From the NCBI GenBank assembly GCA_015709675.1, contig CP054182.1, positions 2,211,448 to 2,275,447 of the forward strand: DNA of 64,000 bases. The letters run 5' to 3'. The DNA comes from Ignavibacteriales bacterium (GTDB taxonomy: Bacteria; Bacteroidota; Ignavibacteria; Ignavibacteriales; Ignavibacteriaceae). Positions 1 through 64,000 of this stretch are shown piece by piece (within the stretch, counting starts at the first letter, position 1; each line of letters begins with the position of its first letter). The position numbers and the translations under genes are program-made. A model generated the notes under the pieces. That model saw nothing but the letters and a program-made list of their open reading frames with translations. It did no database searches and was not told where the DNA came from.

Positions 1-560
1 AAGAAGTACGACTGAATAACAGAAAGGATGCTGAAAGATTAGCGAAAGAAATAAACACAGTACTTGGAGGAGAACACGTCTTTGTTGTAGAAATTATAAT
101 CAATGATGGGGATAATAATCAGCACTATTTTAGGATTGATGCAAATGAAAGCAGTTTAGATTGGGGAAAAGACGTATACTTATCCGCAGCCTATGATGTT
201 TTTGCTTCGAGAGAGCATATTTTCAGTGTTGAGTTTTCCAATTCAGCAGATGCCAAAGGAGGCGGGTATTTCAAAGCTATTGGGGAGTTAATGGTTGGTG
301 TAGATAATAAAAATGATAATCTAAATCATCATGATGTTGTACTCTCTAAAAGCAATAATAAATATAAAAATGGAACACTAGATGTTATATTTATGCATGA
401 AGCAGTTGGACACGGACATCCAGTGACAGGGATAGAGTATAATGGAAATGCATCTGAAGTAAGTGAATATTTTGGGTTCAACAAATCTATGTTTCATAAA
501 GGATATATAAATAAAACTGGTTGGAAAGCAAGCCAATTAAATCTATGGAGAAGGAAGTAA
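1..560 (+). CDS. C-terminal part of a putative polymorphic toxin with an HEXXXH motif (5' end outside window)
   Basis: The frame read from base 3 is open from the window edge to the TAA at 558-560, giving about 185 residues of a larger protein. The strongest feature is MHEAVGHGHP at bases 393-422. This is an HEXXXH arrangement rather than the usual HEXXH zincin motif, and it resembles the zinc site of the TldD/PmbA proteases (HEAVGHG). RHS cores lie just downstream and the base composition is AT-rich, so the natural reading is the toxic tail of an RHS or other polymorphic toxin. The family is not recognised and peptidase activity is inferred from the motif alone. A membrane protein starts one base after the stop and could be the matching immunity protein. 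Confidence 0.5.
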   Translation, partial: EVRLNNRKDAERLAKEINTVLGGEHVFVVEIIINDGDNNQHYFRIDANESSLDWGKDVYLSAAYDVFASREHIFSVEFSNSADAKGGGYFKAIGELMVGVDNKNDNLNHHDVVLSKSNNKYKNGTLDVIFMHEAVGHGHPVTGIEYNGNASEVSEYFGFNKSMFHKGYINKTGWKASQLNLWRRK

Positions 561-561
561 A

Positions 562-1293
562 ATGAAGATGAAAATTAAATATTATCTCCTATCCTCAGTA
601 ATAATTCTTATTATAGTTTTGAATTTTATGTATTATAGAGTGAGTACTACTGGTAATATTCTTTACATGATGGATGGATTTTCATTAACCGTTGGGACAT
701 GCAATGGCCTTGGTATTGATGGAATGTATATAAAAGACTACGCCATTTTTGGATTTTCTCCCTCAATAATATTTATTTTAGTCACAACAATATTTTTACA
801 GAATACTAAAGTCGAGCATGAAAAAAATAAATCAATGTTTGAGAGGATTCGAGTGAGTTCAATCCTTGAAATTTCTCTTACTATTTTAGTTCTTACAATA
901 CTTTGTAGTCCACATTTTGTACGTATCAACTATTTTGAAAATCCTTATTTCTTTATTGTTATTGGAGTATTCTTCGGTTTTGTAATGATTAATATATTCA
1001 AAATTAAGGAATTTTTCTTAGGTGATTGTAATCAAATTAAAGAACTTGGATTCATGTGTTTTTTAATAGGTTGTTCTTTAGCTATTGAAACTTCAAACTA
1101 TTTTGATTTTTACCACAATGAGGGAACCAACATACACCGTGATCTTAATGGAGCAGTAATAGTGCCATATAATTTACTTTTTCATATAAATTTGCCCGGT
1201 TATTACCTATGGCGCGGACTTTTATATTATAATATCATTGCTTTAGTCCTCCGGATAATTATGCTAAAAAAAAGTAAAAAAATTAAAAAATGA
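562..1293 (+). CDS. Multi-pass membrane protein, candidate immunity protein
   Basis: The 243-residue product has about six hydrophobic segments (roughly residues 6-25, 63-83, 103-120, 130-150, 165-182 and 222-238) and a Lys-rich C-terminal tail. It starts one base after the stop of the toxin-like gene, so the two are almost certainly co-transcribed. The family was not recognised. In polymorphic-toxin islands the small gene directly after a toxin tail usually encodes its immunity protein, and membrane immunity proteins are common. That is the basis for the suggestion and nothing in the sequence proves it. The gene is very AT-rich compared with the housekeeping genes further on, consistent with horizontal acquisition. 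Confidence 0.5.
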   Translation: MKMKIKYYLLSSVIILIIVLNFMYYRVSTTGNILYMMDGFSLTVGTCNGLGIDGMYIKDYAIFGFSPSIIFILVTTIFLQNTKVEHEKNKSMFERIRVSSILEISLTILVLTILCSPHFVRINYFENPYFFIVIGVFFGFVMINIFKIKEFFLGDCNQIKELGFMCFLIGCSLAIETSNYFDFYHNEGTNIHRDLNGAVIVPYNLLFHINLPGYYLWRGLLYYNIIALVLRIIMLKKSKKIKK

Positions 1294-1479
1294 ATTATAA
1301 ATACTATAATCCCGTGTATGGTCAGTATATTTTTAGTATAAGCTAAGGCGGATCAGTGCTTGAAGTATATGTTGCTATTATGGAACAGCAGAGTTAGTAG
1401 AAATGAGTGAGGTTAGTTCCATCTTAGACGGAGTAAGTTGGATTTCAATATTCAGAGTTAACGGCAGTACTGATATCTG

Positions 1480-2070
1480 ATGTTTTTTCATATTTCCGGT
1501 CTTGGCTTGGAAGGCAGGGCAGAGCAAACCTATACCTGGAACTATGAAACCGAACCACCGCAGATTGAGCGGAGTGATGATCCGTATTACTACATCAAAG
1601 ACCATCTGGGCACAATAAGAGTGACTATCAATAAGCAAGGCACAATTCTATTTGCCGCAGACTACTGGCCTTATGGTGAGAAAATGGCTGAATACAACTT
1701 AGTAACCGGAACCGTACAAAGGTATATATTTACCGAAAAGGAACGCGATACCGAAACCGGCTACGACTATTTTGGTGCGCGGTTTTATGACTCCGACCTA
1801 GGCAGGTGGATGACTGTTGACCCGCTGATGGATAAATACCCCGGCTGGAGCCCGTATAATTATGTGATGAATAATCCGCTTGTGCTGGTTGACCCGGATG
1901 GGATGAGGGTGAACGATGGCGGTGGAGATGAAGATAATAGAGATAAAGAGAAAAATAAAACGAATATATTGCAGGCTTTGTCAGATGCTTGGTATGAACT
2001 GCAATTAACATTTTCAGGCAGTGTTGAAAATACAAGCGGAGGGAGGAAATATCAAATCAAACCGAGGTAA
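1480..2070 (+). CDS. RHS repeat-associated core domain fragment (N-terminally truncated, probably frameshifted)
   Basis: The 196-residue product contains a textbook RHS core: YIKDHLGTIRVTI (residues about 37-49), then ETGYDYFGARFYDSDLGRW, then TVDPLMDKYPGWSPYNYV and NPLVLVDPDGM. Complete RHS proteins exceed 1,000 residues, but a stop at 1471-1473 precedes this start, so the YD-repeat shell is missing. After the core the frame closes at 2068-2070. A second frame, open from 2028, continues with a plausible tail (see 2142-2477), so one small indel around 2028-2070 would restore a longer protein. It may be a silent 'orphan' core or a dead remnant; a recombination reservoir for toxin tails is another possibility. 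Confidence 0.75.
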   Translation: MFFHISGLGLEGRAEQTYTWNYETEPPQIERSDDPYYYIKDHLGTIRVTINKQGTILFAADYWPYGEKMAEYNLVTGTVQRYIFTEKERDTETGYDYFGARFYDSDLGRWMTVDPLMDKYPGWSPYNYVMNNPLVLVDPDGMRVNDGGGDEDNRDKEKNKTNILQALSDAWYELQLTFSGSVENTSGGRKYQIKPR

Positions 2071-2141
2071 GGAAGATAGTTTCAAGTGGAACAAAAGCTA
2101 AAGCAGTTAAGAAAAAAGTTGAAGAATTTGTCGATAAAGGA

Positions 2142-2477
2142 TTGGAAGAAGTGGAAAATTATTCTGCCGAAACCTCAAGAATTGCAGGAGTAATCGCTTT
2201 ATTAACAGTCTTGGCACCACCTGTTTCCGGCACATTTGCAGGTATCTCAAACGTATCAGCGAATATTAGTTTATTATCTGGTATGCTGAGGTTAGGAATT
2301 TCTCAATCTCAACAAGATTTAAATAGTGCTACAATCAATTTTGGTTTTTATCTAGGTAGTAAGATTATTGATTCTAAAATAGAAAATTCCAAAGTTTTAT
2401 CCGAACCGGAAAAAAAACTAACGAAAGATGTTATTGGTAGCACTTACAATGTAATAACAAACTTTGGTGGATTTTAG
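2142..2477 (+). CDS. RHS C-terminal tail, out of frame with the upstream core; hydrophobic hypothetical protein
   Basis: No family was recognised. The reading frame is open from base 2028, well before the first usable start (GTG/ATG near 2142). Its upstream part reads as a charged Lys/Glu helix (KAKAVKKKVEEFVDKGLEEV) that would follow naturally on the RHS core at 1480-2070. The body has a hydrophobic stretch (about residues 13-48) rich in Gly, Ser and Ala, as in pore-forming or membrane-inserting toxin tails. This is most likely the toxic tail of the RHS protein, separated from it by a frameshift, rather than an independent gene. The two small membrane proteins that follow overlap its end. 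Confidence 0.4.
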   Translation: MEEVENYSAETSRIAGVIALLTVLAPPVSGTFAGISNVSANISLLSGMLRLGISQSQQDLNSATINFGFYLGSKIIDSKIENSKVLSEPEKKLTKDVIGSTYNVITNFGGF

Positions 2478-2685
2478 TTTGTTAATGTACGATATAATAT
2501 TTGCTTTCGGTTTATTGCTTGCTTTATATTTTGAATTTGAATACTTGGAAGGTAGATCTGCCCAAGAGAAAAGTGAAAGGGATCCGATACGACGATTCTA
2601 TAATTTTTCGGTTAGGATAAAGTCAATTACTATAATATTGGTTTCAATCTTCTATTTCATCATTCGCTTAATAAATGTATGGTGA
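2464..2685 (+). CDS. Small two-helix membrane protein, candidate immunity protein 1
   Basis: The product is about 66-73 residues. The frame can start at TTG 2464, but ATG 2485 is at least as likely. It has two transmembrane stretches separated by a charged loop (YLEGRSAQEKSERDPIRR). The frame overlaps the end of the RHS tail and its own end overlaps the next gene, so translation of the three is probably coupled. Its layout matches the next gene: helix, YLE plus a charged loop, FS, helix. The pair may therefore be tandem diverged copies. Function is unknown; a position right after an RHS tail suggests immunity. Confidence 0.4.
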   Translation: MVDFSLLMYDIIFAFGLLLALYFEFEYLEGRSAQEKSERDPIRRFYNFSVRIKSITIILVSIFYFIIRLINVW

Positions 2686-2884
2686 ATCCGATATGATTTT
2701 AGATTTAATCAACTTATTATTACTTGGATTGTGGATAATAGTTGCATATTATCTTGAACCGTTTAGAGAAGCAAAGCATTGGTCAGAGAAATTAAGATTC
2801 AGTTTAATTTGGTTTCAGATAGTAATGCTTTCTCATAACTACATTGCTAAAGCCCTGAAATTGACAATACCAATGGATCAATAA
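2675..2884 (+). CDS. Small two-helix membrane protein, candidate immunity protein 2
   Basis: The 69-residue product starts at ATG 2675 (or ATG 2693) and overlaps the preceding small membrane gene by 11 bases. It has an N-terminal hydrophobic helix (about residues 8-26), YLEPFREAKHWSEKLR, and a second hydrophobic helix. The shared YLE-charged loop-FS pattern with its upstream neighbour suggests a tandem duplication. The family was not recognised. Duplicated immunity genes are common behind RHS tails, where older immunity genes accumulate as tails are replaced; that role here is inferred from position only. Confidence 0.4.
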   Translation: MYGESDMILDLINLLLLGLWIIVAYYLEPFREAKHWSEKLRFSLIWFQIVMLSHNYIAKALKLTIPMDQ

Positions 2885-2951
2885 TTAACTTGTCAGTTCT
2901 ATAAAAGAGTGTAAAAAAAGTGATAAATATACCAATATATTAGTAGAAATA

Positions 2952-3242
2952 TTGAAAGCATTAGCAATGAAGAATTTTGAGAAGAAACTCTCAACTTTCA
3001 ATTATCAACTCTCAACTTGTTCCGGTGGCTATGATTATTTTGGTGCGCGGTACTACGATAGTGATTTAGGTTGTTCGCTGAGTGTTGATCCGTTGATGGA
3101 TAAGTACCCGGGGTGGAGCGGGTATAATTATGTGATGGGGAACCCGTTGAATAGTTTTGATCCAGATGGTAAGGAGGTACGACTAGATAACGGCGCACGG
3201 TTTTATGATTATGAACCGGGAAGATGGATCAGTGTTGAATAG
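2952..3242 (+). pseudogene. Orphan RHS core fragment with a second, shorter core remnant fused to it
   Basis: The frame encodes GGYDYFGARYYDSDLG, then VDPLMDKYPGWSGYNYV and NPLNSFDPDGKEV, a second RHS core very similar to the one at 1480-2070. The expected GRW after DLG is replaced by CSL. The text then restarts as NGARFYDYEPGRWISVE and stops, a third partial copy of the same motif. The first 20 or so codons read through a simple repeat and are unlikely to be real protein. There is no toxin tail and no YD-repeat shell. I read this as a recombination scar bracketed by 31-base direct repeats, not a working gene. Confidence 0.7.
2988..3018. repeat. Left copy of a 31-base direct repeat flanking the orphan RHS fragment
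   Basis: This copy begins CTCTCAACTTTCAATTATC and matches the copy at 3243-3273 at 25 of 31 positions, counted by eye. It also contains an internal repetition of CTCTCAACTT. Low-complexity 'TCAACTCTCAACT' strings are familiar in genomes of this bacterial group. Confidence 0.65.
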
Positions 3243-3273
3243 CTCTCAACAATCAATTTTCAACTCTCAGTTA
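3243..3273. repeat. Right copy of the 31-base direct repeat, overlapping the hydF stop codon
   Basis: This copy begins CTCTCAACAATCAATTTTC and lies 255 bases downstream of the left copy in the same orientation. Its last three bases are the hydF stop codon read on the minus strand, so the RHS debris abuts hydF exactly with no spacer. The hydF coding sequence is intact. Confidence 0.65.
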
Positions 3274-4503
3274 GTAAACAGCTGCTTCCGGAAGTTCATT
3301 CCATGCAAGTATTGCCTCGGGGAAAGGTTCGATAACCGAAGGCATTGCTCCCTGCAGATAAGAGATAAGCACTCCGTAATTCACTAATGGTGTGCCGGTC
3401 AGAGCAGTTATGCGGAGCCGGTTGTGCATCGCCTTTTGTGTAAGCATACATGCCCCGCAGTGAATAATGAGTTTGTATTGGCTGACAGTATCGGGGAAAT
3501 CGTTACCGCGGGAAAATTCAAACTTCAGATCTTTTTTTGTGAAATTGGCAAGCCATCGCGGAATTTTTACTCTTCCGATATCATCAGCTCCTTCATGATG
3601 CGTACATGCCTCTGCTATCAGTATTGTATCACCGTCCTCCAGTTCAGGAATTACTTTTAATCCATCCACCATGACGGCTAAATCCCCCTTGAAGCGCGCG
3701 CTCAATATTGAAAATGTTGTAAGCTGCGTTCCTTTGGGTACATCAGGAAGCACACGCATTACTGCCTGGGAGTCAGTGATGATAAGTTTTGGCGGCTCAT
3801 TCAGGCGGCTGATAACCGAACGGAGTTCTTTATCCTTACAGACAATTACAATAGCATCGCCATCCAGGGATTCTCTGATTGCATAGACCTGCGGTTTAAT
3901 AAGCCGTCCTTTGGGAGCCCCGAGATCAATTGGCACAACCATGATTACAATATCTCCCCGGTGCAGCATACCTCCGAGCAGCGTTTCTGAAGATTCCGCC
4001 GGCAGATTTGCCCCGATAAAATGCACCAGTCCGTTTTTGTCACCGTTGATGCTGCTGTAGGATATATAACTGATCTGATGCTCAATAAACGGTGCTGCAC
4101 TTTTCGGCGCAAAGGGCAGATCGGCTTTATTAAGGATACCAATGCACGGAGTATTACTCTGTTTTATCAGTTTCAGGTTAGCGGAATCAGTTTCCTGATA
4201 TCCTGCAGAGCCGTCAATGATATATACTATCAGATCCGCCTGAAGCAGCATCCGTTGAGCCGTTGAAACTCTCAGATTCCCGACGGCACCCTCGTCATCA
4301 AGACCGGCGGTATCTGTAAGGAGAACCGGTCCGTAGGAGGCAAGTTCCATTGCTTTCCTTACCGGATCGGTAGTGGTGCCGGCAAACGGGCTTACAATGC
4401 TTGCTTCCTGTCCGGCAACAGCGTTCATTACGGATGATTTACCCGCGTTACGGAGTCCGGCAAATACGATTACTTTTCTTTCTGATTGTGCAATAGTCTG
4501 CAT
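3271..4503 (-). CDS. hydF: [FeFe]-hydrogenase H-cluster maturation GTPase HydF
   Basis: HydF is the scaffold GTPase that receives the [2Fe] subcluster precursor made with HydG and HydE and delivers it to apo-[FeFe] hydrogenase. The 410-residue product is normal length. The Walker A motif is GLRNAGKS (residues 16-23), followed by DTAGLDD (G3) and NKAD (G4). The C-terminal iron-sulfur ligands fit the HydF pattern CxHx(44-53)HCxxC: CTH at about 300-302 and HCGAC at 348-352. The start ATG lies six bases after the stop of the aspartase-like gene, so the two form one minus-strand operon. The gene diverges from hydG-hydE but belongs to the same pathway. Confidence 0.95.
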   Translation of the reverse strand: MQTIAQSERKVIVFAGLRNAGKSSVMNAVAGQEASIVSPFAGTTTDPVRKAMELASYGPVLLTDTAGLDDEGAVGNLRVSTAQRMLLQADLIVYIIDGSAGYQETDSANLKLIKQSNTPCIGILNKADLPFAPKSAAPFIEHQISYISYSSINGDKNGLVHFIGANLPAESSETLLGGMLHRGDIVIMVVPIDLGAPKGRLIKPQVYAIRESLDGDAIVIVCKDKELRSVISRLNEPPKLIITDSQAVMRVLPDVPKGTQLTTFSILSARFKGDLAVMVDGLKVIPELEDGDTILIAEACTHHEGADDIGRVKIPRWLANFTKKDLKFEFSRGNDFPDTVSQYKLIIHCGACMLTQKAMHNRLRITALTGTPLVNYGVLISYLQGAMPSVIEPFPEAILAWNELPEAAVY

Positions 4504-4509
4504 AGTTGT

Positions 4510-5895
4510 TTATCCTCGGGCAGATATATACTTATCGTATTCTGCTTCTGAAATTCCTGTTTCTTTAAGAAAAATTTCTTTAAATGATTTGCCGCTGATA
4601 CGGCTTTTTTTTACGATGATGCTCACGCGGTCATAGCCGAACTCCCTGATAAAACAGACGGCCTCTGCACAGGTGCGGTCGAGCATATCCCGGCATTGTT
4701 CTGCATCAGCGCTTATTTCGTTAATACAATTGATGGCAAATAAATCAGCCGCACGAGCAAGCCATTCCTGTGATTTAAGGAAATAATGAGCTATTGCGGG
4801 ATAATACTGATTAAGCTCCAGGTTACCTTCTGATGCAAGATTTGATATCATCAGATCATGAGCTTTAATGCACTCAGCTATTTGTATGACATGCTCCGGA
4901 ATAACCGGATTTACTTTACCTGGCATGATGGTTGACCCTGCCTGTCTTTCCGGCAGGTGAATTTCTGCTAAACCTCCTTCAGGACCGGAGGAAAGAAGCC
5001 GTAGATCGTTTGCAATTTTTTTCAGATTACACGCCGCGGTTTTAATGATGCCATGTGCTTCAATTATGCCGTCCAGATTTTGGGTGGCTTCAAAGGTATC
5101 TTCAGCTTTTGCCAGAGGGAGCCCGGTAACTGCGGCAAACTCAATGCAGATTAACTGACGGTATTTAAGCGGCGCTCCGGCTCCGGTGCCCACCATGGTA
5201 CCTCCCAGATTGATGGATTTAAGCCGTTCCTCTGCGTTATAAAACCGCCAGCGGTCCCGGCCAATTGCCTGTGCATAAGCACCGAATTCCATTCCAAGCG
5301 TCACCGGTGCTGCATCCTGAAGCTGTGTTCTGCCGGGCTTTCTCACATTCGCGAATTCCGCTTCTTTTGCCTGAAGTGACTTTTGCAGCCCGGCAAATGA
5401 CTCCTGCATCCGTCTGAAAAGAACCAGGGCCGATGCTCTGAATACGCTCGGAAAAGTATCATTGGTTGACTGATGCATATTCACATGGTCGAGGGGATGA
5501 ATATGGCCAAGTGTCTCAGTGCTCTCGAATATGATGAAATTGGCAAGATTAGCGATAACCTCATTCATATTCTGGTTGAGTGAGGTTCCTGCGCCCCCTT
5601 GCAAAGGATCAACAGGAAAGATTTCGTAAATAAGCTGCCGGTAGTGTTCATCAGGGGATTTGAATAAATAGAGAAGCTCTTTTAGGGCCAGGGTGATTGC
5701 ATTGTTTCCCTGATCGGTGAGATATCCCAGACGATGATTTACCCTGAGCGATGCTTCTTTCTGCAGGAGATAATTCTTCAGCATTTCAGGATGTATTTTT
5801 TCTCCTGAACTGATAAAATTACTTACCGCTAACCGGGTCTGCTGACCGGGGAGCTGGTCTTTATATTTTAGGACACTGTAGTTTTGCATAATCAT
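4510..5895 (-). CDS. Aspartase/fumarase-family lyase associated with hydrogenase maturation
   Basis: This 461-residue protein belongs to the fumarase/aspartase superfamily. It carries GAGTSLNQNMNEVIAN, the HQSTNDTFPS motif, and the signature GSTIMPGKVNP (residues 320-330) whose Ser lies on the catalytic loop. The family either deaminates aspartate to fumarate and ammonia or interconverts fumarate and malate; the substrate cannot be settled by eye. An aspartase-like gene recurs beside hydE/F/G in many anaerobes, so a role in maturation, such as local ammonia supply, is a reasonable inference. Two in-frame ATGs (5895 and 5889) could start it. It is first in the operon and is followed by hydF after six bases. 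Confidence 0.85.
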   Translation of the reverse strand: MIMQNYSVLKYKDQLPGQQTRLAVSNFISSGEKIHPEMLKNYLLQKEASLRVNHRLGYLTDQGNNAITLALKELLYLFKSPDEHYRQLIYEIFPVDPLQGGAGTSLNQNMNEVIANLANFIIFESTETLGHIHPLDHVNMHQSTNDTFPSVFRASALVLFRRMQESFAGLQKSLQAKEAEFANVRKPGRTQLQDAAPVTLGMEFGAYAQAIGRDRWRFYNAEERLKSINLGGTMVGTGAGAPLKYRQLICIEFAAVTGLPLAKAEDTFEATQNLDGIIEAHGIIKTAACNLKKIANDLRLLSSGPEGGLAEIHLPERQAGSTIMPGKVNPVIPEHVIQIAECIKAHDLMISNLASEGNLELNQYYPAIAHYFLKSQEWLARAADLFAINCINEISADAEQCRDMLDRTCAEAVCFIREFGYDRVSIIVKKSRISGKSFKEIFLKETGISEAEYDKYISARG

Positions 5896-6111
5896 GTACC
5901 GCTAAGTAATTCACGGCAAATCGCATACCAGAAATCAGGGGGAAATTCTGGCTGCAGAGATAGCAAAATATACCCCGTAATCTCATATTTGTGAAGTGCT
6001 GATAACTTTCTCATTTCCTGAAAGGGGAGTGCCCTCAATTTGAGTGATTTACCTGAAAAATGTGGCATGCAAGTTGAAACCTTATCATAAACAGAGAAAG
6101 GGCATCCAAAT
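5896..6111. promoter_or_regulatory. Divergent promoter region between the aspartase-like/hydF and hydG/hydE operons
   Basis: This 216-base non-coding stretch separates two divergently transcribed maturation operons and must hold promoters for both. It contains the perfect inverted repeat CTCAA-T-TTGAG at 6034-6044, a possible operator or part of one. A sigma-54-like string, TGGCATGCAAGTTGAA, lies at 6063-6078, but it lacks the near-invariant C of the -12 GC. No convincing Bacteroidota-type -7 box was found for either direction. Both operons serve the same oxygen-sensitive pathway, so a shared redox-responsive regulator is plausible, but none can be named from the sequence. Confidence 0.45.
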
Positions 6112-7503
6112 ATGGAATTCATCAATGAAAGACTTATTAATAGTCTCATAGGAGATTCTGCGCTTCATAATCCGTCACTCCAGTCTGAGATCTTAGATAA
6201 AGCAAAAGAGGCAAAGGGAATTACCCTTCGTGAAGCGGCCGCCCTTTTGAATATCAACTCACCGGAGCTTTACGACCGTCTCTTTTCTGAGGCAAAGGAA
6301 GTAAAAGAAAGGATTTATGGCAACCGTCTTGTTATGTTTGCCCCTCTCTATCTTACCAACGCATGCGTTAATAACTGCCTTTACTGTGCATTCAGAACCG
6401 GCAACAAAGAACTGGTGAGAAGGTCACTTTCACTGGAGGAAATCAGAAACGAAGCTGAAATTCTTGTCGCCCAGGGGCATAAACGGCTTCTGCTGGTCTG
6501 CGGCGAACATCCTAAACTTGCTTCACTGGATTTTGTCGGGAAGGCAATTGAACAGGTTTACGCGGTTGATCAGAACGGAAACAATATCCGCAGAGTGAAT
6601 ATCAATATCGCTCCTCTTTCTCTTGACGAATTTAAGGTGCTTAAAAGTTTTGGCATCGGTACCTATCAGATATTTCAGGAGACTTATCATTATGATACCT
6701 ATATGAAGATGCACCTTGCCGGTCCCAAGCGCGATTTTGCGTGGCGTATATACGCACCGGACAGGGCACTGATGGCAGGTATTGATGATGTGGGCATCGG
6801 AGCATTATTCGGACTCACCGATTACCGTTTTGAAACGCTTGCACTGCTTTCCCATGCATTTGAACTTGACACCAAATACGGCATCGGCCCCCATACTATT
6901 TCCATTCCCCGGCTTGAACCGGCAATTAATGCACCTGCAGCACTGCAGCCCCCTCACGCGGTTGATGACCTTAGTTTTAAGAAACTAATAGCCGTAATCC
7001 GGCTTGCGGTTCCTTATACAGGTATGATACTTTCAACCAGGGAACGGGCTGAACTCAGAAGAGATCTTTTTACTGTTGGTATTTCGCAAATAAGCGCCGG
7101 CAGCAGAACTTCACCGGGCAGCTATAAAGAACATGAAGATGCTGAGAAAGAAGCTCATGCAGAACAGTTTCAGCTTGGTGACCACAGATCATTGGATGAG
7201 GTGGTGGCTGATATCTGCAGTCTCGGATATATGCCAAGTTTCTGTACTGCTTGCTACCGGAGTGAGCGTACTGGTGACCGCTTTATGGAACTTGCAAAGA
7301 GCGGTAATATCGGAAAAATCTGCGTCCCGAATGCACTTGCTACTTTCAAAGAATATCTGAATGACTATGGCACGGATGAAAGCCGTGAGCAGGGTCTTAA
7401 GATGATTGAGGATACCATTGAAAAATCTTCACGCCCGCTGCAGAATAAAGTCCGCCGCATGATTGAGCGGATTGATAACGGCGAAAAGGATGTGTATTTC
7501 TAA
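6112..7503 (+). CDS. hydG: [FeFe]-hydrogenase maturation radical SAM tyrosine lyase HydG
   Basis: HydG cleaves tyrosine with S-adenosylmethionine chemistry, releasing p-cresol and dehydroglycine, and converts the latter to the CO and cyanide ligands of the H cluster on a second iron-sulfur cluster. Both cluster sites are visible. The radical-SAM motif is CVNNCLYC (Cys85, 89, 92), and the C-terminal site fits CX2CX22C exactly (Cys378, 381, 404). The C-terminal site separates HydG from thiamine synthase ThiH. The 463-residue length is normal. The ATG at 6112 follows the divergent regulatory region, and hydE follows 11 bases after the stop, so the two are one operon. Confidence 0.96.
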   Translation: MEFINERLINSLIGDSALHNPSLQSEILDKAKEAKGITLREAAALLNINSPELYDRLFSEAKEVKERIYGNRLVMFAPLYLTNACVNNCLYCAFRTGNKELVRRSLSLEEIRNEAEILVAQGHKRLLLVCGEHPKLASLDFVGKAIEQVYAVDQNGNNIRRVNINIAPLSLDEFKVLKSFGIGTYQIFQETYHYDTYMKMHLAGPKRDFAWRIYAPDRALMAGIDDVGIGALFGLTDYRFETLALLSHAFELDTKYGIGPHTISIPRLEPAINAPAALQPPHAVDDLSFKKLIAVIRLAVPYTGMILSTRERAELRRDLFTVGISQISAGSRTSPGSYKEHEDAEKEAHAEQFQLGDHRSLDEVVADICSLGYMPSFCTACYRSERTGDRFMELAKSGNIGKICVPNALATFKEYLNDYGTDESREQGLKMIEDTIEKSSRPLQNKVRRMIERIDNGEKDVYF

Positions 7504-7514
7504 GCGTATATATA

Positions 7515-8534
7515 ATGAAAAGCAGTGATTACAGCTCCGATGATCTGAGAAGCTGGGTTGATGAAGATTCACCAATACCTTCAGAAGATTTATTTGAAAC
7601 CGCGCGTAACGTAAGAAAACAATACTGCGGAGATAAGATTTATCTGCGAGGGCTTATTGAGATATCAAATCACTGCTCATGCAGCTGCCTTTACTGCGGG
7701 CTCAGGAAATCGAATGATCATCTGACCAGATATATCATGAGCCCCCGGGAGATTGCGGATGCTGCCAGACTGGTTGCTGAATGCGGAATTAAAACAGTGG
7801 TTATGCAGTCCGGTGAAAGTCTCTTGATATCTGCTGAGCTGATTGAGGATTCAATTTTAGCTATTAAAGAACTCGGCGATATAGCAGTAACATTAAGTCT
7901 GGGAGAGAGAGAGTTTACCGATTATGACCGTTGGCTTAAAGCAGGTGCTGACCGCTACTTATTGAAGCATGAAACCGCAAACAGCCATCTTTACCGTAAA
8001 CTGCATCCGGGTGCTTTTTTAGAAGACCGCATAGAACATCTTCGTTATCTTAAATCATCCGGCTTTCAGACTGGCACCGGAAATATTATTGGTATTCCGG
8101 GGCAAAGCTCTGATGATATAGTGGATGATATCCTTCTCTGTGAGGAACTGGAAGCAGATATGATATCCATTTCGCCCTTCATGCCATCCGGAAATACTCC
8201 ATTCGCAAAAGTTCAGCCAGCGGATGCTGACCTGACTCTGCGGGTTATTGCAGCCGCAAGAATATATCTTCGCGATGTCCACATGCCAGCCACAACAGCA
8301 CTCGGCACTCTGATGCCAAAGGGGAGAGAAGCCGGTCTTCATGCGGGAGCTAATGTGGTCATGCCATCGTTTACACCGCTGAAGTATAAAACCGAGTATC
8401 TTATCTATGACAACAAAATCTGCCTGAACGAAGAAGCAAAAAGCTGCATCACCTGTCTTGATCTTACTCTGGCCGCAGCCGGTTATCATATAAGCGGGGA
8501 GCGGGGGGATTCCCCCAAACTTGCTCTCCGGTAA
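7515..8534 (+). CDS. hydE: [FeFe]-hydrogenase maturation radical SAM protein HydE
   Basis: HydE acts on the HydG-made iron-CO-cyanide synthon during assembly of the [2Fe] subcluster. The 339-residue product has the radical-SAM motif CSCSCLYC (Cys54, 58, 61) preceded by GLIEISNH, typical of the HydE/BioB branch. A GxIxGxPGQ-type stretch (GNIIGIPGQSSDD) and SPFMPSGNTPF follow, as in HydE proteins. It lies 11 bases downstream of hydG on the same strand. Together with hydF and the aspartase-like gene this gives the complete HydEFG set, although no hydrogenase structural gene is in the window. Confidence 0.94.
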   Translation: MKSSDYSSDDLRSWVDEDSPIPSEDLFETARNVRKQYCGDKIYLRGLIEISNHCSCSCLYCGLRKSNDHLTRYIMSPREIADAARLVAECGIKTVVMQSGESLLISAELIEDSILAIKELGDIAVTLSLGEREFTDYDRWLKAGADRYLLKHETANSHLYRKLHPGAFLEDRIEHLRYLKSSGFQTGTGNIIGIPGQSSDDIVDDILLCEELEADMISISPFMPSGNTPFAKVQPADADLTLRVIAAARIYLRDVHMPATTALGTLMPKGREAGLHAGANVVMPSFTPLKYKTEYLIYDNKICLNEEAKSCITCLDLTLAAAGYHISGERGDSPKLALR

Positions 8535-8653
8535 AACCGATTCTCTTTTATATCTCACAGCTTTTCCCCATCTTTCGGCTTTATTAATGGAGTTTTATCA
8601 TAGATCTGCTATCTCTCGAAATTATCATTCTGATCGTTCTCATTCTTATTCTG

Positions 8654-9487
8654 GTGGTTATTCACCTGCGGGCGAGATATCTTTACCGGCAGTCTGAGAA
8701 ATATCTGAGAGCATTCCAGCGGGACTGGCGTACGCATCAGTTTGTGGAGTCAGCAACTGAGTTTTACGTCCCTGAAAAAAAGTTTGAAAAAGGTGTGCTG
8801 CTAATTCATGGATTTAGTGCCTCCCCAGATGAGTTCCGCGAACTGAAAAAAGCTCTGAGAGAAGCAGGAATTCCCTATCTCTCCCCCCGGCTGACAGGAT
8901 TCGGACTAAAAACCCCTGTAAAACTGAGGGATGTTGAACCGGAAGACTGGCTTAACGATGCGCTGAATGCATACCGTCAGCTTGCAGCAGTCTGTAATAA
9001 AGTTGATGTGGTTGCGCATTCGATGGGTTCCATGATAGCGCTCCTGCTAACCACAGTATCAGATTTACAAAACGTAATGATAACTGCGCCCTACCTGATG
9101 CCAAAGAAAAAACATCAGAAGTATGTAAATATTCTGCACCGGCCGGTGATGTATCATATCTTCAGGTTGTTCAGGCCGGTGGTAGTTAAGTCGCTGCCGG
9201 AAGAATCAGGAAGAAGGCTGGTCTATCATACCGTTCCTGTGCAGGCAATTGCCGCTTTATGGAAGCTTTCTGCGATCCTTTCTAAGAGCACACTCCAGAT
9301 CAGTTCATTGCACGTCTTCTTTGGCAGTATGGATAATACCATTGAGGAGGAAGAAGCCAGGAAATTTTTTAGCTCTAAATCCCTTTTTCCCCGGTATTAC
9401 ACCTATAAGGAAAGCGGGCATAATATCCTTGAGGACAGGGAGTCAGAAGAAGTGGTAAAACAGATAATGGGTATTATCAGGGGGTGA
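8654..9487 (+). CDS. Alpha/beta hydrolase (esterase/lipase-like), probably membrane-anchored
   Basis: The fold is indicated by VLLIHGFSASPDEF (oxyanion-hole HG), the nucleophile elbow AHSMGS (Ser as nucleophile), and a late FFGSMDNTIEEE...SGHNILED stretch that would supply the acid and the catalytic His. This resembles carboxylesterases and monoacylglycerol lipases; the substrate is unknown. The start is problematic. GTG 8654 gives 277 residues, but the frame is open back to 8588 and the extra codons encode a strongly hydrophobic helix (SLEIIILIVLILILVV). GGAG at 8589-8592 sits seven bases before an in-frame ATA at 8600. The real protein may therefore start further upstream, at a non-standard codon, and be membrane-anchored. 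Confidence 0.8.
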   Translation: MVIHLRARYLYRQSEKYLRAFQRDWRTHQFVESATEFYVPEKKFEKGVLLIHGFSASPDEFRELKKALREAGIPYLSPRLTGFGLKTPVKLRDVEPEDWLNDALNAYRQLAAVCNKVDVVAHSMGSMIALLLTTVSDLQNVMITAPYLMPKKKHQKYVNILHRPVMYHIFRLFRPVVVKSLPEESGRRLVYHTVPVQAIAALWKLSAILSKSTLQISSLHVFFGSMDNTIEEEEARKFFSSKSLFPRYYTYKESGHNILEDRESEEVVKQIMGIIRG

Positions 9488-9602
9488 CCGTCATAGGTAC
9501 TTTTTTACCCGTAATGCCGTAAAGAAAATAATAAGTAATTTAACTTTTACTGCACGTTGGGGGATTATTCATTTGCTATTTTCAAAAATCACGATATTCA
9601 GG

Positions 9603-9632
9603 TTGACCGGATTTTCAATCTTCTTATATTTG
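9603..9632 (+). promoter_or_regulatory. Bacteroidota-type promoter for the AbiEii-like toxin-antitoxin pair
   Basis: TTG at 9603-9605, a 19-base spacer, then TATATTTG at 9625-9632, which matches the TAnnTTTG -7 consensus exactly. The predicted start codon of the antitoxin-like gene is about 20 bases downstream. This was a pattern match by eye only. Confidence 0.5.
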
Positions 9633-9651
9633 TACAAAAAAAGAGTTCAAT

Positions 9652-9957
9652 TTGCAACCCCAGGAAAAAAGGCAGTTATTCAAACAAATAATGTGGGATT
9701 ATAACATTCCTCCTGAAGCGATTGAAGATGTGTTTGCCGGAAAGAGAAAAACGGCAGGGCACTATACCGAGGAAACCCTCTTCATTAAACTTCTGGAATC
9801 ATATTCCTGGTACACAATAATTAACCTGTTGGGGCTCGAAAAAATTAACATACTCCTCACCCAGAAAGTGATTCAAAGACTAAGAACACCGGAACTGCGA
9901 AGACAATATGAATATGTCAGAGAAAGATTACAAGAGCATTTACCTGCTCCAGGATAA
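9652..9957 (+). CDS. Putative antitoxin-like protein upstream of an AbiEii-type toxin (DUF6922-like)
   Basis: The 101-residue product contains FKQIMWDYNIPPEAIEDVF, then LLESYSWYTIINLLG and a C-terminal LRRQYEYVRERLQ helix. From memory this resembles small proteins often encoded directly upstream of AbiEii/DUF1814 nucleotidyltransferases, which I take to be their antitoxin partners; a profile search was not possible. The best start is TTG 9652; no ATG is available near the conserved region. The end overlaps the original start (ATG 9914) of the toxin frame by 44 bases. Unlike the toxin, this gene looks intact. Confidence 0.6.
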   Translation: MQPQEKRQLFKQIMWDYNIPPEAIEDVFAGKRKTAGHYTEETLFIKLLESYSWYTIINLLGLEKINILLTQKVIQRLRTPELRRQYEYVRERLQEHLPAPG

Positions 9958-10615
9958 ATTTCTGAATTGATGGAAAGATCAGAATCTGCCTTTTTATTTG
10001 ACTGGTGGCACGGCATTAGGCCGCTTTTATCTGAAGCACCGTTTCAGTGAATATCTTGATTTTTTTGCGAATGAAGATCCGGAATTTAAGAGGCATATTG
10101 AATTTATCAGAAAATCTCTGAACTCCGGTTTTAGTTTGAAGTCAGAGGTGACGGTTTTTACCAATGATTTTTGCAGGTTTTTTATTACTGAAGGGGAAAT
10201 TTCCTTAAAAATCGAGTTTGTAAATGATGTTTCTGCTCGAGTGGGTATTCCTGTCAGGTATCAATTTGGATTACTTGATACCCCTCTTAATATCCTTTCT
10301 AATAAAATTACAGCAATTCTGGGCAGGGATGAACCGAAGGATATCTTCGACCTTGTTTCGTTGTCTCATAATTTTTCGTTTACCTGGGAGGCAGTATTTC
10401 AGATTGCAAAATCAAAGGCACTTATTAACGAGATTGATTTTTCTCAAAGAATCCGCTCATTTCCTGTGAATTTGCTCGCTTCTGCCAATTGGTTGATGCA
10501 GCCAATTCAGGAGGAAAAATTTGAGAGATATTTGAAACAAATTGCAGGGGAAGTTATTTTAGGGGGCGAAAATTCACTGGGATCAGGTAAACCACCGATT
10601 AGTCTGGCGAAATAG
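9914..10615 (+). pseudogene. AbiEii/AbiGii-type nucleotidyltransferase toxin, broken by an in-frame TGA and lacking a catalytic Asp
   Basis: The family is recognised from FYLTGGTALGRFYLKHR followed by SEYLDFF and, later, DEPKDIFDL, the landmarks of AbiEii/DUF1814 toxins. The frame begins at ATG 9914 (MSEKDYKSIYLLQDKFLN), is stopped by TGA at 9968-9970, and resumes as WKDQNLPFYLTGG. The only start after the stop, TTG 9998, cuts into the first conserved motif. The family's catalytic pair is normally D-L-D in SEDLDFF; here the first Asp is Tyr (SEYLDFF). Two separate inactivating changes suggest a dead toxin, while its upstream partner is intact. Alternatives are a sequencing error at the TGA or a restart product of 205 residues. 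Confidence 0.75.
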
Positions 10616-10773
10616 CTGATTTCAAAATCACGCAATTTTCAATTATTCCAATAACCCCCTCCGTTTACCTTATTCTTCAATTCTAATTTCTTAATATTTT
10701 CCCCTGCTTACGGAACTTATCAGCTGACTGAACCGTTTATCCTAAATATGAACAATTAGCCATATTTTGACTT

Positions 10774-10802
10774 TTTGTTCTATTAACGAATTCTTAGTTT
10801 TG
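10774..10802 (+). promoter_or_regulatory. Promoter of the tetR-RND efflux operon
   Basis: TTTG at 10774-10777, a 17-base spacer, and TAGTTTTG at 10795-10802, an exact TAnnTTTG match. The spacer is two bases shorter than the usual 19. The -7 box is followed at once by the palindrome at 10807-10820, so a bound repressor would cover the transcription start. Confidence 0.5.
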
Positions 10803-10806
10803 TAAC

Positions 10807-10820
10807 TGACTAATCAGTCA
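10807..10820. promoter_or_regulatory. Palindromic operator, probably for the TetR-family repressor
   Basis: TGACT-AATC-AGTCA has perfect 5-base arms and 4 central bases. It lies between the -7 box and the tetR start codon at 10828, and no Shine-Dalgarno sequence is visible in the remaining gap. The position fits autorepression by the adjacent TetR protein, with control of the whole efflux operon. Confidence 0.6.
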
Positions 10821-10827
10821 TTATTTT

Positions 10828-11469
10828 ATGGATGAACATTTAAGCAGAAAAGAAAAAGAACGCATTTTCAGGAGAAATGAAATCCTGACAGCTTCAGCGT
10901 TTCACTTTTCCCGGAAGGGATTTGCCAAAACCACGATTGACGAGATTTCTGAGAGCGCGGAGTTTGGCAAGGGTACGATTTATAACTATTTCTCCAATAA
11001 GGAAGAGATTTATAAGTCCATAGTGGAAGAGATGCTGGAAGGAAATTTGGCACTTCTGGAAGATGCTGCCGGAAAATCTGCGGACGATCTGGAACAATTC
11101 CTTTCAAACTACACCACAGCACTTTTTAAATTCTGTTTTTCCCGTCAGGACAGTTTCAAACTGCTGATCAAGGAACTGGCACGAATGGACAGTGAGACTG
11201 TCCAGATAGACCGGAGCCGGCTGAGGGAAATTATGGAAAAAATGTTTACCCTGCTGAATACTGTTTTTGCCAAAGCAGTTGATGAGGGTAAAATTCAGGA
11301 TTTCAAACCCGAAGAATTAACCATGTACTTTAATCACTTTATCTATCCGGCGCTCTCAGCTCAGATTCACTGCCCTGTGCAGTATGGGGCTCAGGAAGAG
11401 CAGCCGCTGCGGGTACTCAGGATTTTTCTTCGCGGTATATACAGCAATTCAAATGGAGCACACTCTTGA
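10828..11469 (+). CDS. TetR/AcrR-family transcriptional repressor of the efflux operon
   Basis: The 213-residue product has a typical N-terminal TetR helix-turn-helix (about residues 10-56): ILTASAFHFSRKGFAKTTID, then GKGTIYNYFSNKEEIY. The C-terminal part is the variable ligand-binding and dimerisation domain. It is the first gene of a four-gene operon and its last four bases overlap the start of the TolC-like gene. The palindrome at 10807-10820 in its own promoter suggests it represses itself and the pump until an efflux substrate binds. The ligand cannot be predicted from the sequence. Confidence 0.9.
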   Translation: MDEHLSRKEKERIFRRNEILTASAFHFSRKGFAKTTIDEISESAEFGKGTIYNYFSNKEEIYKSIVEEMLEGNLALLEDAAGKSADDLEQFLSNYTTALFKFCFSRQDSFKLLIKELARMDSETVQIDRSRLREIMEKMFTLLNTVFAKAVDEGKIQDFKPEELTMYFNHFIYPALSAQIHCPVQYGAQEEQPLRVLRIFLRGIYSNSNGAHS

Positions 11470-12785
11470 AAACAATCATTTTTGCAGGACTGATGATCTT
11501 TTCAGTCAGCGCTCAGGTACTTTCACCAAAGGATACCCTGGAACTTTCTCTGGCCAGGACAATTGAACTGGCCATGAAAAACAATAACGATCTTCGTATA
11601 TCCAAAATCAATTCAGAAATCGCGGATGAAAAGGTGAACGAGGCCTGGGGAAGCGCTCTTTACCCGGATATCAGCGGTTCGGTTAACTACAGGAAAGCTC
11701 TGAAAAGGGGAGTCTTTAATATTGAGACACCATTCTTCAGCGGAACATTTCCTGTTGGCACTGACCACACGATGACCGCCAGCGTGAATGTGGAGCAGAC
11801 GTTATTTTCCGGAGCGGCATTTATCGCAATCCGGATTGCAAAGTCATATTCTGAAATCGCCGGTAAATTTTATCTATCAGCCAAGAATGAACTGAAGGTA
11901 AAAGTTAAGGAAGCATATTATTCACACCTGCTTGCCAAAGAGGTTGTGAATCTTACCAAACAGAATCTCACACTCGCTGAAGACAATCTGAAGAATACTC
12001 AGTCACTTTACCGCGCGGGAATGATATCTGAATATGATCTCGTAAGAGCAGGCGTGCAGGTTCAGAACATGATTCCGGAACTGCAGGCAGCCGAGCATGC
12101 ATTAAGCATGAGTGAGAATTTTATTAAGCTTCTCACAGGAATTCCATTTGAGGAAGCAATCAGCATCAGGGATTCATTGGTTTTCTCAGATCAGAAACTT
12201 GAAGAGTTTGACGGATATTTTGAAAGAGTAATCAAAATGAATCCATATCTGAACGGTCTGGAACTTGATACCCGTATGAAGGATGATGTGGTAACTGCCC
12301 GGTTTGCTCAGCACTTCCCGACTCTTACAGCAACAGGTGGATGGCAGACTGAAGCACAGGAAAATAACGGAAGGGCATTTGCTGACTGGAGATATAATGC
12401 ATCTTCTTTTATTGGAATAAATCTTCGTGTCCCTATCTTCAAAGGATTTCAGACTTCTGCTGTTGTTGAGCAGGCAAAGCTTGATCATCAGATGGCAATT
12501 GAAACCTATGAAAAAACCAAGAAGCAGCTGGGTAATCAGCTTCTCGATCTTCTTGGTACCATTGAAAAAGATAAACAGAGAATCAGCGCCTATAGCGCTA
12601 CAATCAATCAGGCGGACCTGGCATATTCCATCGCTCAGAAGAGATTCAGCAGCGGGTTAAGCACACAGCTTGAAGTTCTGGATGCAATGGTCTCCCTGAC
12701 CCGTTCAAAGGTTAATTACCTCACCGCTTTGTATGATTATTACATCTCTAACGCAAAATTAGAACAACTCATAGCCAAAGATTAA
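11466..12785 (+). CDS. TolC-family outer membrane efflux channel
   Basis: The 439-residue product begins with a signal peptide (KTIIFAGLMIFSVSA) and has the two-repeat TolC layout: long helical hairpins around residues 100-210 and 320-439, with an 'LYRAGMISEYDLVRA' segment and its C-terminal counterpart 'RFSSGLSTQLEVLDA'. These repeated motifs mark outer membrane factors. The start is TTG 11466, overlapping the tetR stop as TTGA and implying translational coupling. With the next two genes it completes a tripartite pump spanning inner membrane, periplasm and outer membrane. Confidence 0.92.
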   Translation: MKTIIFAGLMIFSVSAQVLSPKDTLELSLARTIELAMKNNNDLRISKINSEIADEKVNEAWGSALYPDISGSVNYRKALKRGVFNIETPFFSGTFPVGTDHTMTASVNVEQTLFSGAAFIAIRIAKSYSEIAGKFYLSAKNELKVKVKEAYYSHLLAKEVVNLTKQNLTLAEDNLKNTQSLYRAGMISEYDLVRAGVQVQNMIPELQAAEHALSMSENFIKLLTGIPFEEAISIRDSLVFSDQKLEEFDGYFERVIKMNPYLNGLELDTRMKDDVVTARFAQHFPTLTATGGWQTEAQENNGRAFADWRYNASSFIGINLRVPIFKGFQTSAVVEQAKLDHQMAIETYEKTKKQLGNQLLDLLGTIEKDKQRISAYSATINQADLAYSIAQKRFSSGLSTQLEVLDAMVSLTRSKVNYLTALYDYYISNAKLEQLIAKD

Positions 12786-12805
12786 GTTTAAAACAGGAAA
12801 TACTA

Positions 12806-13855
12806 ATGAAACAGTCATTTAAATTATATCTGCTTGCTTTTATAGCAGTATCAGCTCTCCTTGTTACAGGATGCGGAGACTCAAAAGCCAATCCGGATGA
12901 GGCAAAGTCAAACGAGAAATTCGCTCTGGTTAAAACCGCGCGGTTCGCTTATCAGGATTACGTTGATAATATTACAGTACTTGGCGTAGTGAAAGCGTCA
13001 AAAACAGCTAATATATCCGCCGAAGAAGGGGGCAAGATCGTCCGCTTCAGCAAAACAAAAGGAGACTTTGTTCAGCAGGGTGATATTATTGCCGAAATTG
13101 ACAATATGCTCCTGAAGAGTAATATGGATGCAGCAAAAGCACAGTATGATCTCGCTGAGGTGAATTTTGTGAAACTTGAAAAAGTTTATAAGGAAAATGC
13201 AAGCAGTGAACTTTCATACTTACAGGCAAAATATCAGCGTGATGCTGCTAGGGCGCAATATGAACTGATTAAAGCGCGTTTTGAAAAAACCTATGTACGT
13301 GCTCCGTTTTCTGGATTTATCGAAAATAAATTCAGTGAAATCGGCGAAGTTGTTGCTCCTGGACAGACGCTTGTTGTACTTGTTAATTCCTCTGAAGTCA
13401 AAATTTCTGTCGGAGTGCCTGAAAACTACGTTAACAGAATTAAACAGGGCGACCGAGTTAAGGTCCGCTTTAAGGATCTTGACAACAAGGAATATACTTC
13501 GCGTGTCAGCTTTGTAGGCCGCACGATAAATACGGCAAACAGAACGTTTAATGTGGAAATTGAACTTTCCAATCAGGGTAATCTCATTAAACCGGAATTA
13601 AACGCTGAAGTATTCATAGAGCAGGGTACATTTGTTAAAACCATTACTGTTCCTGAAAATATTCTGCTGAAAACTGATGCAGGCTACGTTGCTTTTGTTG
13701 AAAATAATGGAAGAGCTGAACAGAGAGTTGTTGAACTGCTGGGCCGCTTTGACAACAAAGCTGCCATCAAAAGCGGACTGACTGATACAGATAATGTGAT
13801 CATTGTCGGATATCAGAGCATTGTGCCGGGTGAAAAAGTAAAAGTAATGAACTGA
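12806..13855 (+). CDS. RND-pump periplasmic adaptor (membrane fusion) lipoprotein
   Basis: The 349-residue product has a lipoprotein signal (ALLVTGCGDS, lipid-modified Cys at about residue 23), so it is anchored in a membrane and faces the periplasm. The order is standard: a half-lipoyl segment, a helical hairpin (about residues 105-160), the returning lipoyl motif VRAPFSGFIENKFSEIGEVV, then a beta-barrel and a membrane-proximal domain. The adaptor links the inner-membrane pump to the TolC-like channel. It sits 20 bases after the channel gene and 19 bases before the pump gene. Confidence 0.92.
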   Translation: MKQSFKLYLLAFIAVSALLVTGCGDSKANPDEAKSNEKFALVKTARFAYQDYVDNITVLGVVKASKTANISAEEGGKIVRFSKTKGDFVQQGDIIAEIDNMLLKSNMDAAKAQYDLAEVNFVKLEKVYKENASSELSYLQAKYQRDAARAQYELIKARFEKTYVRAPFSGFIENKFSEIGEVVAPGQTLVVLVNSSEVKISVGVPENYVNRIKQGDRVKVRFKDLDNKEYTSRVSFVGRTINTANRTFNVEIELSNQGNLIKPELNAEVFIEQGTFVKTITVPENILLKTDAGYVAFVENNGRAEQRVVELLGRFDNKAAIKSGLTDTDNVIIVGYQSIVPGEKVKVMN

Positions 13856-13874
13856 TTAAGCGGAAAATACTTTT

Positions 13875-16800
13875 ATGAAATTAACTGATATTGCAATTGA
13901 CAATAAGACGAGCGTTGCGATCTTGTCAATCATCATTATTATCCTTGGTATTACCGCTTATGTCGGACTGCCAAGAGAATCAGCGCCCGATATCTCTATC
14001 CCGCTGGTTATTGTCTCAACGCCCTACCCGGGTGTATCACCCGAGGATATTGAAACCCTTATTACACAGCCGATTGAAAAGGAAATCAACGCAATTGGTG
14101 AGGTAAAATCCATTGAATCCTCTTCATTTGAAGGATATTCTCTGGTCAGAGTTGAATTTCAGAGCGGTTATGATATTGACGAGGCTCTGCGTAAAGTAAG
14201 GGAAAAGGTTGATAAGGCAAGACCTAAACTTCCGCCTGACGCAGAAGAACCTGAAGTAGTAGAAATAAACTTCTCAGAGTTCCCGATTCTGGTGATAGAT
14301 ATATCAGGACCGATCGGACTGGTGAAGCTGAAAGATATTGCCGAAGATCTGAAAGATGAATTCGAAAAGGTTGACGGAGTTCTTGAAGTTAAGGTGAGCG
14401 GTGGTATGGAGAGGGAGGTTAAAGTGGATGTTGATGTGCAGAAACTTCAGCACTATAATATTCGTTTTGACGATATCAACCGTGCTATTGCGGACGAAAA
14501 CAAAACAATCCCCGGCGGCTCCATTGATGTAAACCAGACAAGTTTTCTTGTAAGAATACCAGGAGAATTCAGCAAACCGTATATTATTGAAAACCTTATC
14601 GTTAAGGTAAAAGATGGTATGCCGATATATCTCCGTGATGTTGCTGAGGTAACCTATTCGTTTAAGGAAAGAACGACGTATGCCCGTCTGAACAGTAATG
14701 ATGCTGTTTCAATTTCTATTTCGAAGCGTGTGGGCGAAAACATCATCCGTATTGCCGATGAGATTAAAGAAAAACTCGCTGAAAAAAGGGAACTGCTTCC
14801 TGATGATGTTAAGTTCAGCATCACTTCTGACCAGTCAGAAGAAATTGATCTGCAGGTTAAAGATCTCGAGAATAATATTTTCTCAGGTCTTGTTCTGGTA
14901 ATCGGTGTGTTGTTCTTCTTCCTCGGTTTCAGAAATGCATTATTCGTTTCTGCTGCAATTCCTTTCAGCATGCTTATTTCATTTTTTGTTCTGCAGCTGA
15001 TGGGTGTGACACTCAACTTTGTTGTGCTCTTTGCGCTCATACTTGCGCTGGGTATGCTTGTGGATAACGCGATAGTTATCATAGAAAATATCTATCGCTT
15101 TCTTGAGGAGGGAAGTGATCTGATAACCGCTGCTAAAAAAGCCACTGGTGAAGTAGCATGGCCGGTTATTACTTCTACCTTCACTACCGTTGCAGCTTTT
15201 ATGCCTCTGCTTTTCTGGCCGGGTATTGTGGGTGATTTTATGTTCTATATCCCTTCTGTACTTATTATTACGCTTCTTTCTTCATTGTTTGTTGCACTGG
15301 TAATCAATCCGGTTATTGCGGCTCAGTTTATGAAACTGGAAGAACAAAAAGCTCCAAAGGGATTATTTGGCAAGATTCTGATGCCTTTCCACAAGTCAAC
15401 GGTATTTTTTCAGAATACACTTCTTCCCAAGACGATCGGTTTGTATGAAAGAACTCTCCGGTACGCCGTTGGTTCACCCAGAGATATCCACAGGAAAATC
15501 AATAAACGCAACTGGTACGGTGTTCTTTCCTTTTTTCTGATATTTGTTCTGGAAGGCGTTCTGGCAGCGTTTGCTCCAATCTGGGTTGAGCTTATTGTTA
15601 CAGCACTTGCTATTGGTTTCACTGTCTGGATATTTACCAATACAAAGCTGCGCTTTGTGTTTGCTTCGCTTCTTACTCTGGTGTTCTTTACCCAGCTTTA
15701 CGGAGCAATGAATCTGGGAGTAGAGTTTTTCCCGACTACCCAGCCGCAGAGAATCTATGTGAATGTTGAGACTCCTTCCGGTACTAATATCGAGGAGACT
15801 AACATTATTACAAAAGAAGTTGAAGAGCGCCTGTTAGGGAGAGATTTCAGCGATGTTGATGATATATCAGTTGTTGTTGGATCTTCAACTAATCCTTTTG
15901 ACGCGGGGAGTTCAACCCCTAATAAATCCACAACGACCGTCCAGTTTGCTGACTATGCCGATCGTGATACCAGTTCTATTGAAATATCTGAAATGATCAG
16001 GGAGATGGTTTCAGACATTCCAGGTGCTGAAATCTCTATTGTTCAGCAGGAAAACGGACCTCCGGTCGGAAAGCCGGTGAATATTGAAATCAGCGGTGAT
16101 GATTTTACACGTCTCGGACAGCTTGCAGAGGGCGTTATTGAATATATAAAAGATGTTCCCGGACTGGTTGATCTGAAGGATAACTTTGATGCCGGGAAAC
16201 CTGAACTGCGTATTGAGGTTGACCGTGAAAAAGCAGCTCTTTACGGGCTGAATACCACTCTTATTGCTAATTTTATCCGTACTGCAATTAATGGTACCAC
16301 GCCTTCCAAATACCGCGTTAAGGAGGACGAGTATGATATCACCGTCCGCCTGAGAAAGGACCAAAGGGAATCGGTTGATGCACTAAAGAATCTGAAAATT
16401 ATTTACAATAATGATCAGGGAAAAACATTAAGCGTTCCGTTAATCAGTGTGGCGACAATTACAACGGATAAAGGTCCGGGAGCAATCAGGAGAAAAGACC
16501 TTGACCGCGTGGTTACAATAACCGGTGAAGCGCTTGAAGGGGAGAATCCGAATGATGTTCTGCAGAGAGTTAAAGACCGTCTGAATGGTTACCAGCTTCC
16601 TCAGGGTTACACGATGGAATTTACCGGACAGAGCAAAGAGCAGGAAGAGGCTGCGGCATTCCTTGGCAAAGCATTTCTGATAGCTATTCTGATGATCTTC
16701 CTTATCCTGGTGATTCAGTTTGACTCCCTTAACCAGCCGCTTATAATCATGTCGGCTGTGATTATTTCACTGGTGGGGGTCTTCCTCGGACTGATTACCT

Positions 16801-17231
16801 TCCAGATGCCATTTGGTATCATCATGACCGGTATAGGCGTCATAAGTCTGGCGGGGGTTGTGGTGAATAATAATATCGTGCTGATTGATTTTACCAATCA
16901 GCTGAGGAAAAGAGGAAAAAGCCGGGAAGAGGCTGTCGTTTTGGCTGGACTGACCCGTTTCAGGCCGGTAACGCTAACGGCGATAACTACCATCCTTGGC
17001 CTGATTCCTCTTTCATTCGGAATCGGGTTTGATATTTATTCTTTCACCTTCTCTTTCGGAAGTGAAAGTGCAGACTTCTGGAAATCCATGGGTATTGCCG
17101 TGATTTTCGGTCTTGGTTTTGCGACATTCCTGACTCTGGTACTGGTCCCGGTAATTTATCTGACCATTGAAGAGGTGAGGGATACCCTTAGATTTACCCT
17201 GAAACGGGTATTTGCTAAAAAGGCAGAGTAA
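13875..17231 (+). CDS. RND efflux pump, inner-membrane subunit (HAE-1-like) with an extra membrane insert
   Basis: The 1,118-residue product is a full RND transporter with two periplasmic porter halves and the proton-relay helix in LALGMLVDNAIVIIENIYRF (TM4, paired acidic residues as DN rather than DD). Sequence after TM6 is unusual. Canonical pumps pass through a short amphipathic helix directly to TM7. Here about 100 residues (roughly 490-600) contain two additional hydrophobic segments (WYGVLSFFLIFVLEGVLAAF and ELIVTALAIGFTVWIF) before the TM7-like segment, suggesting 14 rather than 12 helices. The pump drives proton-coupled export, but the substrate is not predictable. It ends the operon just before a strong terminator. 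Confidence 0.92.
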   Translation: MKLTDIAIDNKTSVAILSIIIIILGITAYVGLPRESAPDISIPLVIVSTPYPGVSPEDIETLITQPIEKEINAIGEVKSIESSSFEGYSLVRVEFQSGYDIDEALRKVREKVDKARPKLPPDAEEPEVVEINFSEFPILVIDISGPIGLVKLKDIAEDLKDEFEKVDGVLEVKVSGGMEREVKVDVDVQKLQHYNIRFDDINRAIADENKTIPGGSIDVNQTSFLVRIPGEFSKPYIIENLIVKVKDGMPIYLRDVAEVTYSFKERTTYARLNSNDAVSISISKRVGENIIRIADEIKEKLAEKRELLPDDVKFSITSDQSEEIDLQVKDLENNIFSGLVLVIGVLFFFLGFRNALFVSAAIPFSMLISFFVLQLMGVTLNFVVLFALILALGMLVDNAIVIIENIYRFLEEGSDLITAAKKATGEVAWPVITSTFTTVAAFMPLLFWPGIVGDFMFYIPSVLIITLLSSLFVALVINPVIAAQFMKLEEQKAPKGLFGKILMPFHKSTVFFQNTLLPKTIGLYERTLRYAVGSPRDIHRKINKRNWYGVLSFFLIFVLEGVLAAFAPIWVELIVTALAIGFTVWIFTNTKLRFVFASLLTLVFFTQLYGAMNLGVEFFPTTQPQRIYVNVETPSGTNIEETNIITKEVEERLLGRDFSDVDDISVVVGSSTNPFDAGSSTPNKSTTTVQFADYADRDTSSIEISEMIREMVSDIPGAEISIVQQENGPPVGKPVNIEISGDDFTRLGQLAEGVIEYIKDVPGLVDLKDNFDAGKPELRIEVDREKAALYGLNTTLIANFIRTAINGTTPSKYRVKEDEYDITVRLRKDQRESVDALKNLKIIYNNDQGKTLSVPLISVATITTDKGPGAIRRKDLDRVVTITGEALEGENPNDVLQRVKDRLNGYQLPQGYTMEFTGQSKEQEEAAAFLGKAFLIAILMIFLILVIQFDSLNQPLIIMSAVIISLVGVFLGLITFQMPFGIIMTGIGVISLAGVVVNNNIVLIDFTNQLRKRGKSREEAVVLAGLTRFRPVTLTAITTILGLIPLSFGIGFDIYSFTFSFGSESADFWKSMGIAVIFGLGFATFLTLVLVPVIYLTIEEVRDTLRFTLKRVFAKKAE

Positions 17232-17241
17232 TTGCCCCAAA

Positions 17242-17274
17242 GGGGAAACCGTTAAAGGTTTCCCCTTTTTTTTT
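17242..17274 (+). terminator. Intrinsic terminator of the RND efflux operon
   Basis: A perfect 9-base stem (GGGGAAACC / GGTTTCCCC) with a 6-base loop (GTTAAA) is followed by nine T residues. It begins 11 bases after the pump stop codon. Confidence 0.93.
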
Positions 17275-17320
17275 ATCTTTGCTGTGTACTTTATATGTTT
17301 TTTGAAAAGTTATTCCAGGC

Positions 17321-18319
17321 ATGATCTTTTTTATTGCGGTAAGTTTGCTTGCGGCCGATTTCTTTATTGCTCTGATAATAAAGAATCTGCTGAATGGTCT
17401 GCCATGGAATAATTTCCCGCTCTGGTATGCCGGTACCCTGATTGGCATTTTTATAAACGGACTGATAATCCTTCTCCTGGTAATTCTAAACTTCCGCACC
17501 TCTTCAAAAGAAATAACTCAGTACCGCAGGATTCCTCTGCTCACCTTTACCGGTATTCTAATACTTCTTGCCGGTTATGCACTGATGGTTTACGGTATTT
17601 TTGATCTTAGAGAGGTTGTTTATTGGGATTATCAGCTTTCTTATATATTACCGGGCATTCTATTCACGCTCCGGTATTTAATTCTGCTCGGGATTCTTTC
17701 ATTTCTCTGGCTGAAGGTTTTTAGAACTGAAGCAATGTTTCCGCTTCGCCTGATCGTAAATATTCTTTATGGTGCTCTTTTACTGACCGGTTTTGCCCTC
17801 TTTTATAGTTTTACAGCAAATCCGCCACTCTATGACAAAGGCAACGTGTATAAAACTGGAGTTGTTCTTGGTGCAGCGGTAAAAAAAGATAACACTCCAG
17901 GCTCAGCCCATTTGCGGCGGCTTGATGCAGCACGACAACTGCTTCAAGAGGGAGTTATATCGGATATTTTCCTGACAGGTTCAAATACCCCTGGCAAAAT
18001 CAGTGAGGCGGAGGCAGGGCAGAGTTACCTTATAAAAAAGGGTATATCCAAAGAAGTAATACGGTTTGAGAAGGAAACAACCTCAACTGTTGAGCAAATC
18101 AGATATATTGACCAGGTAATGCCTGATCAGACCCCTGATAATCAGATTATTATCATTTCTGACGGATTTCATCTTCCAAGAATTCATCAGATTGCATCCT
18201 TTTATAACCTCAGAGTTAATCTTCAGGAAACCGAAGAAAACCTCTCCATTACACAGAAACTGTACCTCTCTTCCAGGGAGGCAGTTGCATTACTTATTTT
18301 CTGGCTTTACGGCATTTAA
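17321..18319 (+). CDS. DUF218/YdcF-family membrane protein (SanA/ElyC-like)
   Basis: The first half of this 332-residue protein has about five or six transmembrane segments. The second half (about residues 180-325) is a DUF218 domain: GVVLGAAVKKDNTPG, then LRRLDAARQLLQEG, IFLTGS, EAEAGQSYLIKKGI, and IIISDGFHLPR. Family members such as SanA and ElyC act in envelope or peptidoglycan-precursor homeostasis, but the chemistry is unresolved. It is followed 11 bases later by nusB, so the two may be co-transcribed. Confidence 0.85.
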   Translation: MIFFIAVSLLAADFFIALIIKNLLNGLPWNNFPLWYAGTLIGIFINGLIILLLVILNFRTSSKEITQYRRIPLLTFTGILILLAGYALMVYGIFDLREVVYWDYQLSYILPGILFTLRYLILLGILSFLWLKVFRTEAMFPLRLIVNILYGALLLTGFALFYSFTANPPLYDKGNVYKTGVVLGAAVKKDNTPGSAHLRRLDAARQLLQEGVISDIFLTGSNTPGKISEAEAGQSYLIKKGISKEVIRFEKETTSTVEQIRYIDQVMPDQTPDNQIIIISDGFHLPRIHQIASFYNLRVNLQETEENLSITQKLYLSSREAVALLIFWLYGI

Positions 18320-18330
18320 ATAGAATATAT

Positions 18331-18819
18331 ATGATTACCATCGGCAGACAAAAAAGCAAACGAAGAATTATCAGGGAAAAAGTATTACAGGTACTGTATG
18401 CTTATTATTTTAAATCTGAGGGGATTGATCATCTGTTCAACACGGTTTTTGAAGATGTAAAGAAGGGGCCTGACCGTGATTTCGGCCGGAGTCTGGTTGA
18501 TAAAGTTATCATCAACTGGAAGCGGTATGATCTTGATCTTGAAACAAATGTTCAGAACTGGGTTATTGAACGTATCGCGATTCTTGATCTGATCATCATA
18601 AAAATGGGCATGGCGGAAATAAATGAGTTTCCTGAAATACCCCCGAAAGTTACCATCAATGAGTGTATTGAAATAGCCAAAGAGTTCAGTACTGATGAAA
18701 GCGGTAAATTCGTGAACGGTATTCTTGACCGGTATCATGGAGATCTGAGGAAGTCTGATAAACTTAACAAAAGCGGTCTGGGGAAAATTGATAAACCAGC
18801 CAAGGGAAGTCATGGTTAA
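18331..18819 (+). CDS. nusB: Transcription antitermination factor NusB
   Basis: The 162-residue product is an all-helical NusB. It starts with RRIIREKVLQVLYAYYF and has the central WVIERIAILDLIIIKMGMAEINEF and the VTINECIEIAKEFSTDESGKFVNGILD segment typical of the family. NusB binds boxA RNA with ribosomal protein S10 and allows antitermination of rRNA operons. The C-terminal 20 residues after GILDRY are a Lys/Gly-rich extension. The next gene overlaps its end by 8 bases. Confidence 0.94.
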   Translation: MITIGRQKSKRRIIREKVLQVLYAYYFKSEGIDHLFNTVFEDVKKGPDRDFGRSLVDKVIINWKRYDLDLETNVQNWVIERIAILDLIIIKMGMAEINEFPEIPPKVTINECIEIAKEFSTDESGKFVNGILDRYHGDLRKSDKLNKSGLGKIDKPAKGSHG

Positions 18820-20056
18820 GAGTTCAGAGCGGTTCAGAATATTTATTTGGACTCTCTTTGATTTTGCCAATACTTCCTATTCAATTACGATTGTTACATT
18901 TCTTTATGCAGTCTATTTTAAGAAAGTTGTAGCGAATAATGAACCTGCAGGGGACCTTTACTGGAGCATAGCAACATCCTCCGCGATGATTGTTACCGCT
19001 ATACTTTCACCAATTCTGGGTGCTATTTCTGATCATTCCGCCGGTAAGAAACGGTTTCTGCTTTTTTTTACTATTATTTGTGTGGTATTTACTGCAGCAC
19101 TCTTTGGTGTTGAGCAGGGGGATATATTTCTAGGAATTCTTTTCTTTGTTTTAGCCAATATTGGTTTTGAAGCAGGGCTTGTTTTTTATGATTCGTTTTT
19201 ACCTGAGATCACCACTCCAAAAAACTATGGCAGAGTAAGCGGATATGGCTTCGCGATGGGATATGTGGGTTCACTTACCACGCTGATCATACTTTTTCCG
19301 TTCATAGAAAAGAATCTTATCAGGGAAAGTTTTCTTATCTCCGCTATGTTTTTTGCCATTTTTGCAACTCCGCTCTTTATCTTTCTGCAGGATAACAGAA
19401 GGCCAATGTTAAAACCGCAGAGTTATATAAAGACCGGATGGAACCGTGTATCCTATACCATCAGCCATCTGAAAAACTATAAAAATCTTTCCCGGTTTCT
19501 GCTTGCGTACTTCTTTTATATCGAAGGGGTAAATACTATTATTTTCTTTGCAGGAAACTATGCGAGCACCACACTGAAATTTACCGAACTGGAACTCATA
19601 GCGTTTTTTGCAACCGTGCAGACTACAGCCATAATCGGTTCAGTGCTGCTCGGAATCGCAGCCGATTCTCTGGGGCAAAAGAAGACCATTTATATCAGTC
19701 TCTATGTCTGGCTGGTAACTATCGCCCTTGCGTTATTTACTGAAACGAAAGAGGGATTTTATGTTGTAGGGTTGCTGGCAGGTACGGCTATGGGAGCAAG
19801 CCAGTCAACCAGCCGCTCCCTGATGTCAAAACTAACACCGGTGGACAAAAGAACCGAGTTCTTCGGGTTTTACTCACTTTTTGGGAAGAGTTCCGCAATT
19901 ATCGGTCCTCTTGTCTTCGGTATTATTTCAGTGATTACTCACAATCAGAAATTATCCATTCTGTCAGTGGGAGTCTTCTTCATCATAGGTATGTATTTGC
20001 TGAAAGATGTTAAGGACAATATCCCGGCTGAACAGAGTGAGCAGGTTACCGGGTAA
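18812..20056 (+). CDS. MFS transporter of the UMF1/Atg22-like family
   Basis: The product is about 414 residues with around 12 transmembrane segments. N-terminal landmarks are LFDFANTSYSITIVTFLYAVYF and AILSPILGAISDHSAGKKRFL; later come GASQSTSRSLMSKLTPVDKRTEFFGFYSLFGK, characteristic of UMF1-type permeases. ATG 18812 is preferred over an upstream in-frame TTG (18788), because AAGGGA lies directly upstream. The gene overlaps the nusB end by eight bases. Bacterial members are predicted solute or nutrient exporters or importers without a known substrate. It converges on, and overlaps by 11 bases, the minus-strand thioredoxin-fold gene. Confidence 0.88.
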   Translation: MVKSSERFRIFIWTLFDFANTSYSITIVTFLYAVYFKKVVANNEPAGDLYWSIATSSAMIVTAILSPILGAISDHSAGKKRFLLFFTIICVVFTAALFGVEQGDIFLGILFFVLANIGFEAGLVFYDSFLPEITTPKNYGRVSGYGFAMGYVGSLTTLIILFPFIEKNLIRESFLISAMFFAIFATPLFIFLQDNRRPMLKPQSYIKTGWNRVSYTISHLKNYKNLSRFLLAYFFYIEGVNTIIFFAGNYASTTLKFTELELIAFFATVQTTAIIGSVLLGIAADSLGQKKTIYISLYVWLVTIALALFTETKEGFYVVGLLAGTAMGASQSTSRSLMSKLTPVDKRTEFFGFYSLFGKSSAIIGPLVFGIISVITHNQKLSILSVGVFFIIGMYLLKDVKDNIPAEQSEQVTG

Positions 20057-20654
20057 CAGCCTCGGCCGTTGTCTGCTTTACGAGATTTACAATTTCTGCA
20101 GATGTGGATTTGCTGCCATCCTTAGCATACCAGGTATGCAGAATTTCTTCACGCTGATGTTTGGGCATACCGGCTGCAATGTGGCCTTTCATGATTTCAG
20201 CTATGGCGGCGGGCCTTGCACCCCACATGAAGAGTTCGGTTCCATCTTCATCAAAAGCTACCAATTTCGGAATGCTTCTAGCTCCGTTGGAGAGGTAATT
20301 ATCCATAATCTCAGGATAAGTATCCCTCAGGATAATTTTTACGTCAATATTTTTGTTAAGTTCAGCAAGTTTTATGATGGCCGGTACGTTTTGTGCCGTA
20401 TCGCCACACCAGCCTTCTGAGATAATCATCCAGGTCTGGCGGCCTTTAACCGATTCAAAAGCGCTGACTGCCCCGTCATCCGGCTTAAAGGTAGTATTAA
20501 TTCTTTTCATTCTCCTTAAGTTCAGAGGATAATAACCGAGCTTCTCCCTGAGTGTTTCATCGGCATCTGCCGGAACCGGAGCGGCTGCGGTTTCCTCCAT
20601 GTGTTTCATAAAATCTTGGTATGAGATACCTGCTTCTTTTATCTTTTCTAACAT
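20046..20654 (-). CDS. Cytoplasmic thioredoxin-fold protein with a WCGD active-site-like motif
   Basis: The preferred start is ATG at 20654 (MLEKIKEAGISYQDF), giving about 202 residues; the frame is open further upstream but that part looks like non-coding sequence. The motif SEGWCGDTAQ stands where thioredoxin has WCGPC, so only one of the two redox cysteines remains. NGARSIPKLVAFD later provides the cis-proline region. Proteins of this kind are a recognised thioredoxin-family group in Bacteroidota and relatives; disulfide reduction with one Cys is unlikely, and the activity is unknown. No signal peptide is present. It overlaps the end of the MFS gene by 11 bases. Confidence 0.8.
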   Translation of the reverse strand: MLEKIKEAGISYQDFMKHMEETAAAPVPADADETLREKLGYYPLNLRRMKRINTTFKPDDGAVSAFESVKGRQTWMIISEGWCGDTAQNVPAIIKLAELNKNIDVKIILRDTYPEIMDNYLSNGARSIPKLVAFDEDGTELFMWGARPAAIAEIMKGHIAAGMPKHQREEILHTWYAKDGSKSTSAEIVNLVKQTTAEAVTR

Positions 20655-20819
20655 TTTTCCACGTAGTTGTTTATGTGAATTGGTAAGGGTTAGATAGATA
20701 CAAAGGGAATCAGATTCAGCTATTCGTCGGGATTGCACAAATTTTTTTTATGAATGTATAATTTATTGTACAGCTGCAAACTCTCTGACCCGATTTTGAA
20801 CTGATTTAGGGCTTTTTGG

Positions 20820-20836
20820 ATGGCACAATTCTTGGC
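20820..20836 (+). promoter_or_regulatory. Sigma-54-like promoter upstream of the DUF6600-like gene
   Basis: TGGCACAATTCTTGG starts at 20821. It matches the sigma-54 consensus TGGCACRNNNNTTGC except for G in place of C in the last position; a GC dinucleotide is present one base later. It lies 38 bases before the start codon and is followed by a good AAGGAG ribosome-binding site. No activator-binding site or RpoN gene can be shown in the window. Confidence 0.4.
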
Positions 20837-20872
20837 TTATAAGGAATAAACACAACTTTAAGGAGTTTGGCC

Positions 20873-22138
20873 ATGAAAAAGATAGTATTTGCACTCGTTA
20901 TTCTGCTTTTTAGCGGAGTTTTTGAAACAGAAGGAAGAGGACGTTTTACGGTATCCTTCAATGTTTTTTATACGCAGCTGTCTCCCTACGGCAGATGGAT
21001 TGAACTGGATGATAATTTAATCGTCTGGAAACCTGCCCGTAAATTCAGAGGATTTAAGCCTTACTTTTCAGGCAGATGGATCTGGACGAATTATGGCTGG
21101 TACTGGGATTCTTACGAACCTTTCGGAAATGTAGTTTATCATTACGGCCGCTGGATGTATGATTACTATTACGGCTGGGTATGGGTTCCAGACTATGAAT
21201 GGGCTCCTGCCTGGGTTGAATGGTGCTATGATGATGATTATATCGGCTGGGCTCCGATGAGACCTTTGGTTACCGTGAACATCAGATTTAACTATAGTTA
21301 TCATTTTGACAAATACAGATACAGAGAATACAACTTTGTCCGCTACCGTGATTTTGGTTCTCACAGAGTACAGGACAAAATTTTCAGAGAAAGAGATAAT
21401 GAACGGTACTTTAATAATGCACGGCTCCGCTCTGAGGTAACCCGTGACCGCGACAGAATTCTCAATAACGGAATAGACCGTGATTTTGTCCGCTTAAGAG
21501 GTGCATCAGTTGATGATGAGAGCAGAATCCACATAACCGGACGTGATGCACGCAACGCTGATGAACTGGTAACCAAAGACAGATCAGTTATCAGAGTTAA
21601 AACGATCAGCAGAGATGAAACTGAAGTACGTGAAGTAAAAAATATCAATATCGAAAAAAGAGAAAGCCGCGATGGTGAATTAATTCGTGATATTGATAAT
21701 ACCAAAGATGTGCGTGAAAGAGTTACGACTGATGAAAAGAAGCGTGATGTCTCAGATTTCAGAATGAAGGAAACCGACAGCAGCCCGAAATGGAATGAAC
21801 GCAGAATTAAGGAAAGTATGGAAAATCGGGAAGTCCGCGACAAGAAAGATGTACGCGAAAACCGGAATGATTCGGAAGTTAATCTTTTTGACTTACTCCT
21901 GGGAGAAAGGAAAGAAGAGACAAATCAGAAGAGTGAAGTAAGAACCGAATCTGAACGCAAGAACAATACGGTAAACCGGGACAGAAATACGGTTAATGAG
22001 CGTAAATCTGAGGAGAAGAGAGAAACGGTAAACCGCGATAATTCCTCTGAACGTAACAGGGAAAAGCAGGAAAGCAAACGCCGTGACAATTCTTCCGAAC
22101 GGAAAGATGACCGTGAAAGAACACCACGCAAACGATAA
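20873..22138 (+). CDS. Secreted DUF6600-like protein with a Trp/Tyr-rich domain and a charged Arg-rich tail
   Basis: The product has about 421 residues. The ATG at 20873 is chosen because AGGAG lies seven bases upstream. A signal peptide (KKIVFALVILLFSGVF) is followed by a domain (about residues 25-150) of repeated W/Y/G motifs: SPYGRWIEL, YFSGRWIWTNYGWYW, GRWMYDYYYGWVWVPDYEWAPAWVEW and IGWAPM. This matches proteins annotated DUF6600. The remaining 270 residues are low-complexity and dominated by R, E, D, N and K, predicted disordered. The family's function is unknown; the aromatic domain could bind glycans or mediate envelope assembly. The gene stands alone and ends at a bidirectional terminator. 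Confidence 0.8.
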   Translation: MKKIVFALVILLFSGVFETEGRGRFTVSFNVFYTQLSPYGRWIELDDNLIVWKPARKFRGFKPYFSGRWIWTNYGWYWDSYEPFGNVVYHYGRWMYDYYYGWVWVPDYEWAPAWVEWCYDDDYIGWAPMRPLVTVNIRFNYSYHFDKYRYREYNFVRYRDFGSHRVQDKIFRERDNERYFNNARLRSEVTRDRDRILNNGIDRDFVRLRGASVDDESRIHITGRDARNADELVTKDRSVIRVKTISRDETEVREVKNINIEKRESRDGELIRDIDNTKDVRERVTTDEKKRDVSDFRMKETDSSPKWNERRIKESMENREVRDKKDVRENRNDSEVNLFDLLLGERKEETNQKSEVRTESERKNNTVNRDRNTVNERKSEEKRETVNRDNSSERNREKQESKRRDNSSERKDDRERTPRKR

Positions 22139-22155
22139 TCCTAAATACTGGTAAT

Positions 22156-22186
22156 AAAAAACCCGCTCACTGAGCGGGTTTTTTTT
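22156..22186. terminator. Bidirectional intrinsic terminator between convergent genes
   Basis: The inverted repeat ACCCGCTCA / TGAGCGGGT has an A-tract on the left and a T-tract on the right, so it can terminate transcription on both strands. It lies between the DUF6600-like gene and the CHASE2-cyclase gene. Confidence 0.88.
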
Positions 22187-22193
22187 ATGGTAA

Positions 22194-24413
22194 TTATTTT
22201 GTTTTAAGGTGATATACACCGTCCCAGTCAGCCGGGGGCGGATCCTGAATCAGTGACTTGCAGCGTTTAATATACATGGACGAAGTATAATCGTCCGGAT
22301 CGTGCGTCAGCGCTTCTTCAAAGAAACTGATTGCCTTCTCGAAATTCATGGATTTGTATTCATGTAATCCCTTATTATAAGCCTCAATGCATTTTACTTT
22401 CCTTTCAGGGAGTACATTTTCAACAAAATCAAAAACTTCATAAACTTTAATTGGTACTGATTTTCCTTTTACCGTCAGGAAATCAAGTTCTCTTGTATGG
22501 AAGCGGTCTTTTACCTGTTCATATGTAGAGTCAGCGATCATGATGCTTGACCCATATTCCTTATTTGCACCTTCAAGGCGTGAAGCCAGGTTAACGTTAT
22601 CTCCCATAACGGTATAATCAAACCGCTGGACACCGCCGACGTTACCAACAACCATATCACCGGTGTTGATTCCCATTCTTGCGTGAATCAGCGGCTGACC
22701 TTCCTGACGCCAGCGCTCCACCATTTCTGCAATTTTCACCTGCATATCCAGTGCGCTTTTAACAGCAAGATATGCATGATCCTTAGTTGGTGTTGGTGCG
22801 CCCCAGAATGCCATGACTGCATCGCCGATGTACTTATCAAGGGTACCTTTATTATCAAACACAATCTGTGTCATTGCGCTCAGATACTCATTAAGAAACC
22901 GGACCAGTTCTTCCGGCTCTTTGTTTTCTGAAAAGGTAGAGAATCCGGCTATATCGCTGAAAAATACTGAAAGTTCTCTCCGCTCGCCGCCAAGCTGCAG
23001 TTTATCCGGGTCAGAAATAAGATCATCAACCACCGCTCCGCTTACATACTGGCTGAACATTCCTTTAATCATACCCTTCTGCTTCCTCTCTGAGATGAAC
23101 TTATAAGCAGTGCTTCCTATATAACCCAAACCTACCGCAAGGAAACTTGTGTAGAGGGTAAAGAGGAAGTTAAATTCAGCAAAAAGGTAGAACGAAATTT
23201 CACGAAGTCCGAAGAAAATAGCTGCGACAATAATCAGGTTAAGCCCCTCAACAAGCAGACCGCTTGCAAACTTAAGTTCTTTGAGGAGGTAGGAGAGAAA
23301 GAAGACGCCGATTCCGAGAATAAGGGTTATCAGAACTTCAAGCCAGATTGGCTGCTTTACAATGAAATCCTGGTTGAGAATATTCTGCAGTGCATTGGCG
23401 TGGATTTCAACTCCGTAAATCAGGTTGTCTCCTTCTTTTTCGCCGCGTGCAAACGAGATGGGGAGTATATCCTTATCCTCCGGCATGGTTGAACCAATGA
23501 GAACTATTTTATCCTTGAATATACCGCTGTATTTTAAACCCATCGGCATACCGGTTGTCTCGTTTATGGTTTCATCATCCCACATATTAATCGGAATCTC
23601 AAACTCAATCTCATCACGAGTCATGAACTCCTGATCATCCAGAACGTTTATGAAATCGAAATACTGAAAACTTCTGCTGGGGCCGTAGAAATTGAGCAGC
23701 ATGGAAACATTATCATACTTTGGGATCTCAATATCCGAGTGAATAAAATGTCCATCAGTGTTTTCAGCCAGGTGGAAATTCGTCTTACCTGTGTATTTAT
23801 TAAGCAAAGCAAAACTAAATGTCGGAACCAGTCGCTCTGTTGTGGAGGAATACATAAAGGGGAGATACCGTCTTACCACTCCGTCATTGTCGCTGACCAC
23901 CTGTACAATTCCAATGGAAGAATCAGCTTCAAAATAAACACTTTCAAAATTCTCATTCTGACTGGTAAGAGTATATTCATCGCCCTCAACATTCATCACC
24001 TTGCCGGCAACTACAATGTTTCCGTATTCCCGGATAACATTAAACATTGCCGAGTCATTCATCGGATCATATTTATCCGGACTCGACATCACAATATCTA
24101 TACCGACCGCTTTAGCTCCTGCCTCATTCAGGTTTCTTATTACCTTGGCAAATGTGCTGCGGGGCCAGGGCCATGCTTCAGCAATATTGTTGTAGGTATT
24201 CTGAGTTATTTCAAGGATGATGACATCGGAGGAATCTTTAATCGGAATAACGCCTCTTTTAAGAAAGCGTTCATCAATGTGTTTTTGTTCGAGTTTGGTG
24301 AGGGGATCTAATTTGAGAAAACTGACCTGGGTCAGCAGTACTACAAGTACTGCTAACCCAAGACTAATAATGAATCTAGTTAGGAAATCGCCTTTATCTT
24401 TTTTTTTACCCAT
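22194..24413 (-). CDS. CHASE2-domain class III adenylate cyclase with a C-terminal TPR
   Basis: The 739-residue product has an N-terminal transmembrane helix, an extracytoplasmic CHASE2 sensor domain (about residues 40-330), three more membrane helices (about 345-440), and a class III cyclase domain (about 475-660). Metal-binding aspartates are in FFSDIAGFS and YIGDAVMAFWG; the Lys in LDKYIGD favours ATP as substrate. DYTVMGDNVNLASRLEG supplies the remaining catalytic residues. The protein ends in a TPR-like pair and the motif DPPPADWDGVY, which I recall from related CHASE2 cyclases. It is the last gene of an operon with a FecR-domain protein, suggesting envelope sensing coupled to cAMP. Confidence 0.93.
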   Translation of the reverse strand: MGKKKDKGDFLTRFIISLGLAVLVVLLTQVSFLKLDPLTKLEQKHIDERFLKRGVIPIKDSSDVIILEITQNTYNNIAEAWPWPRSTFAKVIRNLNEAGAKAVGIDIVMSSPDKYDPMNDSAMFNVIREYGNIVVAGKVMNVEGDEYTLTSQNENFESVYFEADSSIGIVQVVSDNDGVVRRYLPFMYSSTTERLVPTFSFALLNKYTGKTNFHLAENTDGHFIHSDIEIPKYDNVSMLLNFYGPSRSFQYFDFINVLDDQEFMTRDEIEFEIPINMWDDETINETTGMPMGLKYSGIFKDKIVLIGSTMPEDKDILPISFARGEKEGDNLIYGVEIHANALQNILNQDFIVKQPIWLEVLITLILGIGVFFLSYLLKELKFASGLLVEGLNLIIVAAIFFGLREISFYLFAEFNFLFTLYTSFLAVGLGYIGSTAYKFISERKQKGMIKGMFSQYVSGAVVDDLISDPDKLQLGGERRELSVFFSDIAGFSTFSENKEPEELVRFLNEYLSAMTQIVFDNKGTLDKYIGDAVMAFWGAPTPTKDHAYLAVKSALDMQVKIAEMVERWRQEGQPLIHARMGINTGDMVVGNVGGVQRFDYTVMGDNVNLASRLEGANKEYGSSIMIADSTYEQVKDRFHTRELDFLTVKGKSVPIKVYEVFDFVENVLPERKVKCIEAYNKGLHEYKSMNFEKAISFFEEALTHDPDDYTSSMYIKRCKSLIQDPPPADWDGVYHLKTK

Positions 24414-24418
24414 AGAGC

Positions 24419-26842
24419 TTAGTAAAGATTATATCTCAGCATAATACCGGAAATGAAATCATTTGGTACGGATATGCTGTTTTGTGATGAATTCACAATA
24501 TATCTGATCTGTGCCTGAGCATAAAGATAACTGGTGAAATAATAGGTTCCGAAAAGGTCAAGCGCTGTACGCTCAAAGTCTCCGAAGCTCGGATTGATGG
24601 ATCCGTTAATCAAGAGCTTATTATCGAGCATATAGTAACGTCCTCCGAGAGTCAGGGTAACGTAGCTGAGTTCCGAAGCCTGTATCTTTGTGCTATTATA
24701 AGAAATATTGACGTTCGAAACGATCGCAGGAGACCAGTTAGTATTCGATGAGAGATTAAGCGAGCTGTTGTCAACGTCGAAGTTTGAGATTGACTTGTCA
24801 TCACGAACAGAGAAATTATAACCTAATGACATCTGTGTACGGTATTTCCAGTGGAAGTCATATGAAATCTGTGTACCGACTCTGTTGGTTATATCATTGA
24901 TGATGATAGTTGAGTCTTTTGCATCGTTCGTGTTTTCATTCTGCGTATATGATACGAGAATGCTGGGGAAGTCAAATCTTGGGAAATAAGAGACTGATGT
25001 ATTAATCGTGTTAAAAGTAGTGGTCGCGAATTTAGTACCCTGAAGGTTGTCAGAGAGACTTTCAAATCCGGCAGCAATAAACAAGGTATTATCCATCAGG
25101 CGAAGACGGTCATTGATGTTGATACCGGCTACGTCCGTTCTGATAAAAGTATTACCGAAGGACTGGAAGTCGTTGCCGCGGTAAATGTACTGTCCTCTGA
25201 AGTAGTTGTTAAAATAGTTCAGGGAGAGCGTTGCCTCAGCTGCCAGGGTAGGTATTTCCTCGTAGTTAAGAGGTTCGATATACTGGTTAAACGTAATGAT
25301 GCTTCCAATATATTTTTTCAGATCCTTAATGGTTTTCGGATCCTGGGTAAAAGTTTTGCCCGCGCCAAAAAGTGTGTCAATTTCACTGTCAGTCAGCTCG
25401 CCGTTGGTGATATCGGTGTTCTGTACACTGATGGCTGCCTGAGCGTTAAAAAGAAATTTCTGATCATCAAACGCAATGGTCATATCTGTACCGGCAACTA
25501 CGTTTTCCTGCGGAATTCCTCCGAATGCAATATCCTCAAACTGATCTTTTGAATGAAGATAAGTTAAGCCCCACTGAAAATTTTCACCGCTTCCGAATGA
25601 TGGCCTTACTGCAAGTATGGTACGTTCATTTGAGCCAAAGGTGACGCTAGCATTACGGTACCCGGCATTAAACTCAGTAGGGTACTTTGCTGAATCAAGC
25701 TGAACAATATCTGAACGGCCGAAAGGGGAATTGGCTGCAGTAAACAGGGTATCTATTTTTCCCTGAATACCGCGGTTAATTTCACCAAACGCTGCCTGGA
25801 TGTTAAAGAAACCAAAATTGAGCGAACCGTTAAATCCCCTAACTCTTTTACCTGTCAGTACTAATGAAGGGAAGCGGGGGGTTGCATCACCATAAGACAT
25901 CTTAACCCAGTCGCCGCCGCGCAGTTCAACAAGATATCTGTTGTAAGGCTGCTTATTTGATTCCTCTTCAGAGGTGAGATAAGCATTCGCATTAAGCTCA
26001 AACATCTTGTATTTGGATTCGTAGTTGACTCTGAGGTTATTATACCAGGTTGATCTGCCCTGCACATCTTCCGAGCGTGATTCTGCTGTTACATCTCCCC
26101 GGAACTCATAGCTGTCGCGTCTCTCTTCAGCAAGTTGTTCGGAGATAAGCTGATAATCGGAGCTGACAGTATGATAGAGATTTCCGCTTTTATCATAGAT
26201 TTCAACACGGATTGTGGTTGTACCCTCATCCATATCAAGATCAGGATTGTCACCCGTCAGCATGATCAAGTCATCTGCAAAAAGGGCGAGAGATGTTACA
26301 TCCTTGGAACCGATATAAATTTTCGTTTTAGCGCGGTCAACATTGTCTGAAGCTCTGAGAAGAGAAATCGAGACAAAGAATTCTGAACGGGGTACAGAAG
26401 TATTTTTCTCAGGAGCAAGTATAATTACCTCAGCATCTTTAGCTGAGCGGGCTGAAACCGCAATCTGGAGCGGGGGTTCTGAAACGTTCACCTGAACCGG
26501 ATAATAAGCACTGCTTCCGTCAGATAAATTGATACCGATATAGTATTCAAGATATGGCACCCGGACATCATCTCCGGAAAGTGTGAACTCAGCCAGGTTG
26601 CCGCGTAGATCCATCTCGGCTTCGGTGAACTGAATCTCACCAAAAGGCTTGTAAAAAAGGAATACTCCTCTGACGTTATCCGCTTTGATGAGCTCTACTT
26701 CAAAACGCAGAACATCGCCCTCAACGGCAGCTCCGGTTCTTACCTCAGAAATGTAAGGACTCAGCTGTGCCAATGACGAACCGGTAAAAGTCAGAAGAAA
26801 TACTATTAGAGAAAATCTGGTTAAACTGGTATAAAGAGACAT
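24419..26842 (-). CDS. Large exported protein, probable outer-membrane beta-barrel with N-terminal Ig-like domains
   Basis: The 807-residue product has a signal peptide (SLIVFLLTFTGSSLAQ). The first 250 residues look like two beta-sandwich domains (SPYISEVRTGAAVEGDVLRF, and a second around EVIILAPEKNTSVPRSEF). The rest has alternating hydrophobic/polar strands with many aromatic turns and finishes ...GIMLRYNLY, ending in an aromatic residue as barrels usually do. No specific family was recognised. It is encoded five bases upstream of the CHASE2 cyclase and downstream of the FecR gene, so it may be the envelope-side component of the same sensory unit. Confidence 0.65.
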   Translation of the reverse strand: MSLYTSLTRFSLIVFLLTFTGSSLAQLSPYISEVRTGAAVEGDVLRFEVELIKADNVRGVFLFYKPFGEIQFTEAEMDLRGNLAEFTLSGDDVRVPYLEYYIGINLSDGSSAYYPVQVNVSEPPLQIAVSARSAKDAEVIILAPEKNTSVPRSEFFVSISLLRASDNVDRAKTKIYIGSKDVTSLALFADDLIMLTGDNPDLDMDEGTTTIRVEIYDKSGNLYHTVSSDYQLISEQLAEERRDSYEFRGDVTAESRSEDVQGRSTWYNNLRVNYESKYKMFELNANAYLTSEEESNKQPYNRYLVELRGGDWVKMSYGDATPRFPSLVLTGKRVRGFNGSLNFGFFNIQAAFGEINRGIQGKIDTLFTAANSPFGRSDIVQLDSAKYPTEFNAGYRNASVTFGSNERTILAVRPSFGSGENFQWGLTYLHSKDQFEDIAFGGIPQENVVAGTDMTIAFDDQKFLFNAQAAISVQNTDITNGELTDSEIDTLFGAGKTFTQDPKTIKDLKKYIGSIITFNQYIEPLNYEEIPTLAAEATLSLNYFNNYFRGQYIYRGNDFQSFGNTFIRTDVAGININDRLRLMDNTLFIAAGFESLSDNLQGTKFATTTFNTINTSVSYFPRFDFPSILVSYTQNENTNDAKDSTIIINDITNRVGTQISYDFHWKYRTQMSLGYNFSVRDDKSISNFDVDNSSLNLSSNTNWSPAIVSNVNISYNSTKIQASELSYVTLTLGGRYYMLDNKLLINGSINPSFGDFERTALDLFGTYYFTSYLYAQAQIRYIVNSSQNSISVPNDFISGIMLRYNLY

Positions 26843-26968
26843 AAAAGTTCTCCGGATTGGGTAGTAAAGATTAATAACGTTAATTCTCAGTAATTAAAGA
26901 GAGCAATTTACGAATAATTTAAAAACAACAACCCTTAGCTCTCACTAAGGGTTGCTGAATTTTCTATT

Positions 26969-27670
26969 TTAATTACCGCCGACATACTCGATGATTATAT
27001 CACCGATATTTGTTTTAATTATTAGTTTCTTGGTCTGCGGAACATTATTGTTATTGTTGTTCAGCATGTTCTGAACATTCGGATTGTTTGCAACCGGCTG
27101 AATATTGACATTTCCGTCGTTACCAACTGTCACAAAAAATCCGCTTGTTACCGTACCCTGGCCCTTGTTGCCCTGGGTGGCTTCAATGTTTGCTGAACCG
27201 GAGCTCAGACCGAATGTGGTGTTTCCGTCATTGTCAACGTCAAGAACGCCGTCAGTTCCGCGGATAGACGCCACCATGGTCGGGGTTGTGAACTTGAACT
27301 CCTCATTGCCCTGTCTTTTCACCTCAAAACCAACTTTACCTTTATCAACATAGGTGTTTTTTGAGATTTCTTTGTTGGCTTTGTCAGCGTAAATCTTCAG
27401 GGTAGAGTTTTCACGGACCCGTAAAATGGAATTGTCCGTGAATTTTATAAGAGCAAGAGACTGGCTGCCGGTTTTAATTTCATCGTTGGTGCTCAAAGCA
27501 GCGCCGATTTTCACTGATGACCAGTCAGCTTCAGCTTTTTTCAGGGTAACATCCTTCACAACTTTCATCATGATTGCGACAGGGGAGTCAGCCGGTGGTG
27601 TTTCTCCGCCGCCGGCAAATACGGTTACACTAAAAAGAATGGTAAAAAAGATTATTGACATTTTTTTCAT
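26969..27670 (-). CDS. Secreted FecR-domain protein
   Basis: The 233-residue product has a signal peptide (SIIFFTILFSVTVFAG) and a FecR domain at about residues 35-170: a start around KKAEADWSSVKIGAALSTND, then EIKTGSQSLALIKFTDNSIL, RENSTLKI and the typical VASIRGTDGVLDV. An Asn-rich linker (about residues 203-212) precedes a short beta C-terminus. FecR domains outside iron regulation are common in exported proteins near CHASE2 cyclases and CHAT proteins, where they probably have a structural or signal-relay role. There is no transmembrane helix or sigma partner, so classical FecR signalling is unlikely. Confidence 0.85.
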   Translation of the reverse strand: MKKMSIIFFTILFSVTVFAGGGETPPADSPVAIMMKVVKDVTLKKAEADWSSVKIGAALSTNDEIKTGSQSLALIKFTDNSILRVRENSTLKIYADKANKEISKNTYVDKGKVGFEVKRQGNEEFKFTTPTMVASIRGTDGVLDVDNDGNTTFGLSSGSANIEATQGNKGQGTVTSGFFVTVGNDGNVNIQPVANNPNVQNMLNNNNNNVPQTKKLIIKTNIGDIIIEYVGGN

Positions 27671-27684
27671 TTTCTCATCTCCTC

Positions 27685-28773
27685 TTAGTTGTTGCCCGGA
27701 TTAGTGTTAATCTGCATATTCAGTACATTCTGCGGATTGGCCTGCAGATACTGGAGAATTGCGGTAACTTCTGCCTGAGTCATAAGAGTGCCATCGGCAT
27801 TTCTGAAACCGCTAATGGAAATATTCTGACCCTGAAGCAGATTATTAAACTGTGCGACAATATTAGGGGGGAGAAAACTGATAATCTGCGTAAGTGCACT
27901 GTTCTGCTGCTGAACCTGGAGGTTATTTGCAGGAGCAAGACTAAAACGGACCAGATTACTTTCCAGATTAAATCCGCCGCTCGGACCCGGGACAAATGCT
28001 GAAACACGTACCACAATTTCATCCCCTGCTGCCCACTCACGCTCAATAATTGAACGGATATTGACCGTGGTTCTGTTTCCGACATCACGATTATTCACGA
28101 TAGGATTTTCACTGTTCAGAATTTCTTCATCAGTTTGTCCGGCAACTTTACGATTGTTTACCTTAATGATATAAGATGCTGCACCGGTAACCTGAGTCCA
28201 GGAAACAATCACGTCTGTTGGCTGCTCAACCGAGCCCTGCATTGGTGCAGTAATGGTGATAGTCTGGGACGGGTTATAAAAGGTGAGTGAACGCTGCTGA
28301 GGATTGGTGATTCCCGGTAAACTGAGCGGGGCATTTGTTACGGGGTCGAGTACCCATAACGTAAGTGAATAGGTACCGATTGGTCTGCCCTTATTAAGGT
28401 TCTGATCGATAGCATCCTGATTGATGTAATCATCTTCAATCCTGATATCACCGCTTCCGAATTGATTGCTTAAAATCGTCCGGGATGAAAATTCCCTGGT
28501 GCGAAAATCTGCAAGCTTCACCGGAGTAGTGGAATTGATATCGGTCCAGTACATTTCTCCGGAGAGTTTTACCATTGTGCCCGGGCTCATTATTACCCGG
28601 AAAACAGGCTGGGTTGCACTGAGTCCGTTCGAGACAACCAGGTTCGCAAAACTGATTGACGGGAGCGGATCAAAAACATCGAGTTGGAATGCTGTCAGCG
28701 GAGGATTACCCTGAGCCATACCGGCACTGGTTAAACCCACGAACAGCACGATTGCAGTAAGTAACTTCTTCAT
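27685..28773 (-). CDS. Secreted hypothetical protein with fibronectin-like beta domains
   Basis: The 362-residue product starts with a clear signal peptide (KKLLTAIVLFVGLTSAGMAQ). The body looks all-beta, with a domain around residues 175-285 that resembles a fibronectin type III or Ig fold (ITAPMQGSVEQPTDVIVSWT, ASYIIKVNN). The C-terminal 70 residues are rich in Gln and Asn (LQVQQQNSALTQ). No family was recognised. It is the first gene of the minus-strand operon with FecR, the large exported protein and the CHASE2 cyclase; the FecR gene follows 14 bases later. It diverges from the first CHAT gene across a 236-base region. Confidence 0.7.
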   Translation of the reverse strand: MKKLLTAIVLFVGLTSAGMAQGNPPLTAFQLDVFDPLPSISFANLVVSNGLSATQPVFRVIMSPGTMVKLSGEMYWTDINSTTPVKLADFRTREFSSRTILSNQFGSGDIRIEDDYINQDAIDQNLNKGRPIGTYSLTLWVLDPVTNAPLSLPGITNPQQRSLTFYNPSQTITITAPMQGSVEQPTDVIVSWTQVTGAASYIIKVNNRKVAGQTDEEILNSENPIVNNRDVGNRTTVNIRSIIEREWAAGDEIVVRVSAFVPGPSGGFNLESNLVRFSLAPANNLQVQQQNSALTQIISFLPPNIVAQFNNLLQGQNISISGFRNADGTLMTQAEVTAILQYLQANPQNVLNMQINTNPGNN

Positions 28774-29009
28774 TCTGGTCTCCTTATTGAACTATTAAAA
28801 ACTCTCTTTTTTCTTTGAAACCCTCGTTTCAAATTTCTGTCTGCAAAATACAGACCAACTCCTGCCTGAGATGTGTTTTACGGCAGGTAATAACCATGGT
28901 ATCGTTTCTTGTGCATAAAATCACATCCGCCTTTTCATTTTGACTCAGTAATTTACCATCAGGTTCTTATCTTTTCCAACAAAAATAAATAATTCCTGTC
29001 ATTCATACT
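28774..29009. promoter_or_regulatory. Divergent control region of the FecR/CHASE2 and CHAT operons, with three inverted repeats
   Basis: Three inverted repeats stand close together: TTTGAAAC-CCTC-GTTTCAAA (28814-28833, perfect 8-base arms), GTCTG-CAAAATA-CAGAC (28839-28855), and CCTGCC / GGCAGG separated by 15 bases (28861-28887). Any of them could be an operator or a leader hairpin. A weak -7-like box, TATCTTTT (28968-28975), precedes the CHAT gene. No convincing minus-strand promoter was found. The arrangement suggests joint control of the two halves of this locus. Confidence 0.45.
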
Positions 29010-31472
29010 ATGAAATTAGCGTTAATCAGCAAATTTATTCTGATAATAATTCTTCCACTGGTACTCTTTTTTTCCGGCTGCTCAGGGGCTTCTGGAACCG
29101 GTCCGGGGGGGAGTTCTGAGGAGATTGAGAAAGCATTGGTATTCATCGGCAAGGGTGAGTACCAGCCCGCTGAAACTGCTCTGAAGCAGGCACTCAGATT
29201 TGCCGAAGCGGAAGGGAATGAGCTGAATTTTGTCAGGGGGAATAAATACCTTGGTAATGTGTATGCAGCCTATAATCTGCCGGATGAGGCACACCGGTAT
29301 TATGATATTGCATCATCAAGAGCGGATGCCTATATCCAGCAAGCCCAAAGCCGCAACGACACCTCACTCTTCAGATTTAAGGTGGAACAGGCAAACATCC
29401 TTAACAATCAGGCAATACTTTATCAGTCACAGTTTGAATATGATAAATCAATTTACACTTTGGAAAAAGTACTTAGCATTGACAGGGAACTGGGGAACAA
29501 AGAGGGGGAATACCTTACCCTTGGTAATCTTGGCAGAGCATACAGAGATGAAGCTGCAGTGGTGCTTGGCAGGGAAACGGTAAAGGGAAAGCAGCAGATT
29601 GAAAAATCTATTGAACTTTTTGATCAGGCGCTGGCATTAAGGTATAACGGGTCTGATCTTGCAAATAAAGCCCGCTCACTTGAACTGCTGAATAATAATG
29701 CTGCTGCTTTGGAAGCCTATTCACTTGCTGTCAGTCAGTTCAGAAAAGAGGGAAACAGTCAGTGGGTATCCATCATTACCGGGAACATTGGCAAAATACT
29801 GATTGATCAGGCCGAGGCAGAAAGTGATCCTGTTAAGAAACGCTCCCTGTATATATCCGCAAAGGATTCGCTGAATTACTGCCTCCAGGGTATTGAGGCG
29901 GTCAGAGGGAATATCGGAAAAGATGCCGCAAGATCAACATTTTTTGACGATAAGATTTACTATTACGAAAACCTGATGAAAGCGCAGCTCCGGCTTGGTG
30001 AAAAGGAGGAGCTCTTTTCCACAATTGAACGGGCAAAGGCGCGCTCCCTGCTTGACCTTTTATATACCAAGGATTTTTCTTCCTCGAAGCAGTATTCAGA
30101 CGAAGTAAAAGACCTGATTAAAAAAGAAAAAGAACTTTCGAATCTTATATCAAAGGTACAGGATGATCCGGACAGTTCTGATGCACTGAAAAGCTATTCA
30201 TCGCAGTATGATAACGTGATCAGACTGCTCGCTGAAAAAGAACCGGAATTTGCTTCACTCAAACAGGTGGCTCCGGCATCCCTGCAGCGGATACGGGAAC
30301 TTCTCCCGGAGACTGCCATGATGCTTGAATACTTTACCGGAAAGAACTTTTCCGTTGTGATGCTCATAACCAAAAATGATCTCAGGGTGAGAGAACTGAA
30401 TTTCGGGAGCTATGCAATTGAGGATACCATTCATTCGCTCCGTGAATCATTCGTACAGTTTAATACTGATGCCGGAAAATTTAAAAGAACGGTTATGGAC
30501 AGGGAGAGGGAAAAAGGTAACCGCAACTGGGTTGGTATCTGGCAGGAAGAGTGGAAAAACACGGTAACAAGCGATGACTGGCAATGGCGCCTCCTTAACC
30601 TTCACGGCTTGCTGATAGGAAAAGAATTTGCTGATATACTTAAAGATGCGGGGAAAGTGTATATTGTGCCTCATGGTATTCTGCATCATTTACCGTTCGG
30701 AGCCTTAATAACGGCACCCCAGAATCTTGATTTCAGTAAAACCAAGCATCTGGTGCGTCCAAAATTCTGGCTTGAGGAAAAATCTCTGGTTTTTCTCCCC
30801 TCGGCAAGTGTGCTGGAGTTTATCGTAAAAAAACAGTCTGATAATTTTTCGAATGCTCTTATAATCGGTAATCCGGTATATCCCTCCCCGACTTGGGCAA
30901 AGCTGCCGGGAGCTGAAGAGGAGGCAAAAACCATCTCTGATGAATTTGCTGAAAAGACACTCCTGGTTCAGCAGGAAGCAACGGAAACTTTTGTAAAGGA
31001 AAATATCAGTAAATTTAATGTTGTTCATTTTGCCACCCACGGCGAGTTTGACGCAAATGCACTTGAATCCAAGGTTTTATTTACGGCGACACAGCAGGAT
31101 GATGGATATCTAACCGCGCATGAGATCTTTGACCTTGATCTGAATGCCAGTCTGGTTGTGCTGAGCGCTTGTCAGTCAGGGCAGGTTGGAGGCTATGTGA
31201 GAGACAGGGAGTCTGCCGGAGACGATCTGGTGGGCCTGACACGGTCGTTCCTTTTTGCTGGAGCGCCCAGAATTATAGCAACCCTCTGGTTCGTGGATGA
31301 TAAATCCACCTCCTCGGTCATGAAAAAGTTTTATGAGAATCTGCTCAGGAGCGGCCAGCCGGTGCATGAAGCGCTCCGGCAGGCACAGCTGGAGGTGCTT
31401 AACAGTGATGAAAATATAGACTGGGTGCACCCATTTTACTGGGCGCCCTATTTTTTAACCGGAATGCATTGA
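29010..31472 (+). CDS. TPR-CHAT lipoprotein (caspase-like protease domain), CHAT-1
   Basis: The 820-residue product has a lipoprotein signal peptide (PLVLFFSGCSGAS, Cys24; Ser at +2 fits the outer membrane). TPR-like helical repeats span about residues 30-340. The C-terminal CHAT domain (about 420-820) has the expected caspase-like dyad: His677 in HFATHGE and Cys721 in LSACQSG, plus ATLWFVDD and HPFYWAPYFLTG. CHAT domains belong to clan CD with caspases, gingipain and separase. Known ones include the type III-E CRISPR partner Csx29 and proteases of other defence systems, which are cytoplasmic. This one is exported. It is the first gene of a four-gene CHAT/secreted-paralogue block. Confidence 0.9.
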   Translation: MKLALISKFILIIILPLVLFFSGCSGASGTGPGGSSEEIEKALVFIGKGEYQPAETALKQALRFAEAEGNELNFVRGNKYLGNVYAAYNLPDEAHRYYDIASSRADAYIQQAQSRNDTSLFRFKVEQANILNNQAILYQSQFEYDKSIYTLEKVLSIDRELGNKEGEYLTLGNLGRAYRDEAAVVLGRETVKGKQQIEKSIELFDQALALRYNGSDLANKARSLELLNNNAAALEAYSLAVSQFRKEGNSQWVSIITGNIGKILIDQAEAESDPVKKRSLYISAKDSLNYCLQGIEAVRGNIGKDAARSTFFDDKIYYYENLMKAQLRLGEKEELFSTIERAKARSLLDLLYTKDFSSSKQYSDEVKDLIKKEKELSNLISKVQDDPDSSDALKSYSSQYDNVIRLLAEKEPEFASLKQVAPASLQRIRELLPETAMMLEYFTGKNFSVVMLITKNDLRVRELNFGSYAIEDTIHSLRESFVQFNTDAGKFKRTVMDREREKGNRNWVGIWQEEWKNTVTSDDWQWRLLNLHGLLIGKEFADILKDAGKVYIVPHGILHHLPFGALITAPQNLDFSKTKHLVRPKFWLEEKSLVFLPSASVLEFIVKKQSDNFSNALIIGNPVYPSPTWAKLPGAEEEAKTISDEFAEKTLLVQQEATETFVKENISKFNVVHFATHGEFDANALESKVLFTATQQDDGYLTAHEIFDLDLNASLVVLSACQSGQVGGYVRDRESAGDDLVGLTRSFLFAGAPRIIATLWFVDDKSTSSVMKKFYENLLRSGQPVHEALRQAQLEVLNSDENIDWVHPFYWAPYFLTGMH

Positions 31473-31563
31473 TTTGCCGGGAACAAAAACGAAACTGGTG
31501 ATATATAATAATCAACAACAATTTTATTTATCATCACTAATTAATTTCTCAAGGAGATTTCAA

Positions 31564-32316
31564 ATGAAAAACTCAAAAATGTTCGCGATTGTTCTCACGC
31601 TCGTATTTTCCATCTTTTTTTCATCAGCAGCTCTGGCTCAGGATAAAAAACCAAAAGAGGAAAATAAAAAATCCAAAGAGCAGCTTGTTGTACCGGCTTC
31701 AACTATTGATTTCAGGGCGCAGCTGAAATCTTCAAACTCTTCGCTTGAATCACTCGGCAAGATGATTGAGGACGGAAGAAAAAATGCAGAAGTAAACACA
31801 CTGCTTGCGGCATCAATGATTCTCTTCCTGGAGGAGAACAGTTCCAAAATGAAAGCGCAGATAACCGGTCTTGATCTTCTGAAGGAAGCTACTACGCTTG
31901 CTACCACACAGAAGAATACCTCCGCGCTGAATACCGTAAAAGCACTGTGGGAAAACCCTCTCTTTGGCAACGATAAAGACAAAGCCAAGGAAGTGGCTGC
32001 AACCATTACCAACGTTGAGCAAGAACTTGCTTCTAACCGCGGTCCCGGAGCAAAAGTTGTGGATGTAAAGGTTGAAAACTATACAAACTACACAATCTAT
32101 GTATATGTTGACGGAACCTACAAAGGATATATCAACTCAGGTTACTATGTGGTCTATAACAATATCGGAACAGGCTGGACTGACTTCTACGCTGAAACCG
32201 ATAACATCTGGAGTTCTTCACAGGGCAAGTATATATACTACTACTGGTCGAACTCATACAACCTGACAAACTATGATTATACGTACGAAACCGACTTCAC
32301 CTGGTCAGTTTATTAA
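31564..32316 (+). CDS. Secreted protein with a 91-residue Tyr-rich C-terminal domain, paralogue A
   Basis: The 250-residue product starts at ATG 31564, with AAGGAG at 31550-31555; the frame is open upstream but that part is leader. A signal peptide ends near SSAALAQ, followed by a Lys-rich segment, an all-helical domain (about residues 45-155) and, from GPGAKVVDV to the end, a domain with 19 Tyr and 4 Trp in 91 residues. The same domain ends the product of 38249-38998, with 85 of 91 residues identical by my count, while the helical part matches at only about two thirds. The family is unrecognised. Its place between two exported CHAT genes suggests a partner or substrate. Confidence 0.75.
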   Translation: MKNSKMFAIVLTLVFSIFFSSAALAQDKKPKEENKKSKEQLVVPASTIDFRAQLKSSNSSLESLGKMIEDGRKNAEVNTLLAASMILFLEENSSKMKAQITGLDLLKEATTLATTQKNTSALNTVKALWENPLFGNDKDKAKEVAATITNVEQELASNRGPGAKVVDVKVENYTNYTIYVYVDGTYKGYINSGYYVVYNNIGTGWTDFYAETDNIWSSSQGKYIYYYWSNSYNLTNYDYTYETDFTWSVY

Positions 32317-32333
32317 GATAATGTTTCACGAAG

Positions 32334-32357
32334 CGGGTCCTGAAGTTTCAGGATCCG
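32334..32357 (+). terminator. Hairpin between paralogue A and CHAT-2, possible attenuator
   Basis: CGGGTCCTGAA pairs with TTCAGGATCCG (11 pairs including one G-T) around a 2-base loop. It is followed by a T-rich stretch (TTTCTCTGTTT) rather than a pure T-tract, so it would be a partial terminator that lets some transcription continue into the giant CHAT gene 47 bases later. Confidence 0.6.
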
Positions 32358-32403
32358 TTTCTCTGTTTAAAGAAAATCTATTTGATACTTTCAGGAGTTA
32401 CTC

Positions 32404-35400
32404 ATGAGCAATGCCCGGATTCTTGTTTACTTGTTCGCTTTCATGCTGTTTTCCTCAGCATCAGATCTTCTTGCCCAGGAGGCAAAGATATTCAATCACA
32501 AGTATATGGAAGTTGATTCCGCCCAGTCATTGCATGACCAGGGAGTAACTGATTATGAAGCAGGAGAATACTGGACAGCAATACGAAAGTGGATGGACTG
32601 CATACCAGCTTATGAAAGAGGGGGTGAAGCGGGACTGCTGGTTTCGGTTCTCTCCAATATCGGTCTCGCCTATGAGAATTTATATATTCCGGTGCTCGCT
32701 GCGTACTATTATGAACTTGCGTATAAAACTGCAGTTGCGGCAAATTTATCCACAAGCGCACATCAATATACCGGCTATACTGCCGGTACGCTGGTTAAAT
32801 ATGAACTCTACTCACTCTCCTCGTTTTATTTTGATGAGAAAAGGAAACTTGCTGAAACACTCGGGGAAGGATATGATGATGACAGTGAAAAAGCCTCGAT
32901 AATTGCTGACTCGGTAAAATCTGCATCAGAGTGGCTTTCTAAAAACCGGGCATCAGTAATGAAAACCCTGACCCCATCCAAAAGCGCATTTCAGACGTAT
33001 CTGATGGCGGCGGTGTATTCCATAAGAACCGGAAATTATAAAGACGGAGACCTTTTCCTGAGCAAAGCCTCGGAGATGATGCAGTTTGCCGGTCCGGATG
33101 AGGTGATTCTTTTTTCTGATGCTGCAACCGGCCTTGAAATAGCCGTGAGAAATTACGGTAAAGAAATCGGTACGGCACCTAAAAGAACCAAAGAAACAGC
33201 TAAAAATGAGTTTTATATTTTGAGTGTCCGGTATATTACCCCCGATTCAGCAGAGGCAGTTGTAGCCGGAGGCACAGCTGACGGTCTTTTTGTCGGATCG
33301 AAAGGTGATATATCAGGTGCGTATTTTACCGATGTTGAGGGGCATTCATCTTTCTATTTAGGGGCGATCAGGGTTATTAAAGCCGGCGAATTTGTTTCCA
33401 CCATCGGAATTAAGCTGAAAACACCTGGCAAGGAATGGAAAATGGTATATCCGGGTGACTTTGCCGGACTGGAGGTATATACTCTTGAGCGGTCATTTTC
33501 AAGTGTTCTTGAAAAAACCGCCGCCATAAATATGAACTACCGGACGCTGAATAATCAGATACTCTACTCCCGCTTTATGCTGAGCCGTTATAATAATGCC
33601 TCCCTGGAGAAACGGGTAGTGGAAGCACTCGTGGATGATCTTCACGCTTCTCATGAGCGGTATTCGCAGTATGTAAATGATTATCCGACCTGGACTGCCC
33701 CTTCAGAAAAAGGTTACCTGAAAGGGGTTAGCATGATGGATGGTATTAAAGACGCCAGTTATGAAACGGTATCGGTTTATCTTACCTATGTTTCAGAGTA
33801 TCCCGGCTCCTGGAACGGCAAAAACTCTCAGTTCCCAGTAATGTTTGCAACATGGCTTCTGAGTGATTCACCGCTGAACAAATCACAGTTAAAGCAGATT
33901 ATCTGGGAAAGCATTGGCAAGGCAAAGCCCTCAGAGTTTATGTCAAGATACGGAGCAAGTCTTGAGGATGAATCTCTGATCGGAGAGATAGCCGGTTCCA
34001 TTGAAGATTCGATTATCGTACGCGCTGGAGAATATCCGGTACAGATTGCGCAGCTGCAGTATCTTGATTCTCTTGCATCGTATCTGCCCGCAAGCTGGGA
34101 TTATATGAAAACCAATTTTGAGCTCGGTCAGGCATACCGCGATACCAAGGAATATCAAAAGTCAGGGCATCACTTCCGAAAGGCAAGATATTTGTATATA
34201 AAAGGGGATTATATGTGGGATGCTGCAGAGACGCTTCATAACGATGCGCTTAATCTGCAGGATCAGGATTTTCTTAAGGAGTCAGCGGCAATGTTTGATT
34301 CCGCCATCACACTGAAGATGCAGGTCTCGGCCAAAGACCCCTCTGATGCTCTGTATGAAACCATCGGTTCATCACTCTGGGGAAAGGCATGGTCAATCCG
34401 TTATCTTAATGAGTATGATGAAGCGATTAAAATTTATCAGCTCTCAGTTGCATATTACGACTCATCAAAGCGGCAGTCTGCTAAAGCTTCTAAACTCACC
34501 GTCCTTGATAACATTGGCGAGATTTATGAGAAGAAGGGAGATCATAACCGTGCTATTGAGCATTATTTTGGTATGATGCCCCTAATTAAAGAACTGAATA
34601 ATTTGCAGGAGGAAGGGGAAGCACTCAATGACATTGCTTATAACTATTCGCAGCTGGGTGAATATCAGAAGGCAATTGAATATTATACCAAAGGCTATGA
34701 AGTGCATACCAAAAGGGGAAGTTCTGAGGATGCCGGGTTCTCAACTTCGAATATAGCACAGGTTTACTGGACGCTGGGTGATTATGAAAAAGCAATTGCA
34801 ACCCATCATAACGCAATAAAACTGAGGGAACAGGCTAATGATCTTGCCGGACAGGGGTACTCCTGGAGCAAACTCGGCGCTCTCTATAAGGAAAGCGGTG
34901 ACCCGGCAAAAGGAATTGAGGCATTCGAAAAGGCGGTCAAGTTTTATGAACTCGCTAATGATGAAAGCGGTCTTGCGGATGTATATAAAGATCTGGGAGA
35001 CCTCTATCTTAAAGTAAAAGATCTTTCCAAAGCTAAAGAAAAGCTTGAAAAGTCGCTTGATATCAAACGTAATCTGAAAGACCCTTTCAAACTTGCGGAA
35101 GCATACTTCGATATAGCATCTGTGTATTATCAGTACGTTGATTATCCCAATGCTGAGTTAAACTGGAAGAAAGCCCTTGAACTGTATGAACAGATAGGTG
35201 ATTTCAGCGGTCGGGTATACACACTTGCCAATCTCGGATTGCTTGAATATGTCTATCACAAACGCTTTAATGATGCACTTAAAACCTTTAACCTTGCTGT
35301 TCGTCTTTCAGCCGAGGTTAATAACGACAACAATCTTGCCTACTGCTATCAGAGAATAAGCAACCTCTATAAAGAAAACGGCGATGTTGAACTAAGCAAG

Positions 35401-37935
35401 AAGTATATTGATTCTTCTTATGCCATTTACGTAAAACTGGGAGACCTCGCAAAAATCTCGAGTACCATGGTTGATATTGGATACTATTTTATGAGCCGCG
35501 GTGATTTCAAAACCGCTGATTCACTCTTCCGCCAGTCGCAGAAAATCGCTGTTGAGGCAAACAACAATAATCAGATTGCAATAGCAAATCAGAGTCTTGC
35601 CGATATGGCTCTCTATACGGGTGAATTCAAGAACGCACTCAGCATTCTTGAGGAAACAAAAAAGATTTATGAAAAGATTGACAACTTTTGGGGGCTTGCC
35701 TCCATCAATCTGAGCCTTGGTAATGTGTATAACCATATGGGCGAGTTCGCGAAAGCTATTTATCATTACGATATAGCAGACAGTCTCTATGCATCCAAGG
35801 ATGATGATTACAGCCGTGCGACTCCGATTAATAATAAAGGAACCATATACTACTGGCAGGGAGATCATGCCTCCGCGCTGCCTCAGTTCCTCAAAGTAAA
35901 GGAAATTCTTGAAAAATACAGCGCTAAGAATGAGTTCTACGCGATCGTTCTTTCAAATGCCGGTGAGGTGCTTGCTGAGCAGAAAAAATTCGACGAAGCA
36001 AAAAAGTATCTTGATGAAGCCAAGAAGATGGCAGACGGATTTAACTTTAATTCTCTGCAGGTTACGGTAAACACTATTTTCGCGAAGATGAATATCGCCC
36101 AGGAAAAATATGAAGATGCCCAAAAGTATATAGATGAAGCATACCGCCTGGTTAAGAAATCCGGCGAGAAGGACCGCCTTACCGATGTTGCAAACATAAA
36201 AGGTAAAGTTGCTTATTATAAAAAGGACTTCAAAACCGCATTGCAGTATCTGGATGAATCCGTTTCAATATCACGGCAGATAGGCACAACACGATATCTG
36301 TATCAGCCGCTGTATATGCAGGGGCTCATCTACCGCGACCAGAATCAGGTTGACCTCGGCATTAAAAAGCTTAAAGAAGCGATTGAGGTGGTTGAAATCA
36401 TCCGCGGCAAACTGACCGGAGGCGAACAGGCAGCCAAACTTTTCTCCGCGGGAGAGGAGAAAGTGAAAATCTATGAAGAAATTATTTCTTTGTATATCCA
36501 GAAAAATGAGATTGACAGCGCGCTGATATTCCTTGATAAGAGCAATAACGAAGCTCTGAAACAGCAGTTCGGCAAACTTGATGTAAAGTTCAAGGATGAA
36601 AACAAAAACGAGGCTATCAATAAAGAAAAAGACCTGAAGAGCAAGGTAAACGGCATTGAAGAAGAAATTGCAAAAGTAAAGGCAAAACCTGAATCTCAGC
36701 AAAACAAAGAGTACCTTGAAAGCCTTGAAAAGAGCAAGAATGTTGCGGAGAAAGAGTATATCAACTTTATTACTCAGACCGTGAAGGAGTTCCCGACGCT
36801 GCAAAACTATTTTGCCAGCAATGTAAATCCGAAGAGTTTCATCCGTTCAAAGAGCAAGATACCGGATGATGTGGCAGTGCTTGCCTACCTGATGGGTGAG
36901 AATCAGTTATATATCTTTGCTGCCTCGCGGGATACCGTTGTCGCAAAGGTAATCCCTGTTACCCGTGAGAAGATCGAAAAATCTGTTGTGAAACTCTACC
37001 GTCTGATGAAAGACTCACAGATTGGCAAGTCACTCGGAGATCTTGATCCGACCACGTTTATGCCGAAGACCTCAGGCAAAGATCTGGTTGTTGATTCAAA
37101 ACTGAAGCCGTTCCTGAATACCACGGATGAACTCTTCCAGACCCTGGTTGGACCGGTATATGATATCATAAAGGATAAAAAGAAACTCTCTATCATCCCA
37201 TACGGCAAACTTTATTACCTGCCGTTTGAAGCGCTTTCATCTGTCCAGGATGATAAGCGAACTTTCATGAATCAGAAATACTCGATTTTCTATATCAGCA
37301 CACTGGAAATATTCACCGGACAGACAGATGTTGAGGATATAGACTTCCGTGTAATGGCATTCGGCAATGCTGATAACACACTGCCAAACTCAGAAACGGA
37401 AGTGAATGACCTGAAGAAGATATTTGAATCCTCAAAAATCTATGTGAGAAATGAAGCTTCGGAGGATAAGGTCAAAAACCTCACCCCTGATTTTAACGCG
37501 CTTCATTTTGCGACTCACGGCAATCTTGACTATAACAAGGTAGAGAACTCCTATCTGACCCTCGCCGCAAATGATATAGCAGGGGAGGATGGTAAACTGA
37601 CTATCGAAGAGGTTTGGGGTCTTTCAAATCTGAATCAGTATAATCTGGTTACACTATCAGCATGCCAGACTGCCGTAAGTGATGAAATTATCCAGGGCTG
37701 GATGGTGAATCCTGCGAATGCATTCTTTGATGTAGGGGTAAAAACCGTAATCGCCTCCCTCTGGCAGGTGGATGACGAGGCAACTTCCATCCTGATGAAT
37801 GCTTTTTACAAGAATCTAAAGACCATGAACAAGGTGCAGGCGCTTCAGGAGGCAAAACGGGTGCTTCAGCAGACCCCGAAATTCGTCTTCCCTTATTACT
37901 GGGCATCCTTTGTGATGGTGGGGGACTACAAGTAG
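32404..37935 (+). CDS. Giant exported TPR-CHAT protein (caspase-like), CHAT-2
   Basis: This 1,843-residue protein begins with a signal peptide (RILVYLFAFMLFSSASDLLAQ). A mixed N-terminal region (about residues 30-545) is followed by a long TPR array (about 545-1330) with repeats such as YNYSQLGEYQKAIEYYTKGYE. A charged helical linker (about 1350-1480) follows, then a CHAT domain. The dyad is His1705 in HFATHGN and Cys1754 in LSACQTA, followed by IASLWQVDDEATS and FPYYWASFVMVG. It differs from CHAT-1 in size and in having an ordinary signal peptide instead of a lipobox. TPR arrays usually hold partner proteins, so the TPRs may recruit a substrate to the protease. AGGAG lies five bases upstream of the start. 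Confidence 0.92.
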   Translation: MSNARILVYLFAFMLFSSASDLLAQEAKIFNHKYMEVDSAQSLHDQGVTDYEAGEYWTAIRKWMDCIPAYERGGEAGLLVSVLSNIGLAYENLYIPVLAAYYYELAYKTAVAANLSTSAHQYTGYTAGTLVKYELYSLSSFYFDEKRKLAETLGEGYDDDSEKASIIADSVKSASEWLSKNRASVMKTLTPSKSAFQTYLMAAVYSIRTGNYKDGDLFLSKASEMMQFAGPDEVILFSDAATGLEIAVRNYGKEIGTAPKRTKETAKNEFYILSVRYITPDSAEAVVAGGTADGLFVGSKGDISGAYFTDVEGHSSFYLGAIRVIKAGEFVSTIGIKLKTPGKEWKMVYPGDFAGLEVYTLERSFSSVLEKTAAINMNYRTLNNQILYSRFMLSRYNNASLEKRVVEALVDDLHASHERYSQYVNDYPTWTAPSEKGYLKGVSMMDGIKDASYETVSVYLTYVSEYPGSWNGKNSQFPVMFATWLLSDSPLNKSQLKQIIWESIGKAKPSEFMSRYGASLEDESLIGEIAGSIEDSIIVRAGEYPVQIAQLQYLDSLASYLPASWDYMKTNFELGQAYRDTKEYQKSGHHFRKARYLYIKGDYMWDAAETLHNDALNLQDQDFLKESAAMFDSAITLKMQVSAKDPSDALYETIGSSLWGKAWSIRYLNEYDEAIKIYQLSVAYYDSSKRQSAKASKLTVLDNIGEIYEKKGDHNRAIEHYFGMMPLIKELNNLQEEGEALNDIAYNYSQLGEYQKAIEYYTKGYEVHTKRGSSEDAGFSTSNIAQVYWTLGDYEKAIATHHNAIKLREQANDLAGQGYSWSKLGALYKESGDPAKGIEAFEKAVKFYELANDESGLADVYKDLGDLYLKVKDLSKAKEKLEKSLDIKRNLKDPFKLAEAYFDIASVYYQYVDYPNAELNWKKALELYEQIGDFSGRVYTLANLGLLEYVYHKRFNDALKTFNLAVRLSAEVNNDNNLAYCYQRISNLYKENGDVELSKKYIDSSYAIYVKLGDLAKISSTMVDIGYYFMSRGDFKTADSLFRQSQKIAVEANNNNQIAIANQSLADMALYTGEFKNALSILEETKKIYEKIDNFWGLASINLSLGNVYNHMGEFAKAIYHYDIADSLYASKDDDYSRATPINNKGTIYYWQGDHASALPQFLKVKEILEKYSAKNEFYAIVLSNAGEVLAEQKKFDEAKKYLDEAKKMADGFNFNSLQVTVNTIFAKMNIAQEKYEDAQKYIDEAYRLVKKSGEKDRLTDVANIKGKVAYYKKDFKTALQYLDESVSISRQIGTTRYLYQPLYMQGLIYRDQNQVDLGIKKLKEAIEVVEIIRGKLTGGEQAAKLFSAGEEKVKIYEEIISLYIQKNEIDSALIFLDKSNNEALKQQFGKLDVKFKDENKNEAINKEKDLKSKVNGIEEEIAKVKAKPESQQNKEYLESLEKSKNVAEKEYINFITQTVKEFPTLQNYFASNVNPKSFIRSKSKIPDDVAVLAYLMGENQLYIFAASRDTVVAKVIPVTREKIEKSVVKLYRLMKDSQIGKSLGDLDPTTFMPKTSGKDLVVDSKLKPFLNTTDELFQTLVGPVYDIIKDKKKLSIIPYGKLYYLPFEALSSVQDDKRTFMNQKYSIFYISTLEIFTGQTDVEDIDFRVMAFGNADNTLPNSETEVNDLKKIFESSKIYVRNEASEDKVKNLTPDFNALHFATHGNLDYNKVENSYLTLAANDIAGEDGKLTIEEVWGLSNLNQYNLVTLSACQTAVSDEIIQGWMVNPANAFFDVGVKTVIASLWQVDDEATSILMNAFYKNLKTMNKVQALQEAKRVLQQTPKFVFPYYWASFVMVGDYK

Positions 37936-38248
37936 AATTATGAATTGTGAAGTATGAATTATGAATAGTGAATTTTTTGCATTTATGGGGGGTATTTCAG
38001 GAATACAGGCACCGGAGCTAAATGAGATATTTACGAGGCTTCAGGGTTTTGCGCCGGAAACCAGACCTGAAAATTGTAGCTCAAATGAGTTATTTTGCCA
38101 CTTTTGAGCAGATTGGCCTTGTTTTTAACCGGAATTCCTTAACTTTCGGGACAGAAGTTCTCAGGGTTCGGGAACTTTTGCAGTCTTTGTGTGCTATAAA
38201 ATTCAGAAACAAAATTTTTCAAAAACATCCATTCACAGGAGACACAAA
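37936..38248. other. Intergenic region between CHAT-2 and paralogue B
   Basis: This 313-base stretch begins with a 29-base dispersed repeat (37938-37966). The remainder has no convincing gene and no exact TAnnTTTG box. The ribosome-binding site ACAGGAGA at 38235-38242 serves the following gene. A separate promoter for paralogue B is expected here but was not identified. Confidence 0.5.
37938..37966. repeat. 29-base repeat, copy 1 (after CHAT-2)
   Basis: Reads TTATGAATTGTGAAGTATG and continues as a further TAATTATGAAT-type string. It matches the copy at 39054-39082 at 27 of 29 positions in the same orientation. The two copies bracket the paralogue B gene. It has an internal ATGAATT repetition. 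Confidence 0.7.
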
Positions 38249-38998
38249 ATGTTCACAACAAATCGTTTCGCAGCTTTCGTATTAATGCTCGCGTTTTTAT
38301 TCACCTCAGTTTCTGTCGCTCAGGACAAGAAGCCGAAGGAAGAAAACAAGAAATCCAATGAGACTGTTACCGTTCCGGCTAACACCATTGACTTCAAAGC
38401 ACAGTTAAAGTCATCCAACTCATCACTGGATAACCTCGGTGCAATGATTGAAAACGGCCGCAAGAAGGCAGAAGTTAACACCCTGATCGCAGCTGCTATG
38501 ATCCTCTTCCTCGAAGAAGGAGCTACAAAGTCCAAAGCTCAGATCACCGGTAATGACCTTCTTAAAGAAGCTACCGAACTGGCAACCAAGCAGAAGAATG
38601 TTAACGCTCTCAAGACCCTTCAGGGAATCTGGGAAAATTCCATGCTCGGCAACGACAAGAATAAGTCAAAAGATCTCGGCGCAACCATCTCTTCAGTTGA
38701 AGCTGAACTCGCTTCCACCAGAGGCCCGGGCGCAAAGGTTGTTGACGTAAAAGTTGAAAACTACACCAACTATACCATCTATGTTTACATTGATGGTGTT
38801 TACCAGGGATATCTGAACTCAGGCTACTACGTTGTGTATAACAACGTTGGTACCGGCTGGACAGATTTCTACGCTGAAACAGATAATATCTGGAGCAGCT
38901 CACAGGGTAAGTATATCTACTACTACTGGTCAAACTCATACAACCTGACCAACTACGATTATACCTACGCAACCGACTTCACCTGGTCAGTTTATTAA
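38249..38998 (+). CDS. Secreted protein with a 91-residue Tyr-rich C-terminal domain, paralogue B
   Basis: The 249-residue product starts at ATG 38249 (ACAGGAGA seven bases upstream). A signal peptide ends near SVSVAQ, followed by DKKPKEENKKSNE, a helical domain and the Tyr/Trp-rich C-terminal domain. The C-terminal domain differs from paralogue A at only six of 91 residues, although codons differ at many synonymous positions. That points to an old duplication kept by purifying selection rather than a recent copy. It follows the giant CHAT gene as paralogue A follows CHAT-1. It ends at an intrinsic terminator that closes the CHAT block. Function unknown. Confidence 0.75.
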   Translation: MFTTNRFAAFVLMLAFLFTSVSVAQDKKPKEENKKSNETVTVPANTIDFKAQLKSSNSSLDNLGAMIENGRKKAEVNTLIAAAMILFLEEGATKSKAQITGNDLLKEATELATKQKNVNALKTLQGIWENSMLGNDKNKSKDLGATISSVEAELASTRGPGAKVVDVKVENYTNYTIYVYIDGVYQGYLNSGYYVVYNNVGTGWTDFYAETDNIWSSSQGKYIYYYWSNSYNLTNYDYTYATDFTWSVY

Positions 38999-39020
38999 TA
39001 GGAAATAATCCTCTTATTTG

Positions 39021-39053
39021 AAGGGCTGTCTGAATAAGGCAGCCCTTTTTTTA
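39021..39053 (+). terminator. Intrinsic terminator closing the CHAT block
   Basis: AAGGGCTGT pairs with GCAGCCCTT around a loop of about eight bases and is followed by a run of seven T residues. It starts 23 bases after the paralogue B stop codon. Confidence 0.88.
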
Positions 39054-39082
39054 TTATGAATTATAAAGTATGAATTATGAAT
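39054..39082. repeat. 29-base repeat, copy 2 (after paralogue B)
   Basis: Reads TTATGAATTATAAAGTATG onward and differs from the copy at 37938-37966 at two of 29 positions. It directly abuts the T-tract of the preceding terminator. Confidence 0.7.
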
Positions 39083-39244
39083 CAGGGAGAAACCAGAGAT
39101 TGGGGGAAAATTGACCTGCGTAAAAACCGATAACCTGTCTTTATTTTATTGAGCACTCATCGCCTGCGGGAATGCACGTTGGCAAAATATAAAGCCCCCG
39201 TAATTTTCTCCAAATTCATTTATGGTCCAATTCCTGAATAAGAA

Positions 39245-39273
39245 TTTCGTATTCTGATAAATTCATATATTTG
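39245..39273 (+). promoter_or_regulatory. Bacteroidota-type promoter for rsgA
   Basis: TTTC at 39245-39248, a 17-base spacer and TATATTTG at 39266-39273, an exact TAnnTTTG match. Transcription would start near 39280, giving a leader of about 70 bases that contains the inverted repeat at 39321-39334. Confidence 0.45.
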
Positions 39274-39320
39274 CATGGGTTTCCCGCTGTGAATATAACT
39301 CTGACTAATTGTCATACTGA

Positions 39321-39334
39321 TAACGGTGCCGTTA
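39321..39334. promoter_or_regulatory. Inverted repeat in the rsgA leader
   Basis: TAACGG-TG-CCGTTA has perfect 6-base arms, 17 bases before the start codon. It may be a protein-binding site; a 2-base loop is too tight for a full RNA hairpin, but a shorter one is possible. Confidence 0.35.
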
Positions 39335-39351
39335 AATAAGATTGAAATACC

Positions 39352-40416
39352 ATGACACTTGAAGATTTAGGATATAACACTCTGCTTGAAAAGTTCAGGA
39401 TTGAACATGACCTGATCAATTTTGAAATAGGGAGGGTTATTGCTGAACACAAAGAGCGGTATGTAGTCAAAACAGTTAAGGGCGAATTCCACGCTGAGAT
39501 AACCGGTAATATGCGGTTCACGGCCAGGAACCGTGAAGATTTTCCGGCTGTAGGTGACTGGGTTGCTCTTACTGCTTATGATGATGATTTTGCAATAATT
39601 CATGCTATTCTGCCGAGGTTTTCGATCATCAAACGTCAGGCAGTCGGTCAGTTCGGAGAGGTTCAGATTATTGCGGCAAATATTGATTTTGCATTCATTG
39701 TGCAGGCTGCTGACAGAGATTTTAATATCAACCGGATAGAAAGATACCTGACGATATGCTACACTTCTAAAGTTACCCACTTAATAGTTCTTACAAAGAC
39801 TGATTTATTTGACGATTCTAAAATTGATGAACTTAAAGAGAAAATCTCGCAGAGGATTACCCATGTTCCGGTTTTTCCGGTCAGTAATGAGACCAAAAAG
39901 GGTTATGAGGCCTTATATACCTCCGTTGAAAAAGGAAAAACGTATTGTCTGCTTGGCTCATCAGGTGTTGGTAAGTCCTCACTGCTGAATAATCTATCCG
40001 GTAAATCACTGATGAAAACCGGAAGAATAAGCGAGAGTACTAACAAAGGAAAGCACGTTACAACTCACAGGGAATTAATTTTGCTTGAACAAGGCGGAAT
40101 CCTGATTGACAATCCCGGAATGAAAGAAGTTGGTATAGCCGATACTGCGGGCGGTTTAGAAGCCACGTTCGACAGTATTCTGCAGTATTCTGAGTCTTGT
40201 AAATTTAAGGATTGTACCCACACAACTGAGGCTGGCTGCGGCGTTATTGAAGCTGTTGAGAAGGGAGAACTGGACAAAGAATCTTACCAGAACTTTCTGA
40301 AACTGGAGAGGGAGAAAAAACACTTTGAAATGACCACCGCCGAAAAACGCAAAAAAGACAAAATATTCGGTAAGATGATGAAGAACTACAAAAAGGATTT
40401 TTATAAAAAGAAATAA
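39352..40416 (+). CDS. rsgA: Ribosome small subunit-dependent GTPase RsgA (YjeQ)
   Basis: RsgA is a circularly permuted GTPase that checks late maturation of the 30S subunit. The 354-residue product shows an N-terminal OB-fold, then the motif order typical of permutation: TKTD (G4, about residue 145), GSSGVGKSSLLNNL (G1, about 203-216) and DNPGMKE (G3). The C-terminal zinc-binding segment CKFKDCTHTTEAGC follows. Switch region HVTTHRELI is present. No strong ribosome-binding site is visible before ATG 39352. It is transcribed alone, with the tRNA unit following after 336 bases. Confidence 0.94.
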   Translation: MTLEDLGYNTLLEKFRIEHDLINFEIGRVIAEHKERYVVKTVKGEFHAEITGNMRFTARNREDFPAVGDWVALTAYDDDFAIIHAILPRFSIIKRQAVGQFGEVQIIAANIDFAFIVQAADRDFNINRIERYLTICYTSKVTHLIVLTKTDLFDDSKIDELKEKISQRITHVPVFPVSNETKKGYEALYTSVEKGKTYCLLGSSGVGKSSLLNNLSGKSLMKTGRISESTNKGKHVTTHRELILLEQGGILIDNPGMKEVGIADTAGGLEATFDSILQYSESCKFKDCTHTTEAGCGVIEAVEKGELDKESYQNFLKLEREKKHFEMTTAEKRKKDKIFGKMMKNYKKDFYKKK

Positions 40417-40701
40417 CTTTTTCCTTCTTTCAGATGTAATTTCATCTGTTTCCTGATTACACCGATGTCACCGCCATACACCTTGTTGGTTTAATTTTGA
40501 AGAATCAGAAATCTGATGTCGGGTTACTCTGTCACAAATGAACCCTTCAAGATTCAGTCCCCGGGAAATAAACTCCTGAAAAAGTTTAAGGTGAATATTA
40601 TAACCACCGCAAAAATTATATTTATCTCAGAATTGTGCTTACATTTACCCAAAATGTGGGCGAATGGGGGGTGAAAACGCGGATTATTTCAAAATTTCCA
40701 A
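40417..40701. other. Intergenic region downstream of rsgA
   Basis: About 285 bases without a gene. CAGATG-TAATTT-CATCTG (40431-40448) is a perfect 6-base stem followed by TTTCC and may be a weak rsgA terminator. A second small inverted repeat, ACATTT / AAATGT, lies near 40646. The right part leads into the tRNA promoter at 40702. Confidence 0.45.
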
Positions 40702-40732
40702 TTTGTAGTGACCATGAATTTCCTTATCTTTA
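40702..40732 (+). promoter_or_regulatory. Promoter of the tRNA-Leu/tRNA-Val unit
   Basis: TTTG at 40702-40705, exactly 19 bases, then TATCTTTA at 40725-40732. This matches the Bacteroidota TTTG-N19-TAnnTTTG promoter in all but the last base. The tRNA-Leu gene begins 20 bases after the -7 box. Confidence 0.65.
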
Positions 40733-40752
40733 AAGTCCGAAAAAAATAATTC

Positions 40753-40841
40753 GCCGGGGTGGCGGAATTGGTAGACGCACAGGACTTAAAATCCTGAGGA
40801 AACTTGTTTCCGTGCCGGTTCGAGTCCGGCCCTCGGTACCA
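40753..40841 (+). tRNA. tRNA-Leu (anticodon UAA), CCA encoded
   Basis: The cloverleaf is complete. The acceptor stem GCCGGGG pairs with CCTCGGT (two G-U pairs), the anticodon stem is CAGGA/TCCTG with loop CTTAAAA (anticodon TAA at 40787-40789), there is a long variable arm as expected for leucine, and the T arm is CCGG-TTCGAGT-CCGG. The 3' CCA is encoded. Confidence 0.97.
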
Positions 40842-40871
40842 TTTAATTGGTTCCCGGCGAGTTTTTCAGAG

Positions 40872-40945
40872 GGGCTTTTAGCTCAGTTGGTTAGAGCGTC
40901 TGCTTGACGTGCAGAAGGTCATAGGTTCGAATCCTATAGAGCCCA
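40872..40945 (+). tRNA. tRNA-Val (anticodon GAC), CCA not encoded
   Basis: The acceptor stem GGGCTTT pairs with AGAGCCC. The anticodon arm is TCTGC/GCAGA with loop TTGACGT (anticodon GAC at 40906-40908), and the T arm is ATAGG-TTCGAAT-CCTAT. The discriminator A is followed by CT, so CCA must be added by the CCA-adding enzyme, unlike the neighbouring tRNA-Leu. It lies 30 bases after tRNA-Leu. Confidence 0.96.
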
Positions 40946-40953
40946 CTATCAGA

Positions 40954-40978
40954 CGGATTGTATCCGGTTTTTTGTTTT
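40954..40978 (+). terminator. Terminator of the tRNA unit in the thrS leader
   Basis: CGGAT-TGT-ATCCG is followed by GTTTTTTGTTTT. The T-tract ends 11 bases before the thrS start codon, so thrS expression must come from read-through or regulated antitermination, because no separate promoter fits between hairpin and start codon. Confidence 0.7.
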
Positions 40979-40989
40979 AAAGAGTTACA

Positions 40990-42915
40990 GTGAATATTAC
41001 CGTTACCCTTCCCGACGGCAGCGCCCGGGAATTTCCTAAAGGCATTACTGCCTTTGAAATAGCTAAAGCCATTTCCCACCGCCTGGCAGATGATGCCCTG
41101 GTGGCGGTTATCAATGGTTCACAAACGGAGCTTTACACTCCGGTGGAGTCAGACTGCTCAGTCAGATTTGTGACTTTTGACCAGGAAGAAGGAAAGTATG
41201 TTTACTGGCACTCGACCTCGCACCTGATGGCTCATGCTGTACAGGATCTTCATCCTGAAGCTAAATTCGGCGTTGGTCCTCCGGTTGACGGCGGTTTTTA
41301 CTACGACATCGACGTGAATAAAAAACTCACTGAAGATGACCTGAAAGTCATTGAGGAGAGGATGGCGGTACTGGCTAAACAGGCAAATCCGTTTGTCCGT
41401 CAGGAGCTAAGCAAAGCTGAGGCGGTTGCCTTCTTTGAAAAGAAGGGAGACCCCTATAAACTGGAAATCCTGAGCGAACTGGATGATACTCAGGAGACCA
41501 TCAGTCTGTATCACGAAGGAGATTTTACCGATCTATGCGTCGGGCGTCATCTCCCGGATACCGGCAAGATTAAGTATTTCAAGCTGCTGAGCGTTTCAGG
41601 TTCCTACTGGCGCGGCGATGAAAAGAATAAGCAGCTTCAGAGAATTTACGGGGTTTCATTCCCCAAAAAGAAAATGCTTGAAGATCACCTGGCTTTCCTC
41701 GAAGAGGCAAAAAAGCGTGATCACCGTAAGCTCGGCAAACAGCTTGACCTTTTCTCGGTTCATGAAGAAGCAGGAGCCGGGCTTATTTACTGGCATCCTA
41801 AGGGTGCAAGAATCCGCCTTGAGGTGGAGGACTTCTGGAGGAAAGCACATTTGGATAACGGCTATCAGATGCTTTACTCCCCCCACATGGGCAAAAGCTG
41901 GCTCTGGGAAACCAGCGGTCACTTAGGTTTTTACCGCGACAGTATGTACGCCGGTATGAAGGTTGACGAAATGGACTATTACATCAAACCGATGAACTGT
42001 CCGTTTCATATCATGATTTATAAAACGCAGCTCCGTTCCTATCGTGATCTTCCGTTGCGCTGGGCTGAGCTCGGAACGGTTTACCGTTACGAAAAATCAG
42101 GCGTGCTTCACGGCCTGCTTCGCGTCAGAGGATTCACTCAGGATGATGCACATATATTCTGCACACTTGAGCAGGTTGAACCGGAAGTAATTGAAGTTAT
42201 CAGATTTGCCAAGTATATACTCGGCTCGTTCGGGTTCACTGATCTGAATTTTTACCTTTCGACCAAGCCGGAAAAAGCGGTTGGTGAAGATCATCTTTGG
42301 GAGAAAGCCACAGAGTCTCTGAAACTCGCAATGGAAAAGGAACGGATTCCTTATGAAGTTGACGAGGGAGGCGGAGCATTCTACGGACCAAAGATTGACA
42401 TCAAGATTAAAGATGCCCTTAACCGCGAGTGGCAGTTAAGCACCGTGCAGTTTGATTTTAATCTGCCGGAGCGCTTTGATATGAAATATATCGGTGAAGA
42501 CGGTAAAGAACATCGTCCGTTCATGGTACACCGCGCACTGCTCGGCTCAATTGAACGGTTCTTTGGTATTCTGCTCGAACATTATGCCGGAGATTTTCCT
42601 CTCTGGCTTGCACCGGTTCAGGCAGCAGTTATACCGGTATCACAGAATTATATGGAATATGCGCAGTCAGTAACTGACAAACTTCAGAAAGCCGGTATCA
42701 GAGTTGAACTTGATCACCGCAGTGAAAAAATCGGCTATAAGATCAGGGACTGGGAGCTGAAAAAAGCACCGTATATGCTCATCGTTGGTGAGAAAGAACA
42801 GTCGGCAGGTACGGTATCCGTCAGAAAGCGGAAATCGGCTGACTCAGTAAGCTCAACCGCTGATGAACTTATCGCGCAGTTTCTTGAAGAGATTAACAAC
42901 AAAATATATCACTAA
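40990..42915 (+). CDS. thrS: Threonyl-tRNA synthetase ThrS
   Basis: The 641-residue product has the full bacterial layout: N-terminal TGS domain (ITVTLPDGSAREF), the editing/second additional domain (WHSTSHLMAHAV, with the HxxxH zinc-like motif), the class II catalytic core (motif 2 around TVYRYEKSGVLHGLLRVRGFTQDDAHIFC; zinc ligands in MNCPFH, later His residues) and a C-terminal anticodon-binding domain. The start is GTG 40990. It leads the conserved group thrS-infC-rpmI-rplT-pheS-pheT. A terminator hairpin sits in its short leader. Confidence 0.97.
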   Translation: MNITVTLPDGSAREFPKGITAFEIAKAISHRLADDALVAVINGSQTELYTPVESDCSVRFVTFDQEEGKYVYWHSTSHLMAHAVQDLHPEAKFGVGPPVDGGFYYDIDVNKKLTEDDLKVIEERMAVLAKQANPFVRQELSKAEAVAFFEKKGDPYKLEILSELDDTQETISLYHEGDFTDLCVGRHLPDTGKIKYFKLLSVSGSYWRGDEKNKQLQRIYGVSFPKKKMLEDHLAFLEEAKKRDHRKLGKQLDLFSVHEEAGAGLIYWHPKGARIRLEVEDFWRKAHLDNGYQMLYSPHMGKSWLWETSGHLGFYRDSMYAGMKVDEMDYYIKPMNCPFHIMIYKTQLRSYRDLPLRWAELGTVYRYEKSGVLHGLLRVRGFTQDDAHIFCTLEQVEPEVIEVIRFAKYILGSFGFTDLNFYLSTKPEKAVGEDHLWEKATESLKLAMEKERIPYEVDEGGGAFYGPKIDIKIKDALNREWQLSTVQFDFNLPERFDMKYIGEDGKEHRPFMVHRALLGSIERFFGILLEHYAGDFPLWLAPVQAAVIPVSQNYMEYAQSVTDKLQKAGIRVELDHRSEKIGYKIRDWELKKAPYMLIVGEKEQSAGTVSVRKRKSADSVSSTADELIAQFLEEINNKIYH

Positions 42916-42930
42916 CAAAGAGGTAATTCT

Positions 42931-43461
42931 ATCGCAGGCGCCGAAGAAATCAGAATAAATGAAGAGATCACCGCAAGAACCGTGCGGGTGATTGATTCAG
43001 CAGGAGATCAGCTTGGAGTATTTTTAGTTGCAGATGCAATCCGGCTGGCAAAATCAAAAGAACTTGACCTGGTGGAAATTGCACCAAAAGCAGAACCGCC
43101 GGTTTGCAAAATAATTGATTTCGGCAAGTATAAATATGAAATGCAGAAGCGTGAAAAGACGCAGAAAAAGAATCAGCACGTTTCTGTCATGAAGGAAATC
43201 AGATTTCATCCGAACACGGATTCGCATGATTTCGATTTCAAAACCAAGCACGCGATCGGATTCCTTGAAGACGGCAACAAGGTAAAGGCAGTAGTGGTGT
43301 TCAAGGGGCGCGAGATGGCATATACATCACAGGGAGAGGTATTGCTGAATCAGTTTATTGAACGGGTGAGTGAATATTCAAAAGTTGAAAGCCCCCTGAA
43401 AATGGAAGGGCGTAACATGAGTGTAATTGTGGTCCCGCAAAAGGGCAAAAAGAAAAAATAA
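42931..43461 (+). CDS. infC: Translation initiation factor IF-3, starting at an AUC codon
   Basis: IF-3 binds the 30S subunit, prevents premature joining with 50S and rejects non-canonical start codons. The conserved N-terminus [10 protein letters not shown] is encoded upstream of the first GTG (42982), and the only plausible start in frame is ATC at 42931, seven bases after AGAGG. This gives 176 residues. In E. coli infC begins with AUU, through which IF-3 represses its own synthesis; an AUC start here implies the same feedback. The C-terminal domain ([14 protein letters not shown]) is complete. rpmI follows after 19 bases. Confidence 0.93.
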
Positions 43462-43480
43462 TCAACAAATAGGAATAACA

Positions 43481-43672
43481 ATGCCTAAAATGAAAAGTAA
43501 CCGCGGAGCTTCCAAAACGTTCAGAAGAACTGCTTCCGGTCAGTTTAAGAGAAAAAAGGCGTATAAGAGCCATATTCTCACCTCCAAATCAACCAAGAGA
43601 AAAAGAAACCTGAGACATGGTACTCTTGTTGATAAAACCAATTTGCAAAAAGTTCAAATAATGCTGCAATAA
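43481..43672 (+). CDS. rpmI: 50S ribosomal protein bL35
   Basis: The 63-residue product starts at ATG 43481 with [16 protein letters not shown], the standard bL35 opening; an upstream in-frame ATG would add non-conserved residues copied from the infC end. It is basic, as expected, and sits between infC and rplT as in most bacteria. In E. coli rpmI and rplT are translationally repressed by bL20; whether that occurs here cannot be seen. Confidence 0.96.
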
Positions 43673-43687
43673 AGGAGAAAATAAGAA

Positions 43688-44035
43688 ATGCCAAGATCTA
43701 AAAATAAAGTTGCAGCTCACAGAAGAAGAAAACGCGTTCTTGAGAGAGCCAAAGGTTACTGGGGTGCCAGGAAAAACGTCTGGACGATTGCCAAGAACCA
43801 CATTGAAAAAGGATTAACTCACGCATTCAGAGACAGACGCCTCAAGAAGAGAGATTACCGCGGTCTTTGGATTATCAGAATTAACGCAGCCGCAAGGATG
43901 CACGGCCTCAGCTATTCAAAGCTGATCCACCTGTTGTCTGAAAAAGAAGTAGGACTTAACAGAAAAGTACTTGCTAAACTTGCTGCTGAACATCCGGCAG
44001 TGTTTGCTGATGTAGTTTCTTACGTAAAAAGTTAA
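43688..44035 (+). CDS. rplT: 50S ribosomal protein bL20
   Basis: The 115-residue product has the bL20 landmarks RSKNKVAAHRRRKRVLERAKGYWGARKN at the N-terminus and RDRRLKKRDYRGLWIIRINAAAR in the middle. bL20 is an early 50S assembly protein and, in many bacteria, a translational repressor of this operon. It follows rpmI by 15 bases with AAAGGAG before the start. Confidence 0.97.
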   Translation: MPRSKNKVAAHRRRKRVLERAKGYWGARKNVWTIAKNHIEKGLTHAFRDRRLKKRDYRGLWIIRINAAARMHGLSYSKLIHLLSEKEVGLNRKVLAKLAAEHPAVFADVVSYVKS

Positions 44036-44056
44036 TCCATAGATACATGTTTCATT

Positions 44057-44096
44057 ATCCTCTCTTCCTTACAAGGGGGAGAGGGTATTTTGTTTT
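44057..44096 (+). terminator. Hairpin and T-rich tract between rplT and pheS, probable attenuator
   Basis: ATCCTCTCTTCCTT can pair with AAGGGGGAGAGGGTAT (one gap) around a short ACA loop. It is followed by TTTTGTTTT, 15 bases before the pheS start. It would reduce transcription into pheST or regulate it. The sequence after the stem is nearly identical to that after the thrS leader hairpin. Confidence 0.65.
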
Positions 44097-44111
44097 AAAG
44101 GGTTATGTCCG

Positions 44112-45122
44112 ATGAAAGAAAAGATTGATGAACTGAAAAACCGGGCTCAGGAGTCTCTGGCTAAAATTAATGACCAGAAATCACTTGAGGAATTCCGTAT
44201 TGCATATCTGGGCAGAAACGGCGCTGTATCAGGCCTGTTTTCTGAACTGAAGAATGTGCCCAAAGAGGAAAAGCCGCAGGTCGGCAATATGCTGAATCAT
44301 CTGCGTGATGAACTGACAGCAGCCTTTACCGAGCTGGCATCTAAATACGAAAACAGCGGCGATGAACCCGCTGCCCGCATTGATCTTTCACTCCCCGGCA
44401 GAGCCCGCGTTATCGGAAGCCGGCATCTGGTTACGCAAACCATGGATGATATTAAAGCCATTTTTAAACGGATGGGCTTCTCGATATATACAGGGCCCGA
44501 AGTTGAATCTGATTACTACAATTTTGAAGCGCTGAACTTCCCTCCGAACCACCCTGCCCGCGATATGCAGGATACCTTTTTTATCAGCGATAATTTTGTT
44601 CTCCGCACGCATACCACTCCCGTGCAGGTGAGAATTATGGAAGCAGGACCACCGCCTGTCCGTGCAATCATGCCCGGCAAAGTGTACCGCAATGAGGATA
44701 TCAACGCACGCAGCCACTGTATCTTTCACCAGATTGACGGTATTGCCGTTGGTGATAATGTCACTTTTATGGAATTAAAAAGCACGCTTCTTTCGTTTGC
44801 AAAAGAATTTTACGGAAGCAGCATTAAGCACCGCTTCAGGGCAAGTTTCTTCCCGTTTACCGAACCGAGTGCAGAGCTTGATGTAACCTGCTTTATCTGC
44901 AGCGGCAAAGGATGCAGAATGTGCAAACATTCCGGCTGGCTCGAAATTCTCGGCTGCGGCATGGTTGACCCTAATGTATTTAAGAGCGTGGGATATGATC
45001 CGGAAAAGATTACCGGTTATGCATTTGGCATGGGTGTTGAGCGTATCGGTATACTGAAATACGGTCTCCCTGATATACGTCTCTATTTTGAAAACGATCT
45101 CAGATTTTTAAGGCAGTTTTAA
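44112..45122 (+). CDS. pheS: Phenylalanyl-tRNA synthetase alpha subunit PheS
   Basis: The 336-residue product has an N-terminal coiled coil (about residues 1-85) that contacts tRNA and a class II catalytic domain. Landmarks are FNFEALNFPPNHPARDMQDTFF, RTHTTPVQVR, GKVYRNEDINARSHCIFHQIDG, and the C-terminal motif 3 region GYAFGMGVERIGILKYGL. With PheT it forms the alpha2-beta2 enzyme. The stop is two bases before the pheT start. Confidence 0.97.
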   Translation: MKEKIDELKNRAQESLAKINDQKSLEEFRIAYLGRNGAVSGLFSELKNVPKEEKPQVGNMLNHLRDELTAAFTELASKYENSGDEPAARIDLSLPGRARVIGSRHLVTQTMDDIKAIFKRMGFSIYTGPEVESDYYNFEALNFPPNHPARDMQDTFFISDNFVLRTHTTPVQVRIMEAGPPPVRAIMPGKVYRNEDINARSHCIFHQIDGIAVGDNVTFMELKSTLLSFAKEFYGSSIKHRFRASFFPFTEPSAELDVTCFICSGKGCRMCKHSGWLEILGCGMVDPNVFKSVGYDPEKITGYAFGMGVERIGILKYGLPDIRLYFENDLRFLRQF

Positions 45123-45124
45123 TC

Positions 45125-47530
45125 ATGGTAATATCACTCAACTGGCTGAAAGAATATATATCGCTTGACGGAATTTCCCCTGAAGAAATTTCTGAAAAGC
45201 TGACCAATGCCGGACTGGAAGTCGAAAAAATGACTGACCAGCGGGCGATGTATAAAGGATTTGTTGCTGCGCATGTGCGGGAGTGCGTTAAACATCCGAA
45301 TGCTGATAAATTGTCTCTCTGCAAAGTGTGGGACGGACAGAATGAACTGAGTGTGGTCTGCGGTGCACCCAATGTTGCAACCGGACAGAAGGTTGTTCTT
45401 GCTTCCATTGGGACACATATTCCCGGAAAAGATTTCGTGATAAAGAAATCCAAAATCCGGGGCGCTGAGTCAGAAGGCATGCTCTGCTCAGAATCAGAAC
45501 TCGCTATCAGTGATAATCACGATGGCATCATGGTTCTTCCTGAAGATACTGAAGCGGGAAAAGATATATCGGACGTGTTAGGACTTAATGATGTAATTTT
45601 TGAGATAGGCATAACACCAAACCGCCCCGATGCACTTTCTCATCTGGGAGTTGCCCGTGACCTGGCGGCGATTTTTGACAGGGAAATCAGGAAACCCTCA
45701 CTGAAAAATTCCACCGCGGCAGATGATATAGATGCACTTGCATCTGTGGAAATTGCTGATGCTCAGGGCTGCCCGCGATATACTGCCAAAGTTATAACAG
45801 ATGTTACTATTGGACCTTCGCCGGAATGGCTTAAGAACAGGATTCAGTCAATCGGGCTCAGGTCAATCAATAATGTGGTGGATGTTACCAATTTTATCTT
45901 GCATGAACTTGGCCAGCCGCTTCATGCATTCGATCTTGATACCCTTGCCGGAAGCAAAATAGTAGTTAATAAAGCCGGTTCACTGAAAGAATTCACCACG
46001 CTCGACTCAAATAAGCGGCAGATGAATCCCGATATCCTCATGATAAACGATGGAAAGAAGGGAGTTGCCATTGCCGGTATCATGGGAGGAGAGAATTCTG
46101 AAGTAACTGCAAATACAAAAAACATACTTTTGGAGAGTGCATATTTTAATCCTTCTGTTATCCGCAAAGGAGCCAAATTCCTTCAGATGAGTTCTGATGC
46201 CTCCTACCGGTTTGAGAGGGGGACAGATCCTGAAATGACTCTTTTTGCCGCTGAACGCGCCGCTGAACTTATTGCTGAGGTTGGCGGGGGAAAACTGATT
46301 GCAGGGACTATTGATATATATCCCTCTGCCATTGAAAAGAGAAAAACGGAACTCCGTTTCAGCCGTATTGAACGGATACTCGGCTTTGCTGTTCCAAAAG
46401 AGAAGGTAGAAAAGATTCTTAAGTCCCTTGAGTTTGTAATCACGGGAGCAACGGATGAAAAACTGATGCTTGAGATTCCCTCATTCCGCCCTGATATTGA
46501 AAGGGAGATTGATGTAATCGAAGAGGTTGTCCGCGTCTATGGATATGAAAATATACCCGATAATATGATTGTGAGTTATCCGGTGCACAACCGTGTTGAC
46601 CAGACCGAGTTTGATGATCAGCTGAAAACCGCACTGACGGGGCTGGGTTATTATGAAGCTATTTCGCTTCCGATGATTTCCGATTGGGAAAGCCGGCTAT
46701 TTGGTGAACCGGTAAAGGTAAAAAACCCTCTCACCGTTGAGATGGAATATCTCAGAACCTCCCTGATCCCGGGTATGCTTCAGAACATCCGCCGGAATAT
46801 TCACGCAGGTGAAAAAACTGTCCGCCTCTTCGAGATCGGCAATGTAATGTCCCGGAGCGGTGAAGGAGAAATCTCCTGGGAGAACCTGAAAGAGGAAACC
46901 CGGTGTGTGCTTGTACTCTCCGGCGAAGCTGAAAGCAAAGAATGGTTCAGAAACGAAAGAAAATATGACATTTTTGACCTGAAAGGGGACCTTGAGAGCC
47001 TTGCCGTCAAGTTTTCTGTTGATTCTTTCACTATTGATTCCTATTATTCTAAAGAGAATATTATCTTTGGCAGTGTGGCAGAGGTTAAGAGCAGGGGGCA
47101 GGTGATCGTAACCGGCGGCAGCATCAGAAAGGAAATTCTCAAAAAGTTCGATATTGATCAGCCGGTGTTTTGCGCGGAGTTTACCATTCGCAGTTTTGCT
47201 GATTCAGTAAAGAAGCAGGAAGGATTCAGGCATCTGCCAAAATTCCCGAAAGTTTTCAGGGATTTCGCCTTTATCCTGGATTCAGGTGTTGAATACAGTG
47301 AACTGTCAGCATTTGTCGAGAAGAATAAATCACCGCTTCTCAGTTCATTCAGATTGTTTGATGTATATGAACACAAAAGTCTGGGTGAGGGCAAAAAGAG
47401 CATGGCGTTTTCACTTGAGTTCTACAACGAAAATGCAACACTGACTGATGAGATTGTTGATAAAGAATTTAATTCATTAATACAAAAAATTTCCAAAAAA
47501 TTTAATGCTCAGTTGAGGGGCAGTAATTGA
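45125..47530 (+). CDS. pheT: Phenylalanyl-tRNA synthetase beta subunit PheT
   Basis: The 801-residue product has the standard beta-subunit order: a tRNA-binding (OB) domain at about residues 40-150 (HPNADKLSLCKVWDG), the B3/B4 editing domain (GYDFRPDIE-type SFRPDIEREIDVIEEVVRVYGY), a pseudo-catalytic class II core and a C-terminal ferredoxin-fold anticodon-binding domain (FPKVFRDFAFILD). It starts immediately after pheS. Its TGA stop overlaps the TTG start of the following coiled-coil gene. Confidence 0.97.
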   Translation: MVISLNWLKEYISLDGISPEEISEKLTNAGLEVEKMTDQRAMYKGFVAAHVRECVKHPNADKLSLCKVWDGQNELSVVCGAPNVATGQKVVLASIGTHIPGKDFVIKKSKIRGAESEGMLCSESELAISDNHDGIMVLPEDTEAGKDISDVLGLNDVIFEIGITPNRPDALSHLGVARDLAAIFDREIRKPSLKNSTAADDIDALASVEIADAQGCPRYTAKVITDVTIGPSPEWLKNRIQSIGLRSINNVVDVTNFILHELGQPLHAFDLDTLAGSKIVVNKAGSLKEFTTLDSNKRQMNPDILMINDGKKGVAIAGIMGGENSEVTANTKNILLESAYFNPSVIRKGAKFLQMSSDASYRFERGTDPEMTLFAAERAAELIAEVGGGKLIAGTIDIYPSAIEKRKTELRFSRIERILGFAVPKEKVEKILKSLEFVITGATDEKLMLEIPSFRPDIEREIDVIEEVVRVYGYENIPDNMIVSYPVHNRVDQTEFDDQLKTALTGLGYYEAISLPMISDWESRLFGEPVKVKNPLTVEMEYLRTSLIPGMLQNIRRNIHAGEKTVRLFEIGNVMSRSGEGEISWENLKEETRCVLVLSGEAESKEWFRNERKYDIFDLKGDLESLAVKFSVDSFTIDSYYSKENIIFGSVAEVKSRGQVIVTGGSIRKEILKKFDIDQPVFCAEFTIRSFADSVKKQEGFRHLPKFPKVFRDFAFILDSGVEYSELSAFVEKNKSPLLSSFRLFDVYEHKSLGEGKKSMAFSLEFYNENATLTDEIVDKEFNSLIQKISKKFNAQLRGSN

Positions 47531-47847
47531 CAGATCAGAACCGTTTTGAGGCATTGCTGAATGAACTTGATTCATTGCAGAATCAGATTGAGGGATTCCT
47601 TGATACCCAGGGGCGGATTGCCGCTGAGAAAACTGAACTGGAACGGAAACTGGCTGAAGCAAAAAAGGAAAATGAATTTCTGAAATTTCAGATTGAAGTA
47701 AATCAGAAAGAACTTGAATCACTGAGGAACCGGGCATTGCAGAACCCCGGAATGAGTGATGCGGAAAAAGAAGAACTTAAAAGCAGGATTGCGGGGGCAA
47801 TCACTTTAATTAATAACCGTTTAGCCGACGGAATAAAAGGCGAATGA
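47527..47847 (+). CDS. Small coiled-coil protein, ZapB-like, upstream of zapA
   Basis: The 106-residue product starts at TTG 47527, overlapping the pheT stop as TTGA. About residues 8-75 are a continuous heptad-rich coiled coil (LLNELDSLQNQIEG, LERKLAEAKKENEFLK). The context, just upstream of zapA, and the coiled-coil character suggest a ZapB-like division-associated protein, although coiled coils cannot be assigned reliably by eye. The zapA gene follows 17 bases later. Confidence 0.65.
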   Translation: MTDQNRFEALLNELDSLQNQIEGFLDTQGRIAAEKTELERKLAEAKKENEFLKFQIEVNQKELESLRNRALQNPGMSDAEKEELKSRIAGAITLINNRLADGIKGE

Positions 47848-47864
47848 AAACGGATAAATAAATC

Positions 47865-48158
47865 GTGTCTGAAAAGAAGAAACTTAAAGTCAAGATCTTC
47901 GATAAAGAATATTCTCTCCTCGTTGATGACGAGGAGTTGGCAAAGGAACTGGCTGAATACGTTAACCGTGTAATGGAAGAAACCAGGGAGGAACTCCCTG
48001 ATCATCCTGCTCAGACAGTTGCAATAATTGCATCATTAAATATTGCCTATGACTTCTTCCTTGAGAAAAACAAGAGTAAGGAATACCTGATTCAGGCCTC
48101 TGATAAGGTAAAACGGATAAAGTTTCTTCTCTCCCAGCCAGATTTATACAATCCATAA
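47865..48158 (+). CDS. zapA: Cell division protein ZapA
   Basis: The 97-residue product starts at GTG 47865. The N-terminal globular part (KLKVKIFDKEYSLLVDDEE) and the C-terminal helix (TVAIIASLNIAYDFFLEKNKSKEYLIQASDKVKRI) fit ZapA, which bundles FtsZ filaments at mid-cell. It is directly followed by a structured non-coding RNA, an arrangement also seen for 6S RNA downstream of zapA in gammaproteobacteria. Confidence 0.88.
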   Translation: MSEKKKLKVKIFDKEYSLLVDDEELAKELAEYVNRVMEETREELPDHPAQTVAIIASLNIAYDFFLEKNKSKEYLIQASDKVKRIKFLLSQPDLYNP

Positions 48159-48159
48159 G

Positions 48160-48375
48160 AGTATTGCGCCTCGCCGGTCGTGAAAAAACAAAAAGAACTA
48201 ACTTTGTTCACTACGGGTTGTTGGCTCACGACGCTGAATACAGGCCTTAATCCGGCTTGCCGGATACGCCCTGCAAAGGGTAACATTGGAAGTACGATGC
48301 TTCGGGCAACTTCCCTCACTATCTGACCACGGGTTCTTTCCCTGTTAGAATAGTGGCCGGCGCGGCGACTTATTT
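48160..48375 (+). ncRNA. ssrS: Structured non-coding RNA, candidate 6S RNA
   Basis: The gap between zapA and rny holds no ORF, but its ends pair: CGCCTCGCCGGTC (48167-48179) with GGCCGGCGCGGCG (48355-48367), 12 of 13 positions including a G-U. Inside are a hairpin at 48180-48211, ATCCGGC-TT-GCCGGAT (48250-48265) inside an outer CAGG/CCTG pair, GGAAGT/ACTTCC (48288-48314), and CACTAT/ATAGTG (48317-48355, sharing its last base with the closing stem). Length of about 200 bases, long closing stem and position after zapA all fit 6S RNA, the RNA polymerase-binding promoter mimic. The branched interior fits less well, so another structured RNA is possible. Confidence 0.55.
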
Positions 48376-48395
48376 TCGGAACTACCGGAGGATGT

Positions 48396-50021
48396 ATGGA
48401 ATTGCTTGATTTGACATATATACTGCTTCTGCTGGTGCTGGCTTTCTGGCTCGGCTGGAAGCTGAACTCCCGCTTAGGTAAGAGGAGCGTTGCCGCAGGT
48501 GAACTGCGCGCTGCCGAAATTATTGATTCGGCAAAGCGCGAGAGTGAAAAAATGGTCACCGACGCAAAAAAAGAGTATGATAAAATTCTCACCGACGCAG
48601 AAAAAGAATCCCAGAATCTTAAACGCGAAAAACTCCTTGAGGTAAAAGATGAGTGGTATAAAAAGAAGGTTGAATACGATTCAGAAGTAAATCAAAAGCG
48701 TCAGAAATTACAAAACCTTGAAAAACAGGTTCAGCAGAGGGAAGAAACAATTGACAGAAAACTTGACACAGTTTCTGCAAAAGAGAGGGAAAACAAAGAG
48801 GCGGAAAAAAATCTGCTCGAACTCAAAAAAAATCTTGACCTGAGAGCAAAAGAACTCGACAGGATTGAGAAAGAACAGAATGAAAAACTTGAAAAAATCT
48901 CAGGTCTCACCGCTGAAGAAGCAAAAGCAATTCTCATAGAAAACATGACCCAGGAAGCAAAAGGGGAAGTAAATAAAGCAGTCAAAGGAATCTATGAAAA
49001 AGCAAAACTTGAAGCCAAAAAAGAATCTCAGAAAGTAATTATCCAGGCAATTCAGCGCACAGCCGCAGAAGTTTCTGTTGAAACTACCGTATCGGTAATT
49101 CAGATTCATAATGATGAACTGAAAGGAAGGATTATCGGTAAGGAGGGAAGAAATATCCGTGCTTTTGAAGCTGCCACCGGAGTGGATGTTATTGTTGATG
49201 ATACACCCGAAGCAGTTATCCTCTCATCTTACGATCAGTTCCGCCGTGAAGTAGCCCGCCTCTCTTTGGAACGCCTGATGGCAGACGGCAGAATTCATCC
49301 GGCAAGAATAGAAGAAGTAGTCGCAAAAGTTGAACATGACCTTGAAGAAGAAATGTTTAAGGAAGGGGAGACTGTTGTTCTGCAGCTCGGTATTCATGGT
49401 GTTCATAATGAGCTTATTAAACTGATTGGCAGGATGAAATACCGCTCAAGCTACGGCCAGAATCTCCTTCAGCACAGTGTTGAAGTTGCATATCTGACCG
49501 GCATCATGGCTGCTGAAATAGGACTTGATGCCAATATGGCAAAACGTGCCGGCCTGTTGCATGATATAGGCAAAACAATGGACCGGATCATGGAAGGTCC
49601 TCATGCACTGATTGGTATGGAGATTACAAAGAAATTCCGTGAGCATCCGATTATCGTGAATGCGGTGGGCAGCCATCACGAAGATATTGAAATGGAACAC
49701 CCGATTGCACCTCTTGTCCAGGCTGCCGATGCAATTTCAGGCGCAAGGCCCGGTGCAAGGAGAGAGCCGATTGAAGGTTATGTAAAGCGTCTTGAAACAC
49801 TCGAGGCGATTGCCCGCTCATTTGAGGGAGTCGCAAAAACCTATGCAATTCAGGCGGGGCGTGAAGTCCGTGTTGTGGTTGAGCACGATAAAGTTGATGA
49901 TATTGTTGCCGATAAACTTGCCTATGATATCGCCCGCAAGATTGAAGATGAAATGCAGTTTCCCGGGCAGATTAAGGTAACCGTCATAAGAGAAGTGCGT
50001 AAAGTACACTTCGCAAAATGA
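48396..50021 (+). CDS. rny: Ribonuclease Y
   Basis: RNase Y is the membrane-anchored endoribonuclease that starts mRNA decay in many bacteria. The 541-residue product has an N-terminal transmembrane helix (about residues 4-22), a long coiled coil (about 30-190), a KH RNA-binding domain (GRIIGKEGRNIRAFEAATGVD) and an HD metal-dependent catalytic domain with HSVEVAYLTGIMAAEIG and LLHDIGK. GGAGG precedes the start by about five bases. The ATG of coaE overlaps the rny stop as ATGA, so the two are coupled. Confidence 0.96.
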   Translation: MELLDLTYILLLLVLAFWLGWKLNSRLGKRSVAAGELRAAEIIDSAKRESEKMVTDAKKEYDKILTDAEKESQNLKREKLLEVKDEWYKKKVEYDSEVNQKRQKLQNLEKQVQQREETIDRKLDTVSAKERENKEAEKNLLELKKNLDLRAKELDRIEKEQNEKLEKISGLTAEEAKAILIENMTQEAKGEVNKAVKGIYEKAKLEAKKESQKVIIQAIQRTAAEVSVETTVSVIQIHNDELKGRIIGKEGRNIRAFEAATGVDVIVDDTPEAVILSSYDQFRREVARLSLERLMADGRIHPARIEEVVAKVEHDLEEEMFKEGETVVLQLGIHGVHNELIKLIGRMKYRSSYGQNLLQHSVEVAYLTGIMAAEIGLDANMAKRAGLLHDIGKTMDRIMEGPHALIGMEITKKFREHPIIVNAVGSHHEDIEMEHPIAPLVQAADAISGARPGARREPIEGYVKRLETLEAIARSFEGVAKTYAIQAGREVRVVVEHDKVDDIVADKLAYDIARKIEDEMQFPGQIKVTVIREVRKVHFAK

Positions 50022-50620
50022 GCAGGCCGGCAAAAATCGCAGTTACCGGGGGTATCGGTTCCGGCAAAACGCTTTTTTGCAGATATCTTTCTGAACTTGG
50101 TGAAACAGTGCTGTTTGCTGATACCATTGCAAAGAGAATTATGGCGGAAGATTCAGTTGTCCGCCAAAAGATTGAAACACTTCTTGGCGAAGAATCCTAC
50201 CTCAACGGAAAACCGAATAATCCATATATAGCCGCAAAAGTATTTTCTGATCCTGAACTCCTTGCCGGTCTGAATGCAATCGTGCATCCGGCAGTAGGGG
50301 CAGAATCCCGGATTCTTATGGACCGGATACTTCAGGAAAAACCGCGTGTATTTTACGAAGCTGCACTCATCTTTGAAGCCAATCTGCAAAAACTGTTTGA
50401 CAAAGTGGTACTCATTACCGCGCCTGATCATCTGCGCATCAGCAGGGCAATGGAGCGTGATAATATATCCCGCGAAAAAGTTGAGGAGAGGATGAGAAAT
50501 CAGATGAACGAAATTACAAAATCAAAACTCGCGGATCTGGTAATCGTAAATGATTCTGACGAACATTCACTCCGCCGGAAAGCCGTTAATTTACTCAATG
50601 AACTTAGCGATGAGCAGTAA
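50018..50620 (+). CDS. coaE: Dephospho-CoA kinase CoaE
   Basis: CoaE phosphorylates dephospho-CoA in the last step of coenzyme A synthesis. The 200-residue product opens with the P-loop TGGIGSGKTLF (about residues 10-20) and has VIHPAVG-type IVHPAVG, and the lid segment AMERDNISREKVEERM typical of the family. It overlaps rny by four bases and the pheA-like gene overlaps its end. Confidence 0.95.
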   Translation: MSRPAKIAVTGGIGSGKTLFCRYLSELGETVLFADTIAKRIMAEDSVVRQKIETLLGEESYLNGKPNNPYIAAKVFSDPELLAGLNAIVHPAVGAESRILMDRILQEKPRVFYEAALIFEANLQKLFDKVVLITAPDHLRISRAMERDNISREKVEERMRNQMNEITKSKLADLVIVNDSDEHSLRRKAVNLLNELSDEQ

Positions 50621-51434
50621 AATACCTGTTATTTCAATACAGGGGGAGCCGGAATCTTACAGTTACAAGACTGTTGTAAAAAGATTCGGACAGTCTTTCG
50701 TTATCCGTTACCGGAAAACATTCCAGGATGCGTTTAATGACGTTCAAAACGGGGATGCTGATTTCGCCCTCCTGCCGTTTATCAATTTCATAACAGGAGA
50801 AATTCCTGAAAACTACTCCCTGCTCTCTGAGTTTCAGTTTCCAGTACACGAGGCAATCACTACAAAACTCGACCATGCACTTCTTGGGAAGCCGGGACTG
50901 GACCTGAAAGCCGTTAAGAATATATATTCTCACCAGCAGGCACTGGCGCAGTGTACGGATTTTTTGCAGCAGGAGGAGTTTGCCTCCGTTAAAATTAAAG
51001 AGGTGCATGATACTGCGGGGGCGAAACTCTACGTGGAAAAAAGCCCCGGAGATTCGGCAATTATTGCTTCCAAATCTTCCGCAAAAGCACTGGGACTAAG
51101 TGTCTTGGCCTACCCGATTCAGAATGATAAACGGAATAAAACCACGTTTTTTCTGATTTCTGCAAAACAGAGGAAGCCATCCGAAGAGGATTATCTGGCT
51201 GTGTTGGGCACGCCTTCCGGAACTGAGGAAGATGCCCAGATGATTTTTAATGTCAGGGATACATCCGTTTCTGTACTCAGAATCTTTACCGAAAAACTGC
51301 CCCGCAAAGCTGCCAAAACATGGTTCCTGATAAAGTTTAAGGGGGACCTAACCCAGAAAAAAGAGATGTACAGTCTGCTCAGGCGTGAAAAGCTTTTCAG
51401 CTATATGAGCGGACTCTTTGGCGGCTCTCTCTGA
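50610..51434 (+). CDS. pheA: Prephenate dehydratase-like protein with altered motifs
   Basis: Prephenate dehydratase converts prephenate to phenylpyruvate for phenylalanine synthesis. Homology shows in IQGEPESYSYKTV, LPFINFITGEI and IYSHQQALAQC. Several usual residues are changed: the ENS motif reads INF, the TRF motif reads TTF, and GSYSE reads ESYSY. Asn, Ser, Gln and the first Thr of the active site seem kept. The C-terminal part lacks the ESRP motif of the regulatory ACT domain, so Phe feedback may be absent. There is no chorismate mutase domain; one is fused to MltG three genes downstream. ATG 50610 is chosen, but ATG 50598 is also in frame. Confidence 0.78.
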   Translation: MSSKIPVISIQGEPESYSYKTVVKRFGQSFVIRYRKTFQDAFNDVQNGDADFALLPFINFITGEIPENYSLLSEFQFPVHEAITTKLDHALLGKPGLDLKAVKNIYSHQQALAQCTDFLQQEEFASVKIKEVHDTAGAKLYVEKSPGDSAIIASKSSAKALGLSVLAYPIQNDKRNKTTFFLISAKQRKPSEEDYLAVLGTPSGTEEDAQMIFNVRDTSVSVLRIFTEKLPRKAAKTWFLIKFKGDLTQKKEMYSLLRREKLFSYMSGLFGGSL

Positions 51435-51488
51435 TTTTGGTTAATCGGCCCGGCAGTAATAATTTTGAAAAGCTAATTTGGAGTTATT

Positions 51489-52388
51489 GTGAGCTTATTT
51501 AATAATCTAATTGTATCAGCAGTTAAACTGATGCCTAAACCGGTAGTTAGATTTTTTTCAAACCGCTATATTGCCGGAGACCTCCTGAGCGATGCGGTCC
51601 GGCTGACCAGAGACCTGAACACCAAAGGAATTTATACAACCATTGATGTTCTTGGCGAAGCTATTACTACAAAAGAAGAGGCGATAATCGCCCACCGGCA
51701 ATGCCTGGAAGTTCTGGATGCCATTCATAATGAAAAGCTGATGTCAAATCTTTCCATTAAACCTACCCAGATGGCTCTGCAGATAGATTTTGATTTTTGC
51801 GTCAGCCAGGTTCGTGAGTTGTGCGCAAAAGCAAAAGAGTATGGCACATTCGTCCGCCTTGATATGGAAGATGCAACAACTACTGATGATATCCTTCGCC
51901 TGCACAGAATTCTCAGGGGTGAATTTGATAATGTAGGTGTGGTTTTGCAGTCGTATTTAAGGAGAACCGTATCAGATATTGAAGAAAATAAAGACATTGC
52001 TCTGAACTACCGTCTTTGCAAAGGTATTTATATAGAGCCGGCAGAGATAGCCTTTAAAGAGAGAAAAGAAGTACAGGATAATTACCTCCTTTCTCTCAGA
52101 AAAATGTTTGATGCTGGTGCGTATGTCGGAATTGCCACCCATGATAACATTCTGATTGAAGGCTCAAAGAAAATTATAAAAGAAATGAATATTGATTCCT
52201 CCCGCTATGAGTTCCAGATGCTCCTGGGAGTAAAAGAAGACCTGCGTGATCAGCTTAATACTCAGGGCTTTAAGGTCCGGATTTATGTCCCGTTCGGCAA
52301 GGACTGGTATAAATATTCTATCAGACGCTTGAAGGAGAATCCGCAGGTTGCAGGCCACATTTTCAAAAATATCTTCTCCCTGAATTAA
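51489..52388 (+). CDS. Proline dehydrogenase (FAD-dependent, monofunctional)
   Basis: The enzyme oxidises proline to pyrroline-5-carboxylate and passes electrons to the quinone pool through FAD. The 299-residue product is a TIM-barrel ProDH with LSIKPTQMALQID, FVRLDMEDATTTDDIL, GVVLQSYLRRT, YRLCKGIYIEP and the C-terminal YVPFGKDWYKYSIRRLKENP, which contains the conserved R-R-L-x-E-N substrate site. The start is GTG 51489 with GGAG upstream. The stop overlaps the tsaD start by one base. No P5C dehydrogenase is in the window. Confidence 0.93.
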   Translation: MSLFNNLIVSAVKLMPKPVVRFFSNRYIAGDLLSDAVRLTRDLNTKGIYTTIDVLGEAITTKEEAIIAHRQCLEVLDAIHNEKLMSNLSIKPTQMALQIDFDFCVSQVRELCAKAKEYGTFVRLDMEDATTTDDILRLHRILRGEFDNVGVVLQSYLRRTVSDIEENKDIALNYRLCKGIYIEPAEIAFKERKEVQDNYLLSLRKMFDAGAYVGIATHDNILIEGSKKIIKEMNIDSSRYEFQMLLGVKEDLRDQLNTQGFKVRIYVPFGKDWYKYSIRRLKENPQVAGHIFKNIFSLN

Positions 52389-53419
52389 TGGTCATTCTTG
52401 GAATTGAAACTTCCTGCGATGAAACATCAGCAGCGGTGATTGCTGACGGCAGGGTAACAGCTAATCTGATATATACACAGCAGATGCATGCCACCTACGG
52501 CGGTGTTATACCGGAACTTTCGAGCCGGGCACATCTTCTTAAAATTGCACCTTTGGTAAGAACTTCACTCAGCAAAGCAGGAATTGAACTTAAAGATGTG
52601 CATGTTGTTGCAGCAACTGCCGGTCCCGGGCTCATTGGCTCGCTGATTGTTGGTTACACTTTTGCACAGGGGCTTGCGCTTAGTCTGGGTAAGCCATTTA
52701 TTCCGGTAAATCATATTGAAGGGCACATCTATTCCGGTTTTCTCATGAATCCGGCGCCGGAATTTCCGGCACTGATTCTTGTGGTTTCAGGCGGTCATAC
52801 ATTGCTCCTTAATGTGAGGAGTCATACATCGTACCAGATATTAGGAACTACGGCGGATGATGCAGCAGGAGAGGCATTTGATAAAGTTGCCAAACTAATG
52901 AATCTTGGATATCCGGGGGGACCTGCTATTCAGAAGTCAGCGGAAAAAGCTGTCAGAAAAAATATCTCTTTCCCTATTGCTGATGTAAAAGGCGATTATA
53001 ATTTTTCCTACAGCGGTCTTAAAACAAGTGTTTTGCGATATATACAGAAGAACTTTCCTGACGGAGTTATTGCTCCTGAAGAACAATCGGAAATAGCCTA
53101 TGGTTTTCAGGAATCCGCAGTTGGCGCCTTAATTGCAAAAACAGAACTTGCTCTCAGACAAGGAAGTTACCGGTCAATATCAGTTGCCGGAGGAGTTGCA
53201 GCAAATGGCCGTCTGAGAGACCGCCTTGCAGATCTCTCGGCAAAATACCAGGTGCCATTAGTGGTTCCAGCTTTCGAATTCTGTACCGATAACGGCGCAA
53301 TGATTGCTGCCCGTGCAAAAGCACTGATTGAATCCGGCATACCGGATTATGGCATTCAGGAACCATTCCCTTCATTCAAATCAGTATTTGCTGATGCTCC
53401 TTTAGTAAAAAGGAGTTAG
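52388..53419 (+). CDS. tsaD: tRNA N6-adenosine threonylcarbamoyltransferase TsaD
   Basis: TsaD transfers threonylcarbamoyl to A37 of ANN-decoding tRNAs. The 343-residue product has ETSCDETSAA at the N-terminus, the iron-binding HIEGH (about residues 114-118), VVSGGHT, and the ATP-binding GGVAANGRLR and FCTDNGAMIAA. It is complete. The next gene starts one base after its stop with a ribosome-binding site (AAGGAG) inside the tsaD end. Confidence 0.97.
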   Translation: MVILGIETSCDETSAAVIADGRVTANLIYTQQMHATYGGVIPELSSRAHLLKIAPLVRTSLSKAGIELKDVHVVAATAGPGLIGSLIVGYTFAQGLALSLGKPFIPVNHIEGHIYSGFLMNPAPEFPALILVVSGGHTLLLNVRSHTSYQILGTTADDAAGEAFDKVAKLMNLGYPGGPAIQKSAEKAVRKNISFPIADVKGDYNFSYSGLKTSVLRYIQKNFPDGVIAPEEQSEIAYGFQESAVGALIAKTELALRQGSYRSISVAGGVAANGRLRDRLADLSAKYQVPLVVPAFEFCTDNGAMIAARAKALIESGIPDYGIQEPFPSFKSVFADAPLVKRS

Positions 53420-53420
53420 A

Positions 53421-54800
53421 TTGGCAGGGAAAAATAGTTTTGGTGAAATGCCTCCTGAAGACCGGGAGAAAATTCTGGATGCCCTGAGAAATGAAGTTGA
53501 TGATATTGATAAGGAGCTTGTTGAACTTCTGAGAAAACGGACCATACGCAGTATTCTGATTGGCAGAATTAAAAGATCACTTAATCAGCCGACCTACTCA
53601 CCTGAGAGGGAAAAAGACATCAATAAGAAGATCAGTAACTACCTGAAAGAACCGCTCAGACTCGATGCACTCTGGCGGATATACGAAAGAATTCTTGATC
53701 AGTCCCGGGCAGTACAGCGCGAGGAAGCGGAAAAAGGAGAGATATATGATGTGCCGGTTCCTAAACTTTCCCGCGAAAAGAAAAAACTGCTCCCTGAAAA
53801 GGACTGGCGGGTAATCGGAGTTGTATTTGCAGTAATCTTTTTGCTTCTGGTATATCTGTTTTTCGGATCGAATACTCCTGCAAAAGAACTCCCCGTTAAA
53901 ATTGAAATTAAACCGGGGCAGACTGCAGATCAGGTTGTCCGAGTGCTTGATGATGCAGGCCTGGTACCCACCCCATCCTTAATGAAACTTGCACTGCTCA
54001 TCAGCGGGAATACAACAAATATAGTATCAGCACGTTACACCATTACTGAACCAATGAGTTATATGGGGTTGTCCTCCTTTTTAGCATCCGGAAAAGGGGA
54101 TCATATCACACGGGTTGATCTTTATGACGGTATATCCAATAACGGGATTGCTTCAGTACTTGACGGAGAAAAGATCGCTGATAAGGATGCTCTTCTTTCG
54201 GCTATGAATAATCCTGCTGACGCAAAGCAGAGAACCGGAAAATTTGAAAGTATGCGCGGGTTTCTTTTGCCGGGTTCATACTATTTTTACAGGAACAGCT
54301 CTATTGAAGAGATAATTGACTCGCTCAATACTAACTGGCAGAATGCAATTACCGATGAAATGAAGAGAAGCGCTGAACAGATGGGGCGCACCATTCAGGA
54401 TTTAACTGTTCTGGCATCAATCATTGAGGGAGAAACCAATTATAAACCGGAAATGAAAAGAATCTCCGGAGTATATCATAACCGGCTCCGGATCAGAATG
54501 CCTCTGCAGGCAGATCCAACCATACAATTTATTGCACCGCCCGGAACTACCCGCATTACAGGAAAAGAACTGCGAATTAAATCTCCTTACAATACCTATC
54601 TCAATGCCGGACTTCCCCCGGGGCCGATTAATAACCCTGGCAGAGCTGCGTTAGAGGCGGCGTTCTTCCCTGAAAATCACGGATATCTTTATTTTGTTGT
54701 GGACCCAGAATCTGGCAGGCATGTTTTCACCAGGACCTATGCCGAACATCGTAAAGAAGCAAAAAAATACCATCTGTGGATTAAGGCAAGGCAGAAATGA
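53421..54800 (+). CDS. mltG: Endolytic transglycosylase MltG with an N-terminal chorismate mutase domain
   Basis: The 459-residue product starts at TTG 53421 with AAGGAG upstream. Residues about 17-102 form an AroQ-type chorismate mutase domain in the cytoplasm. Residues matching the E. coli active site are present at exact or near-exact spacing: Arg23, Arg40, Lys51, Arg63, Glu64 and Gln99; only the position of Asp48 differs (Ser60). A transmembrane helix (130-148) follows, then a YceG/MltG domain with catalytic Glu336 in LASIIEGETN, LQADPTIQF and SPYNTYLNAGLPPGPI. MltG cuts nascent glycan strands. I know of no common family with this fusion. The upstream pheA-like gene lacks a mutase. Confidence 0.92.
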   Translation: MAGKNSFGEMPPEDREKILDALRNEVDDIDKELVELLRKRTIRSILIGRIKRSLNQPTYSPEREKDINKKISNYLKEPLRLDALWRIYERILDQSRAVQREEAEKGEIYDVPVPKLSREKKKLLPEKDWRVIGVVFAVIFLLLVYLFFGSNTPAKELPVKIEIKPGQTADQVVRVLDDAGLVPTPSLMKLALLISGNTTNIVSARYTITEPMSYMGLSSFLASGKGDHITRVDLYDGISNNGIASVLDGEKIADKDALLSAMNNPADAKQRTGKFESMRGFLLPGSYYFYRNSSIEEIIDSLNTNWQNAITDEMKRSAEQMGRTIQDLTVLASIIEGETNYKPEMKRISGVYHNRLRIRMPLQADPTIQFIAPPGTTRITGKELRIKSPYNTYLNAGLPPGPINNPGRAALEAAFFPENHGYLYFVVDPESGRHVFTRTYAEHRKEAKKYHLWIKARQK

Positions 54801-56476
54801 AATTTTACTCATATTTCACTCTTCTCCTGATTTCAGTTTTCCTTGCCGGATGCGCAAATCAGCTCCCTCCGGGCGGTGGCCCTGTTGACACAGTTCCTCC
54901 GGAGATTATTGAAGTATATCCGGAGAATGGCACTATCGGTTTTTCTGGCGATTTTTTTGAACTGACCTTCTCCGAGTATGTTGACAAACGTTCCCTCAAG
55001 GATGCAATCTTTATCTCACCCGGAATGCAGGGAGAACTGGAACTTGACTGGAGCGGTAAAAGTGTCCGTGTTTATTTCCCTGAAAAACTGATTGACAGTA
55101 TTACCTATACTATAAGTATCGGTACCGATGTGATAGATTATAATAACCGCAACAGAATGGCTCAGTCTTTCATATTTGCGTTTTCGACCGGTGATAAGAT
55201 TGATAATTTTACTGCAGGGGGCAGAATATATGCTGATAAACCCTCCGGAACTCTTCTCTTTGCCTATCGTAATGCTGATGATACGCTGAATCCGGCCTTA
55301 GCAAAACCGGATTATATATCACAGGCCGGCACTAAAGGGGAATTCCTTTTCACCGGTCTTGCTTCGGGAAGATACCGGATATTCGCGGTGAATGAAGATA
55401 TTAAAGATAAAATATATGATCCTGAAAAAGATAAAATAGGCGTGCCCCATACAGAACCTGTTCTTTCAGATAAAGATACCGGATACACCGGACTTAATAT
55501 GATACTTTTTACGGAAGACAGAACTTCGCCAAAACTGCTGTCTGCCAGCATGCTTGACAGAAATCACGTACTTCTGAGTTTTTCCGAAGAACTTGATGCT
55601 GCCGGTTTATCAACTTCGCAGTTCAGAATTATAGATTCTGCTGATCAAAATATAATTCTCCCTTACTACATCTTTAAGGGACGAAGCAAAAATAAAGAGC
55701 TTTTTCTGGCAATCCGCGATTCGGTTAGTTTGACGGGAAATAACTTTGTGATAGCTGAGGGGCTTGAGGATGCTGATCGAAACCGTACTGAATCAGATGC
55801 TGTAAGTCTGACCGTCTCCGACAGACCGGACACGATTAAACCTTCTTTCACCAGCGTGGATCCGGCGTACAATTCAAAAAATGTTGATTATCTTGGTGCA
55901 GAATTTACCTTCTCACTGGATGATGGTATATCACTTAAAGAACTGGAAGGCAATCTCGTACTTCAGGATACCTTAAAGAATGTGATACCATCTGAAATTC
56001 AAAGGATTGACGATGCATCGTTCCGTGTGCTTCCGAAAACTTCCCTCAAGGCAGGGACGGATTATCTTATTTCCTTCAATCTGAAGTTTTTGAAGGATGC
56101 AGCGGGCAATTTTTCTGATTCAATTTATGTATATAAGTTTAAAACTCTTTCTGAACTTGACTTTACTGGGCTGAGCGGGACTACTCAGGGAGTGCGCCTA
56201 CAGAACAATCCAAAACTTATTCTGGAGAGCACTGAGCGCAAAAAGCTGAGATACATTACACCGGTTGAGGAAAACGGGACGTTTGATTTTAAGAGAGTAC
56301 TGCCGGGGAAATATAACCTGATGCTTCTTTACGACAGAAATGATGATGGTGAAATTACGCACGGAACGGTCACACCATATATTTCGTCTGAAGAATTCCT
56401 TTACCACCCGGAGGAAATTAATCTGATACCACGATGGGCTGTTCTGGATTTTATCTTTAACGCGGAATCTGATTAG
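54797..56476 (+). CDS. Lipoprotein with bacterial Ig-like (Big_5/SbsA) domains
   Basis: The 559-residue product has a lipoprotein signal (LLISVFLAGCANQ, Cys19) followed by a GGGPVDTVPPEIIEVYPENG start typical of Big_5 lipoproteins. Domains: Ig-like (about residues 30-125), an SpaA/carboxypeptidase-regulatory-like insertion (about 138-210, ending in YDPEKDKIG), a second Ig-like region and a third around residues 345-445, and a final calcium-like DRNDDGEI loop. Such lipoproteins are nearly universal in Bacteroidota-related genomes; their function is unknown. The start overlaps the mltG end by four bases. It converges with the nuclease gene four bases away. Confidence 0.82.
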   Translation: MKFYSYFTLLLISVFLAGCANQLPPGGGPVDTVPPEIIEVYPENGTIGFSGDFFELTFSEYVDKRSLKDAIFISPGMQGELELDWSGKSVRVYFPEKLIDSITYTISIGTDVIDYNNRNRMAQSFIFAFSTGDKIDNFTAGGRIYADKPSGTLLFAYRNADDTLNPALAKPDYISQAGTKGEFLFTGLASGRYRIFAVNEDIKDKIYDPEKDKIGVPHTEPVLSDKDTGYTGLNMILFTEDRTSPKLLSASMLDRNHVLLSFSEELDAAGLSTSQFRIIDSADQNIILPYYIFKGRSKNKELFLAIRDSVSLTGNNFVIAEGLEDADRNRTESDAVSLTVSDRPDTIKPSFTSVDPAYNSKNVDYLGAEFTFSLDDGISLKELEGNLVLQDTLKNVIPSEIQRIDDASFRVLPKTSLKAGTDYLISFNLKFLKDAAGNFSDSIYVYKFKTLSELDFTGLSGTTQGVRLQNNPKLILESTERKKLRYITPVEENGTFDFKRVLPGKYNLMLLYDRNDDGEITHGTVTPYISSEEFLYHPEEINLIPRWAVLDFIFNAESD

Positions 56477-56480
56477 CTGA

Positions 56481-57266
56481 TTATCTTCCGAAATTCTTGT
56501 TGACTTTTGACTCAAGAACTGACTCCAGTGAATCGGGGAGCTGATAGAATAAATCGAGTCCGGTTTTACTTTCAATCTCGTCTATACTTACGGCATGGTC
56601 TGTATATTTTTTTGCGGTAGTATTCTGCGGAATAATGAATGCTAAAGACCGGTAACTGCCGTCCCAGTAAACCAGCACCGATTTAAAGAAATATTCCGGA
56701 ACCGAGACCCGGCTTTTGCCAATACGCTTCATACCTTCAGTAAATACGGGACCTGTGACGATATGAACTGACTTATACTTCTTTGCCCATCTTCGTATAT
56801 CCTCCTCAAGCTTTCTCCATATACCGTTATTAAACTCCTGTGTCTGAGGAGAGATATTACTGAAATAAAACGATTCCTCCATTGCCTCAGGAGACCAGGC
56901 CATATCTGCTGCAGGTGCAAGATGCCCTCTGCTGTAGCCTGATTTGCGGTAATCGTCATTTTGCGCAGAACGGGATTCAATATTCGGGTCAGGAATGAAT
57001 CTATCACTTCTTTTTACCTTCTTTACCAGTTCAGCATCAGTAAGTTCATAAGCTACCCAGTCAGCCTGTTCATGGTTATCATTGTAGGAGAGGGAAAACC
57101 CTGTATAATGATAGATATCATCACCAGTTCTTTCAGCCGGCAGATACAGTGAGTTTGTTTCTGAGGGTTTTTGTTTTTCACCTCCCGCTGAGAATAACTG
57201 CGGAACATAGTTATACAATGCCAGAGCTAAAATTGCCGGCAATACAAGGAAGAGTATTTTTTTCAA
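56481..57266 (-). CDS. DNA/RNA non-specific endonuclease (NucA family), exported
   Basis: The 261-residue product has an N-terminal hydrophobic signal or anchor (ILFLVLPAILALALYNYV) and a beta-beta-alpha-Me nuclease domain. The active-site motif is YSRGHLAPAAD (His115); the more common form is DRGH, so the first Asp is Ser here, which also occurs in many functional members. FSNISPQTQEFNNGIWRKLE supplies the metal-binding Asn. It degrades DNA and RNA outside the cytoplasm, probably for nutrient recovery. It is the last gene in a seven-gene operon and overlaps the preceding gene by four bases. Confidence 0.92.
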   Translation of the reverse strand: MKKILFLVLPAILALALYNYVPQLFSAGGEKQKPSETNSLYLPAERTGDDIYHYTGFSLSYNDNHEQADWVAYELTDAELVKKVKRSDRFIPDPNIESRSAQNDDYRKSGYSRGHLAPAADMAWSPEAMEESFYFSNISPQTQEFNNGIWRKLEEDIRRWAKKYKSVHIVTGPVFTEGMKRIGKSRVSVPEYFFKSVLVYWDGSYRSLAFIIPQNTTAKKYTDHAVSIDEIESKTGLDLFYQLPDSLESVLESKVNKNFGR

Positions 57267-58210
57267 GGTTTTCTGAAATATTTTATGATAAGTCCCGGCC
57301 GGAGTACGGTTTTATCTCCCTGAACTGCGGCATAAAGAAGTTTGCTGTTTCTTATTTCAAGAATTCTTAACTCACCGATTCGTTTTTCGGCTATTCCAAT
57401 AAGTTCACCTGTATTCTGATCGTAAAGTGAATCAGTTTCTTCGTAAACAAAAAGACGCTCTCCCGGTTTTAGGCCCTTTGTAATGATATTCACAAAAGCA
57501 TCGCCTGTGGATGCGTCATAGGTAAGCAGTGTGCCGGTCAGCGTGGGAACTGATTCAGATTCATCATCGCTTTCACTGTAGGATAGTTTAATTTCTCTTT
57601 TGTAATGTTTATAAAACTGATTAAAAGCATCCGCCATTCCTTCACCAACGATGGAACGCATAAACTTTTCAGAGCCAAAATCTATCTGGCTCAGACCAAA
57701 AAAATCCTTTCTATCGCTGCTCGTTCTTCCAAAAAGATTAAGGCCTACCACATTTCTTGAAAGTTCTGTTTCAACCTCAGTCTGTTCTGAAACCCTGCCC
57801 AGATTAAGATCCGCAAAGATTACCCTCATTTTAACGGTAAACGAATAATACTCATAACCTGCCAGAGTTGGTTCTGCTACATTATACCGTTTAAGGTCAA
57901 ACTGATCTATATATCCTATAACTATAACATCGCAGCCCGGGAGCAGAGCTTTCCAATCTTCCGTGTCATACTGATTGATTTTCTTTTTTGTATTGCTCTG
58001 CAGGAGTGCATCAAGTTCATCAAATGGTACAATTTCATTTTTCTCCTCTTTCGCGAGCATGGCACCAAAATGAACCGGGATATCCTTGCGGATATCCCAG
58101 ACCTCTTCAAAACCCGAAAGATTTTCAAAAGGGAGTATTCCCACTTTCTGTGCTGAAAGCGGTATCAGTAAAAAACTAATTATAAAGAAAGTATTTCTGA
58201 GCAGTTTCAC
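57263..58210 (-). CDS. Exported protein with a CsgG/TolB-N-like domain
   Basis: The 315-residue product starts with a signal peptide (NTFFIISFLLIPLSAQ). It continues KVGILPFENLSGFEEVWDIR and a helix (IPVHFGAMLAKEE), the pattern of the CsgG/FlgT/TolB-N fold found in envelope assembly and flagellar proteins. A C-terminal beta domain (about residues 225-315: GDAFVNIITKGLKPGERLFVYEE) resembles FlgT C-terminal regions. A specific family is not certain. It overlaps the namZ end by 35 bases and the nuclease start by four, implying tight coupling. Confidence 0.65.
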   Translation of the reverse strand: MKLLRNTFFIISFLLIPLSAQKVGILPFENLSGFEEVWDIRKDIPVHFGAMLAKEEKNEIVPFDELDALLQSNTKKKINQYDTEDWKALLPGCDVIVIGYIDQFDLKRYNVAEPTLAGYEYYSFTVKMRVIFADLNLGRVSEQTEVETELSRNVVGLNLFGRTSSDRKDFFGLSQIDFGSEKFMRSIVGEGMADAFNQFYKHYKREIKLSYSESDDESESVPTLTGTLLTYDASTGDAFVNIITKGLKPGERLFVYEETDSLYDQNTGELIGIAEKRIGELRILEIRNSKLLYAAVQGDKTVLRPGLIIKYFRKP

Positions 58211-59399
58211 GGAATGATTTTTCCTGAGAGGAGAAATAACTTTTTACTTCACCATAATTATAATTCTTTTTGAAGATTTCAGCAATTTTATCTGAGCCAA
58301 GAACCTTGTTAAGCATGGTGATTCTTGATTTATCCGCGAGTGAGAAAACATCAATTTCAGGATGATATTTTTTCAGAACGGTCAGAAAGTTGAATTGTAT
58401 GCTCATCAGATTAACAGAGCGGTAATCCACGAAGTGTATCTGAACGCCATTCAGCTTTTTTCCGGTATATTTTCCATAATATGGTTTGTAATACATAGGA
58501 CGGAAAATAACCTTACCTTCATACATCAGAGTAAGGTCTTCTGCAATTTTATCAGCTTTTATCCCTTCATAACCCATTAACTGGAAGGGGAGAGTATATC
58601 CGACGCCTTCTGAGACAATACCGAGTTCGCCAAGAATTCCGGTCGCTGTATAATACTTCGCGTGATGCTCCGTGGGAATGTGTGGTGAAGTCGGCACCCA
58701 GCGCAGCCCTGTTTCATTAAAATCCATACTTCTTTTCCACCCCTTCATTTTAATTACGGAAAGCTTGCACTGTCTGCCTTCTTTGAGCATCTTTTCACCA
58801 TTAAGAAGCATTGCGAGTTCACCAACCGTAAGACCGTGTACATAAGGTATCGGGAATTGTGAAACAAATGAAACAAAACCGGGTTCAACCAGGCTTCCTT
58901 CAATCTTTTCACCGCCAAGCGGGTTTGGTCTGTCAAGCACAATAAATTCAATGCCCTGTTCCGCCGCGGCTTCCATTGCAAGTCCCATGGTACTGATATA
59001 CGTATAGGATCTTGAACCGATATCCTGTATATCAAAAACCAGCACATCAATACCGGCAAGCATTTCTGGTGTTGGTTTTCTTGTTTTTCCATAGAGAGAA
59101 TAGACGGTGAGCCCGGTTTTTTCATCCGTATAGGTATCTACATGATCACCGGCTGAATAATCACCTCTTACACCGTGTTCAGGACCGTAAAGGGCCGCGA
59201 GGGTAAATGATGGCTGATTATGCATCAGGTCAATATTCTGAACAAGATTGTAACTGACTCCGGTTGCATTTGTTATCAGTCCGACCTTTTTTCCGCTCAG
59301 CTCTTTGAAATTATTTTCAACCAGAACATCAAGTCCCGTTTTTACCTGAGCAGGCAGAGAAGCTGCAAGCAACAAAAAAACAATCAGGAGATTTTTCAT
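58176..59399 (-). CDS. namZ: NamZ-type exo-beta-N-acetylmuramidase (DUF1343)
   Basis: The 407-residue product has a signal peptide (NLLIVFLLLAASLPAQ) and the DUF1343 sequence order: GKKVGLITNATGV, LYGPEHGVRGD, DVLVFDIQDIGSRSYTYISTM, VLDRPNPLGG, IPYVHGLTVGELA, WVPTSPHIPT. NamZ releases N-acetylmuramic acid from the non-reducing end of peptidoglycan fragments, in cell-wall recycling or scavenging. The gene overlaps the preceding cyclodeaminase gene by four bases. It shares the operon with the SPOR-domain lipoprotein, which also binds peptidoglycan. Confidence 0.9.
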   Translation of the reverse strand: MKNLLIVFLLLAASLPAQVKTGLDVLVENNFKELSGKKVGLITNATGVSYNLVQNIDLMHNQPSFTLAALYGPEHGVRGDYSAGDHVDTYTDEKTGLTVYSLYGKTRKPTPEMLAGIDVLVFDIQDIGSRSYTYISTMGLAMEAAAEQGIEFIVLDRPNPLGGEKIEGSLVEPGFVSFVSQFPIPYVHGLTVGELAMLLNGEKMLKEGRQCKLSVIKMKGWKRSMDFNETGLRWVPTSPHIPTEHHAKYYTATGILGELGIVSEGVGYTLPFQLMGYEGIKADKIAEDLTLMYEGKVIFRPMYYKPYYGKYTGKKLNGVQIHFVDYRSVNLMSIQFNFLTVLKKYHPEIDVFSLADKSRITMLNKVLGSDKIAEIFKKNYNYGEVKSYFSSQEKSFRETAQKYFLYN

Positions 59400-60013
59400 A
59401 GCGATTCAACTATCCTTTGATGTGAGAGTTTAAGCTGAGAAAGTGTTTCTTCAGCAATCTTTTTAGTGTCTTGCAGGAGTGCCGCGGCTTCCTCGGAATC
59501 TTTCACGGACGAGCAGTTAATCATAACATTATATAAAGCACCGCTGATACATGGTTCCAGATATTGCAGCGCAACGCCAGTGTCACTCAAAGAATTCCGG
59601 TTTCCTTTTTCTATCAGCATGGAAAGAACGGGAACCGCGAGTGCGGCAGTTTTAACAACCTCAGCAGGAACCTCAGCGGCTTTAATGGTTGCTTTCTGAA
59701 CTGCTGCTTTGCGCACAGCAGTTTCTTCCGGAGTGGATTTAGGGAGCTTAAAAGCAAGCATCACTTCGTCAAATGCTGCATTATCTGCTTCGGAGAGGGC
59801 AAGAAATCTTTCTCTTATCTCACCAAGTTTTTCAAGCGCGCCGCGGAGGTCGTTTTCAAATTCAGCATATTTGGGTTTTCCAATCGTTAGATTGATCACC
59901 ATCATTCCGAGTGAAGAGGAGACTGCTCCGGCAACGGCACTGGCATTTCCGCCGCCTGGTGTCGGGGTACCCGCTGAGAGTGCTTCAAGATATGCAATTG
60001 TATGATTTTTCAT
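59396..60013 (-). CDS. fchA: Formiminotetrahydrofolate cyclodeaminase (FTCD C-terminal type)
   Basis: The 205-residue product converts 5-formimino-tetrahydrofolate to methenyl-tetrahydrofolate and ammonia. It is an all-helical protein with the family opening LEALSAGTPTPGGGNASAVAGAVSS, then a long helical body. In animals this domain is fused to glutamate formimidoyltransferase; here the two are separate genes placed back to back (the stop of the transferase adjoins this start). It is followed by namZ with a four-base overlap. Confidence 0.93.
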   Translation of the reverse strand: MKNHTIAYLEALSAGTPTPGGGNASAVAGAVSSSLGMMVINLTIGKPKYAEFENDLRGALEKLGEIRERFLALSEADNAAFDEVMLAFKLPKSTPEETAVRKAAVQKATIKAAEVPAEVVKTAALAVPVLSMLIEKGNRNSLSDTGVALQYLEPCISGALYNVMINCSSVKDSEEAAALLQDTKKIAEETLSQLKLSHQRIVESL

Positions 60014-61036
60014 TTATTTCTCCACCATATATTCAATAATTTTTTCTTCTGGTTTAAATGGGGCAAGTGCGCTCAGACCGAGTTTTTCAACTGCTATTGT
60101 TGCTAATTCTGAATCGGAAAGTTGCTGATTACCGGCAAAATACCTTCCTGATTCAAGCAGTGCAGCCAAAGGCACTAATCCGACAATTTCGGAACCCATG
60201 GTTTCAACACCGCGTAATGCTGCTTCTTTTTTCACTTCCTCAAACACCTGATGCATATTTGATAGAGTGTAATTGGTCAGATTGATTGAGACCTGAGTAA
60301 TGCCGTACTTTTCAAGGGTTACTCCCATTGCTTTTACAGCCTTGAATCTTCCTGGTTCTTTGACCGTTTTGCCGTCCACTTTAACTGGATTTCCGTTTTC
60401 ATCCCGCTTTACTCTGCCGGACTCACGGATGATTTCAGATATATCTTTTGATACACTCAGATCCGTGGTTTTCAGATTTACATTATAAGCGATTAGAAAG
60501 AACCTCGTGCCTGTTACTGTTGCACCCAGTTTTGGGTTAAATACTGCCTCGCCAAAATCAGGTTTCCATTCAGGGTCTTTCAGTTTGGCTTCCAGTCCTT
60601 CATATTCACCCTTGCGTATATCTGAAAGATTTTTCCGCTGTGGTGTTCTTGCAGCACCTTCGTAAAGATATACCGGCAGATTAAGTTCCCTGGAAATCTG
60701 TTCGCCAAAGCGCTCAGCCAAAGCTGCACATTCCTCTATGGTCGCATTTTTAACCGGAATAAAAGGGACAACATCCGCTGCTCCGAGCCGGGGATGTTCT
60801 CCTTTATGTGTTCTCATATCAATGTGTTCAGCACCGGCTCTTACGGTTTCGAGGGCACCATTGAGGACTGCTTCCGGCTCACCGGCAAATGTGATTACCA
60901 CTCTGTTGTAGTCTGCATCCGGTTCAAAACTCAGAAGATTTACTCCGGAAACAGAGGATATACGGTTTTTTATTTTTTCTAACTTTTCCTTATCTCTGCC
61001 TTCGCTGAGATTGGGGACACATTCAATGATTTTCAT
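60014..61036 (-). CDS. ftcD: Glutamate formimidoyltransferase
   Basis: The 340-residue product transfers the formimino group of formiminoglutamate, the product of histidine breakdown, to tetrahydrofolate. Landmarks are IECVPNLSEGRD, THKGEHPRLGAADVVPFIPV (containing the catalytic His), YEGAARTPQRKNL and FEEVKKEAALRGVETMGSEIVGLVP. The start at 61036 is five bases after the hutI stop. With hutI and the cyclodeaminase it forms the folate-linked branch of histidine degradation. Histidase and urocanase are not in the window. Confidence 0.95.
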   Translation of the reverse strand: MKIIECVPNLSEGRDKEKLEKIKNRISSVSGVNLLSFEPDADYNRVVITFAGEPEAVLNGALETVRAGAEHIDMRTHKGEHPRLGAADVVPFIPVKNATIEECAALAERFGEQISRELNLPVYLYEGAARTPQRKNLSDIRKGEYEGLEAKLKDPEWKPDFGEAVFNPKLGATVTGTRFFLIAYNVNLKTTDLSVSKDISEIIRESGRVKRDENGNPVKVDGKTVKEPGRFKAVKAMGVTLEKYGITQVSINLTNYTLSNMHQVFEEVKKEAALRGVETMGSEIVGLVPLAALLESGRYFAGNQQLSDSELATIAVEKLGLSALAPFKPEEKIIEYMVEK

Positions 61037-61041
61037 AGAGT

Positions 61042-62289
61042 TCAGGTTTTTTGATGGATAATTTCACCTTTTTTAACAGTCATCAGAACGGGGTTTTTAC
61101 CGGTCTGATAAACAATCTGATTCAGATTCTCATAGTCAATTACCGCGAAATCTGCTTTTTTGCCCGGTGAGAGTGACCCTGTTGTGCTTTCACGACCGCA
61201 GGCATACGAGGCATTTATGGTATATGCATTGATGATTTCATTAACGGTCATTTTCATTCTGACCGCCGCAAGGCTCATAATCAGATATATATTGTCAATA
61301 TGCGATGAGCCGGGATTATAATCCGTTGCAAGTGCCACAATTGCATCAGCATCGATAAGGCTTTGGGCCGGTGCATAATTGTAATTCAGAAAATAGGAGA
61401 CACCGGGAAGCAGCACTGCGGCAGTGGGGGAGTCCTTAAAGAGTTTTGACTGTTCTTCAGAGATAACTTCAAGATGATCAACGCTTCTGCATCCCATTCT
61501 CAGACCAAGCTCCAATCCGCCGATAGAATGAAACTGATCAGTATGCAGGCGGAGAGATAAACCTTTTTGGCGAGCAGTTTCAAATATCCTCTCAATTTCT
61601 TCCGGCTGAAATGCTGATCTTTCCAGGAATCCGTCACAAAAACAGGCAAGATCCTCCTCAGCAACAGCAGGAATCATCTCATTACAAACCAGGTCCGTAT
61701 ATATATTCCGTTTATTCTGAAACTCCGGTGGTATGGTATGAGCGCCCAGAAATGTCGGTACAATATCAATAGGAAGCAGTTTCGAGGCACGTTTTATTGT
61801 TCTGAGCATTTTTAGCTCGTCGGCTGTGCTTAATCCATATCCGCTTTTTATTTCCAGAGTTGTTACCCCCTGTTCAATGAACGTCTGAATTCGGGGAAGA
61901 AGCAAAGCAAGTAATTCTTCCTCCGAAGAATTACGGACCAGTTTCATAGTGGAAATTATACCTCCGCCCCGCGAAGCAATTTCTTCATAAGTCGCACCCC
62001 GAAGTTTCATAAGAAACTCATCAGACCTGTCACCAGCGAAAACAGAATGAGTATGACACTCCGCCAGCCCGGGGATTACCGATTTTCCATTGAGTGATAC
62101 AATTTCCCATTCCGGATCAGGTACAATATCATTTTCAGCCAACAGGCCGGTGATTATTCCGTCCTCTGAGAGGATTGCATGGCCGGTAAGTGAAGGGAGA
62201 TGGTTGAGGTCCCGGCCGCGTATATACTCAGTCCCCGCGGGATAGGTTCCGTAAATAACTGAAATATCCCGGAAAAGCACCGTGCTCAA
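61042..62289 (-). CDS. hutI: Imidazolonepropionase HutI
   Basis: HutI hydrolyses imidazolone-5-propionate to formiminoglutamate. The 415-residue amidohydrolase has the metal site HTHSVFAGDRSDEF, TLEIKSGYGL, PTFLGAHTIP, LRLHTDQF and DHLEVIS, followed by the metal-binding Asp in ALATDYNPGSSHI. It is normal length. Its ATG overlaps the end of the SPOR-domain lipoprotein gene by four bases and it is followed by ftcD after five. Confidence 0.96.
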   Translation of the reverse strand: MSTVLFRDISVIYGTYPAGTEYIRGRDLNHLPSLTGHAILSEDGIITGLLAENDIVPDPEWEIVSLNGKSVIPGLAECHTHSVFAGDRSDEFLMKLRGATYEEIASRGGGIISTMKLVRNSSEEELLALLLPRIQTFIEQGVTTLEIKSGYGLSTADELKMLRTIKRASKLLPIDIVPTFLGAHTIPPEFQNKRNIYTDLVCNEMIPAVAEEDLACFCDGFLERSAFQPEEIERIFETARQKGLSLRLHTDQFHSIGGLELGLRMGCRSVDHLEVISEEQSKLFKDSPTAAVLLPGVSYFLNYNYAPAQSLIDADAIVALATDYNPGSSHIDNIYLIMSLAAVRMKMTVNEIINAYTINASYACGRESTTGSLSPGKKADFAVIDYENLNQIVYQTGKNPVLMTVKKGEIIHQKT

Positions 62290-62858
62290 TATTTTTTCCT
62301 GATGCGTATCTTTCCGGGGACGGGAAGACAGTTCTTAAAATCTTTTTCGTTAAGCTTAATAACAGCTTCAGCAGCGGTTGAAAAGTCAGGATAACCGCCA
62401 TAGAATACCTGATAATTTTCACCCGTAAGTTCCACAGAGATTTCGTTTATCCCTGTTTTTTCAAAAAGCAGTGTTGCAACAGAATCAGCAGCCTGCTCAG
62501 ATTCGGATAAAAATACCTGCAGAGTAAATCCGTCTGTTTCAGAGATACTGCTCTCCTCAATGGGGTCGCCGGAAAAGCGATACCAGTACAGTCCCGTTTT
62601 CGTTACAGATTGAACTTTTTCCGGGATTTTTACAAATGTTTCGCCGTAACCTGAAAAGACTTCTTCATAGTTAATACTCATCAGAGAAGGCTTTACAACA
62701 TTCTGCTGATCACGGGTTTTCTCAGCCTCCTGAATGGTGTTCTGATCCCTGTCATCCTGAGAATATCTGTCCCCGGTAGGTACTGCGGTACAACCTGTAA
62801 GACTAAAAAGAATGCTTAGCCCTATAGCAATCGATGCGTGTTGAATTTCTTTTTTCAT
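62286..62858 (-). CDS. SPOR-domain lipoprotein
   Basis: The 190-residue product has a lipoprotein signal (LFSLTGCTAVPTG, Cys23), a charged linker and a C-terminal SPOR-like domain (about residues 108-188: GFTLQVFLSESEQAADSVATLL, ENYQVFYGGYPDFSTAAEAVIKL). SPOR domains bind denuded peptidoglycan strands at division sites. It is the first gene of the seven-gene operon that ends with the nuclease; its position in front of hut genes is unusual. The promoter should lie in 62859-63000. Confidence 0.8.
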   Translation of the reverse strand: MKKEIQHASIAIGLSILFSLTGCTAVPTGDRYSQDDRDQNTIQEAEKTRDQQNVVKPSLMSINYEEVFSGYGETFVKIPEKVQSVTKTGLYWYRFSGDPIEESSISETDGFTLQVFLSESEQAADSVATLLFEKTGINEISVELTGENYQVFYGGYPDFSTAAEAVIKLNEKDFKNCLPVPGKIRIRKKY

Positions 62859-63109
62859 ATATTCAAAATTTAATCATTTCCGCCCACTTTTTCAGGTAAT
62901 TCCTTACTCAGGGAGGTATAAAAAGCCGGATACAAGGATTGATTAACGAGGGCTTAAAGCCGTTACTTGAGAATGGGGATGATGAGGAATGTCCCGAATG
63001 GATTTAAGGCAAACCTTCAAAATAAAAACGAAATAGACAAAATCAAGGGGTTTTCTTTAAAAATTGGCGAAATTTTGTTATTTTTGCAGGATTACAATAT
63101 TGGATTACA
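62859..63109. promoter_or_regulatory. Divergent region between the hut/envelope operon and glgA
   Basis: For glgA, TTTA at 63056-63059, 19 bases, and TATTTTTG at 63079-63086 (exact TAnnTTTG) form a good promoter; the start codon is 24 bases downstream. A direct repetition of ATTACAAT (63091-63098 and 63104-63111) covers the glgA start and no Shine-Dalgarno sequence is visible. A 35-codon frame at 62900-63007, ending ENGDDEECPEWI, is open but resembles nothing recognised and has no clear start. No promoter was identified for the minus-strand operon. Confidence 0.5.
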
Positions 63110-64000
63110 ATGGCCGTCCCAAAAAAGCTTAAAATTCTTTTCGTGACATCGGAATTGTTCCCATTTGTTAAGACTGGCGGCTTGGCAGATGTATCAAATT
63201 CTCTCCCTCAGGTTCTCCATGAACTGGGTCATGAAGTCCGGATTATGGTTCCAAAATATGGTGCTATTGACAGCCGGAAGTTTAAGATTCATGACGTTGT
63301 CCGTCTGAAAGATCTGACAATACCTATTGGTGATAAAGAGGTGACTTTTTCCATAAAATCCTCCTTTTTGCCTTCTCCGAGAGTACGGGTTCAGATTTAC
63401 TTCCTTGAAAATAATGAGTATTTTGGAAACAGAAAGAGCCTTTATACTGATCCGATTACTGGTGATGATTACCCTGATAACGATGAGCGGTTCATCCTTC
63501 TCAACAGGGCAGTTTTTGAGCTTATTCTCAAACTTGGCTGGGTTCCTGATATCATCCATATTAACGACTGGCAGTGCGGGCTTATTCCGGCATATTTTAA
63601 GACTATTTATGCTAATGAACCGCAGTTTCAAACGTTCAATATCCTGTTTACTATCCATAATCTTTCTTATCAGGGTATTTTCCCAAAAAGTACTTTTAAG
63701 AAGACCGGGCTCCCGGACGAACTTAATTCAAATGACGGAGTCTTACAGGATGGTAAATTCAGTTTTATGAAAAGCGGTCTGATGTTTGCCCATTACATCA
63801 ACACGGTATCAGAGAGTTATGCTCAGGAGATATCCTCAGTAAAGGAAATTTCCGGGTCACTCCTTCCGCTCCTTGAAAAACGGAAATCTGATATTTTTGG
63901 TCTCATAAACGGTATTGATTACTCGGTCTGGAATCCTGAAAAAGATCCATTTCTTTCGCACCACTACTCCGCAAAGGAACTGGAAGGGAAGATGGAAAAC
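63110..64000 (+). CDS. glgA: Glycogen synthase GlgA (3' end outside window)
   Basis: The gene starts at ATG 63110 and stays open to the window edge (297 codons so far; the family is about 480-500). It begins LKILFVTSELFPFVKTGGLADV, in which KTGG (Lys21) binds ADP-glucose, followed by LPQVLHELGHEVRIMVPKYG. The later VPDIIHINDWQCGLIPAYF, LFTIHNLSYQGIFP and INGIDYSVWNPEKD are standard GT5 motifs. It elongates glycogen from ADP-glucose. No stop codon is present because the window ends inside the C-terminal half. Confidence 0.95.
   Translation, partial: MAVPKKLKILFVTSELFPFVKTGGLADVSNSLPQVLHELGHEVRIMVPKYGAIDSRKFKIHDVVRLKDLTIPIGDKEVTFSIKSSFLPSPRVRVQIYFLENNEYFGNRKSLYTDPITGDDYPDNDERFILLNRAVFELILKLGWVPDIIHINDWQCGLIPAYFKTIYANEPQFQTFNILFTIHNLSYQGIFPKSTFKKTGLPDELNSNDGVLQDGKFSFMKSGLMFAHYINTVSESYAQEISSVKEISGSLLPLLEKRKSDIFGLINGIDYSVWNPEKDPFLSHHYSAKELEGKMEN

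Follow-up and report, generated by a model that had tools for sequence, protein, structure and literature searches.

The window (here, the whole 64,000-nucleotide stretch of DNA that was analysed) belongs to a source genome that consists of one 4.21-Mb contig and is 98% complete. It carries a tight run of genes encoding a prephenate dehydratase (PDT), a proline dehydrogenase, TsaD, a protein in which an AroQ-type chorismate mutase (CM) precedes the endolytic transglycosylase MltG, and a putative lipoprotein with a Big_5 domain, and this order is conserved in relatives (Table 1). PDT is present in most of the relatives' loci that are of sufficient length, and in families f8 and f55 trpA lies directly upstream (domain-checked in L070 and assigned by similarity in the others). 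The spacing of the genes indicates that an enzyme expected to make prephenate and one expected to use it are probably encoded on a common transcript. The listed start of the PDT gene overlaps coaE by 71 bases, and comparison with the L082 homologue (274 aa) suggests that the true start may lie approximately 20 codons downstream.

Table 1. Features of the CM-MltG locus (positions are those of the window)
Feature	Position	Strand	Basis or remark
Prephenate dehydratase (PDT) lacking a CM domain; third gene 5' of the fusion gene	50550..51434	+	Pfam PDT, E 2.7e-41
Proline dehydrogenase, conserved neighbour	51489..52388	+	Pfam Pro_dh; order kept in relatives
tsaD, conserved neighbour, ending 1 nt 5' of the fusion gene	52388..53419	+	TIGR03723; order kept in relatives
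AAGGAG, Shine-Dalgarno-like site, 5 nt 5' of the TTG start	53410..53415	+	Sequence
CM-MltG fusion gene, 459 aa	53421..54800	+	Single open frame, TTG start, stop-free inside
AroQ chorismate mutase domain, residues 22-100	53484..53720	+	Pfam CM_2, AF2 helices; cytoplasmic side inferred
Linker, residues 101-125	53721..53795	+	Low pLDDT; length variable among relatives
Transmembrane helix, residues 126-148	53796..53864	+	AF2 helix; hydrophobic run 3' of a Lys/Arg-rich segment
MltG/YceG endolytic transglycosylase domain, residues 161-449	53901..54767	+	Pfam YceG, NCBIfam TIGR00247
Codon of Glu338, equivalent to Glu218 of E. coli MltG	54432..54434	+	Alignment with E. coli MltG
Putative lipoprotein gene with a Big_5 domain, 4-nt overlap with the fusion gene	54797..56476	+	Pfam Big_5; order kept in relatives

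A first-pass annotation of this DNA had proposed that an AroQ domain, placed at residues 17-102, is fused to MltG, and Pfam searches confirm this, with both domains scoring above their cut-offs on one open reading frame. The CM_2 family (PF01817) matches residues 22-100 (E 6.7e-15; 55.5 bits against a cut-off of 27), and YceG (PF02618) matches residues 161-449 (E 1.5e-71; 241.5 bits against a cut-off of 32.4). Among the NCBIfam models, TIGR00247 reaches 194.1 bits (cut-off 103.4) and MltG is the top name for the fusion protein, the chorismate mutase models scoring 42-44 bits, below their own cut-offs. The AroQ fold is also that of isochorismate-pyruvate lyase (Z 8.8 in the structure comparison); this enzyme (PchB) was ruled out, as the lyase model yields 12.9 bits (cut-off 126), far below the mutase models.

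Alignment to the E. coli CM places R23, R40, K51, R63, E64 and Q99 at the positions of Arg11, Arg28, Lys39, Arg51, Glu52 and Gln88, with S60 at the place of Asp48. These correspondences, together with spacings of 17, 11 and 12 residues, had been read from the letters alone and are all correct; in addition, S95 occupies the place of Ser84. The catalytic glutamate of the MltG part, however, had been wrongly placed at Glu336. It is Glu338: the E. coli residue, Glu218, is the latter of the two glutamates in ASIIEKE and aligns to position 338. Indeed, this position is Glu in 106 of 106 MltG sequences, and position 336 varies between E, K, Q and D. The former misnaming of MltG as 'aminodeoxychorismate lyase' is also real, PDB entry 2r1f still being titled 'predicted aminodeoxychorismate lyase'.

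The structure of the fusion protein was predicted with AlphaFold2 (AF2) from a 39-row alignment, which gave a pLDDT of 85.7, as against 34.9 from the single sequence. The three-helix fold expected of an AroQ domain is found in this model: a long first helix (residues 12-53) is followed by helices at 61-72 and 81-105, by the membrane helix at 126-148 and then by MltG. The CM part superposes on 2d8e with 0.9 Å over 82 alignment columns and on E. coli CM (1ecm) with 1.4 Å, and in VIA it is matched by 5j6f (Z 11.6; rmsd 1.0 Å over 90 residues) and by 1ecm (Z 10.5). The MltG part resembles 8yoa (VIA Z 17.8), 8yq7, 4iiw and the E. coli structure 2r1f. Residues 111-130, in the stretch that leads from the CM helices to the membrane helix, have a mean pLDDT of only 61-72.

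Conservation of the CM domain was assessed across 37 distinct fused sequences. The counterparts of Arg11, Arg28, Lys39, Arg51 and Glu52 are invariant in all 37 and in 51 of 51 CMs encoded by separate genes adjacent to mltG. The Ser84 place holds Ser in 36 of the 37 fusions, and the Gln88 place holds Gln in 22 and Glu in 15. Asp48, which touches the ligand in the E. coli CM active site, is represented by Ser or Asn in all fusions, and by S, D, V, N, T or M in the unfused neighbours. Since this place varies in the unfused CMs as well, the alignment indicates that the residue is not diagnostic. The mean pairwise identity among the fusions is 54% for the CM part versus 46% for the MltG part, which makes the CM part slightly the better conserved. 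As far as the sequences can tell, this pattern of conservation is unlike that of a relic.

Family searches of the 4.21-Mb contig revealed no second CM_2 domain, no AroH and no second YceG in the source genome, and found chorismate synthase, a prephenate dehydrogenase domain and prephenate dehydratase to be present. The relatives that bear names comprise Ignavibacteriaceae, Ignavibacteriales and further Ignavibacteria MAGs, and Ignavibacteriaceae bacterium SJ115 is the closest of them, with 87% identity over the CM region. The 37 fused sequences stem from three or more families within the class. Within the window's family (61 genomes), 13 genomes possess the fusion and about 21 a separate aroQ directly 5' of mltG; outside it, the fusion occurs in all seven sampled genomes of f55, which belong to one genus, and in eight of the 13 genomes that represent genus g47 of f8. 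A search for other CMs in the fused genomes, which the first-pass annotation had called for, found the fusion to be the sole CM_2 in 27 of 28, the exception being G402, which has an additional CM-PDT-ACT protein. A CM elsewhere in the genome was found in none of the 13 fused members of the window's family, in 7 of the 21 with an adjacent aroQ and in 18 of the 24 without a CM at mltG (Fisher p 1e-5 for fused versus no-CM-at-mltG genomes, with related genomes treated as independent).

Other CM arrangements were also noted. A single chain of 671 aa with CM_2, prephenate dehydratase and DAHP synthase domains is encoded at L230:596-2611 (G004), and CM-starting frames of approximately 675 aa are present in L041, L043, L044, L048, L052, L053, L054, L056 and L057. 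Frames of this length occur in family members whose CM is unfused to MltG, the domain check covering L041 and L230. Searches returned no CM_2 match at all for G001, G030, G047, G055 (genus g2), G002, G036 and G058, and some of the genomes of this kind are near-complete.

A separate aroQ immediately before mltG is seen throughout the window's phylum and in Calditrichota (L119), a Caldisericaceae-labelled MAG (L124) and a Chlorobiales MAG (L126), the two genes often sharing a 4-base ATGA overlap. In the loci of a further set of 30 genomes, a non-random sample hand-picked partly by ORF length, short stand-alone CMs adjoin mltG with few exceptions (L213, L215, L228). Since unfused aroQ genes lie directly 5' of mltG both across the phylum and in outgroups, separate adjacent genes are most likely ancestral and the fusion derived. 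In a tree built from 106 MltG rows, the label 'fused' switches at least 13 times, with at least four of these switches forced by strongly supported branches, and genus g47 contains both fused and separate states. A single clade of fused sequences was rejected (p-AU 2.5e-51). On this phylogenetic evidence, aroQ and mltG appear to have been joined or split several times in the phylum, and within a sub-lineage one early fusion followed by splits is possible.

The junctions themselves suggest how little such a change may require. In f52, aroQ and mltG share a reading frame and are separated by one stop, and the start codon directly follows the stop in five of six genomes; at L140, L141, L142, L145 and L146 the stop-start reads TAG ATG, TAA ATG or TAG GTG, one substitution from fusion. 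Several fusions of the window's family retain, within the linker, a Met where the separate MltG starts. Taken together, these junctions and the retained Met imply that joining could need one or two base changes. At L073:1483-2830 (G099), where aroQ and mltG are separate, the linker region is shifted by one base compared with that of fused relatives in its genus, which suggests either a recent split or a MAG error. In L087, L088, L094, L097, L104, L106 and L109, a box resembling TTATCTTTG/TTATTTTTG, presumably of the Bacteroidota -7 type, lies a few bases 5' of the aroQ or fusion start; this suggests that the aroQ-mltG mRNA may be leaderless in many relatives, the window instead having a Shine-Dalgarno site.

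Several explanations compete with that of a working CM carried by MltG. Two genes could have been merged by a sequencing or assembly error, and single indels do distinguish some MAG relatives, as does the shift of one base in L073; the 37 distinct fused sequences, however, come from at least three families and many independent assemblies, and the source genome is one contig. A sequencing frameshift, which had been raised as grounds for discarding the fusion, is refuted by the presence of the fusion as a single ORF in 13 members of the window's family and in 15 genomes from two further families, and we regard an artefact as extremely improbable. The replacement of Asp48 by Ser or Asn might point to a non-catalytic relic, or to a module that serves dimerisation alone, with the true CM encoded elsewhere. 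This is very unlikely, considering that no other CM_2 or AroH was found in the genome, even though prephenate-using enzymes are present, and that the five core catalytic residues are unchanged in every fusion. The one ORF might also yield two proteins, a free CM and a free MltG, through proteolysis or internal initiation: several fused relatives keep Met-Lys/Arg exactly at the position where the separate MltG starts, and in the window an AAGGAG is followed, after 11 nt, by an in-frame GTG. Yet the window and many fusions lack the internal Met, which is moreover not preceded by a conserved ribosome site, so that this outcome seems quite improbable.

A different proposal is that the ligand state or dimer of the CM sets the activity, position or abundance of MltG, such that glycan cutting would track aromatic precursor supply and the fusion would fix a pre-existing partnership of separate proteins. 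The aroQ-mltG pair, conserved in Calditrichota as well as across the phylum, has repeatedly been fused, and such a pattern is often a mark of functional partners. Furthermore, mltG adjoins pabC, a chorismate-pathway gene, in E. coli, as observed here, and in Pseudomonas aeruginosa, where pabC lies beside an mltG homologue among folate-peptidoglycan syntenies (PMC11898565). In Enterococcus faecalis, IreK phosphorylates the cytoplasmic segment of MltG, with consequences for cephalosporin resistance (PMC12369325), so that MltG can be controlled from the cytoplasmic side. In the light of the conserved aroQ-mltG pair, the pabC-mltG neighbourhood in E. coli and the published pabC synteny, the statement of the first-pass annotation that aromatic biosynthesis and glycan-strand cleavage have no known link went too far. 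In M. tuberculosis, mltG may lie beside aroE.

Nevertheless, catalysis alone fully explains both the conservation of the active site and the sole-CM status, many genomes have mltG without an adjacent CM, and tsaD, proline dehydrogenase, PDT and trpA are neighbours too, as in an ordinary mixed operon. We know of no link between any of these neighbours and MltG. The linker, counted from the Gln88 place to the membrane helix, measures 21-40 residues among relatives (28-33 in most members of f1 and f55, 21 in the f1 member L014 and 37-40 in f8), has little sequence in common between families and is predicted with low confidence; such variability in length and sequence fits a tether better than a signal transducer. 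No positive evidence was obtained that the domain senses chorismate or prephenate and tunes MltG, as had been suggested, and a regulatory link is doubtful. It is likewise unlikely that CM and MltG form a functional unit across Bacteroidota/Ignavibacteria, in which prephenate flux or the CM dimer controls glycan cutting and of which the fusion is the trace.

The explanation that we favour, with a probability of roughly 0.75, is that of a bifunctional membrane-anchored protein, in which an active housekeeping CM has been joined to MltG by fusion of operon neighbours and the two activities are probably independent. The N-terminal AroQ domain would be the cell's working chorismate mutase, converting chorismate to prephenate in the cytoplasm, and two copies of it would assemble into the intertwined AroQ dimer; the prephenate produced would supply the PDT from the same gene run. 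The linker and one transmembrane helix would connect the CM to MltG, which would cleave nascent glycan strands outside the membrane via Glu338, and the CM dimer may also draw two MltG domains together. The fusion would stem from the long-standing adjacency, and frequent overlap, of aroQ and mltG in the phylum, their joining requiring loss of the aroQ stop or a change of frame. The idea of a working mutase anchored at the membrane, already put forward in the first-pass annotation, thus appears well supported by sequence features, namely the sole-CM status, the invariant active-site residues in 37 fusions and the proximity of PDT or trpA. Two observations nonetheless weigh against the independent bifunctional protein: every fusion has Ser or Asn in place of Asp48, and the repeated joining of the same gene pair may reflect selection for a functional link instead of chance.

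The CM part shares its three-helix fold and CM_2 family with AroQ enzymes such as the E. coli PheA CM (1ecm) and the stand-alone CMs of Helicobacter pylori (6al9) and Thermus (2d8d), and keeps their core catalytic residues as well as the Ser84 and Gln88 counterparts. It differs from these proteins in the Ser at the Asp48 place, and in that its C terminus leads into a transmembrane helix and MltG, and not into prephenate dehydratase, prephenate dehydrogenase or DAHP synthase. The other part has the single N-terminal membrane helix, YceG domain and catalytic Glu of MltG (E. coli; Listeria Lmo1499, 4iiw; 8yoa); while E. coli MltG begins directly with the membrane helix, a folded enzyme domain of approximately 105 residues comes first here. 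Fusion of AroQ to a second enzyme is known from CM-PDT, CM-PDH, DAHPS-CM and exported CM-CDT proteins, the latter being the closest tested precedent and having gained no catalytic benefit from the joining (PMC10520331). The partners in those fusions belong to the same pathway, whereas the partner here is a cell-wall enzyme across the membrane. PheA and DAHPS-CM exemplify AroQ fusions with a regulatory link between the parts. Enterococcus faecalis MltG similarly has an N-terminal cytoplasmic extension (PMC12369325), although that segment is predicted to be disordered and is not an enzyme, in contrast to the predicted enzyme domain of the present protein.

In a search of the open-licence PMC literature, no paper describing a CM-MltG fusion was found, and the architecture may already be listed in domain databases. 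As the best-scoring family model of the fusion protein is MltG, annotation can overlook its chorismate mutase. The fusion connects an enzyme of metabolism with one that acts on the wall beyond the membrane, each of which is recognisable only there in the source genome, and in many Ignavibacterium relatives, judging from family matches, the only recognisable CM is fused to the only copy of MltG. Finally, because the pair is adjacent and unfused across the phylum and has repeatedly been joined or split, the fused and unfused relatives represent a natural experiment on the coupling of aromatic metabolism and peptidoglycan processing.
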